Shown: one piece after another, positions 1 to 34,355 of the stretch
Layout of the letters: the number at the start of each line of letters is the position of its first letter
Position numbering within the stretch: the first letter of the stretch is position 1
Source of the DNA: Caulobacter sp. HMWF025
GTDB lineage: Bacteria > Pseudomonadota > Alphaproteobacteria > Caulobacterales > Caulobacteraceae
Length of the DNA stretch: 34,355 nucleotides
Reading direction: 5' to 3'
Assembly: GCF_003060965.1 (NCBI RefSeq)
Contig: NZ_QAII01000142.1
Span: 7,108-41,462, forward strand
The notes under the pieces: generated by a model
What the model was told of the DNA's origin: nothing
Seen by the model: the letters and a program-made list of their open reading frames with translations, nothing else
The model's database searches: none
Program-made: the position numbers and the translations under genes

Positions 1-684
1 GGCCAGGGCGGCGTCGGCCTGTGCGCGCCGCGCCACAGCGTCAGCCACGCGGCGATGGGCGAGCGCCAGTTCGGCCCGGGCCGCCAAGACCGCAGGACGG
101 TCGTCCTCACCGGCCGCAACCCGGCGGTCCAGCCGCTCGGCACGGACCTGACGCACGGCCTCCAGCCGCCGGGCGAGGCGCAGTTCGTCATCGGCCGAAA
201 CCCGGTCTGCCCGCGCGCGCGTCAGGGCGCTTCGCACGGCCCAGACGGCCTCACCATAGTCATGGAGCGCCTGCACAGCGGCCAGATCGGCCGCGTTCAG
301 TCGCTCGCCACGGCGGCCGCCGATGTCCAGGGGAATGTCGCCGCCGGCACCGTAAAGCCACGGCTTGGGGTCCCTGGAATACTCGGCCGTCAAGGTCAGG
401 GTCATGCCCGGCGCGACACGCGTCGCCCTGGCTGCCGCAACGGCGGTTCGACATCTGGCCGCGGCCTCGGCGACGGCGGCGTTGCGGGTCAGGCTGGCGG
501 CCAGAAGGTCGGCACCGGTCCAGACCGCGTCGTTCGGCTTTTCGTCCAGACGGCGGGTCTGCAGGGCGGCGGGGTAGGATTCCAGCCGGACCGGCGCGGC
601 GACATAGTGCGCGCAGCCCGTCAGCAGGAGGCTCACGCCGATCATGGCGCGGGTCGCGACGGCAAAACGAGCGGCGAAGATCAT
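1..684 (-). CDS. TolC-type efflux outer membrane lipoprotein, N-terminal part (runs off left edge)
   Basis: The minus strand is open from an ATG at 684 to the window edge (228 codons), preceded by an AGGAG-like ribosome site. The protein begins with a lipoprotein signal ending in LLTGC (lipobox), followed by an ESYPAAL segment and long alanine/arginine-rich helices (ADLLAASLTRNAAVAEAAAR, later AERLDRRVAAGED) typical of the periplasmic alpha-barrel of TolC/OprM-type outer membrane factors. Family members have about 450-500 residues, so roughly half lies outside the window. It would form the outer membrane channel of a tripartite RND-type pump, whose other genes probably lie further left. It is divergent from the response regulator gene, and a strong palindrome lies about 60 bp upstream of its start. 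The substrate cannot be told from the sequence. Confidence 0.82.
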   Translation of the reverse strand, partial: MIFAARFAVATRAMIGVSLLLTGCAHYVAAPVRLESYPAALQTRRLDEKPNDAVWTGADLLAASLTRNAAVAEAAARCRTAVAAARATRVAPGMTLTLTAEYSRDPKPWLYGAGGDIPLDIGGRRGERLNAADLAAVQALHDYGEAVWAVRSALTRARADRVSADDELRLARRLEAVRQVRAERLDRRVAAGEDDRPAVLAARAELALAHRRVADAVARRAQADAALA

Positions 685-739
685 CAGGGCTCCTGAGGGT
701 CAGTCGACTTAGCGTGGCGTAACGGACGAATCGATGACG

Positions 740-765
740 GGAACATTGAAAATTCCCAATGTTCC
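740..765. promoter_or_regulatory. Palindromic operator-like site, copy 1
   Basis: Nine-base arms GGAACATTG and CAATGTTCC are separated by 8 bases. The core ATTGAAAATTCCCAATGTT (745-763) matches 17 of 19 bases of a site at 7766-7784 upstream of the TonB receptor operon. It sits about 56 bp upstream of the efflux gene start and between this gene and the response regulator. Binding by the encoded OmpR-type regulator is inference; a separate TetR-like regulator would also fit a palindrome. Confidence 0.55.
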
Positions 766-1050
766 GAGACCCTGCATGGGACTGGCATTCGCACATGACC
801 GAGTGTTTTCGTCGATAGCTCAGGCTAGGCCGATCGGCGAGCTTTCGGTGGCGGCATCCTTGCGGTTTCCTCCTGAGTCATTTGCAAGTTCCAAACACGA
901 CAAGCAAAAGTGGCGTTTGTGCTTCAGTTTAGTGTCTTTTTGGCGAAATTCGACGACACTCCATATTCTGTTTCTTCGGGCGAATTAGGCGAATAAACTC
1001 AATAGCATCCGAGGGCGATTGGCCCCGACGCATGAGCTCATGATTACGTC
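766..1050. other. Intergenic region between efflux gene and two-component system
   Basis: Apart from the palindrome just to the left, about 285 bases hold no convincing ORF. The stretch around 895-985 is more AT-rich than its surroundings and is the likely promoter region of the response regulator gene. No clear -35/-10 pair was recognised. Confidence 0.4.
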
Positions 1051-1779
1051 GTGAATGAAGTCCAACTCAGTGACGCCATCGCATCGTGCTCCAAAATCAG
1101 TGTCCTCCTGATCGAGGACGAGCCGGAGACCGCTGAGCACATGGCAGTCGGCCTCGAGAGCCGGGGCTTTCGGGTCGAGGCCGTTCAGGATGGAGCCGCT
1201 GGTCTTGAACGCGCCCTGGCGGGCACGTTCGACGTGATTATCGTCGATCGCATGCTGCCGAAGCTGGACGGTCTGACCCTGGTCCAGTGCCTGCGTGACG
1301 CCCAGGTTCAGACGCCGGTCCTGTTCGTCACAGCCATGGGCACCGTTGCCGATCGCGTCAGCGGCCTGGAACGCGGCGGCGACGACTATCTGGTCAAGCC
1401 CTTCTCGTTTGCGGAGTTGGGCGCGCGGGTGGGTGCCCTGGCTCGCCGGGCCCCCGCGCCGCTGCGCGAGCGCACGGTGCTGCAATGCGGGGACCTGACC
1501 CTGCTCAGGCTTGAGCGCTCCGCGCGACGCGGCGGCGTCGACCTGGCCTTGCTGCCGCTGGAATACAAGCTGCTGGAGTATCTGATGCTCAACGCCGACC
1601 GGGTTGTGACCCGGACGATGTTGCTCGAGAACGTCTGGGGCTTCCACTTCGACCCCCGCACCAACATCGTCGAGACCCATATCAGCCGGTTGCGCGGCAA
1701 GATTGACCTGCCGGGCACCTTGCCCCTGATCACCACGCTGCGGGGCATCGGCTACTGCATAAGGACCGAGCCCGCATGA
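1051..1779 (+). CDS. OmpR/PhoB-family response regulator
   Basis: 242 residues with a GTG start. The receiver domain (about 16-130) has the acidic pair E22/D23, phospho-acceptor D66 in VIIVDRMLP, T94 and K116 in YLVKPF. The C-terminal winged-helix effector domain (about 140-240) contains the characteristic LLPLEYKLLEYLM, VWGFHFDPRTNIVETHISRL and RGIGYCI stretches. It therefore should be a DNA-binding transcription regulator phosphorylated by the kinase encoded next. The stop overlaps the kinase start by four bases (ATGA), so the two genes are translationally coupled. No good Shine-Dalgarno precedes the GTG, and the start is chosen because the receiver fold begins about 15 residues later. Targets are unknown; the shared palindromes at 745 and 7766 are candidates. 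Confidence 0.93.
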   Translation: MNEVQLSDAIASCSKISVLLIEDEPETAEHMAVGLESRGFRVEAVQDGAAGLERALAGTFDVIIVDRMLPKLDGLTLVQCLRDAQVQTPVLFVTAMGTVADRVSGLERGGDDYLVKPFSFAELGARVGALARRAPAPLRERTVLQCGDLTLLRLERSARRGGVDLALLPLEYKLLEYLMLNADRVVTRTMLLENVWGFHFDPRTNIVETHISRLRGKIDLPGTLPLITTLRGIGYCIRTEPA

Positions 1780-3194
1780 GGAGCGGGGCCGCAAACCGCC
1801 TCATGCGCAACGCCGGGGCACGTCTGGCCTTGATTCAGATGGTCATCGTCGTGACCGCCTTCCTGCTGGCCGGCTACCTGACCCAGGTTGCCATCCGCCG
1901 GCTGGAGCAAGGCGAGATCCGCGAGCACGTGCAGGGCGAGGCCGCCTCGCTGCGCGACGAGATCCGCCAGAAGGGCATCGGTCACCTGCCCTATACGGTG
2001 GCCAAGCGCACGCGGTTATGGCGTGGTTTCGAGTACCGCCTGGTCAGCCGTCAGGGTGTTTTGCTGGCCGGGCGGTTGCCCGATCCCGGCGTGGTCGGCT
2101 GGACGGAGCTGGACGGCGTACCGTCGCATCACGGCGAGCCCGACCATCGGTTCCTGGTTTTGACTGAAACCCTGTTCAATGGCTCGCGCCTTTCGGTGGG
2201 CCAGGATATGGCGATCGCCGCCGGCCAGACGGCGGCGGTGAACCGTATCCTGCTGCTGTGCGGCTTGCTCGGGACAGTGTTTTGCCTGGCCACCTCGTTC
2301 CTGTTTACGCGGCAGGCCTGGCGCCGCATCGCCCAGGTCTCGAGCGCTGCACAACAGGTCACCGAAGGCCAATTGAGCCAGCGCGTTCCCGTACGCCGGA
2401 CCAGACAGCCCGACGACATTGACGACCTCGGGGTGACGTTCAATGCCATGCTCGATCGCATCGGGGCCCTGATCGGGCAGCTCCGGCAGGTCACCACCGA
2501 CATCGCCCACGACATGCGTACGCCGCTCACCCGGCTGCGGAACAAGATCGAGCGCTTGCAGTCGGACGCCAGGCCTCACCCGCCGCTGGCACGGGCCATC
2601 GGCGATCTGGACGATGATGTCGGCGAGATCCTCAGAACCTTCGATGCGCTGCTGCAGCTGGCCGAAATCGAGACCCATAACGGGGTCATGGCCTTCGCCC
2701 CGGTGGACCTGGGCAACATTGCCCTGGACGTCGCCGAGGCTTTCAGGCCGGACATTGAAGCCAGTGGGCGACATCTGCAGGCATCTGGCGAAGCCTGGCT
2801 GGTCGCCGCTGACAGCGCCCTGCTGACCCAGGTCTGCGCCAATCTGCTCGAAAACGCCCTGCGCCACACCCCATCCGGCACGACCATCCAGGTCCGGGTC
2901 GAACGCGAAGGCCAGGGCGCGCGCCTGCTGGTCGCCGACGACGGTCCAGGCGTAAACCCCGAGGACCGCCAGGAGGCCCTGAAGCCTTTCGTGCGTCTGG
3001 ATCGCAGCCGCACCACCAAGGGATCTGGCCTTGGCTTGTCGATCGTGGCGGCCATTGCCGCACGCCACGGTGCCCGGCTTGAGCTCGGCGATGCACGGCC
3101 CGGCTTGAGGGTCGCGCTGGCCTTTCCGGTGGCGGTGTGGGCGGGTCCGAAAGCGCCAGAGCCCGGTGTCCCCGGCGCTCCACTGTCGCTCTAG
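1776..3194 (+). CDS. Sensor histidine kinase of the two-component pair
   Basis: 472 residues. Transmembrane segments are at about 17-38 and 157-178 and enclose a periplasmic sensor region of about 115 residues. A HAMP linker follows (about 180-235). The HisKA dimerisation domain has the phospho-accepting histidine H245 in DIAHDMRTPLTRLRNKIE. The HATPase domain shows the N box (CANLLENALRHTP, about 354-366), the G1 box DDGPG (388-392) and the G2 box GSGLGL (416-421). This is a complete inner membrane sensor kinase that should phosphorylate D66 of the upstream regulator. The layout resembles QseC/PmrB/CzcS-type sensors, but the short sensor domain gives no ligand. The start overlaps the regulator stop. 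Confidence 0.93.
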   Translation: MRSGAANRLMRNAGARLALIQMVIVVTAFLLAGYLTQVAIRRLEQGEIREHVQGEAASLRDEIRQKGIGHLPYTVAKRTRLWRGFEYRLVSRQGVLLAGRLPDPGVVGWTELDGVPSHHGEPDHRFLVLTETLFNGSRLSVGQDMAIAAGQTAAVNRILLLCGLLGTVFCLATSFLFTRQAWRRIAQVSSAAQQVTEGQLSQRVPVRRTRQPDDIDDLGVTFNAMLDRIGALIGQLRQVTTDIAHDMRTPLTRLRNKIERLQSDARPHPPLARAIGDLDDDVGEILRTFDALLQLAEIETHNGVMAFAPVDLGNIALDVAEAFRPDIEASGRHLQASGEAWLVAADSALLTQVCANLLENALRHTPSGTTIQVRVEREGQGARLLVADDGPGVNPEDRQEALKPFVRLDRSRTTKGSGLGLSIVAAIAARHGARLELGDARPGLRVALAFPVAVWAGPKAPEPGVPGAPLSL

Positions 3195-3258
3195 GTTTTT
3201 GTTTTCACGCGCATTTCATTCTGAAAACCGGTTCCCACTTTTCGGAACGCGCTGTCGA
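3195..3258. other. Short extragenic inverted-repeat element between convergent genes
   Basis: The gap between the kinase and the convergent beta-propeller gene contains the self-complementary AACCGGTT (3226-3233) and a stem GTTCC/GGAAC (3231-3235 with 3244-3248, 8-base loop), preceded by a T-rich run. It may act as a bidirectional terminator. The sequence style resembles extragenic repeats seen in alphaproteobacteria, which is recollection rather than a search result. Confidence 0.35.
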
Positions 3259-4275
3259 TCAGCGGCCGAGCACCAGCACGGCGAAACTGCCGGGCTTCAT
3301 CGTCGGGCGCCCGCCCGCCGCGACCGGCGCGTCATAGTCGGCTGAAGGCAGATAGACCTTGCCGGTCACCGGATCGACAGCTCCGGTCTTGGCCCTGACC
3401 CTGGTCACTACCGTCCCGATCACCGCCAGGTCGGTCGGTCCCCGTACCGCGATCACCGACAGCGTGCCGTCGCCGCCGCTGGGGATATAGGCCAGGTGAC
3501 GCTGGGCATCATAGAAGGCCGCATCGGGCTTCTCACCGATCGCCAGGCTGGCCGTGACCTGGCCCGAGGCCGTCGACACGACCTTGGCGGTGCCATTGGC
3601 ACAGGCGGCGATCAGCACCCCGGCGTCCGCGGCATAGGCGAGGCCACTGGGCTCCTCGCAGCCGGCCATCGGCCAATGCGCGACGACCTTGCGCGCCGTG
3701 GCGTCAATGACGGCGATCTCGCCCTTGTCTTCGATATTGACGAACACCCGACCCAGACCGTCAGCGACGCCGAACTCCAGCGCACCCTCAAGCGGAATCG
3801 TGCCCGCCGCGACGCCGGCCTTCAGGTCGATCAGGGTGATCCCGCCGCCGTGGGCGTTCATCACGAACCCAAGGCCCGTGGTCGGTTCGACAAGGGCAGC
3901 GTCGGGGCTGGTCCCCGTCGGGATGGTCGCGCGGATCACGCCCGTCTGGGCATTGACGATGGTGGCGGTGTTGCTGGCCCCATTGGTGACCAGGATCTCG
4001 TCGCCGCCGGCCAGCGGCAGAGCACTGTGCGCCTTCTGCGCTGCGACCAGCGACGGCGTGACCTTGCCACTGTCGACGTCGATCACTGTGACCGCGGTGT
4101 CGTGGGCCACATAGAGCCGGCGATGAACGGGGTCGAAACTGACATAGTCCCAGGACCCGTCCGGCCCCGCGATGCGATCGACGATCTCGAGCTGCGCGGG
4201 CCCCTCGGCCGCAATGGCTGACGTCAGGGTCGAGAAGCCGAACACGGCGACGGCGGCGAACAGCTTGATTTTCAT
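3259..4275 (-). CDS. Secreted YVTN/beta-propeller repeat protein
   Basis: 338 residues from the ATG at 4275, with AGGA about 8 bases upstream. A signal peptide ends near SAIAAEG. The rest is a series of about 40-residue beta-propeller blades with the recurring pattern of surface-layer YVTN proteins: VHRRLYVAHDTAVTVIDV, DEILVTNGASNTATIVNAQ, GLGFVMNAHGGGITLIDL, LGRVFVNIEDKGEIAVIDA, HLAYIPSGGDGTLSVIAV and GKVYLPSADYDAPV. It should be periplasmic or surface-exposed and bind a ligand or act as a scaffold; no catalytic motif was seen. It is the last gene of the operon with the TonB-dependent receptor and the acid phosphatase. An in-frame ATG seven codons upstream (4296) lacks a ribosome site. Confidence 0.85.
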   Translation of the reverse strand: MKIKLFAAVAVFGFSTLTSAIAAEGPAQLEIVDRIAGPDGSWDYVSFDPVHRRLYVAHDTAVTVIDVDSGKVTPSLVAAQKAHSALPLAGGDEILVTNGASNTATIVNAQTGVIRATIPTGTSPDAALVEPTTGLGFVMNAHGGGITLIDLKAGVAAGTIPLEGALEFGVADGLGRVFVNIEDKGEIAVIDATARKVVAHWPMAGCEEPSGLAYAADAGVLIAACANGTAKVVSTASGQVTASLAIGEKPDAAFYDAQRHLAYIPSGGDGTLSVIAVRGPTDLAVIGTVVTRVRAKTGAVDPVTGKVYLPSADYDAPVAAGGRPTMKPGSFAVLVLGR

Positions 4276-4316
4276 CGGAGGTCCTGCGGCGGGCAAACGG
4301 ATAATTCATATGACGC

Positions 4317-4359
4317 CGCGAGCCCGCCCTGCCCTCACCGAGGACTGGCCGGGCTCGCG
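4317..4359. terminator. Strong stem-loop between phosphatase and beta-propeller genes
   Basis: The arms CGCGAGCCCG (4317-4326) and CGGGCTCGCG (4350-4359) are perfectly complementary over 10 bp with a 23-base loop. No T-run follows on the minus strand, so it is more likely a transcript-stabilising or attenuating hairpin within the operon than a full terminator. Confidence 0.5.
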
Positions 4360-4369
4360 CGTCTGCGGA

Positions 4370-5113
4370 CTATTGCGCGAGCTTGGCCGCCTGGAGCTCG
4401 GCATGGGCCGCCGCCATCTTGGCCTGAAAGTCCGGATTCTTCAGCAACGCCGTGACGAACGATGCCGCCAGGGCCTGGCTGGCCCGGGTGTCGGACGGGT
4501 AGTGCGACCCGCAAACCGTGCGGCTGTAGGCATAGTCGTCGGCGCGGGTCATCAAGGCCTGGGCTTTCTCCGGGATCAGCACGGCCAGGGTCATGGCCAG
4601 CGAGTAGCCGATCGTGGCATGACCGCTGGGATAGGAGGTCAGCGGCTTGTCGTCGGGATCGCAGGTCTTGATCGTGGCATCCAGGACCCAGGGACGCTTG
4701 CGCTGGAAGGTCTTCTTGCCGGCGCTGGCGGCGATCGAGGCGTCATTCTGGACGATGCCGAGCACCTCAGCCGTAGCCGTCAACCTGGTCAGATCGAAGC
4801 CGGCCCCGACCGTCGCGGCATAGGCCGAGGGATCCTCATGATCGTCGTCCCACTGGGCCTGCGCCGCGCGTTCAGGCGTGGCGTTGGCGATGATGCGGTG
4901 CAGTTCAGCCAGTTCAGCCTTCTGGGCGTCCGAACCGTCCATTGCGGGCGGCGGCAGCAAGCGCCTGGGGTCGATATCGCTTTCGGTCAGATATTTGAGC
5001 ACCTTGACCGGCTTGGCGGCGGCAGCTGTCGCTGCCGCCGGGGCCGTTTGAGCCAGGCAAGGCCCGGAGAGCACCGCCACGGCCGTGGCGGTGAGAAACA
5101 GGCGTCCAATCAT
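4370..5113 (-). CDS. Class A non-specific acid phosphatase (PAP2 superfamily), periplasmic
   Basis: 247 residues with a signal peptide (cleavage near CLAQTA). The three-part PAP2 signature is complete: KKTFQRKRP (K-x6-RP), YPSGHATIGYS (PSGH) and SRTVCGSHYPSD (SR-x5-H-x3-D). The two histidines of the last two motifs are the expected general acid and nucleophile. It should release phosphate from organic phosphomonoesters in the periplasm. Length and motif spacing match bacterial class A acid phosphatases such as PhoC/PhoN. It lies 29 bp downstream of the TonB-dependent receptor on the same strand, so the receptor may import the substrate or something released from it. The exact substrate is not visible. 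Confidence 0.93.
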   Translation of the reverse strand: MIGRLFLTATAVAVLSGPCLAQTAPAAATAAAAKPVKVLKYLTESDIDPRRLLPPPAMDGSDAQKAELAELHRIIANATPERAAQAQWDDDHEDPSAYAATVGAGFDLTRLTATAEVLGIVQNDASIAASAGKKTFQRKRPWVLDATIKTCDPDDKPLTSYPSGHATIGYSLAMTLAVLIPEKAQALMTRADDYAYSRTVCGSHYPSDTRASQALAASFVTALLKNPDFQAKMAAAHAELQAAKLAQ

Positions 5114-5142
5114 CGGGTGTCTTCCTAAAAGAATGAGGGAGA

Positions 5143-7575
5143 TCAGAACGCGGCTTTCAGGGTGACCTGATAGCTTCGGCCAACCTGATAGGTGAAGACA
5201 TTGGCCGCACCGCCCTGGGCCACCGTCTCGGCGGGTGTCCGGGTGCCGGGAAGCAGCGCCTTGCCCTTGAACGAGGTGATGTCCTGGGTGTCGGCCAGAT
5301 TCAGGACCTGGGCCTGCAGGCTGTAGTGTCCCGTGTGATAGGTCGCGCTGAGGTCGGCCTGGCTGAACGCCTTGACGAGCCCCGTCGGCGGCGTCGCGCC
5401 GGTGGCGGCCGTGGCGTACTGCGGACCGATCAGCTTGTCGTTCAGCGTTACGATCAGGCTGTCATTTGGCATCAACAGGTCATGGCGTTCCGAGCGGACG
5501 CCCAGGGCCGCGGTACCGCGCGGGACCTTGGCCAGTTGGTGGCCGTTGTAGCCCGGATTGAGCGGATCACCCTTGCCCTTGGCCTCGTTGACCGAGCCGT
5601 TGGCAAACAGGCTGAAGCCGTAGGGCAGCACATAGGTCGCCTGGGCTTCAATCCCCCTGTAAGTCGCGCCACCGAGGTTGGACTGGTAGGTCTCGTTGGT
5701 CGCCAGATCCGTCAGGGTTTGGATCTTGTGCTTGAAGTCGATGTAGTAGACGTCGCCGTCGAGGGTCAGGTGCCCCGAGTTGAAGACCGAGCCGATCTGG
5801 TAGTTGGTCGATTCCTGCGGGACCAGCTTGTTTGAGCCGGGATTATTCACATAGAACGAGCTGATATTGGGCACCAGGAAGCCCTGGGCATATTGTCCGT
5901 AAACTGACCAGTTGTCGCGGACCCGGTAGTTGGCGGTCAGGAACGGCAGGGTCTTGGTGAAAGTGCTTTCGATGTCCAGCGGCTGGATCGAGCCCTTCAC
6001 CGCCACGGCCGGCGCGTCGTTGTAGAGCTTGAAGTGCACATATTTGACGCCCGGGGTCACAATCAGCTTGTCGGTAGCGCGCCAGGCGAACTCAACGAAC
6101 GGCTGATACTGGTGCCAGCCGGAATACTCGTTGTAGGCGATGTTCAACGGCACCTGGCAGGCACCGTCCCAGGTCTTGCCCGGGGCAACCTGTTTCGGCA
6201 GGCCCCGGCAGGGCGACGGCCCCGTGAACTGGGCGGCCTTTTCGCGATAGTCAGGACGCTTGCTGATCAGGTCGAAGTCGAACCGCGAGCGACCGGTCTT
6301 GGCCATTTCAAAGAGGCTGCCGAAGCTGAGCGTGCCGACGTCGTCGAATTCCTTGGTGAACTTCAGGCTGTCGCCGCGCACCCGGTACTTGTTGCGCTTG
6401 GTGTAGCCCGGCAAACCAAAGACTTTGGCAGACGAGGGATAGCCTGCGGTGCCGGCCGGATAGGTCGCCGGCGGATTGAGGATCACCTTGTTGGCGGCCG
6501 CCAGGGCGGTAGCCCCGATGCTGGCGTCGGCCCCGTTATCATTGGCCGACAGCGTCTTGTTTGAATACCAGTATTGATAGGCGGTGTTGTCGAAGTTCAG
6601 ACCTTCGGTAATCTCTCCCGCAATCTTCACATAGCCGAACTCGGTCGACTTCTTGGTGTAGTTGTATTCCTTGTAGGTCTGCAGCGTCGGATCATTGCCG
6701 AGCGCGAACCGCTTTCCGTAGAGTTCGGTCTGGGCGACGGTGGCGTTCGCGCTGGCGTCGCCCTGATAATAGGTATTGTAGTTGTGCGTATAGAGCGCGG
6801 TGACCGAGATCTTGTCGGTGATCGGCACATTGACCTTCAGGAACTGATTGTAGCCGTCGCTGGCACTGTTGCTCAGATAACCGTTGGTCTTGTACTCCAT
6901 GAAGTTCATGACGCCACTGGCACCGTGCAGCCGCTCGATTGGGCCCGACGCCAGAGTGGTCACCGCCTGAACGGTCTGGAAGCTGCCCGTCGTCAGGGTC
7001 TGACGGAACGAGGGCTTGTCCTCGAACGGCAGCGAGAACAGGTTCACCGAGCCGCCGAAATTGGCCTGGCCGAAATCGCCCGCCCGGCCCGGGCCGCGGT
7101 CGATGACGATGCCGCCGATGGTCGAGGACGGGAAGAACGAATTGGAGTGGTGCGACGGACCGTTGGTGTCGCCCCAGGCGATGCCGTCATAGGTGACGTT
7201 GAACTCACCGTCCTGAAAGCCGCGCATGGTGATCTTGGCACCGTCCGTGGCACCCGAACCGTTGGAATTGGGCGTCGTGGCCATCGAGGGTGCCAGGATG
7301 GCCGTCGTTGTGTAGTCGCCGACGCGCGGTGCGCTTTCCTCAATGAACTTGCGGGTGATCAGCGCCTGCGGCTGGGTCGCCGTCAGCGAGGACGACACCG
7401 GGGCCACATCGGCCGCCTTGCCCTTCAGGGCGGTGACAATAACCGCTTCGACTTCTTTTTCCGGCTCGATCGCCGGGGCGTCGGCGGCGCGGACCGAACC
7501 ACCAAGGCCAACAGATGCCGCCAGGGCGAGGAAAGAGCCTGAGGCCAGGGCCCCAAGGCGCGTGCGAATGATCAT
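5143..7575 (-). CDS. TonB-dependent outer membrane receptor
   Basis: About 810 residues from the ATG at 7575, with GGGGA upstream; an in-frame ATG eight codons earlier (7599) has a poorer site. The signal peptide ends near SVRAADA, followed by a TonB-box-like segment (EVEAVIVTA). The plug domain is at about 50-170, with TMRGFQDGEFNVTYDGIAWG and IVIDRGPGRAGDFGQANFGG. A long beta-barrel ends in the aromatic terminal strand QVGRSYQVTLKAAF. It takes up a ligand across the outer membrane using TonB energy. It is first in an operon with a secreted acid phosphatase and a beta-propeller protein, which suggests uptake of a phosphorylated organic compound or of a metal-phosphate complex; that role is inference. 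Confidence 0.94.
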   Translation of the reverse strand: MIIRTRLGALASGSFLALAASVGLGGSVRAADAPAIEPEKEVEAVIVTALKGKAADVAPVSSSLTATQPQALITRKFIEESAPRVGDYTTTAILAPSMATTPNSNGSGATDGAKITMRGFQDGEFNVTYDGIAWGDTNGPSHHSNSFFPSSTIGGIVIDRGPGRAGDFGQANFGGSVNLFSLPFEDKPSFRQTLTTGSFQTVQAVTTLASGPIERLHGASGVMNFMEYKTNGYLSNSASDGYNQFLKVNVPITDKISVTALYTHNYNTYYQGDASANATVAQTELYGKRFALGNDPTLQTYKEYNYTKKSTEFGYVKIAGEITEGLNFDNTAYQYWYSNKTLSANDNGADASIGATALAAANKVILNPPATYPAGTAGYPSSAKVFGLPGYTKRNKYRVRGDSLKFTKEFDDVGTLSFGSLFEMAKTGRSRFDFDLISKRPDYREKAAQFTGPSPCRGLPKQVAPGKTWDGACQVPLNIAYNEYSGWHQYQPFVEFAWRATDKLIVTPGVKYVHFKLYNDAPAVAVKGSIQPLDIESTFTKTLPFLTANYRVRDNWSVYGQYAQGFLVPNISSFYVNNPGSNKLVPQESTNYQIGSVFNSGHLTLDGDVYYIDFKHKIQTLTDLATNETYQSNLGGATYRGIEAQATYVLPYGFSLFANGSVNEAKGKGDPLNPGYNGHQLAKVPRGTAALGVRSERHDLLMPNDSLIVTLNDKLIGPQYATAATGATPPTGLVKAFSQADLSATYHTGHYSLQAQVLNLADTQDITSFKGKALLPGTRTPAETVAQGGAANVFTYQVGRSYQVTLKAAF

Positions 7576-8029
7576 GAAACTATCCCCGTTCATACCCAAC
7601 GGAGACGCGCCCCTCGCGCGCCTCGTCAGCTTGACCGGCGATTAGTTCGGAGGTCCCTCCATGGCGTGTGAAGACTTCGCGACCAAGGCATTACACTTTC
7701 ATGTCCTTGCTCTAAATATCTGTTTTAAATAAATAAAATTCTCAAATCACCGGGCCGGCGCGCGGATTGAGATTTCTCAATGTTTGGGTGGATTGACTCG
7801 CCGATCGGGCTAAGAGATCGTTAACTTTCATCGCAGGCTCGGGACAGGTTCAGCGCTCGATGGGTTGGCTGGCGATACAGCCGCATAGCGCTGACTCAAG
7901 CACCCCCATCCCGGATCAGACCGCAAAATCAAGAAGGCCGCGAGCGCGATCCTGAAATGGCAAGTTTGTCGGTGCCACTTCGCAAGGCGATCCATCTCGG
8001 CGGCATTCCTCGACTGGAGACTGGACATC
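7576..8029. other. Promoter region of the TonB receptor operon and CDF gene
   Basis: About 450 bases separate two divergent genes. The AT-rich part (about 7700-7750, including TTTTAAATAAATAAAATT) is the likely core promoter for the minus-strand operon. The palindrome at 7766-7781 lies in it. No convincing ORF was found. A GGAGA ribosome site for the CDF gene ends near 8020. Confidence 0.45.
7766..7784. promoter_or_regulatory. Palindromic operator-like site, copy 2
   Basis: ATTGAGATTTCTCAAT is a perfect 7-bp inverted repeat with a 2-base spacer. The extended ATTGAGATTTCTCAATGTT matches the site at 745-763 in 17 of 19 bases. It lies about 190 bp upstream of the TonB receptor start, within the AT-rich promoter region. 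A shared regulator for the two sites is inferred. Confidence 0.55.
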
Positions 8030-8629
8030 ATGACGCGTGACGAGGCTCTTGGCCGCGCCATAAAGCTCGTGGCGCTGCTGAACCTGGCCTATTTCGGCGT
8101 CGAGTTCGCCATGGCACTGCACATCGGCTCGGTGTCCCTGCTCGCCGACAGCGTCGATTTTCTCGAGGACGCCGCCGTCAATTTCCTAATCTTCGCGGCG
8201 CTGGCCTGGAGCCTGCGCCAGCGGGCCAGGGTCGGAATGGCGCTCGCGGGCCTCCTGCTGGTCCCGGCCCTGGCCTTCTTCTGGGCCCTCTGGCGCAAGT
8301 ATGCTGCCCCTGTTTCACCTGAGGCTATCCCGCTCACCGTCACTGGCGTCGGTGCCCTGGTCATCAACCTGTTCTGCGCCTTCTCCCTTGCCCGCTTCCG
8401 GCACCATTCAGGCAGCCTTACGAAAGCAGCGTTCCTTTCGGCCCGCAATGACGCCCTGGCCAATATCGCGATCATCGCTGCCGGGGTCGCCACCCTGTTC
8501 ACGCGGTCGCTCTGGCCAGACATCCTCGTCGGTCTGGGCATCGCCGTGATGAACATCGACGCTGCCAGTGCCGTGTGGCGAGCGGCTCGCAAAGAGCACT
8601 CTGAGGTGCAGCGAGATCCGACGCCCTAA
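8030..8629 (+). CDS. Cation diffusion facilitator-like transporter
   Basis: 199 residues with six hydrophobic segments (about 12-32, 48-61, 67-88, 104-121, 141-158 and 163-181). The stretches LLADSVDFLEDAAVNF (TM2) and FLSARNDALANIAII (TM5) are in the places of the CDF metal site. In typical zinc CDFs each has H-x3-D or D-x3-D; here TM2 has D43-x3-D47, but TM5 has S137-x3-D141. There is no cytoplasmic C-terminal domain, so this is a short, transmembrane-only form. It should export a divalent cation from the cytoplasm by proton antiport, but the changed site makes the metal uncertain. GGAGA lies 10 bases before the ATG. The gene is monocistronic. Confidence 0.82.
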   Translation: MTRDEALGRAIKLVALLNLAYFGVEFAMALHIGSVSLLADSVDFLEDAAVNFLIFAALAWSLRQRARVGMALAGLLLVPALAFFWALWRKYAAPVSPEAIPLTVTGVGALVINLFCAFSLARFRHHSGSLTKAAFLSARNDALANIAIIAAGVATLFTRSLWPDILVGLGIAVMNIDAASAVWRAARKEHSEVQRDPTP

Positions 8630-9032
8630 TGCAGGTGGCGGAACGATTGGCACCTTTCATACTGCATGAAAGTGGACCTTCCCAAGGTCGCCTAAGAGAC
8701 AGCTTTGGCCCCTCTCCGAGCACGATAAGGCCCATAGTGTAGATTGGCAGAAAGACGCCATTGGCGGGTGGCTGGGAGGTGCTCCTGTTCCGCCCCCCTC
8801 GCCTTCCGGCCATCAGATGGTTCTGAAGCGCGCGCCAGCGTTGGAACGAAGCGCTTCATCCTCTCCCATCATCATCAAGCAAGCTGCGAACGTCGTCAGT
8901 TGGAGAAGGGCAAAGACCCTTCGTTGATCTGGCGCGATTGCAGCGCCGTGCTCGCTCGCCGACACCCCAAAGCCTCAGATTCCAAAACTGTAAATTTAGA
9001 TGGCTTCGCTTCTGAAGCAGGGGACATCAGTT
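8630..9032. other. Intergenic region with boundary element copy 4
   Basis: About 400 bases without a supported gene. It contains ATAGTGTAGAT (8734-8744), identical to the reverse complement of the conserved half of the elements at 11120 and 17520. The stretch 8970-9000 is AT-rich and may hold the promoter of the following gene. This gap is the first sign of accessory DNA after the chromosomal genes. Confidence 0.4.
8734..8760 (-). repeat. Degenerate boundary repeat, copy 4 (reverse orientation)
   Basis: ATAGTGTAGAT followed by an AGA-rich stretch matches the reverse complement of the 29-bp elements at 11120-11149 and 17520-17548 over its first 11 bases exactly. The distal half is degenerate and offset by two bases, so only half of the element is clearly conserved. 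Confidence 0.4.
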
Positions 9033-9521
9033 ATGGAACGTAGAACAACAAACGCGGAAAAGAGGGTCTTCCGGGCTGCTTACATCAAGCACATCTTGGA
9101 CATTTGCCCAAACTCGATCCTAACTCTGGGTATGGGACGGCCGTGCAAACCAGAAATCCTCTCCCGAAAAATCGATCATTTTTTCAAATGCATCCATCGG
9201 GAGGCCTATGGCCGCAACTGGCACAAACGAGATTCTGTCGAAGGTATCGTTGCGATCGGGGTCTACGAGCACCTTGCCAGCAACACACACGTTCATTTCG
9301 CTCTTAAGGCTCCAACGCCATTCGCTAGGAGCGCACTCGATAGAGGAGAGAGAATATGGAGGAAAATTCGCCCCGGCGCTCACTACTACTATGACGGAAT
9401 AAAGGACCCGGAAAAATACGCCTGCTACATCACCAAAGAAATATGGAGGGAGGAGGTTCGGGATTCCGTCTACTATTTTAATCGCCCGGACATGCGCGGC
9501 CCGCACCGAAAAATTCAATAA
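9033..9521 (+). CDS. Small HUH-endonuclease/replication-initiator-like protein
   Basis: 162 residues from the ATG at 9033 (AGGGGA about 10 bases upstream). An earlier in-frame ATG at 9000 has no ribosome site. Three features resemble rolling-circle Rep/relaxase-type HUH enzymes in the right order: a hydrophobic strand SILTLGMGR (28-36), the metal-binding HUH pair H86-V-H88 in NTHVHFALKAP, and a tyrosine-lysine motif Y132-I-T-K135 in KYACYITKEIW, where Y129 or Y132 would be the nucleophile. It may nick single-stranded DNA at a hairpin. The family could be a phage or plasmid Rep, an inovirus Gp2-like protein, or a RAYT-like enzyme. GC content is lower than in the flanking genes. A cluster of hairpins follows immediately downstream, consistent with a cognate site. 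The assignment rests on motifs only. Confidence 0.5.
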   Translation: MERRTTNAEKRVFRAAYIKHILDICPNSILTLGMGRPCKPEILSRKIDHFFKCIHREAYGRNWHKRDSVEGIVAIGVYEHLASNTHVHFALKAPTPFARSALDRGERIWRKIRPGAHYYYDGIKDPEKYACYITKEIWREEVRDSVYYFNRPDMRGPHRKIQ

Positions 9522-9850
9522 ACTAATTTCATCTGAACGAATGCAATGACGCATCTTCGATACTCGTCGATGCCGAGCAGGAGTTCCCCTGGCGTAGGGT
9601 GCATCGCCGGAGGTGTGTCTGAGGTCGGTTTTTTACGACCATCGATGGACAAACGGTTCTTAGAACCAATCCAATCCATCAGTCATCGGATCTGATCTGA
9701 CTTCAGACACACCAAGATATATCTCTTCACGATATGGCGTTTTAGCGTGGATGAGAGATAGCCAATTCGACGAACGTCAAATGGCTGCATCATCGATGGG
9801 TGCTAATTCGCCAATGGATAATAGCTCTAAATTCGAGCACTCACGGAGCT
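9522..9850. other. Intergenic region dominated by palindromes
   Basis: About 330 bases between the HUH-like gene and the convergent gene at 9851. No ORF is supported. The central 100 bases hold the nested inverted repeats described separately. Confidence 0.45.
9612..9713. repeat. Nested palindrome cluster downstream of the HUH-like gene
   Basis: An outer inverted repeat has arms GGTGTGTCTGAGGTC (9612-9626) and GACTTCAGACACACC (9699-9713), 14 of 15 paired. Inside lie three consecutive small hairpins: GGTCG/CGACC with a T-rich loop (9623-9640), the perfect palindrome CCATCGATGG (9639-9648), and GGTTCT-T-AGAACC (9655-9667). Such structure is expected at a rolling-circle origin, a REP-like target or a terminator. 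Proximity to an HUH-like gene favours a nicking site, but that is inference. Confidence 0.6.
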
Positions 9851-10912
9851 TCAGAAGGTCTCTTTGTAGTCCACGATTTTAGGATGCCGCATCAACATCT
9901 CGAAGATTTCCTTAGCGTCTTCACTCTTCAAAGTGGCTTCAGCGGTACCCAGAGCACCTATGATTTCTATAGATTTCTTGTGGGGATCAATTCGCACCTG
10001 CAGCAGGAAATCGTGCCGTCGTTTGATCGTTTCTGTTAGCTCTTCGTAGGTTAGCCCGTTCCAAACGAGATGCGGTTCATTTTCAACAGTCTTTTTCTGC
10101 TCGCTAACGGGCGTCGATTTAAGCGCAAGTCCGCCTGCAATAGGACTCGATTTCGCTACCTTGAGATAACTCGGAGCTTCACCAGACCTTGAAGTTTTCC
10201 CGGTGCTATCCCGCCTGCGAGCGCGGTTCTCTTCGAAAAAGCCACTTAGACCGCCCCCCTTTCGGCTCTTCAATCTTTCGAAAAACTCCTGCCCATCAAG
10301 TTTTTGAAGTTCAGCCTCAGCAATGACCGCAGCGTCGCGAGAGGCAACCCACCCCCCGTTTCGTTTCTCTGCTCCTTCTGGATAGTCGATAAGCACGCGC
10401 AAAAGCGCATGTGTGCCGGTTATCCGCTTGGTCAATTTTAGCCCAGAGCAGAACCTGGTTAGCAGTTTCCGCTGCGCTGCTGGCGGCCACTTATCGTAAC
10501 GGCGCTTTAGCTCCAATACGCATGCAAGACACCGATAGTGCCTCGTCCGAGCACCTTTCTCATAGCGCCTTAGCTCGTCCTTGAAATCGATCAGCCCTTC
10601 TGCCGCCCGCTCAACTTCTCGATCAATGTCGAGATTGGGGTCGTATTCCAGCGGGCCGTTGAATCCGCTTAAAAGGGAACCGCTGGTAAGCAGTTCCAAA
10701 GCCTCAGCTCTTCGCGCCTCGCGCGCGGCAAACGCGCGATTTCTGGGGCCGGGGCCACTCCTGCCCCTCCTGCTTTTCCCGCCGTCACTCTTGCCCAGTG
10801 CAGTCACCTCGGTAACTGCAACCCTCGCTTCGACCTGTTCATCAGGGGCGGCACTTTTGGCCTTTGGCCGATTGCCCGGTCGAACTCGGATGATTTTTCG
10901 CTTCGCTTCCAT
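9851..10912 (-). CDS. Conserved-looking basic protein of unknown function
   Basis: 353 residues. The first 70 are very basic and low in complexity (KRKIIRVRPGNRPKAK, SRRGRSGPGPRNR), suggesting nucleic acid binding or disorder. A middle region (about 90-170) is helical and contains a CxxC (RCLACVLELKRRY). A lysine/serine-rich linker follows (about 225-280). A compact C-terminal domain (about 282-353) contains HLVWNGLTYEELTETIKRRH and VRIDPHKKSIEIIGALG. I recognise no named family. It is convergent with the HUH-like gene across the palindrome cluster. The start is ATG 10912, with an AT-rich promoter-like stretch and an inverted repeat (CATTTAG/CTAAATG) about 15-40 bp upstream that may be an autoregulatory site. 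Confidence 0.7.
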   Translation of the reverse strand: MEAKRKIIRVRPGNRPKAKSAAPDEQVEARVAVTEVTALGKSDGGKSRRGRSGPGPRNRAFAAREARRAEALELLTSGSLLSGFNGPLEYDPNLDIDREVERAAEGLIDFKDELRRYEKGARTRHYRCLACVLELKRRYDKWPPAAQRKLLTRFCSGLKLTKRITGTHALLRVLIDYPEGAEKRNGGWVASRDAAVIAEAELQKLDGQEFFERLKSRKGGGLSGFFEENRARRRDSTGKTSRSGEAPSYLKVAKSSPIAGGLALKSTPVSEQKKTVENEPHLVWNGLTYEELTETIKRRHDFLLQVRIDPHKKSIEIIGALGTAEATLKSEDAKEIFEMLMRHPKIVDYKETF

Positions 10913-10925
10913 GGTCTCTTATATC

Positions 10926-10952
10926 CATTTAGATTGATATACACACTAAATG
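10926..10952. promoter_or_regulatory. Inverted repeat in the promoter of the basic protein gene
   Basis: CATTTAG (10926-10932) and CTAAATG (10946-10952) are perfect 7-bp arms with a 13-base AT-rich spacer containing GATATACACA. It sits just upstream of the minus-strand start at 10912, where an operator or promoter would be expected. The binding protein is unknown. Confidence 0.4.
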
Positions 10953-11327
10953 AACGCTGAAGACAATCTTTAGATCCCTTTGAGCCGGCGGTGTGCCCCT
11001 AGACAGACCGCTACTGGATCGAAAAACGCGCGCGCCCTAGGGATGACGAACCAGCAATCGGACGCAACCGCGAACTCTTCGGACACAACGCCTGCTAGCC
11101 ATTGACAGACGTCACTCCCGATAGTGGATTTGTCTTGATCTACACTATCGACGCGAGTTCGGCTTAACGGGCAGCAGGCACCCGACATCGCTGGCGCAGT
11201 TTGAAACTCATCCCTTCAGCGCTTGGCTTCAAGCTGCGCCCGAAGCTGGAAAGTCTCACGCTCGCGAAGCCCCCCACCGACTTCTTGCCGATGAGCCGCT
11301 CGCTCTGGAATCGCGTTATCGCGCGCC
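10953..11327. other. Intergenic region with boundary repeat copy 1
   Basis: About 375 bases with no well-supported gene. It contains the 29-bp interrupted palindrome at 11120-11149. A 72-codon minus-strand reading frame (10970-11188) runs through the repeat and is not annotated because it lacks a ribosome site and a recognisable product. Confidence 0.35.
11120..11149 (+). repeat. Boundary repeat, copy 1 (GATAGTG-N16-CACTATC)
   Basis: Perfect 7-bp arms GATAGTG (11120-11126) and CACTATC (11143-11149) are separated by 16 bases. Not only the arms but also the spacer (pattern nnTTTGTCTnnATCTA) is shared with the copy at 17520, and largely with 33254. TACACT is a plausible -10 hexamer, so this may be a regulated promoter as well as a repeat. 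Function unknown. Confidence 0.6.
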
Positions 11328-11603
11328 ATGACCGCAGAACAGATCGCCACCGCCGTTCAGGCCCTACACGAACAAGCTGGAGAACATGAGGGCCTGAAGC
11401 CCGGACTGATCACGGTCCATGCCGACAACTGGGTCGCCATGTCCCCTCGCCTACCAGCCCTCTGCACCATACCTGCCCTGGGGATCCGCCACCGCGGCAT
11501 CCGCGTCATTGTCAGCCGCCAGGAAGACAATCGCGTCCTTACCCGTGACGAAGCTGGCCAACGTGGAGAGCCCTTCCTCGATCTCGAGCCGCCGACGGCA
11601 TAG
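11328..11603 (+). CDS. Small hypothetical protein
   Basis: 91 residues (MTAEQIATAVQALHEQAGEH at the N-terminus). Third codon positions are G/C-rich in the way of real genes in this window, and the sequence has a normal amino acid mix ending in EPFLDLEPPTA. No family was recognised and there is no convincing ribosome site. It lies 92 bp upstream of the XRE regulator on the same strand. Confidence 0.4.
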   Translation: MTAEQIATAVQALHEQAGEHEGLKPGLITVHADNWVAMSPRLPALCTIPALGIRHRGIRVIVSRQEDNRVLTRDEAGQRGEPFLDLEPPTA

Positions 11604-11695
11604 TCTGAGTCAGAAGCGCGCAATAACCTCGATCGCCGCAGGTTCGCGACAAGCGCCGAGTTTGCCGGTGGGCTGACCAGGAAGAGATCTGAAGC

Positions 11696-11962
11696 ATGAA
11701 CCCAAAGCCGAGCGACGCTGCCAATCCGATCGATGTCCACGTCGGCAAAATGGTCAGAGCCCGCCGAAAGGCACTCGGCATGTCACAGACCGAGCTGGCC
11801 GAAACTCTGGGGATCACCTTTCAGCAGGTCCAAAAATACGAACGCGGCTCGAACCGGATCTCGGCGTCCAAACTCTATGAGGCGGCGCGGACCATGAAAA
11901 TGGAGATCTCCACCTTCTTCGAAGGCCTGGCCCCACTGGACGGGCAAGCAGTGCCGTTTTGA
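11696..11962 (+). CDS. XRE-family helix-turn-helix transcription regulator
   Basis: 88 residues. A Cro/CI-type helix-turn-helix spans about 13-68: VGKMVRARRKALGMSQTELA, then TLGITFQQVQKYERGSNRIS with the typical recognition-helix pattern QQVQKYERG. This is the small single-domain XRE type very common in alphaproteobacteria. An AGGAAGAG ribosome site lies about 8 bases before the ATG. It probably represses or activates nearby genes by binding DNA as a dimer; its operator is not identified. It precedes the duplicated 163-bp control region by about 60 bp. Confidence 0.9.
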   Translation: MNPKPSDAANPIDVHVGKMVRARRKALGMSQTELAETLGITFQQVQKYERGSNRISASKLYEAARTMKMEISTFFEGLAPLDGQAVPF

Positions 11963-12025
11963 GCCTTCGCTGATTTCCTAGAATTGGATGGGGCCGCCGC
12001 TCACACTTACGGCCTGTGATTGCCA

Positions 12026-12188
12026 GGCGAGAATAGCGGGCGTTTGACGCATCATTTGAATGCAAATGCTGCGCATTCCGCCACCTATGGCTTGTCGCTA
12101 CCCTTCGGGATCATCACCGATCAAAGGGCAAGCCAATGCCGAGCAACGCACTCAAGACCAGCATGAGAAGCTTCAATCTGGTCTGGGG
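12026..12188 (+). repeat. 163-bp duplicated control region, copy A
   Basis: The sequence from GGCGAGAATAG to CTGGGG is about 88% identical and without gaps to 15451-15613. The repeat contains the inverted repeat CATTTG-AATG-CAAATG (12053-12068), an AGGG ribosome site and the first 18 codons of a reading frame. Copy B is the LysR-cupin intergenic region, so copy A probably brings the DUF2306 operon under the same LysR-type regulator (inference). Confidence 0.75.
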
Positions 12189-12237
12189 CGTGTCGCCGGT
12201 AGTCACGCTCAGCTCCTTGCCCGCGAGCGGGCTCTGA
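12136..12237 (+). pseudogene. 33-residue truncated copy of the cupin gene start, possible leader peptide
   Basis: The ATG at 12136 lies in the duplicated region. Its product starts MPSNALKTSMRSFNLVWG, matching MPSNSLQTCMRSFNTAWG of the cupin protein at 15561. Similarity stops after about 18 residues and a TGA follows at 12235-12237. The stop lies one base before the ATG of the membrane protein gene, so translation of this short frame could couple to it. It is either a duplication scar or a translated leader. Confidence 0.5.
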
Positions 12238-12238
12238 C

Positions 12239-12901
12239 ATGGGCCGAGCCATCGCACCCAAGGTCAACTGGCTCCTGCCCGTTTTGCTTCTCTCGCTGTC
12301 CGCAGTTCCCATCATCGTCGGCGTCGCCCGCCTGATTTGGCTTGCCGGCGGCGTGATCCGCCCAGACAGCGGCAGGTTTGCGTCCATGCCGGTTCCGCTA
12401 GCGCTCCACATCCTCAGCATCGTCGTGTTCGGGTGTCTTGGCGCCTTTATGTTCACCCCTAGCCTTCGGCGGCGCTGGCCGCACTGGCACCGAGCCGCTG
12501 GACGGGTGCTCGCACCCGCCGGTCTCATCGCGGCCTCCACAGGTCTTTGGATGACGCTCTACTACCCTCCGGGCACTGACGACGGCCCAGTGCTGTTCGC
12601 GCTGCGCCTCGTTTTCGGTTCGGCCATGGCCGTGTCGCTGCTGTGCGGGCTGGCAGCGTTACGGCGACGCGCCTTCGTCGAACACGGAGCGTGCATGCTA
12701 CGGGGCTACGCCATTGGCATGGGTGCCGGAACGCAGGTGTTTACGACCGTCCTGTGGGTACTGCTGATTGGTCCGACCCACGAAATGTCGAGGGCCGCGA
12801 CGATGGGTGCCGGCTGGGTGATCAACCTCGCCTTAGCCGAGTGGATCCTCGCTCGAAGACCGGCTGCATCGAAGCTCAACCCAGCCTCAAGTCAAACCTA
12901 G
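12239..12901 (+). CDS. DUF2306-type integral membrane protein
   Basis: 220 residues with about six transmembrane segments (about 11-37, 52-75, 88-110, 120-141, 155-176 and 186-205). The stretch WPHWHRAAGRVLAPAGLIAA, with its conserved histidines, and RRRAFVEHGACMLRGYAIGM are typical of DUF2306 predicted membrane proteins, which may bind haem or metal through these histidines. The function of the family is not established. The gene starts one base after the short ORF derived from the duplicated region, and is followed after 27 bp by a lipoprotein gene, so an operon 12136-14436 is likely. Confidence 0.8.
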   Translation: MGRAIAPKVNWLLPVLLLSLSAVPIIVGVARLIWLAGGVIRPDSGRFASMPVPLALHILSIVVFGCLGAFMFTPSLRRRWPHWHRAAGRVLAPAGLIAASTGLWMTLYYPPGTDDGPVLFALRLVFGSAMAVSLLCGLAALRRRAFVEHGACMLRGYAIGMGAGTQVFTTVLWVLLIGPTHEMSRAATMGAGWVINLALAEWILARRPAASKLNPASSQT

Positions 12902-12928
12902 ACCATGGCCCAGGAGGGCCTCCCCAAA

Positions 12929-13306
12929 ATGCGAACTCTCATGGTTCTCGCCGTCGCCGCCACCCTAGCCGGTTGCGTTTCGACCAACTCCACCCTGCTC
13001 GGCGCGCCACAGACGCTATCTGCGATCGCCCCGGGATCGGTGACCTTCTATCGAACCCCTGATCAGGTGTTGCGCCCCTACTCGGAGGTGGCCCTTCTCC
13101 ACGCCAGCGGCGACTCGCTGTGGACCAGCGAAAAGGCAATGTTTGAGTCCATGCGAAAGGAGGCGGCCAAGCTTGGCGCGGATGCCATCATCCTTGAACC
13201 CGTCCAGGAGCCCAGCACAGCGCTCAAGGTCGCCGCTGCAGTCCTGCATGTTTCAGCGCCCCGCAAGGGTCGGGCGTTGGCAATCCGGACCCTGCCTCCG
13301 AAATGA
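12929..13306 (+). CDS. Small lipoprotein (DUF4156/RcsF-like)
   Basis: 125 residues from the ATG at 12929, with AGGAGGG 10-15 bases upstream; an in-frame ATG at 12905 lies before this ribosome site. A lipoprotein signal MRTLMVLAVAATLAGC is followed by the mature part with VTFYRTPDQVLRPYSEVALL and EAAKLGADAIILEP. This pattern resembles the small DUF4156/YbjQ-type alpha/beta domain found in envelope lipoproteins. The exact role is unknown. Its stop codon overlaps the start of the serine hydrolase gene (ATGA). Confidence 0.75.
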   Translation: MRTLMVLAVAATLAGCVSTNSTLLGAPQTLSAIAPGSVTFYRTPDQVLRPYSEVALLHASGDSLWTSEKAMFESMRKEAAKLGADAIILEPVQEPSTALKVAAAVLHVSAPRKGRALAIRTLPPK

Positions 13307-14436
13307 CAATGCCATCGCGGCGGCCCTCCCAAACGGGGCTTGGGGTTAGAAGCCTGTCCAAGACCTGTCTGGAGAGATCAGCGCTACGCTCTATCGCGGC
13401 CGTAATTGGAATCGTCGCGTTTGCTGCGCCGACGTGCGTCTTCGCCCAGGCGGAGCAGGCTCGCGCCGAAGTCGACCAGCAAGCAAAGGCGGGCCGCTTC
13501 AGCGGCGCAATCCTCGTTGTTCAAGACGGCAGGGTTTTGTTCCATGAGGCGTGGGGTCTTGCCGACCGCGAATGGTCAGTCCCCAACACCCCGACGACGA
13601 AGTTCCGCGTTGGCTCGTTGACCAAGCAGTTCACCGCAGTCTCGATCCTGAAACTGCAGGAAGCGGGCAAGCTGTCGATCGACGACCCGGTCTCCAAGTT
13701 CTACCCGCAAGCGCCGGCCGCCTGGTCGAAAGTGACGATCAAACACCTTCTTACCCATGGCTCGGGCATACCCAGCTACACGGCCATTGCTGGCTTTTTC
13801 GACGCCCAGTCTCACGTCGCCCTTACGCCTGATCAGATCGTCGCCCTCACGCGCGACAAACGACTGGAGTTCGAGCCAGGCACAAGATTTGTCTATGACA
13901 ACACCGGCTACATCCTGCTCGGCATGGTGATCGAGAAGGTCTCAGGCCAAGCCTACGCAGACTATGTTGGGACCCAGTTCCTTGCGCCGCTGGGTATGTC
14001 CAACACCGGCTATGATGTGAGCGGTGAGGTCCTGCCGATGCGTGCGCGCGGCTACGACGTCAGAAAGGGCAAGGCGTACAACGCCGACTACCTGGACATG
14101 AGCCTGCCCTACGCAGCCGGTTCGCTCTATTCGACCGTGGACGACCTCGCGACATGGGAAGAGGCCTTGCAGAGCGGCAAGCTGATCAAGGCTGCCTCCC
14201 TGACAGCCATGTTTACCAACTGGGGCGACGGCTACGGCTTTGGCGAGTTCATCGGCAAGACCTTCGGTCACACCCGGTATTTTCACTCGGGAGGCATCAA
14301 CGGCTTCGTCAGCGAGCTCGACTATTATCCGGCTGAAAATCTGACAGTGGCCGTGCTCACCAACCAGACGAACACCTCACCTGACACCATCGCCACAAAC
14401 TTCGCGACCGCCTACCTCAAGGTGCCGGGCCGCTAG
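13303..14436 (+). CDS. Secreted class C beta-lactamase-like serine hydrolase
   Basis: 377 residues. An N-terminal hydrophobic stretch (about 30-48, ending CVFAQAE) looks like a signal peptide after a longish basic n-region. The catalytic motifs of the class C beta-lactamase/DD-peptidase/esterase fold are present: S105-L-T-K108 (SxxK, nucleophile and general base), Y198-D-N200 (YxN) and H328-S-G330 (HxG, in place of KTG). HxG is typical of esterase or peptidase members rather than true cephalosporinases. It should hydrolyse an ester or amide in the periplasm; the substrate is not visible. It overlaps the upstream lipoprotein gene by 4 bp. Confidence 0.87.
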   Translation: MTMPSRRPSQTGLGVRSLSKTCLERSALRSIAAVIGIVAFAAPTCVFAQAEQARAEVDQQAKAGRFSGAILVVQDGRVLFHEAWGLADREWSVPNTPTTKFRVGSLTKQFTAVSILKLQEAGKLSIDDPVSKFYPQAPAAWSKVTIKHLLTHGSGIPSYTAIAGFFDAQSHVALTPDQIVALTRDKRLEFEPGTRFVYDNTGYILLGMVIEKVSGQAYADYVGTQFLAPLGMSNTGYDVSGEVLPMRARGYDVRKGKAYNADYLDMSLPYAAGSLYSTVDDLATWEEALQSGKLIKAASLTAMFTNWGDGYGFGEFIGKTFGHTRYFHSGGINGFVSELDYYPAENLTVAVLTNQTNTSPDTIATNFATAYLKVPGR

Positions 14437-14541
14437 ATTGAACAGGACCGATCATGGTCGATAAGGCTCTTGCTGCCTTCATTCCCTGGCCCCCGGGGAT
14501 CGACCGGCGCTTAGACCGTTCCCCAATCCCGCCGACAATCA

Positions 14542-15429
14542 CTAGGCGCAGATCTCACGGACACAGGTTCGCAACCATCTGTGGGCCGGATCGGCGTCCA
14601 TGCGTGGGTGCCATAGCATCGAGACACTGAACTCGGTGGCGGGCATCGGAAGCAACAAGCTGACCATTCCATCGCGGAGGTTTGCTGTGTGCTTCTCGGG
14701 CACTGTAGCAACGAGATCGGAGGCCCTGGCGAGGGCCAATGCAGCTGAAAATCCGCTGACAATGCTGCCAACCCTCCTCTGCAAACTTGCAGGCAGAAAG
14801 GGCAGATCGACCGCGCTTGTCTCAAGCCCGCTTCGGGATACGACCACATGCTCGGCGTCAGAATACCAGGACGGGGTGACGCCGTTTTGATCGATCGGAT
14901 GTCCTTTGCGGACGACGCCAACAAGGCGGTCCCGGAACAGCGCCTGCGTGCGTACCTCGGGGCCGAGCGACTCTTCAACGACACCCGTTTCAAGGTCGAC
15001 CCGACCATCCCGTAGCGGCGTACTATCCTTGTCCGGCTTCTGCAGGAAGTTGAAGCGAACACCTGGAGCTTCAGCGCGAGCCTTGGCGATCAGATCGGCC
15101 CCGAAGTTTTCGACAAAGCCATCGCTAGTCCTGAGCGTGAAGGTTCGCACCATAGCCGTCAGATCGAGCGATTCATCCGGACGCAAAACCGCCTCGACCT
15201 CTTCGACCAGCTGATGCACGCGATCGCGAAGCGCCTGCGCACGCGGTGTGGGCACTAGGCCGCGTCCTGCGCGGACGAGGAGTGGGTCGCCCGTCGTCTC
15301 TCGAAGTCGGGTTAGCGCCCGGCTCATTGCGGACGGGCTTAGCCTCAGCCGCTTTGCGGCGCCCACGACGCTGCCCTCGGCAAGCAGCGCGTCCAGGGTG
15401 ATCAGCAGGTTGAGGTCGGGGGATGACAC
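14542..15429 (-). CDS. LysR-family transcription regulator
   Basis: 295 residues. The N-terminal winged helix-turn-helix (about 5-65) reads DLNLLITLDALLAEGSVVGA, then RLRLSPSAMSRALTRLRET and LLVRAGRGLVPTPRA. The effector-binding domain is at about 90-290 (type 2 periplasmic-binding fold), with the NagR/NodD-like pattern TFTLRTSDGF and DRLVGVVRKGHP. It is divergent from the cupin-MFS operon, the classic layout for a LysR activator acting on its neighbour. The 131-bp intergenic region holds the palindrome CATTTG/CAAATG, also present in the duplicated control region at 12026. The inducer is unknown. Confidence 0.92.
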   Translation of the reverse strand: MSSPDLNLLITLDALLAEGSVVGAAKRLRLSPSAMSRALTRLRETTGDPLLVRAGRGLVPTPRAQALRDRVHQLVEEVEAVLRPDESLDLTAMVRTFTLRTSDGFVENFGADLIAKARAEAPGVRFNFLQKPDKDSTPLRDGRVDLETGVVEESLGPEVRTQALFRDRLVGVVRKGHPIDQNGVTPSWYSDAEHVVVSRSGLETSAVDLPFLPASLQRRVGSIVSGFSAALALARASDLVATVPEKHTANLRDGMVSLLLPMPATEFSVSMLWHPRMDADPAHRWLRTCVREICA

Positions 15430-15450
15430 GCCTAGAGCCTAGCATAGCCC

Positions 15451-15613
15451 GGCGAGAATAGAGAGCGCCTGATGCATCATTTGAATGCAAATGCTGCGCG
15501 TTCCGCCACCCATGGCTTGTCGCTACCCTTCGTGACCATCACCGAACAAGGGGCAAGCCAATGCCGAGCAACTCACTCCAGACCTGCATGAGAAGCTTCA
15601 ATACGGCCTGGGG
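15451..15613 (+). repeat. 163-bp duplicated control region, copy B
   Basis: This copy is the LysR-cupin intergenic region plus the first codons of the cupin gene. It is about 88% identical to 12026-12188. It includes the inverted repeat CATTTG-AATG-CAAATG (15478-15493), a candidate LysR site, and the AGGGG ribosome site. It probably is the source copy, because here the coding part continues into a full gene. Confidence 0.75.
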
Positions 15614-16106
15614 GCCGCTCTCCAGTGAGCTTGTTGCTCAATGCCAAAGCCTGCTGGAGCGCCTGGTCCAAACGCCTGCGGCAGAACCCTGGCTGGCCGC
15701 ACTCCACAGGGACAAACCCGTCAACGAGGAGCTCTACCGCGATCCCGACCACGGCTTCGTCCTGCTCGCCCACACGGAAAATGCAGGCTTGTACCGACCG
15801 CCCCACGATCACGGCCGGGGATGGGTGATCTATGCCATGCAGGAAGGAGAGATCGAGATGGGCACCTATGCCCGGATCGAGGACTCGGATGGCGCGATGA
15901 GGCTGGTGAAGCGCAACAGTACCTTGGTCCGCACAGGCCAAGTGCAGGTCTACCTGCCCGGCGACATTCACGACACGCGCTGCATGAGCGACTCCGCCCT
16001 GCTGTTTCGGTTCACCGAGCGGGATTTGCGGGTCGAGGACCGGCAAGAGCACCGGGTGACGCGCTATCATCAGCGCAACGGCGTCTGGACCGTGGGGTCG
16101 GAATGA
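15561..16106 (+). CDS. RmlC-like cupin protein, possibly a thiol dioxygenase relative
   Basis: 181 residues. The cupin core is at about 68-160. PPHDHGRGWVIYAMQEGEIE supplies the first metal-binding motif (H82, H84 and an acidic residue), and VQVYLPGDIHDTR supplies the second (H137). The pattern resembles cysteine dioxygenase-type and other single-domain cupins that bind iron. The substrate is unknown. AGGGG precedes the ATG by about 9 bases. The gene is driven from the LysR-controlled intergenic region and its stop overlaps the MFS gene start (ATGA), so a metabolite handled here may also be exported by that transporter. Confidence 0.8.
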   Translation: MPSNSLQTCMRSFNTAWGPLSSELVAQCQSLLERLVQTPAAEPWLAALHRDKPVNEELYRDPDHGFVLLAHTENAGLYRPPHDHGRGWVIYAMQEGEIEMGTYARIEDSDGAMRLVKRNSTLVRTGQVQVYLPGDIHDTRCMSDSALLFRFTERDLRVEDRQEHRVTRYHQRNGVWTVGSE

Positions 16107-17518
16107 CAGCCGCTCCCGACGCCAATCGGGGCGCTGAGACAGCTGAAGCGCGGCACGCGCCTTCAGCGGGCCTAGGCCAACCGCAACGCGCCCTGGCGAT
16201 CAGCGCCGTGCTGGCGGCGATGGCCTTGGTCGTCCTGGATGCGGGCATGGCCAACGTCGCGCTGCCATCGATGATGCGCGCCCTAGCGACGACGCCGGCG
16301 CATGTGGTGTTGGTCATCACCGCCTACCAGACCGCATTGGTCATGGCGCTGCTGCCTTGCGCGGCGCTCGGCGAACGGTTCGGCAATCGCCGAGTGTTTC
16401 AGGTCGGCGTCGTAATCTTCGTCACCGGCTCCGTTCTATGCGCCATCTCCACCTCACTGCCGTGGCTCGTTGCCGCACGCTTTCTCCAGGGGCTAGGGGG
16501 CGCAGCCGTCATGGCGCTGGGCGTGGCGCTTCTCCGGTTTTCGGTTGCGCCTAGCGAGTTGGGCGCTGCGATCGGCTGGAACGCGCTCACTGTCGCGCTC
16601 TCGTCAGCGGCGGCGCCGACACTTGGAGCCCTGATCATCGGGCATTGCGATTGGCCGTGGCTCTTCTTGGTCAACCTTCCGATCGGTGGGATGGCGTTGC
16701 TCGCCTCCCTTGCCCTGCCTGGGCTCCCAGGGATGGCGACCCGCCTGGACTTGCCCAGCATGGCTTTGAACGGGGCCACGTTTGGGCTTTTGGTCATCGG
16801 CGCGGAGCTCTTGCCGAAGTCGCCGAAAGTGGCGCTCCTGCTCATGGGGGCCGCAGCGTTCTCCCTCACCGCCCTCGTGCGCCGCGAGGCCCCGAAAGCC
16901 TTGCCCCTCGTACCGCTGGATCTTTTGGGCAGCCGATCATTCCGGCTCTCAGTTATCGCCTCGATGTCCTGCTTCACCGCAACCTCTGCGGCCCTGGTCG
17001 CCCTGCCCTTTTACCTGCAGCACGGCCTCAATCAGTCGCCGCTCATGGTCGGGCTCTACATGTCTCCATGGCCACTGAGCGTGGCGGTCACCGCAGCAAT
17101 TTCGGGCCGCCTAGCCGATCGCATGTCCACAGCCTTCCTCTGCGCCCTTGGCGGCGGGCTCCTCGCCCTTGGCCTAGCGGCTATGGCCTTATGGCCTCTG
17201 CACGGCAGCCTTCATCCACTCATCGCCCTGTCGGCGGTCTGCGGCGTCGGCTTCGGGCTCTTCCAAGTCCCCAACAACCGCAACATGTTCCTGGCTGCAC
17301 CGCCGGAACGGAGTGGCGCTGCCGGCGGGATGCAGGGCACTGCTCGTCTGAGTGGGCAGACTACTGGGGCCGTGCTCATGACCCTGCTCTTCACCGTTAC
17401 CCCCTCGTCTACAGCGCCGAGAATTGGGCTCGGGATCGGGGCAGTGCTAGCTCTTGCTTCGGGCCTATTAAGCCTGCTCAGATCCCACGGAAGCGCAGCT
17501 TCGACCCGTACTGACTAG
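16103..17518 (+). CDS. MFS transporter, DHA2 (EmrB/QacA-like) drug-export family
   Basis: 471 residues with about 14 hydrophobic segments. TM1 holds the motif VVLDAGMANVALPSMM, typical of DHA2 exporters (LDxTIVNVALP pattern). ALGERFGNRRVFQVG is motif A between TM2 and TM3. ARFLQGLGGAAVMALGVALL and the GWNALTVALSSAAAPTLGAL stretch match motifs B and C of proton-driven drug antiporters. It should export a small organic compound from the cytoplasm. It overlaps the cupin gene by 4 bp and is therefore probably under the same LysR control. A long upstream extension of the same frame is a shadow of the cupin gene. Confidence 0.92.
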   Translation: MTAAPDANRGAETAEARHAPSAGLGQPQRALAISAVLAAMALVVLDAGMANVALPSMMRALATTPAHVVLVITAYQTALVMALLPCAALGERFGNRRVFQVGVVIFVTGSVLCAISTSLPWLVAARFLQGLGGAAVMALGVALLRFSVAPSELGAAIGWNALTVALSSAAAPTLGALIIGHCDWPWLFLVNLPIGGMALLASLALPGLPGMATRLDLPSMALNGATFGLLVIGAELLPKSPKVALLLMGAAAFSLTALVRREAPKALPLVPLDLLGSRSFRLSVIASMSCFTATSAALVALPFYLQHGLNQSPLMVGLYMSPWPLSVAVTAAISGRLADRMSTAFLCALGGGLLALGLAAMALWPLHGSLHPLIALSAVCGVGFGLFQVPNNRNMFLAAPPERSGAAGGMQGTARLSGQTTGAVLMTLLFTVTPSSTAPRIGLGIGAVLALASGLLSLLRSHGSAASTRTD

Positions 17519-17519
17519 C

Positions 17520-17548
17520 GATAGTGCCTTTGTCTCCATCTACACTAT
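17520..17548 (+). repeat. Boundary repeat, copy 2
   Basis: GATAGTG (17520-17526), a 16-base spacer and CACTAT (17543-17548). The element starts one base after the MFS stop codon. Arms and spacer (TTTGTCTnnATCTACACTAT) are shared with 11120-11149 in the same orientation. Confidence 0.6.
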
Positions 17549-17655
17549 GCGCCGCATACGCGCCGTGTGCGCTCAATCTACCCCAAGGGGCACACTGCGC
17601 CATGAACGGACCTTGGCGCATCTCCAGGAACTCGACGTTCGCTAGGTGAAGCGGC

Positions 17656-17719
17656 GCGCAGAATCGGTCGGCCAGGATCACTACGCCTACGCCGCAGCCC
17701 TCGAAACTGCGATTTTGGC
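17656..17719 (+). repeat. 64-bp direct repeat A flanking the zinc-ribbon/HEPN cassette
   Basis: GCGCAGAATCGGT to TTTGGC matches 19727-19790 in 53 of 64 positions with no gaps. In one frame both copies read AESVGQDH(Y/F)AYA, and several of the differences there are silent, so the repeat derives from coding sequence. The pair brackets the two-gene cassette. Confidence 0.65.
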
Positions 17720-17759
17720 CGGCAGACGATACAGGCGGGCTACTTGGGCGAAAAGCCGC

Positions 17760-18533
17760 TTAGATGACCTGCCCCTTGACCGCCAGGCCCATCAACTGAC
17801 GCAGCCGTGGCTGCAAAGCCTGGCGCCTAGTGGCTAGAGCGATGAACTTGGCGTCGGCCCTAATACTGCCGCTGGCTCCCAGGCTGTCGTAGTGTGCCTC
17901 GAAGTCCTGGCATAGCGCTATGAACTCATCGATCGCCGACACCAGAACGTCCGGCACTGCTTTGCGGTCGAGCCAAGCAGTCAGGGAAAGGCCGGCTTTG
18001 GCCGCGCGGCCTTCCTCATAGGCACGCTGCGATTCCGTCATGGCGTCGATCTGGGCATGCAACCGCGCCTCTCGTGCCACGGGCTCATAGGTGCGATGGC
18101 GACGATTGCGCGGACGGCCTTCGAAGTTGAAGTCGGCCGGATAGTTGGGGTCCTCTACGAACAGGATCCTGCCCCAGGGCCAGGGCTTGGGAGTCATCTC
18201 GATCAACTCGCCCTCGGGGCTTTTCCAAACACAATGGAACTCTGCGGTCAGCAGGCCCGGCGGCCACTCGACCACGTTCCAACCGTGAACGGGCTCGCCG
18301 CCAGCCGTCGCCACCTTCAAGCGCACTCCCTCGTTACACCAACCATATCGGCCGAGCGGGTCGGCGGTGAGAGCCAGGTATTGTGGCATAACCGGACTCA
18401 AGCTCTGACAAAACGCCAAGATTGCTGGGGTGATTTCGGCAGGTGGTCCTTCGGGATTGGTCGGTAAGCCCTGACGATCGGCCGCCAGCTTTCGCGCCGC
18501 GTCGAGCCGAATTTCATCGTCGGTCATCTTCAT
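17760..18533 (-). CDS. Unrecognised companion protein of the zinc-ribbon/HEPN gene
   Basis: 257 residues. The central part (about 60-130) has a conserved-looking core: LGRYGWCNEGVRLKVATAGG, HGWNVVEWPPGLLTAEFHCV and WKSPEGELIEMTPKPWPWGR. A similar Cys-Asn ... GGxxxxGW ... EFHxVW ... DxTP pattern is familiar from hypothetical proteins sometimes associated with SEC-C zinc motifs, but no function is established. The C-terminal half is helical and charged. It starts 7 bases after the stop of the upstream HEPN-like gene, so the two are co-expressed. It may be the antitoxin-like, regulatory or sensor partner; this is inference. Confidence 0.65.
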   Translation of the reverse strand: MKMTDDEIRLDAARKLAADRQGLPTNPEGPPAEITPAILAFCQSLSPVMPQYLALTADPLGRYGWCNEGVRLKVATAGGEPVHGWNVVEWPPGLLTAEFHCVWKSPEGELIEMTPKPWPWGRILFVEDPNYPADFNFEGRPRNRRHRTYEPVAREARLHAQIDAMTESQRAYEEGRAAKAGLSLTAWLDRKAVPDVLVSAIDEFIALCQDFEAHYDSLGASGSIRADAKFIALATRRQALQPRLRQLMGLAVKGQVI

Positions 18534-18540
18534 AGGGCGC

Positions 18541-19548
18541 TCAAGGAGTGCAGCGAGCCAGGAGCGCGTTGCCTAGCCCTTCAACCAAGTTGGCAAACCG
18601 CAAGACAGCACTGTCTTTGATGACCAACCGCTGCCCCACCGCATAGCCCACATCGCCGCTGCGGCTCACGTAGTCACTGTCAACGATACCCTGTTGATGG
18701 GCTAAAAGGTGGCGCTGCTGATAGTAGACACGCAACTCCTTCATTGCGGCGACATCAAGAAGCTGCTCGTAGGAGCCGCCGAGCTCCGCTTGCCACAGTT
18801 CCGAACCAGCATCGAGATTTTGGAAGGCATTGCGGCGCGCGGCATTTCCCGTTCGTGCTTCGTAGAGCTGCTCAGCGAGGCGCTGGAACGAGGTCACGGT
18901 GTCCTGCATCGCCTTCTCGAGCAGCGCACGCGTCATGACCTCCGCTTCGTCGGGACCAAGCGCCGTGCGCAGGGTTTCACCGAGGCCGGCGGCGGTACGG
19001 ATGGTCGCAAGAGTTTGCAGGAACGTATGGCTCGCCGAATTCTTCCCGCAGCTGGGACAAAAGTAGGCCGCGCCCACATAGGAGTATCGACACGCGCAAT
19101 CCTCACAGGTGGTCCGAAGCCGCATCGGTTCCGCTGCTGCCACCGGCACAAGCACCGCGTCGCGCCCACCCTTGACGTCGAGCGTGATACTTAGAAATGC
19201 TCCCGGCTTCTGACGTCGCTTCGACGCTTGGGCGTCAGCGCGCATTGCACCGTTTAGACGATTGACTACCGTCCCGAGGGCGTACTGCTTTGCTGCTTCG
19301 ACCTGCGCGGTCGTGAACCAGGAGCGAGCCGGCGCAGTGTGTCGACACGAAGGGCAAAACACCTCTTCGTCACGCACGATGTCCTTCCAATCGTCACCGT
19401 GAATTTTGAACTGGAAAAGGCATGCCTCCGCCGGGCATTCCTTGTCAGCGTATCCCTCCGCATCCCCCTCGAGTGGCACTTCGACTTGTTGAAGTTCAGC
19501 GAGGCGGCGCAGTTCCTTCTGCAAGTTCTCGAACATAGTGGACCGCAT
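18541..19548 (-). CDS. Zinc-ribbon protein with C-terminal HEPN-like domain
   Basis: 335 residues. There are two zinc-ribbon-like clusters: C38/C43 with C65-PS-C68 in VFCPSCRHTAP, and C148-ED-C151 with C164-PS-C167 in AYFCPSCGK. The C-terminal helical region carries YYQQRHLLAHQQGIVD, in which R279-x4-H284 fits the RX4-6H catalytic motif of HEPN ribonucleases. HEPN proteins with zinc ribbons are usually RNA-cleaving toxins or defence effectors; the target here is unknown. It is the first gene of a two-gene minus-strand operon bracketed by 64-bp direct repeats. The start may be this ATG or the ATG four codons later, and neither has a clear ribosome site. Confidence 0.65.
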   Translation of the reverse strand: MRSTMFENLQKELRRLAELQQVEVPLEGDAEGYADKECPAEACLFQFKIHGDDWKDIVRDEEVFCPSCRHTAPARSWFTTAQVEAAKQYALGTVVNRLNGAMRADAQASKRRQKPGAFLSITLDVKGGRDAVLVPVAAAEPMRLRTTCEDCACRYSYVGAAYFCPSCGKNSASHTFLQTLATIRTAAGLGETLRTALGPDEAEVMTRALLEKAMQDTVTSFQRLAEQLYEARTGNAARRNAFQNLDAGSELWQAELGGSYEQLLDVAAMKELRVYYQQRHLLAHQQGIVDSDYVSRSGDVGYAVGQRLVIKDSAVLRFANLVEGLGNALLARCTP

Positions 19549-19966
19549 GAGTCGTGAAAGATTGCCCGGTACATATCATGAACACGAAGCGTGGAGCCAT
19601 CGCGAGATTTATCGGAGCTGAGGAACGGAAAGCCATACGAGAGCCAGCGCTGAAAGCAGGCGTGACTAGCGTACTTTCGGCGGTTCCAGCGCACTTGCGG
19701 ATACAATTTCGTGGAAAAGCGTAGGTGCGCAGAATCGGTAGGCCAAGATCACTTCGCCTACGCCATTGCCCTCTAACTTACGATTTCGGCACCTGACTAA
19801 GTAGGAGGCTTGGAGGGACGCTAGGGTGGTCAACGGGCGCTGGCTCTCTCAACGAGCCGACCTGGGCAGCGTCGCTGAAGGCCATCACATCTGCGACGAA
19901 CGCAGATTCAGAAACCGCCCGAACTGACCGCAGTCCACGCGCGTCATAGCGCTCAAGTCTCTATAG
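19549..19966. other. Intergenic region with repeat relics
   Basis: About 420 bases. It holds direct repeat B (19727-19790). A 48-codon frame on the plus strand (19578-19724, MNTKRGAIARFIGAEERK...) has no ribosome site and is only a possible relic, ending just before the repeat. No regulatory site for the minus-strand cassette was recognised. Confidence 0.4.
19727..19790 (+). repeat. 64-bp direct repeat B
   Basis: Matches 17656-17719 in 53 of 64 bases, same orientation, about 2.07 kb apart. The coding frame is interrupted here by a TAA just after the conserved part, so this copy looks more decayed. Confidence 0.65.
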
Positions 19967-20718
19967 TCATCCGCCTCCGAAATCCAAAAACACGGGGCTG
20001 GCGGCATCTAGCCAACCGCCTCGCATGCGGAGCCAGGTGAACTGGTGATGCCCGCGATAGGTCTCCTGAACAATTCGATCGCACTCTTGCCAGCCCAGCA
20101 GCTTCACCAACCGGCGAGGATCGTCGTCGTGTGGTGGGTTTCGGAGCGTCGCCAGCACATGCCGTCAATCGTAACCAGCAACCCCGGCTGAGCGGGGTAC
20201 CAGACGAGATCGTCAGCCCCCGCAGCAGCAGGATCCGGTAATCGGTGACAAATTTCGAAGTTTCGTTGAAACGATGAACCGTTCACGACCCAGACTAAGT
20301 TCTCGTAAAAGTTTTCCCGCGACCGCCGCTCTAAGTCGCTCATTGGGGAGTTTTGCACTTCGACGAAGATGCCTTTCGGCGTGCCAACGTCTGACCTGTG
20401 ATGCTCTCGGGTAACCGGATCAGTATGGCATTTCTCATGCCACGTTGAAGGGAAGCAGTCCTTCCACCCGCGATGCCACGCCGTCTCGGCCTCGGACCAT
20501 TTGTCCCAATCGCCGACCGGCCGGTGAGCCCAATGGGTGCGGATGCGGGGACCGCACTTGGCTATCTTCTCCCCGCCGCACCGCAGACGTGCCCCGCGTC
20601 CGCCACGCCACGGCAGCCGGCTTTCATTGACTACCATCGCATAGAGGTCAGTGGCGCAAGGCTCGGTAGCGCAGTCGGCGGCCATCCAAAACGGCGTGTG
20701 AGAGCCCTCATCTCTCAT
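19967..20718 (-). pseudogene. CoiA-like nuclease gene, frameshifted
   Basis: The first frame (20718-20104, 204 residues) has the hallmarks of CoiA-like competence nucleases: a zinc-binding stretch CGGEKIAKCGPRIRTHWAH (C47, C55, H62, H65), then E78/H82/K86 in EAETAWHRGWKDCFP, then H107-RSD110 and FVE120-VQ122, forming a PD-(D/E)XK-like site, followed by the REN-FYENLVWVVNG core. It stops at 20104. The expected C-terminus (LVKLLGWQECDRIV ... QFTWLRMRGGWLD ... SPVFLDFGGG) continues in the -1 frame to 19967. One frameshift between about 20105 and 20160 therefore breaks or joins the gene. It is either an inactivated gene, a sequencing error or programmed slippage. Confidence 0.72.
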
Positions 20719-20779
20719 TCTTGTCGTCCTCGTACGCCTACGCTGAAACCTTTTGCCTCTAGGTTTAGGCTTCGACGAC

Positions 20780-21085
20780 TTAGACGGCGATGGTGATGTC
20801 CGCCCCAGCTAGATTCGCAAGCTTCAGGAGCGGGGCCGGGCCGAGTTGAGGGCAATAAAGGCGGAGCCTCTGTCCAGGGCGGGCTGCACGAAGCAAATCC
20901 TCTATCGGGATTGGGCCAAGGTGCGAACAGTCGATGTCCAAGTTGGCGCCTGTCTCGACAAGCTGCTTAAGCGGTATAGGGCCGAGTGACATTATAGCCT
21001 CCTGATGGATTGGAGCTAAGCGGTCTGCGACAGCCACTAGCCCGTCCTTAAGGTCAAGCCTGACCGATGACTGCGCGACACGCAA
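20780..21085 (-). CDS. Small internal-repeat protein of the four-gene cluster
   Basis: 101 residues. Three imperfect repeats of about 25 residues begin with LGPIPLKQLVETGANLDIDC, LGPIPIEDLLRAARPGQRLR and LGPAPLLKLANLAGADITI. Each is built as LGP(I/A)P, a helix and a hydrophobic strand, giving a small alpha/beta solenoid-like fold. No known family was recognised. It starts 6 bp after the stop of the nuclease-like gene and is the last gene of the cluster. It may be an inhibitor or adaptor of the partner proteins (inference). Confidence 0.62.
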   Translation of the reverse strand: MRVAQSSVRLDLKDGLVAVADRLAPIHQEAIMSLGPIPLKQLVETGANLDIDCSHLGPIPIEDLLRAARPGQRLRLYCPQLGPAPLLKLANLAGADITIAV

Positions 21086-21091
21086 CGATGG

Positions 21092-21787
21092 CTATTCGCT
21101 GCCCCCCAAGGCCACGAAGTCGTCAGCGTCCGCGTGTCGAGCGATTTGAGACGTCATTTGCTCCCACGCTTCCGCAACGCGGTCCGCCAAACCGCTTGGG
21201 AAAGGCCGCCCACTGATCGACCAGAGCGACGAAAACGTGTTCAGGCTTTGGGATTTGCTAGCGGGAAATGCCAAAGGCGTTTCGATGACCATCGCTCCGT
21301 CGAGACCGGCCATTTGCCCACTGTGCTTCAAAGCATCGTTGACTAGCCAAGCTACCGTTTGATTGCCTAAGCGCTCGGGCGGACTGATGAGGACAATCAG
21401 ACCATATGCGTCGGGCATATCGAGAACGGTTCGGGTAGCCTCAACTTGCCTTCGGGCTTTCGTCACCTCTTTTCGGATGCGCGCGCCCACCACTCTAAGT
21501 GCCTGTTCCGCAACAGGCTTTGGGAGGTCGTGGAGCTTGACGTTCATGGTGCCAAACACAACAGGAGCACCAAAGCCAACGTTGCGTTCCATAACGGAAC
21601 CAAGTTTAGTCGCGACCTGCGGATCTCGCCGACGGTCGCTCGTGAATGACTTAACTTCGGCTATCAGGTTTTCCGAGATGAACACCACGTCCGCGCGTTC
21701 ACCGGAGTATCCGAGCGGAAGCAGTTGCTCGGCATGGTGACCACCAGCGGAGCAAAGGACATTTGTGATCAGCTCGTGTTGGTCCAT
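21092..21787 (-). CDS. PD-(D/E)XK-like nuclease-related protein
   Basis: 231 residues from the ATG at 21787; a TTG seven codons upstream (21808) is an alternative. The N-terminal part contains H17/H18-x-E20 and ADVVFISENLIAEVKSF with D33 and E44-V-K46, the pattern (D-x10-ExK) of a PD-(D/E)XK nuclease core. The middle part reads AYGLIVLISPPERLGNQTVA. The resemblance is in the active-site motif only, so it could also be an inactive relative. It lies between the large ATPase (108 bp gap) and the repeat protein (6 bp gap), all on the minus strand, and would be the likely effector of a defence system. Confidence 0.6.
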   Translation of the reverse strand: MDQHELITNVLCSAGGHHAEQLLPLGYSGERADVVFISENLIAEVKSFTSDRRRDPQVATKLGSVMERNVGFGAPVVFGTMNVKLHDLPKPVAEQALRVVGARIRKEVTKARRQVEATRTVLDMPDAYGLIVLISPPERLGNQTVAWLVNDALKHSGQMAGLDGAMVIETPLAFPASKSQSLNTFSSLWSISGRPFPSGLADRVAEAWEQMTSQIARHADADDFVALGGSE

Positions 21788-21895
21788 AAATCTATCTAGG
21801 CTGCGCAATGTTTCAGCTCAGGCACCACCCATTCGCAGAATGAATGGAGCGCCAATACTGTAGGATAGAAACGCCTACACGGTCCACCAGCTCGC

Positions 21896-24709
21896 TCAGA
21901 GCCCGGCATCGCTGCTTCTAAGTTGGCGAGCTTTATTCATCAAACCAATGATGCTCTTCCTACCGCCCGTCTTTCTGACAACATTTCCAAGACCAGTCCG
22001 GAATATTTCCGGCATTTCCACAGTGTTTCCCTCAATCAGAATGATTCCGTTATCTTCGAGCATTTTCATGCGTTCATCGTTGACTTCAGAAATCTTCTCT
22101 TTGAATTCAGATAAGCTCATTGGAACCGCAAATTGCGGGGCTTGCCGCAACGCATCCAGGACGGGTTTCAGTCCCGGGTTTTCCTCCCCCATCGACTCGA
22201 TTTTCTGACGCCCCACAGGCGCAATGGCGCTCGCCATCGCTCTGGGGACCAAAAGTCGGTCGAAGAAAACGGCATTGTCGTCCCCGGCGGAGGTTTCTGC
22301 ACTACTTGCGACGAAACCGACTAGGTCGCGAGCAGTCAAACGACCGCGCAAATCCGATAGTGCTGCAATCACCCACTCCGACGACCGCGCCTCCCGAGTA
22401 CGGCCTCCGCGAGCCAGATCGTCGGCCTTGCCAAGCTTTCTTCCCCAAAGCGGCACAAGCCGCTCTTCGATTGCTTGATTTTCCGCGTCTTGGAATTTCG
22501 GATCCCAGGTATTGGCCACACCAGCTTGCTGAGCCAGCCAAGCTGCAAGTTCCAAAATATCGCGATCAAACCACGTTAGCGCGAAAGCGCGATTTCGATC
22601 TGCAAACTGTCGATAATTATTAGGATATGCGGAAGCAACGAGGTCTGAACGCACAAAATTAACTTGCCCCAACGGCCTTCCAGGAAGCTCAAGAAGGCGC
22701 TGTGGAAGAGACGATGTAAGGCCGCGAATTGCTGCTTGTTGGTTTGCGTCGGCGCGGAATGACTGGAAACTTTCTTCCAAACCATCGAACAGCGCGACTA
22801 TTCGAACGGGAGCGTTCAGGAGGCGCTGGATTAGCTCCTCTCCCGCTTTGGGTGCTTCAAGCGCCACCCCGCTGCTCCACGCGATAACGTCGAGCCAGAA
22901 TGCGCCCCATTCACTCTCAGACGTAAGTTGCTTGGAGGCCTGATCAATGAGTTCGTTCAAGCGCGAAAAAGCTATAGGAGCCCCGCCCCCAACAGCGTTC
23001 GAGATTGTCTCACGCGACTGAGCGATGCTTGTGGAAGCTTGAATATTTCTGGCAGGCAGCACCGGAGCAATAAGCGCATCGCGCGATCCTGCACCCGCCG
23101 GATGAACTTTCAGCTTGTTCGTGAAGGTTCCCCATGTGCCCATCTGAGCAAGGACGCGGAACGTGAAAGTCTTCCCGGCCCCCTTCATTCCGATGCATGT
23201 GGCATTGGGCGACTCGGTCCTGAAGCGCTCTCCAAGCTCTCTCAGTGCCCGCACCGTGAGAAAGTCATCACTGACCTCCTGCCCCGACTCGGCAAAGACG
23301 CGATCCCTTGCAAATTCGTGCAGCCTTTGGCGCTTAGATTTTTGCGACGGCAGACTGACTGTCACTGGCGCTGAGACATCGATCTGAGGCAGCTCAACAG
23401 CGATGTGCGCTGCTCGAGCCTCCAGGTGGTCCTCGATCCAATCTGCAAGCCCGCTGGCAATCTGATCGAAACAACTTTGCCCACGGAGATCGTCTATGAA
23501 ATCCTTCAAACCACTAGGCGCGGCCGTTAACGCTGGCGCATGATCGAGCACTACGATCGGCGGGCCAGCTACATCCTCGGTACTCAGTTGAATAATGTCA
23601 CCAGCGGCAGCGCCATCGTTCGGATCGTCGATGAAATTGGATGCGCTTTCCTCAAGACTCGCAGCTACACGGGCGAACTCGGCGCTCCTCCGGACCTGGG
23701 GTATGACATTGTTGATTACGATCGCCGGACGCCCTCGCCAGCCGCCATTTGCCTGGGTCTCGCGCCCAATAAAGCTCAGCATTTCCCTCGTAGACATCAC
23801 CGCTTGACCGCTTGGTGTGGTGACAAAAACAGGCGCAACGCCTGGCGCGCAGAGCACCATAGCGGCCAAATCGGTGAACCCGGCGCGGAGATCGATGACC
23901 AGAGCGTTGCAACCTGCCGCGCGTGCAAGCTTCTGGAGAATATCCAAAAGGAAAAACGGCTTATCGGAGTGCGATTTCTGGAGCTGTTCCGGCCGGATTG
24001 CGAATGCCGAAAGCATATCCGCGCGGCGGAGGCATGGAAGGAACGTGATGCCCTCATGCGTCTGGTTGGCCAACTTTTCAGCGCCAAACGCGATTGCGCC
24101 ATCGGCGCTTGCATCGGGGTCCGCATGAGCAAGAACAATCAAATCCTCAAGCGAGAAATGGCACTCCCTACCATCGCTTAAGAAAAGATAGCTTATCCCC
24201 GGAGCTTCGAAATCCGCATCAACAAGCATAGGTTTGAGGTTGAATTTCTCCGCCAGAGATAATGTAAATGAAAGCGCGGATGTTGTCCGCCCCACACCTC
24301 CTTTTACAGAGTGAAAGGCGAAGCTTGGGAAATCTGTCTCTTGGATTTTCTCGGCACTCTCGACCCGCCTGAACCAGATTTGGGTGGAGGCGGCTACATA
24401 CTGCGACGCCAGCGCTAACGGCGGATCTCCGGCAATCTCACTATCATATTCCAATATTTCAATAGGAAGCGACGTTGAAAATTGAGGTCCATCAAGAACA
24501 ATAGAATTATCTTTGTATCTCAGCGGAAACAAAGATGAAACCCAATCTTTAATTTCGCTATAATAACTAATAGATTCAGCATATAGAGATATTTGATCCC
24601 AATACACTTCAGCTTTAACTAGAGATGACGGAAATTCGCCTCGCGACCTCGCCACGTTCAACGTGTCGGCGATGTCACCCCAGCTATACGGAAAACTTTT
24701 CGTGTCCAT
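21896..24709 (-). CDS. Large protein with a MinD/ParA-like P-loop domain and a second P-loop NTPase domain
   Basis: 937 residues. The N-terminal helical region is at about 1-120. A deviant Walker A of the MinD/ParA type, FHSVKGGVGRTTSALSF (K136-GGVGRTT), is followed by MLVDADFEAPGISYLF (switch region) and ALVIDLRAGFTDLA (Walker B-like, about 269-282). A second P-loop lies at G507-MKGAGKT514 with Walker B IVALFDGLEE (637-646), resembling STAND/Sll1717-type P-loop ATPases. The C-terminal 300 residues are helical. Such sensor-ATPases with an N-terminal ParA-like domain are typical of defence or conflict systems. It starts 9 bp after the upstream 143-residue gene and is relatively AT-rich at its 5' end, a sign of transfer. 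The precise function is unknown. Confidence 0.8.
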   Translation of the reverse strand: MDTKSFPYSWGDIADTLNVARSRGEFPSSLVKAEVYWDQISLYAESISYYSEIKDWVSSLFPLRYKDNSIVLDGPQFSTSLPIEILEYDSEIAGDPPLALASQYVAASTQIWFRRVESAEKIQETDFPSFAFHSVKGGVGRTTSALSFTLSLAEKFNLKPMLVDADFEAPGISYLFLSDGRECHFSLEDLIVLAHADPDASADGAIAFGAEKLANQTHEGITFLPCLRRADMLSAFAIRPEQLQKSHSDKPFFLLDILQKLARAAGCNALVIDLRAGFTDLAAMVLCAPGVAPVFVTTPSGQAVMSTREMLSFIGRETQANGGWRGRPAIVINNVIPQVRRSAEFARVAASLEESASNFIDDPNDGAAAGDIIQLSTEDVAGPPIVVLDHAPALTAAPSGLKDFIDDLRGQSCFDQIASGLADWIEDHLEARAAHIAVELPQIDVSAPVTVSLPSQKSKRQRLHEFARDRVFAESGQEVSDDFLTVRALRELGERFRTESPNATCIGMKGAGKTFTFRVLAQMGTWGTFTNKLKVHPAGAGSRDALIAPVLPARNIQASTSIAQSRETISNAVGGGAPIAFSRLNELIDQASKQLTSESEWGAFWLDVIAWSSGVALEAPKAGEELIQRLLNAPVRIVALFDGLEESFQSFRADANQQAAIRGLTSSLPQRLLELPGRPLGQVNFVRSDLVASAYPNNYRQFADRNRAFALTWFDRDILELAAWLAQQAGVANTWDPKFQDAENQAIEERLVPLWGRKLGKADDLARGGRTREARSSEWVIAALSDLRGRLTARDLVGFVASSAETSAGDDNAVFFDRLLVPRAMASAIAPVGRQKIESMGEENPGLKPVLDALRQAPQFAVPMSLSEFKEKISEVNDERMKMLEDNGIILIEGNTVEMPEIFRTGLGNVVRKTGGRKSIIGLMNKARQLRSSDAGL

Positions 24710-24718
24710 GTACAGTAC

Positions 24719-25150
24719 CTAGGCGAAGAGGCGGCCTTTGAGAGCCGATGTTAGCTTATCGAAAAATTGAAGCGCTTTTGCTTCATCGTCACCTTGAAGA
24801 TCGACGCTATATCGCATGGCTACATGGAACTCGGAGAGGGAGATGGTGTTCGACTCGCCGCTTTTGCGGATGTCGGGCACCGTAACAGGGCCATTTCCAG
24901 CTTGGGCGAGTTCAGATCGAGATATCTGGGCAACAGCGATCAAAGCCCTGATGTTATGACCGAACTCCCCGGCGACCGCGGCGGTGGTTTTCTGCCCTCG
25001 GTCCTTCATCACGAGGTGCTTAAGTCCGCATTCGGCGCTGTAAAATAGCAGCATGCCCTTTCCAGAATCGTGAGCCCCTTGGAGCGCTCCCGCCGCTTTG
25101 AGATTTTTGAGGCAGGCTTTGCGCATCTGCTGCAGGGACGCTTCCAACAA
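24719..25150 (-). CDS. Small helical partner of the large ATPase (HEPN-like fold possible)
   Basis: 143 residues, mostly alpha-helical. SGKGMLLFYSAECGLKHLVM (29-48) and FGHNIRALIAVAQ (63-75) recall the pattern of HEPN-like helical bundles (LLFYAVECGLK ... HDLxxL), but the catalytic RX4-6H is not seen, so it would be a non-catalytic version. It is the first gene of the cluster, and its stop lies 9 bp before the ATG of the 937-residue ATPase, so it is translationally coupled to it. It could be an adaptor or antitoxin. Confidence 0.7.
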   Translation of the reverse strand: MLEASLQQMRKACLKNLKAAGALQGAHDSGKGMLLFYSAECGLKHLVMKDRGQKTTAAVAGEFGHNIRALIAVAQISRSELAQAGNGPVTVPDIRKSGESNTISLSEFHVAMRYSVDLQGDDEAKALQFFDKLTSALKGRLFA

Positions 25151-25335
25151 GGCCGTTGGCTCCGAGTCAAAACAATTGGATTACGAAAATTCTACCGGCT
25201 TTCCTGCCTAGCTTGGCAAGCTCGAATGCAAGTGTGACGGGTGTCGGCACCATTGGCAAAGCTATCTGTAATTTGTGGCAACTGGGTCGTTTTGCCCGGG
25301 CCGGGATAGGTTAGCAGTGACGGCGAGATAAAAGG

Positions 25336-25360
25336 GCCGGGACCATTCTGGTCCATGGCC
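25336..25360. repeat. Hairpin GGACCA-TTC-TGGTCC
   Basis: GGACCA (25340-25345) and TGGTCC (25349-25354) pair perfectly around a 3-base loop, and GGCC on either side can extend the stem. Confidence 0.45.
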
Positions 25361-25380
25361 TTAATGATGTTGAAGAATTT

Positions 25381-25415
25381 CCGGGACCTCAATCTCAGGT
25401 CGGGTCCCGGTTTCT
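25381..25415 (+). terminator. Terminator-like hairpin CCGGGACC/GGTCCCGG
   Basis: Perfect 8-bp arms (25381-25388 and 25403-25410) with a 14-base loop, followed by TTTCT. It lies about 115 bp upstream of the GIY-YIG start, so it could also form part of an mRNA leader. Confidence 0.4.
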
Positions 25416-25526
25416 AGAGCTTGTCGCCTAAGCTCAACAGGTTATCCGGGACCACCGGCCAAATAGCCGCCTATGCCGACAAAGCGGCAATCGACGAGCG
25501 GCCCGTGTTCGGCCAAGCTTCGGCAC

Positions 25527-26387
25527 ATGCCGTTACGCCTCAACAACCTGCTCCGCGACGAAGGAATCGATCCTGCCGACGTCCGCCTTTTGCGGCATCA
25601 GACGTCGAAGGTTCGCGGGCGCACGCCCTACACGCTCTGGCGCGATGACCCCGGCAGCTTCGAGACTTACCAGAGCACCCAGGTTAGTGCGCCGCGTGAG
25701 CGCTCCCGTTTCCGTGGGCGCTACTGGGCAAGCTTCGTGGTCCCGCCGAGCGGAGCCACCATGTTTGTCGGTCTCTACGCGGTCGCGCTCGCTGGCACCG
25801 TGCCATCCGGGACGATCGACCCTTTGACCGGCGTTAACGTCGGCGGCCCGAAGGGCCTCATCGCCCCTTATGACCATTACGAATGTACGCGGGTCCAGCA
25901 ACTCAGCGACTACATTGGCCGCCTCTTCATCCATTGGGGCGACACGGCCAGCGCAAGCCGCGCCTGGGTTCAGAGAGCTGATAATCAGGACAAGGCGATC
26001 GTCGAACTGACGCGAACTTTCCGCGAGGAGGAATTCCCCGGTTTCACAAAGCTCCTACGACCGCTTTCTGACATCGAGACCATGCCGCTGACATGGCAAG
26101 CAGTCTTGCGCGCTACGCGCGGTGTCTACTTGCTGGCCTGCCCCCGGACGCGAGAGCACTACGTTGGATCGGCGTATGGGGAGGACGGGTTTCTAGGTCG
26201 TTGGTTGACCTACGCAACGACCGGTCACGGCGGCAACATAGGTCTCAAGATGCGCGATCCGAGCGACTACTTCGTCAGCATTTTGGAAGTGGCGGGCTCG
26301 AATGCGACGGTCGATGAGATTCTCGGCCTTGAGGCCGTTTGGAAGCTAAAGCTTCACAGCCGCGACATCGGCCTCAACTTCAACTGA
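25527..26387 (+). CDS. GIY-YIG nuclease-domain protein
   Basis: 286 residues from the ATG at 25527; an in-frame ATG 18 codons upstream (25473) is less likely. The N-terminal domain (about 1-180) has LLRHQTSKVRGRTPYTLWRD and DDPGSFETYQSTQ, a conserved stretch seen in alphaproteobacterial GIY-YIG proteins. The C-terminal GIY-YIG fold has G199-V-Y201 (GIY), Y212-V-G214 (YIG), R225, H234 in TTGHGGN and E269, which match the catalytic arginine and metal-binding glutamate positions. It should cleave one DNA strand. Members of this type occur alone in genomic islands and their role is unclear. Confidence 0.85.
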   Translation: MPLRLNNLLRDEGIDPADVRLLRHQTSKVRGRTPYTLWRDDPGSFETYQSTQVSAPRERSRFRGRYWASFVVPPSGATMFVGLYAVALAGTVPSGTIDPLTGVNVGGPKGLIAPYDHYECTRVQQLSDYIGRLFIHWGDTASASRAWVQRADNQDKAIVELTRTFREEEFPGFTKLLRPLSDIETMPLTWQAVLRATRGVYLLACPRTREHYVGSAYGEDGFLGRWLTYATTGHGGNIGLKMRDPSDYFVSILEVAGSNATVDEILGLEAVWKLKLHSRDIGLNFN

Positions 26388-26404
26388 CACACGCGCAGCC
26401 AACT

Positions 26405-27043
26405 TCACGACGAGGACGGCGTATCGATTGGCCTTCTGAATACCTCTGATCCCGGCCCGCTCGACCCAGGAAACTGCCATCCCATGTGCGTGACTGTGTT
26501 GATGATCGCGCAGGCAAGTTCAGCGGTGTGCGTTCGGACTTGGTTTAGGTAAGCCACATCAACGGGTGTCGTGAAAATCTCATCTCGCTTGTTGACGTAC
26601 AGGGGCACCGATCGACCTTGCGCATCTGGGGCACGCCAAGAGCCATGGCAGAGCACATTCCTGAGATCTGCCGCTTCCCTGAGATCTGTCACTAGCTCGG
26701 GAAGGTTCGCGATCGTGGCCTTATCGTTGTCGCGCACAGCCTTGCTGTAAGTGTCGATGAGGCCGCCCAAAGGGTTTGATAGCGCGCGCTGCAACGTCGG
26801 CAGCCATTGCTCATATGCGGCTTCGATTTCGTCCTGCGGGTGCTGGCGAGTTGCCGTGAAGGCGAAGATCGCCTTGCCAAGGACCTCTTCCAAAAACCCG
26901 AATGTAGCCACGACCCGACCCAAGGCCTCCCAAAAGGCTACCGGGTGCCAATGGGTGGGAAATTGGCCGGGGAGGGTCACGGCGTTAACCAGATAACGTT
27001 TCGGTCCAGCGTCTACCATCTGCCCAACTTCTACTCGCCGCAT
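26405..27043 (-). CDS. HEPN-like hypothetical protein
   Basis: 212 residues, helical. ADLRNVLCHGSWRAPD contains R128-N-x3-H133, the RX4-6H motif (here RNxxxH) of catalytic HEPN domains. It is preceded by helices with FLEEVLGKAIFAFTATRQ. Such small proteins are frequent in alphaproteobacteria and lack an assigned function; an RNase or toxin role follows only from the motif. It converges with the GIY-YIG gene, with 17 bp between the two ends. A second in-frame ATG eight codons in is a possible start. Confidence 0.6.
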   Translation of the reverse strand: MRRVEVGQMVDAGPKRYLVNAVTLPGQFPTHWHPVAFWEALGRVVATFGFLEEVLGKAIFAFTATRQHPQDEIEAAYEQWLPTLQRALSNPLGGLIDTYSKAVRDNDKATIANLPELVTDLREAADLRNVLCHGSWRAPDAQGRSVPLYVNKRDEIFTTPVDVAYLNQVRTHTAELACAIINTVTHMGWQFPGSSGPGSEVFRRPIDTPSSS

Positions 27044-27089
27044 CCCGCCCTGGTGCGCTTGGTGGAACGAAGGCCGGATTGGCCGATGA

Positions 27090-27209
27090 GCGTCAAGGGT
27101 GCGCGTCTATCCGCCCATCACCGTCACCGACAACTGGCCCGACTTCGTGCCGGTCACCGACCACGAGGCGCGGATCATCGAAGCCTTCTTCGCCGACCTG
27201 CTGGACTAG
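27090..27209 (+). pseudogene. C-terminal relic of a gene upstream of a recombinase
   Basis: An open frame without start encodes VYPPITVTDNWPDFVPVTDH followed by EARIIEAFFADLLD and a TAG at 27207-27209. It looks like the last 34-39 codons of a gene whose beginning has been lost, with the recombinase relic 40 bp downstream. The family is not identified. Confidence 0.5.
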
Positions 27210-27248
27210 CTGTTCGGTGCCATCCCCTGACACCCTGGAGACATCGCC

Positions 27249-27407
27249 ATGGGCCGCCTAGTCCCACCGGAGCCGACCACCACCGCCCCGGATCGGGCGG
27301 CTCTGTATCTGCGGGTCTCGACCGGCCGCCAGGCCGAGAGCGACCTCTCCATTCCCGACCAACGGCGGCAGCTTGAGGCGTTCTGCGCTGGCAAGGGCTG
27401 GCGCTAA
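27249..27407 (+). pseudogene. Serine recombinase, truncated to its N-terminal 52 residues
   Basis: ATG at 27249 with GGAG upstream. The product contains ALYLRVSTGRQAESDLSIPD, the N-terminus of the resolvase/invertase fold with the catalytic serine S24 in RVSTGRQ, then QRRQLEAFCAGKGWR, after which TAA follows at 27405-27407. Complete proteins of this family have several hundred residues (catalytic domain, recombinase domain, zinc ribbon). None of the missing part is seen in the following DNA. The break falls between this relic and the end of the large ATPase gene, marking a junction of two insertions. Confidence 0.8.
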
Positions 27408-27449
27408 CCCGTATGCCGTTAGCCGTGGCAGCGTTTCACCATGAGCCGA

Positions 27450-30400
27450 TCAGGACCGTCGAAATCCATAGCGCAAGCCTTGGCCCAACAGGTCCAACAC
27501 CGCCTCGCCCTCCTCACTCATCGGATTGGGGATCATTTCGACCCTGGCGTGCGCCGGGGTGCTCAGATTGCTCACATATGCAATCCAGTACTGCACGCCG
27601 CTGCGCGCACGCGCCGCCGCCCTGCCCGCCCTGACTTCCGTCTCACCCATCTTGAAGGAGAGAGGGTCGTTGAGGCTCGCCTTGACCTCGATCTGCCACA
27701 CCTGGCGACCGACATTGATTGCAAAATCATAGCCCAGACCGTCATTGCCCGGGCGACTGGTGAATTGCTCGCCGATCTTCGATTTCCACGCCGCGTCGAT
27801 GTCCTGATCCGACGCCTTACGCATCAGCCAATGGCGGACGGCCAGTTCGCCCAGCCGGCCGATCATGTCCGTCTTCTGCGACGGGACGTCATTTGCACCA
27901 CCGCCCCCGCCGCCTCCGGACGCAGGTGCGTTCGAACCGCCTACCTTGCCCCGAGCCGGTGCCAAGCCCGCCTTGCGGCCCAAGGGCGTGGCGAAAAGCT
28001 TGGGCGACAAGCATTGAACGAGTTCGGCCTCCAGAGCCGCCCAATCGGCCCCTTCAGGATCTACCGGGCGGCCGTTGAACGGCACCGACCGAGCCGCTTT
28101 CCTGCGGGCCTCCGCCGCCAGATTGGCTTGAGCCTGCTCGGCGGCGATGTCCCTCTCGACAATCTTGTGCACAGTACGGTCCAAGGTCAGGTCCATGCTT
28201 GGAGGCCAGGCGCCAACCCTATCCGTCCAGGCCAGCAAGTCTTCGGAATTGAGCGTGCGCCAGTCAAAGGCCCCCGATTGATCCAGCAGCGCCCGCAGTC
28301 CCGCCAGCCCCCCGTCGGCCTCGCGCCAGATCTGATGGGGCGTCGCCCTGGTCTTGCTCCACGCCCGCACCAGTGGCCCCGCGCTCTCGACAAAGACCTT
28401 CAGAGCAGCGACGTTGGTGCGGCGAACCCGATCGAGGGCTTCAAGTCCGGGAGGATCCGAGCCGAGCGGTAGCGCGCCATGGGCCTGGAGCCACAGGTCG
28501 ATGTGAGCCCGGATCAGCGCGTCGGGGACTTCCTTGTATTTCAACAACCAGTCAGGATCGGGCGACAACGCGCGCGCGGCCTCGCGCGCCTGAGCGTATT
28601 GCGGTGCAAGGGAGCCCTCGCTCAACGTCGGCGCATAGGCCGCACGCAGCAGATCGGTGATTTCCAGATCATGGGCACCAGCGTAGCCGACGACGAGGCC
28701 GACGTGGAGTTCGGCGTAGGTGTCGGGCTTTTCGCCAACAGCGATCAGGGCAAGGTTCAGCGCTTCGAAATCCAATCCCAAGGCGTCGCGCAGCTCCGCG
28801 ATCGTCAGCGCCGTCTTGCAGGCTTCAAGCACCTGGTCGGCGTCCCGCTCCAAGGGTCCAAGCCAGGGCGAGATCGCCCGGCGCAGATCTGCGATGTCCT
28901 TAACGACCTCTGCCTCCCGCACCACGAACGTGTCCAAGGCCTCACTGCCGTCGGCCATGTAGAGCAGGGCTCGAAGCCAAGGCAGGTGACGCTCCAGTCC
29001 CGCGCCGAGCGTCTCCCGGACCGCACGTCTGGCCGATCGAGAAAGACGGAGCGTGCCGCACATGTCTTCCAGGTCCAGGTCTGTAAAGGCGGCCTCAGTC
29101 GGGGCCGCACCCGCTGAGCGTTGCCCGAGAAGCAAAATTCGAAGCACCGATTCCAGGACGGGCTGATCGATCGCTTCGCAGAGCGCGCCCAGTGCTTCGT
29201 CTAGCACCGACCAGTTCGCCGGTCCGGTGGTTCTGCAGACGACGATCGCGCGGCCGTCCGCAGTCTTGAGCGCAAATGCGCTTCGCCCGTCCACTTCTTG
29301 GTCAACATCCAGACCGTCGATCTTAAAGCCGATCGTCGCCGCGCCCTGGAACAGTAAGCGTTCGAGCCGGTCGATGATCGCATGCCGGTCGGCCGGCAAT
29401 CTTTGGGCCTCCGGTCCCTTGAGTGCTTCCATCGCCACCGCAACCATGCCCTTCAGCCGCGGCCATCGTACAACGATTGGGGCGACCTCCCCCTCGCCCA
29501 CATCCCGGCCGTCGACGCTCATCGCGTAGTTCACCTGCGACAAAAGCCGGACCTTTTCGCCGTAGAAAGCGCGCATCACGTTCCCGACCCCGACGTGGTC
29601 GGTCCGGGCGTCAAACAGCAATCGCCCCGCCGCTTCGAGCAAGCTAACGGCCGTTTCGTCGTCACCGTCGCGCACGTAGAAGGGCTCATCGCCCTGTGCG
29701 ATCAACGCCGGACGCACAACCTCGGTGTCGGCTCCCCTTCGCGCGAGCAGAATGTGAGGCGGGTGCGCCTGGGTCCCCAGCTGCCCGCGCCCGAAACGCT
29801 CGGCGATCTTGCGCCAGGTTGCAAAATAAAGATTAAGCAGCCGCCGTTCGAAGTAACGATCAAACCCCTCCTTGGCGTACTGCTCGGCCAAGAAGACGGC
29901 TTGGTCGACGAGGCCGTTCGGGTCATCGAAAATATGAAGTCCGCCGCGCGCCTGCAGGATCTGGATCTGATTAGGTCCTGCTCGCTCCAAAGCGCGCATT
30001 ACAGGAACGGCCGGACGACGAAGAAAGCTTGGGAACCGGTCGCCGGCCTCCGGCGCCATCCAGATATCGGACGGGCGCGCCAAAACCCGGCGTCCGCCGG
30101 AAACCGAAGGCTCGTCCGCTGGGACCCAGGCGGCGGACCTCAGGAAGGACTTCAGCGGCGTCGGCCAGGTCCGCGCGTCGTCGTGGATGAAATGATAATG
30201 ATGGACGTTCAGATCCCAATAGGTCGGCTGCGCCTCACCAAGCCAACCGATCACCAACTGGGCATAATACTCCAGGCATTCCCGACTAAATTCGGCGACG
30301 TCGCCCTGCCCCGGCATCCAGAGTATTTCTCCACGAATGAAGTATTCGCTTGTGGGGGTCATCGCCATGGCGTGAGCGTTTTCGGCGAGAATGTCGGCTT

Positions 30401-32918
30401 TCCATGCCTGCGCCGCTTGCAGCGAGATGCCGAGCGCATTGCAAAAGACCATGTCGCGCAAGCGCCAACCTTGGACCTTCGTCGCCACCTCTTGCTTTGT
30501 AGGTTGGAGCCCGCGCTTGACACCCAGCTGCGTCAGGAACGTCGTCCAAAGCTCCGTATTGCCACCTACCTTCAGCGAGTAGTGCGTCTTGGGTGCCAAC
30601 CGTCTCTTCCCAAGTGCGACGACATCGGCGCTCGTCGGGGGCGCTGCGTTCAAAAATCTCTGCAGCAGCCGACCACTCGTCTCCTCAGGCCAAGTCTCCG
30701 AAAATATCGCCTCGCCGGCTTCGATGAACTCTCCGTCCATCGTCGGCACCAAGAAGCGATGGGAGGGCTGCAGTTGGAAGCCCCGCCCCGTCTCCTGAGG
30801 CCGGCGCCAGATCTGGAACGCCCAACGCAGACCGGCCGCCCTGGGCGCGGCACGATGATCGGCGCGCACCACGCGCGAAAGCTGGGTCAGGATGGTCTCG
30901 CGGTCAAATTCGAGCACGAGCCCCTGTTTTTCGAGATATCCCCGCGCTTCCGAAAGCTCGCCATGCCACTCAAGGGCGTCCGACAGGAACGCAAAGTTAT
31001 CGGCCAGGCTCTGGGGCGGCGACAATTGCTCCGGGTCGGCTTTGTCGCCACCGCGCCGGGCCGGTGGCGAAAAGACGGCGACAGCGATAGGCGCGCGCCG
31101 CCGCCGCTTGGTGGCCGCCTGGATTTCGGGCGCCGCGGCCATGGCAGCCCGCAGCTTGCCGTCGGCGCACAGCAACACAGGTTTGCCGGCAAGGACATGG
31201 CCGGATTTGTCGAGCAACTCGACTAGATCCTTATAATAGGCTGACCATCGGGCTGTGGAAGGCAGTTTTGCGGCGGCGATGTCCTGGGCGACCTGAACGG
31301 CCAGCGTGCCCCGTTCCATTGCATTGGGCGCTTCCGAATAGCCGGCGACGTGCTTGGCCAGATAGGCGGTCAGAATGGGAGCACGAAATTCCAGTCCTGG
31401 CCAGATCGGAGAGGCTCCCGTTGTTTGCGCAAGGGCCGCGGCGGTTTGGACGCCGAATGTCCGGCTCTTGTTCGTCCATTGCCGAGCCGCGACCGCTCGC
31501 GCCCAGCCCACGCCTTCGACCTCATCGGCGAACGTCAGCACCGGAACGACGGGCGCCTGGCCCAGATTGACCGCGCCGAGGCGCGTGGCGATGCGGCGGC
31601 CTATTTCCGCCGGCAGGTCCTCCAGGGTTTGAAGGCTGTCGACCTTCCGCCAGCACATCAGGTCCACGACCATGCGCGCGCGTTCTTGCGGATCAATGTC
31701 GAGCTCAAAATCGGCGTCGGGACCGACCAGGCGGGCAACCGTATCGGCCGCAAGATGGGCCGCAGCCTTCAACAGCACCGCGTTGAGGTGAACCGACGCA
31801 TCCAAATTCTTGCGGTTGGAGCTTGGGAAGAAGCTTCCATGCAAATAGCCGGAAAACGGCGCTACGGCTTCTTCCCCCATCGGGAGAAAGGTGTAGAGGC
31901 GCGGCGTGGCCACCACGCCGTCCAGCCGTACGGCCAGGGCCACCTCCCCCTCGCCTTCCCACTTGAGCCAATGTTTGTGCAGTTGCTTCTTCTCAACGCC
32001 GTCCAGGACGCACGCCGTCATGGTCGCCTCGGCGATGCGCCTGCGCGAGATCATGTAGCGCCCGGCGGTTCCTAGGTCCGCAATAGACACCTCCCCGCTA
32101 TGCCGTTCATGTCGCTCAAGGCTCAGGGCCCGGCGTTCGACCCCATGTTCATCGATCAGGCGCACGGTCAGGCGCTCGAGCCTGGAGAGAAAAAGCAAGA
32201 CGGGCGCTTTTTGCGCCTGAAGTTCTGCGATCTCGCTCAAGACATCCTGCGCGGCGGCCTCGGAGCGGACCGGCAGCGCAATGACGGTCGCAAATCCTCG
32301 CTTTGCGAAGGCCCGCACCGCTTCAGGCTGTTCTTTCAACCAGATCGGGACGTGGAAGAGCGGAAGATCCTGTCGCGCCAGTTCACGATGGCGCTCGTTT
32401 CCGAGCAACGCTTGCAGGTCCTCGGCCTGCGCGAAGCGGAAGCAGAACCCTTCGAAACCATGCCCCCCGGCCCAATCGCCGGCTTGCGAATAGACGGCCG
32501 GGGAATCGCAGATGTGACCCACGCTGCGAAATCCAAGGCCCTTGTTGCCAATGGATTCGCCGGGGGGCTTGCTCGAGAGTCCCATGTTTCTCAGGGCGTC
32601 GACATTCTTCTCCGAAAAGGGTGCGCCGCGGTTGGCGACATAGAGAACCCCTCCAGTCCCGCACCGATCGAACAGGACTTCGATCTCACCGTCAGACCGG
32701 CCGTTGGGATGAACGTCGTTGGCGTTCTGGATCAGCTCGATCAGAAACCGGCCGTGGTAATCGGCGGCTATGGCTTCGCCCATGCTGGCCGCGCCGGCAT
32801 AAATGGGCGACAGATAGTCCCCGTGTTCGTCGATCGTGCCGACGAAGCTTTCGAGCGCGCGCTTTGTCGCCCTTTCGATATAGGCGGAATAGGTTCCCGC
32901 AGGATCGGTGTCGTACAT
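27450..32918 (-). CDS. Giant Hsp90-like (sacsin-type) ATPase with C-terminal DUF3883-type nuclease domain
   Basis: 1822 residues from the ATG at 32918; a TTG 16 codons upstream (32966) is the other option. The N-terminal GHKL domain shows the N box ELIQNAND (61-68), ANRGAPF (95-101) and SIGNKGLGFRSV (122-133), as in sacsin-like ATPases. A long, largely uncharacterised middle (about 300-1650) is followed by a glycine-rich linker (near SGGGGGGGAND). The C-terminal domain (about 1700-1822) has GRLGELAVRHWLM, GYDFAINVGRQVWQIEVKAS with D and ExK residues, i.e. a DUF3883/PD-(D/E)XK-like nuclease site. Proteins of this architecture are predicted phage-defence factors. It lies alone at the end of the island. 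Confidence 0.82.
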   Translation of the reverse strand: MYDTDPAGTYSAYIERATKRALESFVGTIDEHGDYLSPIYAGAASMGEAIAADYHGRFLIELIQNANDVHPNGRSDGEIEVLFDRCGTGGVLYVANRGAPFSEKNVDALRNMGLSSKPPGESIGNKGLGFRSVGHICDSPAVYSQAGDWAGGHGFEGFCFRFAQAEDLQALLGNERHRELARQDLPLFHVPIWLKEQPEAVRAFAKRGFATVIALPVRSEAAAQDVLSEIAELQAQKAPVLLFLSRLERLTVRLIDEHGVERRALSLERHERHSGEVSIADLGTAGRYMISRRRIAEATMTACVLDGVEKKQLHKHWLKWEGEGEVALAVRLDGVVATPRLYTFLPMGEEAVAPFSGYLHGSFFPSSNRKNLDASVHLNAVLLKAAAHLAADTVARLVGPDADFELDIDPQERARMVVDLMCWRKVDSLQTLEDLPAEIGRRIATRLGAVNLGQAPVVPVLTFADEVEGVGWARAVAARQWTNKSRTFGVQTAAALAQTTGASPIWPGLEFRAPILTAYLAKHVAGYSEAPNAMERGTLAVQVAQDIAAAKLPSTARWSAYYKDLVELLDKSGHVLAGKPVLLCADGKLRAAMAAAPEIQAATKRRRRAPIAVAVFSPPARRGGDKADPEQLSPPQSLADNFAFLSDALEWHGELSEARGYLEKQGLVLEFDRETILTQLSRVVRADHRAAPRAAGLRWAFQIWRRPQETGRGFQLQPSHRFLVPTMDGEFIEAGEAIFSETWPEETSGRLLQRFLNAAPPTSADVVALGKRRLAPKTHYSLKVGGNTELWTTFLTQLGVKRGLQPTKQEVATKVQGWRLRDMVFCNALGISLQAAQAWKADILAENAHAMAMTPTSEYFIRGEILWMPGQGDVAEFSRECLEYYAQLVIGWLGEAQPTYWDLNVHHYHFIHDDARTWPTPLKSFLRSAAWVPADEPSVSGGRRVLARPSDIWMAPEAGDRFPSFLRRPAVPVMRALERAGPNQIQILQARGGLHIFDDPNGLVDQAVFLAEQYAKEGFDRYFERRLLNLYFATWRKIAERFGRGQLGTQAHPPHILLARRGADTEVVRPALIAQGDEPFYVRDGDDETAVSLLEAAGRLLFDARTDHVGVGNVMRAFYGEKVRLLSQVNYAMSVDGRDVGEGEVAPIVVRWPRLKGMVAVAMEALKGPEAQRLPADRHAIIDRLERLLFQGAATIGFKIDGLDVDQEVDGRSAFALKTADGRAIVVCRTTGPANWSVLDEALGALCEAIDQPVLESVLRILLLGQRSAGAAPTEAAFTDLDLEDMCGTLRLSRSARRAVRETLGAGLERHLPWLRALLYMADGSEALDTFVVREAEVVKDIADLRRAISPWLGPLERDADQVLEACKTALTIAELRDALGLDFEALNLALIAVGEKPDTYAELHVGLVVGYAGAHDLEITDLLRAAYAPTLSEGSLAPQYAQAREAARALSPDPDWLLKYKEVPDALIRAHIDLWLQAHGALPLGSDPPGLEALDRVRRTNVAALKVFVESAGPLVRAWSKTRATPHQIWREADGGLAGLRALLDQSGAFDWRTLNSEDLLAWTDRVGAWPPSMDLTLDRTVHKIVERDIAAEQAQANLAAEARRKAARSVPFNGRPVDPEGADWAALEAELVQCLSPKLFATPLGRKAGLAPARGKVGGSNAPASGGGGGGGANDVPSQKTDMIGRLGELAVRHWLMRKASDQDIDAAWKSKIGEQFTSRPGNDGLGYDFAINVGRQVWQIEVKASLNDPLSFKMGETEVRAGRAAARARSGVQYWIAYVSNLSTPAHARVEMIPNPMSEEGEAVLDLLGQGLRYGFRRS

Positions 32919-33210
32919 CGCAGGCTTGTTCCGCCTCTCAACGACGCTACCGTCGACTTTCGTCAAGATAAGCCAATACGCACAGCCCAGACAATGTTTT
33001 CGAGCAGTCGACTTTCACGCTTTGGCACCCCGGCTGGATCTACTGAAGAATCCCTTTCAGCGGTCGCCCATTTCTCCGCCAACAACCGGACCGTTCCCAA
33101 GGTTGCCTAAGCGTTAGCTCCGGTCTATCGAGAGTGAGTGCCTACCACCGTCATAGAAGCGTAACTGTCCAGAGGCTTAGCCGACGGGGCTTCGACGGAC
33201 GCGTCATTCG

Positions 33211-33221
33211 CCCCCCCCCCC
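33211..33221 (+). repeat. Poly-C tract of 11
   Basis: An uninterrupted C11 run in a non-coding region. Its length makes both slippage and sequencing error likely. Confidence 0.8.
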
Positions 33222-33253
33222 ACGAGTTACAACCCTCTGCCAACAATCCATCA

Positions 33254-33281
33254 CAGTGCATTTCTCTAAATATACACTATC
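33254..33281 (+). repeat. Boundary repeat, copy 3
   Basis: CAGTG (33254-33258), a 16-base spacer and CACTATC (33275-33281). Over 28 bases it shares 22 with the copy at 11120, including the TACACTATCG end. The left arm is weaker than in the other copies. Confidence 0.55.
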
Positions 33282-33397
33282 GCATATCCGCCGCCCGCGA
33301 GTGGCGTTTAGGCTTCGATCAAGACCGAGCCTCTAGTTCACACTTCGAGTGATTTTTTCGAATAGACAGTAGTTCAAATCCGGGATGGCATCTCTGC

Positions 33398-33730
33398 CTA
33401 GTATTCCTCCGCCAGCATGATCGTCATCACGCGCGTGCATCGGAGGGGATCTTCGGGGCGATCGCAGCCGGTCATCAGATCAGCGTTGTAGTAGTCGATC
33501 TTCCAAAACACCCTCTGGCCACAAACATCGACGGCTCCAAAGTCGTGCTCGTCATAGGGATCGTTGTCCGGATTAAAGTCTGCGAACTGGCTTACCGCGG
33601 CGAGGACCGCCCTAAGGAAATCACCGCCCTCCGCAGTGATGCCTGGCGTCACCATTACTCGCCCACCGATGAGCTCGCGACGCAGTTTGTCATTCAGCGC
33701 CCGAATGGACGCCGTTTTGGCATTGATCAT
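33398..33730 (-). CDS. DUF3768-domain protein
   Basis: 110 residues. The sequence has the typical DUF3768 layout: IRALNDKLRRELIGGRVMVT at the N-terminus, then NDPYDEHDFGAV, FWKIDYYNADL and RVMTIMLAEEY at the end. The function of the family is unknown; it is common on alphaproteobacterial islands and plasmids. GGGA precedes the ATG. It is the third gene of the minus-strand run after the integrase and the small ORF. Confidence 0.88.
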   Translation of the reverse strand: MINAKTASIRALNDKLRRELIGGRVMVTPGITAEGGDFLRAVLAAVSQFADFNPDNDPYDEHDFGAVDVCGQRVFWKIDYYNADLMTGCDRPEDPLRCTRVMTIMLAEEY

Positions 33731-33767
33731 GATGTTTCCCGATTTTTAGCGCGTCGCGCTTGAAGGC

Positions 33768-33995
33768 TCAGACCAGGTCAGCGAGCCGCTTGATGCTGAG
33801 AAGCAGAACTAGACCCGTTGCTGAGAACTGGCGGTCTGTAGCGATGGCGTGGTCGCGAATATCGCGTTCGATCAAGATGCTAATTCGGTTGCCCGTTTCC
33901 AGATCGATGCCATTGAACCGGAGATCGTGGACGCCCTGAACATCCTCCAGCGCGACCGCTACCGGCTGGATATCGGCGATGGATTTGAGATTCAC
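33768..33995 (-). CDS. Small hypothetical protein with GTG start
   Basis: 75 residues (first residues (M)NLKSIADIQPVAVALEDV). An ideal Shine-Dalgarno AGGAGGT lies 6 bases before the GTG at 33995, which decides the start against the longer frame that overlaps the integrase. No family was recognised. It begins 10 bp after the integrase stop, so it is probably cotranscribed with it. Confidence 0.65.
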   Translation of the reverse strand: MNLKSIADIQPVAVALEDVQGVHDLRFNGIDLETGNRISILIERDIRDHAIATDRQFSATGLVLLLSIKRLADLV

Positions 33996-34005
33996 GGCCC
34001 ACCTC

Positions 34006-34355
34006 CTACAGGTACTGGACCAAGCGACGCTGCGCGTCGGTGTCACCATCGATGTAACGCTGTGTCGTCTCGATAGAACGGTGCCCAGCGAGTAGCTGGA
34101 CGTCCCGCAAGCTCGCGCCCGCACGGTGTGCTGATCGAGCCGCGTTGGTGATGAACGTGCGCCGCCCGCTATGTGACGAACAGCCAACGGCTCCGATCTC
34201 GCGATAGAGCGAGCTAAACCAATTGACGATGCTGTTTGCGCGCAGCGCTCCATCTTTGGCTGATCGAATGACGGGACCTACGCCATCCGTGGCCCGCAGA
34301 AGTGCGGAGAGCGCGGATCTGAGATCTGGGTGAAGCGGCACCCGTCGCCCGCCCC
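34006..34355 (-). CDS. Tyrosine recombinase/integrase, C-terminal part (runs off right edge)
   Basis: The minus strand is open to the window edge, so the gene start lies outside. The visible part (about 116 residues) carries the end of the catalytic domain: RRVPLHPDLRSALSALL, then HSGRRTFITNAA (H-x2-R of the catalytic set), LLAGHRSIETTQRY with the third histidine and the nucleophile tyrosine. It belongs to phage-type integrases and probably moves the island or part of it. The attachment site is not in the window or not recognised. Confidence 0.9.
   Translation of the reverse strand, partial: GGRRVPLHPDLRSALSALLRATDGVGPVIRSAKDGALRANSIVNWFSSLYREIGAVGCSSHSGRRTFITNAARSAHRAGASLRDVQLLAGHRSIETTQRYIDGDTDAQRRLVQYL

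Follow-up and report, generated by a model that had tools for sequence, protein, structure and literature searches.

The conserved unit at this locus of Caulobacter sp. HMWF025 consists of two genes, which encode a protein of 143 amino acids and a double ATPase of 937 amino acids. We think, at slightly better than even odds (a probability of about 0.55), that these genes form an anti-invader module of the abortive-infection or toxin-antitoxin-like kind, in which a HEPN-like RNase would be the effector and the double ATPase would control it. This reading starts from the homology of the parts, the predicted HEPN-like fold of the small protein, the conserved linkage of the two genes and their defence neighbourhood. 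The pair occurs in bacteria and archaea and sometimes lies inside known phage-defence loci. We therefore regard it as probably a little-studied phage-defence switch, with that function being putative.

An earlier note on this DNA had described a cluster of four genes as one unit, and had proposed an undescribed anti-invader system composed of a sensor ATPase, a small partner and a nuclease. In the following, the window means the whole stretch of 34,355 nucleotides that was analysed.

Organization of the locus and its surroundings

Four minus-strand open reading frames (ORFs) were found at positions 20780-25150, separated by gaps of 9, 108 and 6 bp. That is, the number, strand, lengths and spacing of the genes given in the earlier note were confirmed from the ORFs. 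The features of the locus and of its surroundings are as follows.

24719-25150, minus strand: HEPN-like protein, 143 amino acids, TTG start, putative effector
21896-24709, minus strand: double ATPase, 937 amino acids, ATG start
24281-24304, minus strand: deviant Walker A motif KGGVGRTT of the ATPase, residues 136-143, in which R141 replaces the P-loop lysine; occurs once
23168-23191, minus strand: second Walker A motif GMKGAGKT, residues 507-514; occurs once
22772-22789, minus strand: Walker-B-like motif FDGLEE, residues 641-646; occurs once
21905-22168, minus strand: putative C-terminal winged-helix-like region, about residues 848-935, read from the secondary structure of the model
21092-21787, minus strand: PD-(D/E)XK-like protein, 231 amino acids from an internal ATG, outside the conserved module
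20780-21085, minus strand: 101-amino-acid protein with three LGPxP repeats, outside the conserved module
25473-26387, plus strand: UzuA homologue (PADLOC, 1.5e-75), divergent to the HEPN-like gene
27450-32966, minus strand: TmtA homologue, 1838 amino acids (PADLOC, E=0), with Pfam sacsin and NOV_C matches
18541-19548, minus strand: match to PDC-M14A, 335 amino acids (PADLOC, 6e-12), with weak zinc-ribbon matches

The ORF at 21092-21787 extends to 238 amino acids when it is read from a TTG at 21808. The 143-, 231- and 101-residue proteins showed no Pfam or NCBIfam match at E <= 1. The region is AT-richer than its host, as had been claimed; between 20 and 25 kb, each of the five bins of 1 kb has a GC content of 0.50-0.60, versus 0.66-0.68 for the first five bins of the window.

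We take TmtA to be Tiamat, and UzuA is presumably the protein of the Uzume system. Since homologues of TmtA, UzuA and PDC-M14A are present in the window, the surroundings are defence-rich, and the defence-like neighbourhood suspected from the letters was borne out by PADLOC. A PADLOC scan of 19 ORFs of the window identified none of the genes pglX, pglZ and pglW. A gene for a 257-residue protein (17760-18533), which gave no matches, adjoins the PDC-M14A-like gene.

Two genes occur together in other genomes

Matches to the KGGVGR family above the cut-off were found in 38 of 398 genomes of the phylum, the window's own genome included. From the positive genomes we took 17 longer stretches, 12 of which carry a long relative of the ATPase (29-32% identity). 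A homologue of the 143-residue protein was present in 11 of these 12 (BLASTP, worst E 3e-4).

One genome per species was then scanned with a 13-sequence alignment of the ATPase, and the best 80 of 155 relatives were used as a set of loci; several of them, from Magnetococcales, are contigs already represented in the 12 stretches above. A three-round profile of the 143-residue family matched one ORF each in 73 of these best 80 of 155 loci, among 5915 ORFs, a count that is not fully independent, since related loci had served as seeds of the profile and its rounds were run on the same ORFs. More than 330 bp of upstream DNA is present in 78 loci (again within the best 80 of 155), and in 68 of them the small gene lay upstream of the ATPase ORF with the best score, on the same strand and no more than 300 bp away. 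The commonest spacing was a 4-base overlap (21 of the 68), as counted from ORF starts that were assigned mechanically. In five further loci (L064, L068, L077, L078 and L114) the small-gene match is upstream of a broken or more distant ATPase.

Seven of the 80 loci gave no match to the small-gene profile. Two of them, L083 and L120, have no upstream DNA, and in two more, L062 and L095, visual inspection revealed HEPN-like segments. In the remaining three, L061, L085 and L111, upstream DNA is present and no complete HEPN-like gene was seen in it.

No other gene family was found in more than 6 of the 80 loci when ORFs of at least 90 residues within 5 kb were compared (BLASTP, 1e-5). Homologues of the nuclease-like and the repeat protein were absent at E <= 1e-3 from the ORFs of the stretches L033-L048 and L051-L130, the best 80 of 155 ATPase loci included; the one stretch that matched was L050, the Blastomonas locus of a nuclease relative described below. 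The DNA downstream of the ATPase gene measures 700 bp or more in 71 of the 80 loci, and in 65 it measures 1500 bp or more. The closest relative of the pair, in Methylorubrum podarium (L051; 60% identity for the ATPase and 53% for the HEPN-like protein), stands alone without a nuclease or a repeat gene, and its contig runs 2.4 kb further downstream. A gene on the opposite strand, which we take to encode a KpsF-like isomerase, follows there.

Relatives of the ATPase were seen in genome contigs of many phyla and in one complete chromosome (Arthrospira). In the search at the level of the order, the ATPase was found at E <= 1e-10 only in the window's own genome among 299. Viral contigs gave no confirmed relative of the ATPase or of the nuclease, and a fused ATPase of Streptomyces, used as the query against plasmids, found none at E <= 1e-15.

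The nuclease-like and repeat proteins

We take D33 and E44-V-K46 of the 231-residue protein to be its PD-(D/E)XK motif. Its best relative (52%) is encoded on plasmid pBSY18_4 of Blastomonas sp. RAC04 (L050, 1761-2480), where a DUF4238 gene follows it and where the 14.5 kb examined contained no ATPase or HEPN-like gene. The same plasmid also carries a reverse transcriptase gene and an ABC-three-component gene. Distant relatives of the nuclease (23-26%) were found in 2 of 288 other genomes of the class, both of one genus, and no ATPase or HEPN-like gene was present within the 16 kb examined for each. Only the window's own genome was found with the nuclease at the order level (E <= 1e-5, of 299) and at the phylum level (of 398). 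Searches of phages gave no relative, and the PHROG collection gave a weak match to phrog_20483, a family of unknown function (0.0013). Several of the nuclease queries lacked the first Met.

The 101-residue repeat protein had no plasmid relative, and none of the collections that we searched yielded a convincing one; with a 71-residue query, a single genome among 288 others of the class gave marginal matches, namely two fragments with E values of 0.003 and 0.005.

These results bear on the explanation that all four genes form one lineage-specific defence operon, in which the ATPase would be the sensor, the HEPN-like and PD-(D/E)XK proteins would be the effectors, and the repeat protein would be an adaptor. 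The four genes do share a strand and are separated by the short gaps given above, no promoter-like or terminator-like site was listed in the 108-bp gap, and the third-position GC is alike across the four genes (0.54-0.63). Against this, homologues of the nuclease and the repeat protein were found in 0 of the best 80 of 155 ATPase loci, M. podarium included, and neither an ATPase gene nor a HEPN-like one accompanies the nuclease relatives within the DNA examined. We consider such an operon quite improbable. As a conserved unit it was rejected on co-occurrence across the 80 loci, and on the same count the nuclease was ruled out as the effector in the sense of a conserved part. Thus, the claim of one four-gene unit did not stand, for only the HEPN-like and ATPase genes co-occur elsewhere, and of the proposed anti-invader system the sensor ATPase and small partner are supported and the nuclease is not. 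The nuclease gene may possibly be co-transcribed with the pair in the window. We regard the nuclease and the repeat protein as probable passengers, which the island carries independently of the pair, and the effector is probably the HEPN-like protein and not the PD-(D/E)XK-like one.

The double ATPase

The 937-residue protein is composed, in order, of an N-terminal domain, a MinD/ParA-like KGGVGRT domain, a second P-loop ATPase (Sll1717/AAA_16-like) and a C-terminal end. The C-terminus may be winged-helix-like, judging from the helix-helix-hairpin order of the model only. The two Walker A motifs and the Walker B motif that had been read from the letters were each found once. R141 of the first Walker A motif was kept in 71 of 71 aligned ATPases (window included), and all but one of these 71 also have K513 in the second; in FDGLEE, the D, G and E are invariant across the 13-sequence alignment.

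The protein matched NF047398 (AAA_KGGVGR) over its curated cut-off (123.8 bits versus 90, E 1e-35), and its second half matched NF047389 (ATPase_Sll1717) under its curated cut-off (35.8 bits versus 75, E 4.9e-9). The AlphaFold (AF2) model of the protein had a pLDDT of 85.2. When this model was compared by Foldseek, 38 structures matched at E <= 0.001, with FlhG (MinD-like), HypB, MinD and ParA among the matches and 3.4e-5 as the best E value. Rank 35 (E 7.8e-4) was taken by 9zll, the entry of a BREX complex with pieces of BrxC, BrxB and PglZ.

Two side observations were made on this family. Three loci, L039, L044 and L048, carry a separate HEPN-linked lineage of fused ATPases of about 880 residues, which we refer to as the sister family; the ATPases of L048 and L044 have RGGVGRS where KGGVGRT is found elsewhere. 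In addition, the stretches L003-L022 contain many more KGGVGR proteins, with several above the cut-off in one genome (for example four in G350) and several in the form of ORFs of about 450 residues, which suggests that the family is large and little described.

Relationship to the candidate PDC-M28

The PADLOC model PDC-M28B matched residues 121-418 of the window ATPase (1.6e-16). PDC-M28A showed no match at E <= 1 to the window's HEPN-like protein, and PDC-M28C showed none at E <= 1 to the window ATPase or to its second half. Among relatives, PDC-M28A matched the sister-family partners of L044 (2.8e-4) and L048 (0.011), PDC-M28C matched the 60% relative in M. podarium (2.2e-4), and all five fused relatives tested matched PDC-M28B in the N-terminal half and PDC-M28C in the C-terminal half.

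The distant plasmid matches of the window ATPase, found in three records, are separate genes and not fused ones. This split form consists of a small gene, a KGGVGR ATPase of 438-448 residues and a second ATPase of 473-492 residues. The three genes of Enterobacter asburiae and those of Thiodictyon strongly matched PDC-M28A, B and C; in E. bugandensis, PDC-M28A and C were scanned and both matched. The Thiodictyon B protein, used as a query, found 14 plasmid records, of which 11 were viewed. The small gene was directly upstream of B in 11 of the 11, and a C-sized gene was directly downstream of B in 10 of them, the Gemmobacter locus being cut by the end of the record. When the split locus of Enterobacter was compared with E. 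coli genomes at the DNA level, no match was obtained.

A tree of the KGGVGR domain separated 70 fused from 10 split rows across one branch (100/100), with long-branch warnings, and the window protein paired with that of M. podarium. Five of the 85 rows (L072, L141, L048, L039 and L044) were left out because the motif pattern missed them; the P-loops of L072 and L141 read KGGMGRT and KGGAGRT.

PDC-M28 resembles the window locus in its parts and in their order, which are a small HEPN-like gene, a KGGVGR MinD-like ATPase and a second P-loop ATPase, and it differs in that B and C are separate there and are one protein in the window. Membership of the window locus in PDC-M28 was rejected; the window's A and C parts miss the PDC-M28 models, and we therefore treat the locus as a relative that is fused and divergent. 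PDC-M28 itself is a computational candidate in PADLOC-DB. The module is a real and widely distributed fused variant of this candidate, for which we found no tested function. Our literature search found no paper naming the PDC-M28, KGGVGR or Sll1717 families, and among titles and abstract openings none described a pair of HEPN protein and double ATPase, which does not imply absence from print.

Defence context and BREX type 2

Genes of BREX type 2 flank the split form in 3 of the 11 plasmid records viewed, namely those of Thiodictyon, Sphaerotilus and Streptomyces NBC_01334. In these three loci (L133, L134 and L135), genes of the PDC-M28 A-B-C type lie between the BREX-2 genes; the PDC-M28 models were scanned for L133 only.

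For the fused form, the 80 loci were searched by tblastn at 1e-5 with 11 queries, seven from a BREX-2 locus and four from the window (TmtA, UzuA, PDC-M14A and the product of 17760-18533). In L087 (Micromonospora), pglX and pglW were found downstream of the fused pair on the opposite strand, and in L122 pglW was directly upstream of the pair. In 78 of the best 80 of 155 loci no query matched, and therefore the defence context is shown for a minority. The module is linked to BREX type 2 by the flanking genes of the split form and by pgl genes adjoining the fused form in 2 of the best 80 of 155 loci, and it differs from that system in that it also occurs without such genes.

It can be asked whether the genes serve the maintenance or partition of plasmids or chromosomes, as a ParA system would, rather than defence. 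The MinD/ParA-like fold and the plasmid location of the split forms speak for this; the replacement of the P-loop lysine by R in 71 of 71 ATPases, the fusion to a second ATPase, the regular HEPN-like partner, the lack of another gene family in more than 6 of the best 80 of 155 loci in the BLASTP comparison of ORFs, the spread over genome contigs of many phyla with one complete chromosome (Arthrospira), and the copies within BREX-2 loci speak against it. We consider a partition function highly improbable.

The small HEPN-like protein

The protein that had been described as a small helical partner was modelled by AF2 with a pLDDT of 93.3 and a pTM of 0.88. The first four of 77 Foldseek matches were HEPN-type structures, 1wol, 1ufb, 3o10 and 2hsb, with probabilities of 0.97, 0.98, 0.66 and 0.41; HEPN-type structures matched at E >= 0.13 with TM values of 0.43-0.59, and none was significant. 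The fourth, 2hsb, is AF0298 (E 1.5). HEPN is in the title of 1wol, 3o10, 2hsb and 1o3u (rank 9), and we take 1ufb (TT1696) to be a HEPN protein as well. The description of the helical partner may be narrowed to a HEPN-like one, on the model, these ranks and the sister family.

PF05168 (HEPN) did not match the window protein, and of the 61 partners only 2 gave a match to it at E <= 0.1. In the sister family, the partner in L048 passed PF05168 (24.2 bits versus a cut-off of 22), and those in L039 and L044 were narrowly under it (21.2 and 19.7 bits). When a profile of the HEPN-like family was run against the sequences of the PDB, seven marginal matches were obtained, and none of them was a HEPN protein. 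Depositors have labelled the gene at the same position HEPN in the Skermanella and Calothrix plasmids, 2 of the 11 records viewed. The assignment of the window protein as HEPN-like rests on the predicted fold, the sister families and the residue signature.

In the 61-sequence alignment of HEPN-like partners, Y37, E40, C41, K44, H65, R113 and Y114 are invariant (numbers count the first Met, which alignments A1 and A4 omit, so that their positions are one lower). E40, K44, R113 and Y114 were kept in 75 of 75 partners, that is, 61 of the fused type, 11 of the split type and 3 of the sister family. H65, which sits between model helices 57-63 and 67-73, was kept in 61 of 61 fused-type and 3 of 3 sister partners; in the split type its column is H in 2 of 11, and the remaining ones show an H a residue or more away. 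The usual Rx4-6H motif is absent from the window protein, in which R113 is followed by YSVDLQGD without H. The pattern of the AbiV/AF0298-type proteins, R113 together with H65 in the loop between helices 2 and 3, is present, each residue in 61 of 61 fused-type partners.

Because Rx4-6H is absent, the HEPN-like protein may be non-catalytic, as HEPN domains without the motif may be according to the part of Anantharaman 2013 used here (PMC3710099). This leads to the main rival of our reading, in which the pair is the same defence pair, the HEPN-like protein would serve as an adaptor that binds RNA or protein without catalysis, and the double ATPase would be the effector, acting by DNA binding or remodelling and possibly aiding BREX-like restriction. 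The winged-helix-like tail that we read in the ATPase, the 9zll BREX entry at Foldseek rank 35 and the BREX-2 insertions are in line with an adaptor. The proposed alternative RNase residues, in contrast, are kept as described above, and 78 of the best 80 of 155 fused loci lack a tested BREX gene in the DNA examined. We judge the adaptor to be rather unlikely.

Proposed action of the module

The catalysis by the HEPN-like protein, its inhibition by the ATPase, the trigger and the target are what we infer in the following scheme of an ATPase-controlled RNase. The HEPN-like protein would be the effector, most likely an RNase, whose site would not be the usual Rx4-6H but an alternative HEPN site, formed by E40, H65, R113 and Y114 and of the kind described for AbiV and AF0298-type proteins. 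The MinD/ParA-like KGGVGRT domain may function as a nucleotide-dependent switch that silences the HEPN protein. Sensor and trigger may both be the AAA/STAND-like ATPase that is fused to this domain and carries the winged-helix-like tail. Invasion would change the state of the ATPase and free the HEPN protein, and the freed protein would cut cellular or phage RNA, so that growth and phage production stop.

The proposal of an RNase held by an ATPase follows from two precedents, as given in the parts of the two sources used here: the HEPN (MAE_18760)-ParA/Soj dyad, a predicted toxin-antitoxin system (Anantharaman 2013, PMC3710099), and the HEPN proteins that a 2026 survey of BREX counts among the backup effectors of BREX loci (PMC12839542). 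We speculate further, and only tentatively, that the module is a widespread and separately mobile immune switch of HEPN protein and double ATPase, which serves as a BREX-2 fail-safe in some lineages, in which two stacked nucleotide switches, the first with arginine for the P-loop lysine, gate a non-canonical HEPN RNase, and which exists in three-gene and compact two-gene forms.

By these results a vague four-gene cluster is reduced to two genes that form a defined unit, for which there are a likely effector, numerous homologues to test and a link to BREX-2. If the proposal is true, a HEPN module gated by a dual ATPase is added to the biology of abortive infection, and the catalogued candidate PDC-M28 becomes directly testable, including whether HEPN proteins without Rx4-6H are RNases.

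Comparison with known systems

We found no named system with a tested function that the window module matches. The earlier view of an undescribed system therefore holds with respect to named, tested systems, but not with respect to PADLOC-DB, which has the homologous candidate PDC-M28. The co-occurrence of all four genes, whose lack the earlier note had named as refuting its reading, fails for the nuclease and the repeat protein (0 in the best 80 of 155 loci) and holds for the HEPN-like protein and the ATPase.

Pfam presumably includes a HEPN model for MAE_18760, and this family was absent from our Pfam scans of 12 and 61 partners. In the part of the article consulted (PMC3710099), the MAE_18760 dyad resembles the window module in that a HEPN gene adjoins a SIMIBI ATPase of the ParA/Soj type. 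MAE_18760 is described there as retaining Rx4-6H, whereas the window protein is without it and the window ATPase is fused to a second ATPase.

For AbiV and the AF0298-type HEPN proteins, the same part of that article describes a conserved R and, in the stretch that joins helices 2 and 3, an alternative H, and an alternative active site is suggested for them; it mentions no dual-ATPase partner for these proteins, in which they differ from the window module (PMC3710099). The window protein resembles them in keeping the R, in missing the histidine of Rx4-6H, and in having an alternative H from the insert between helices 2 and 3.
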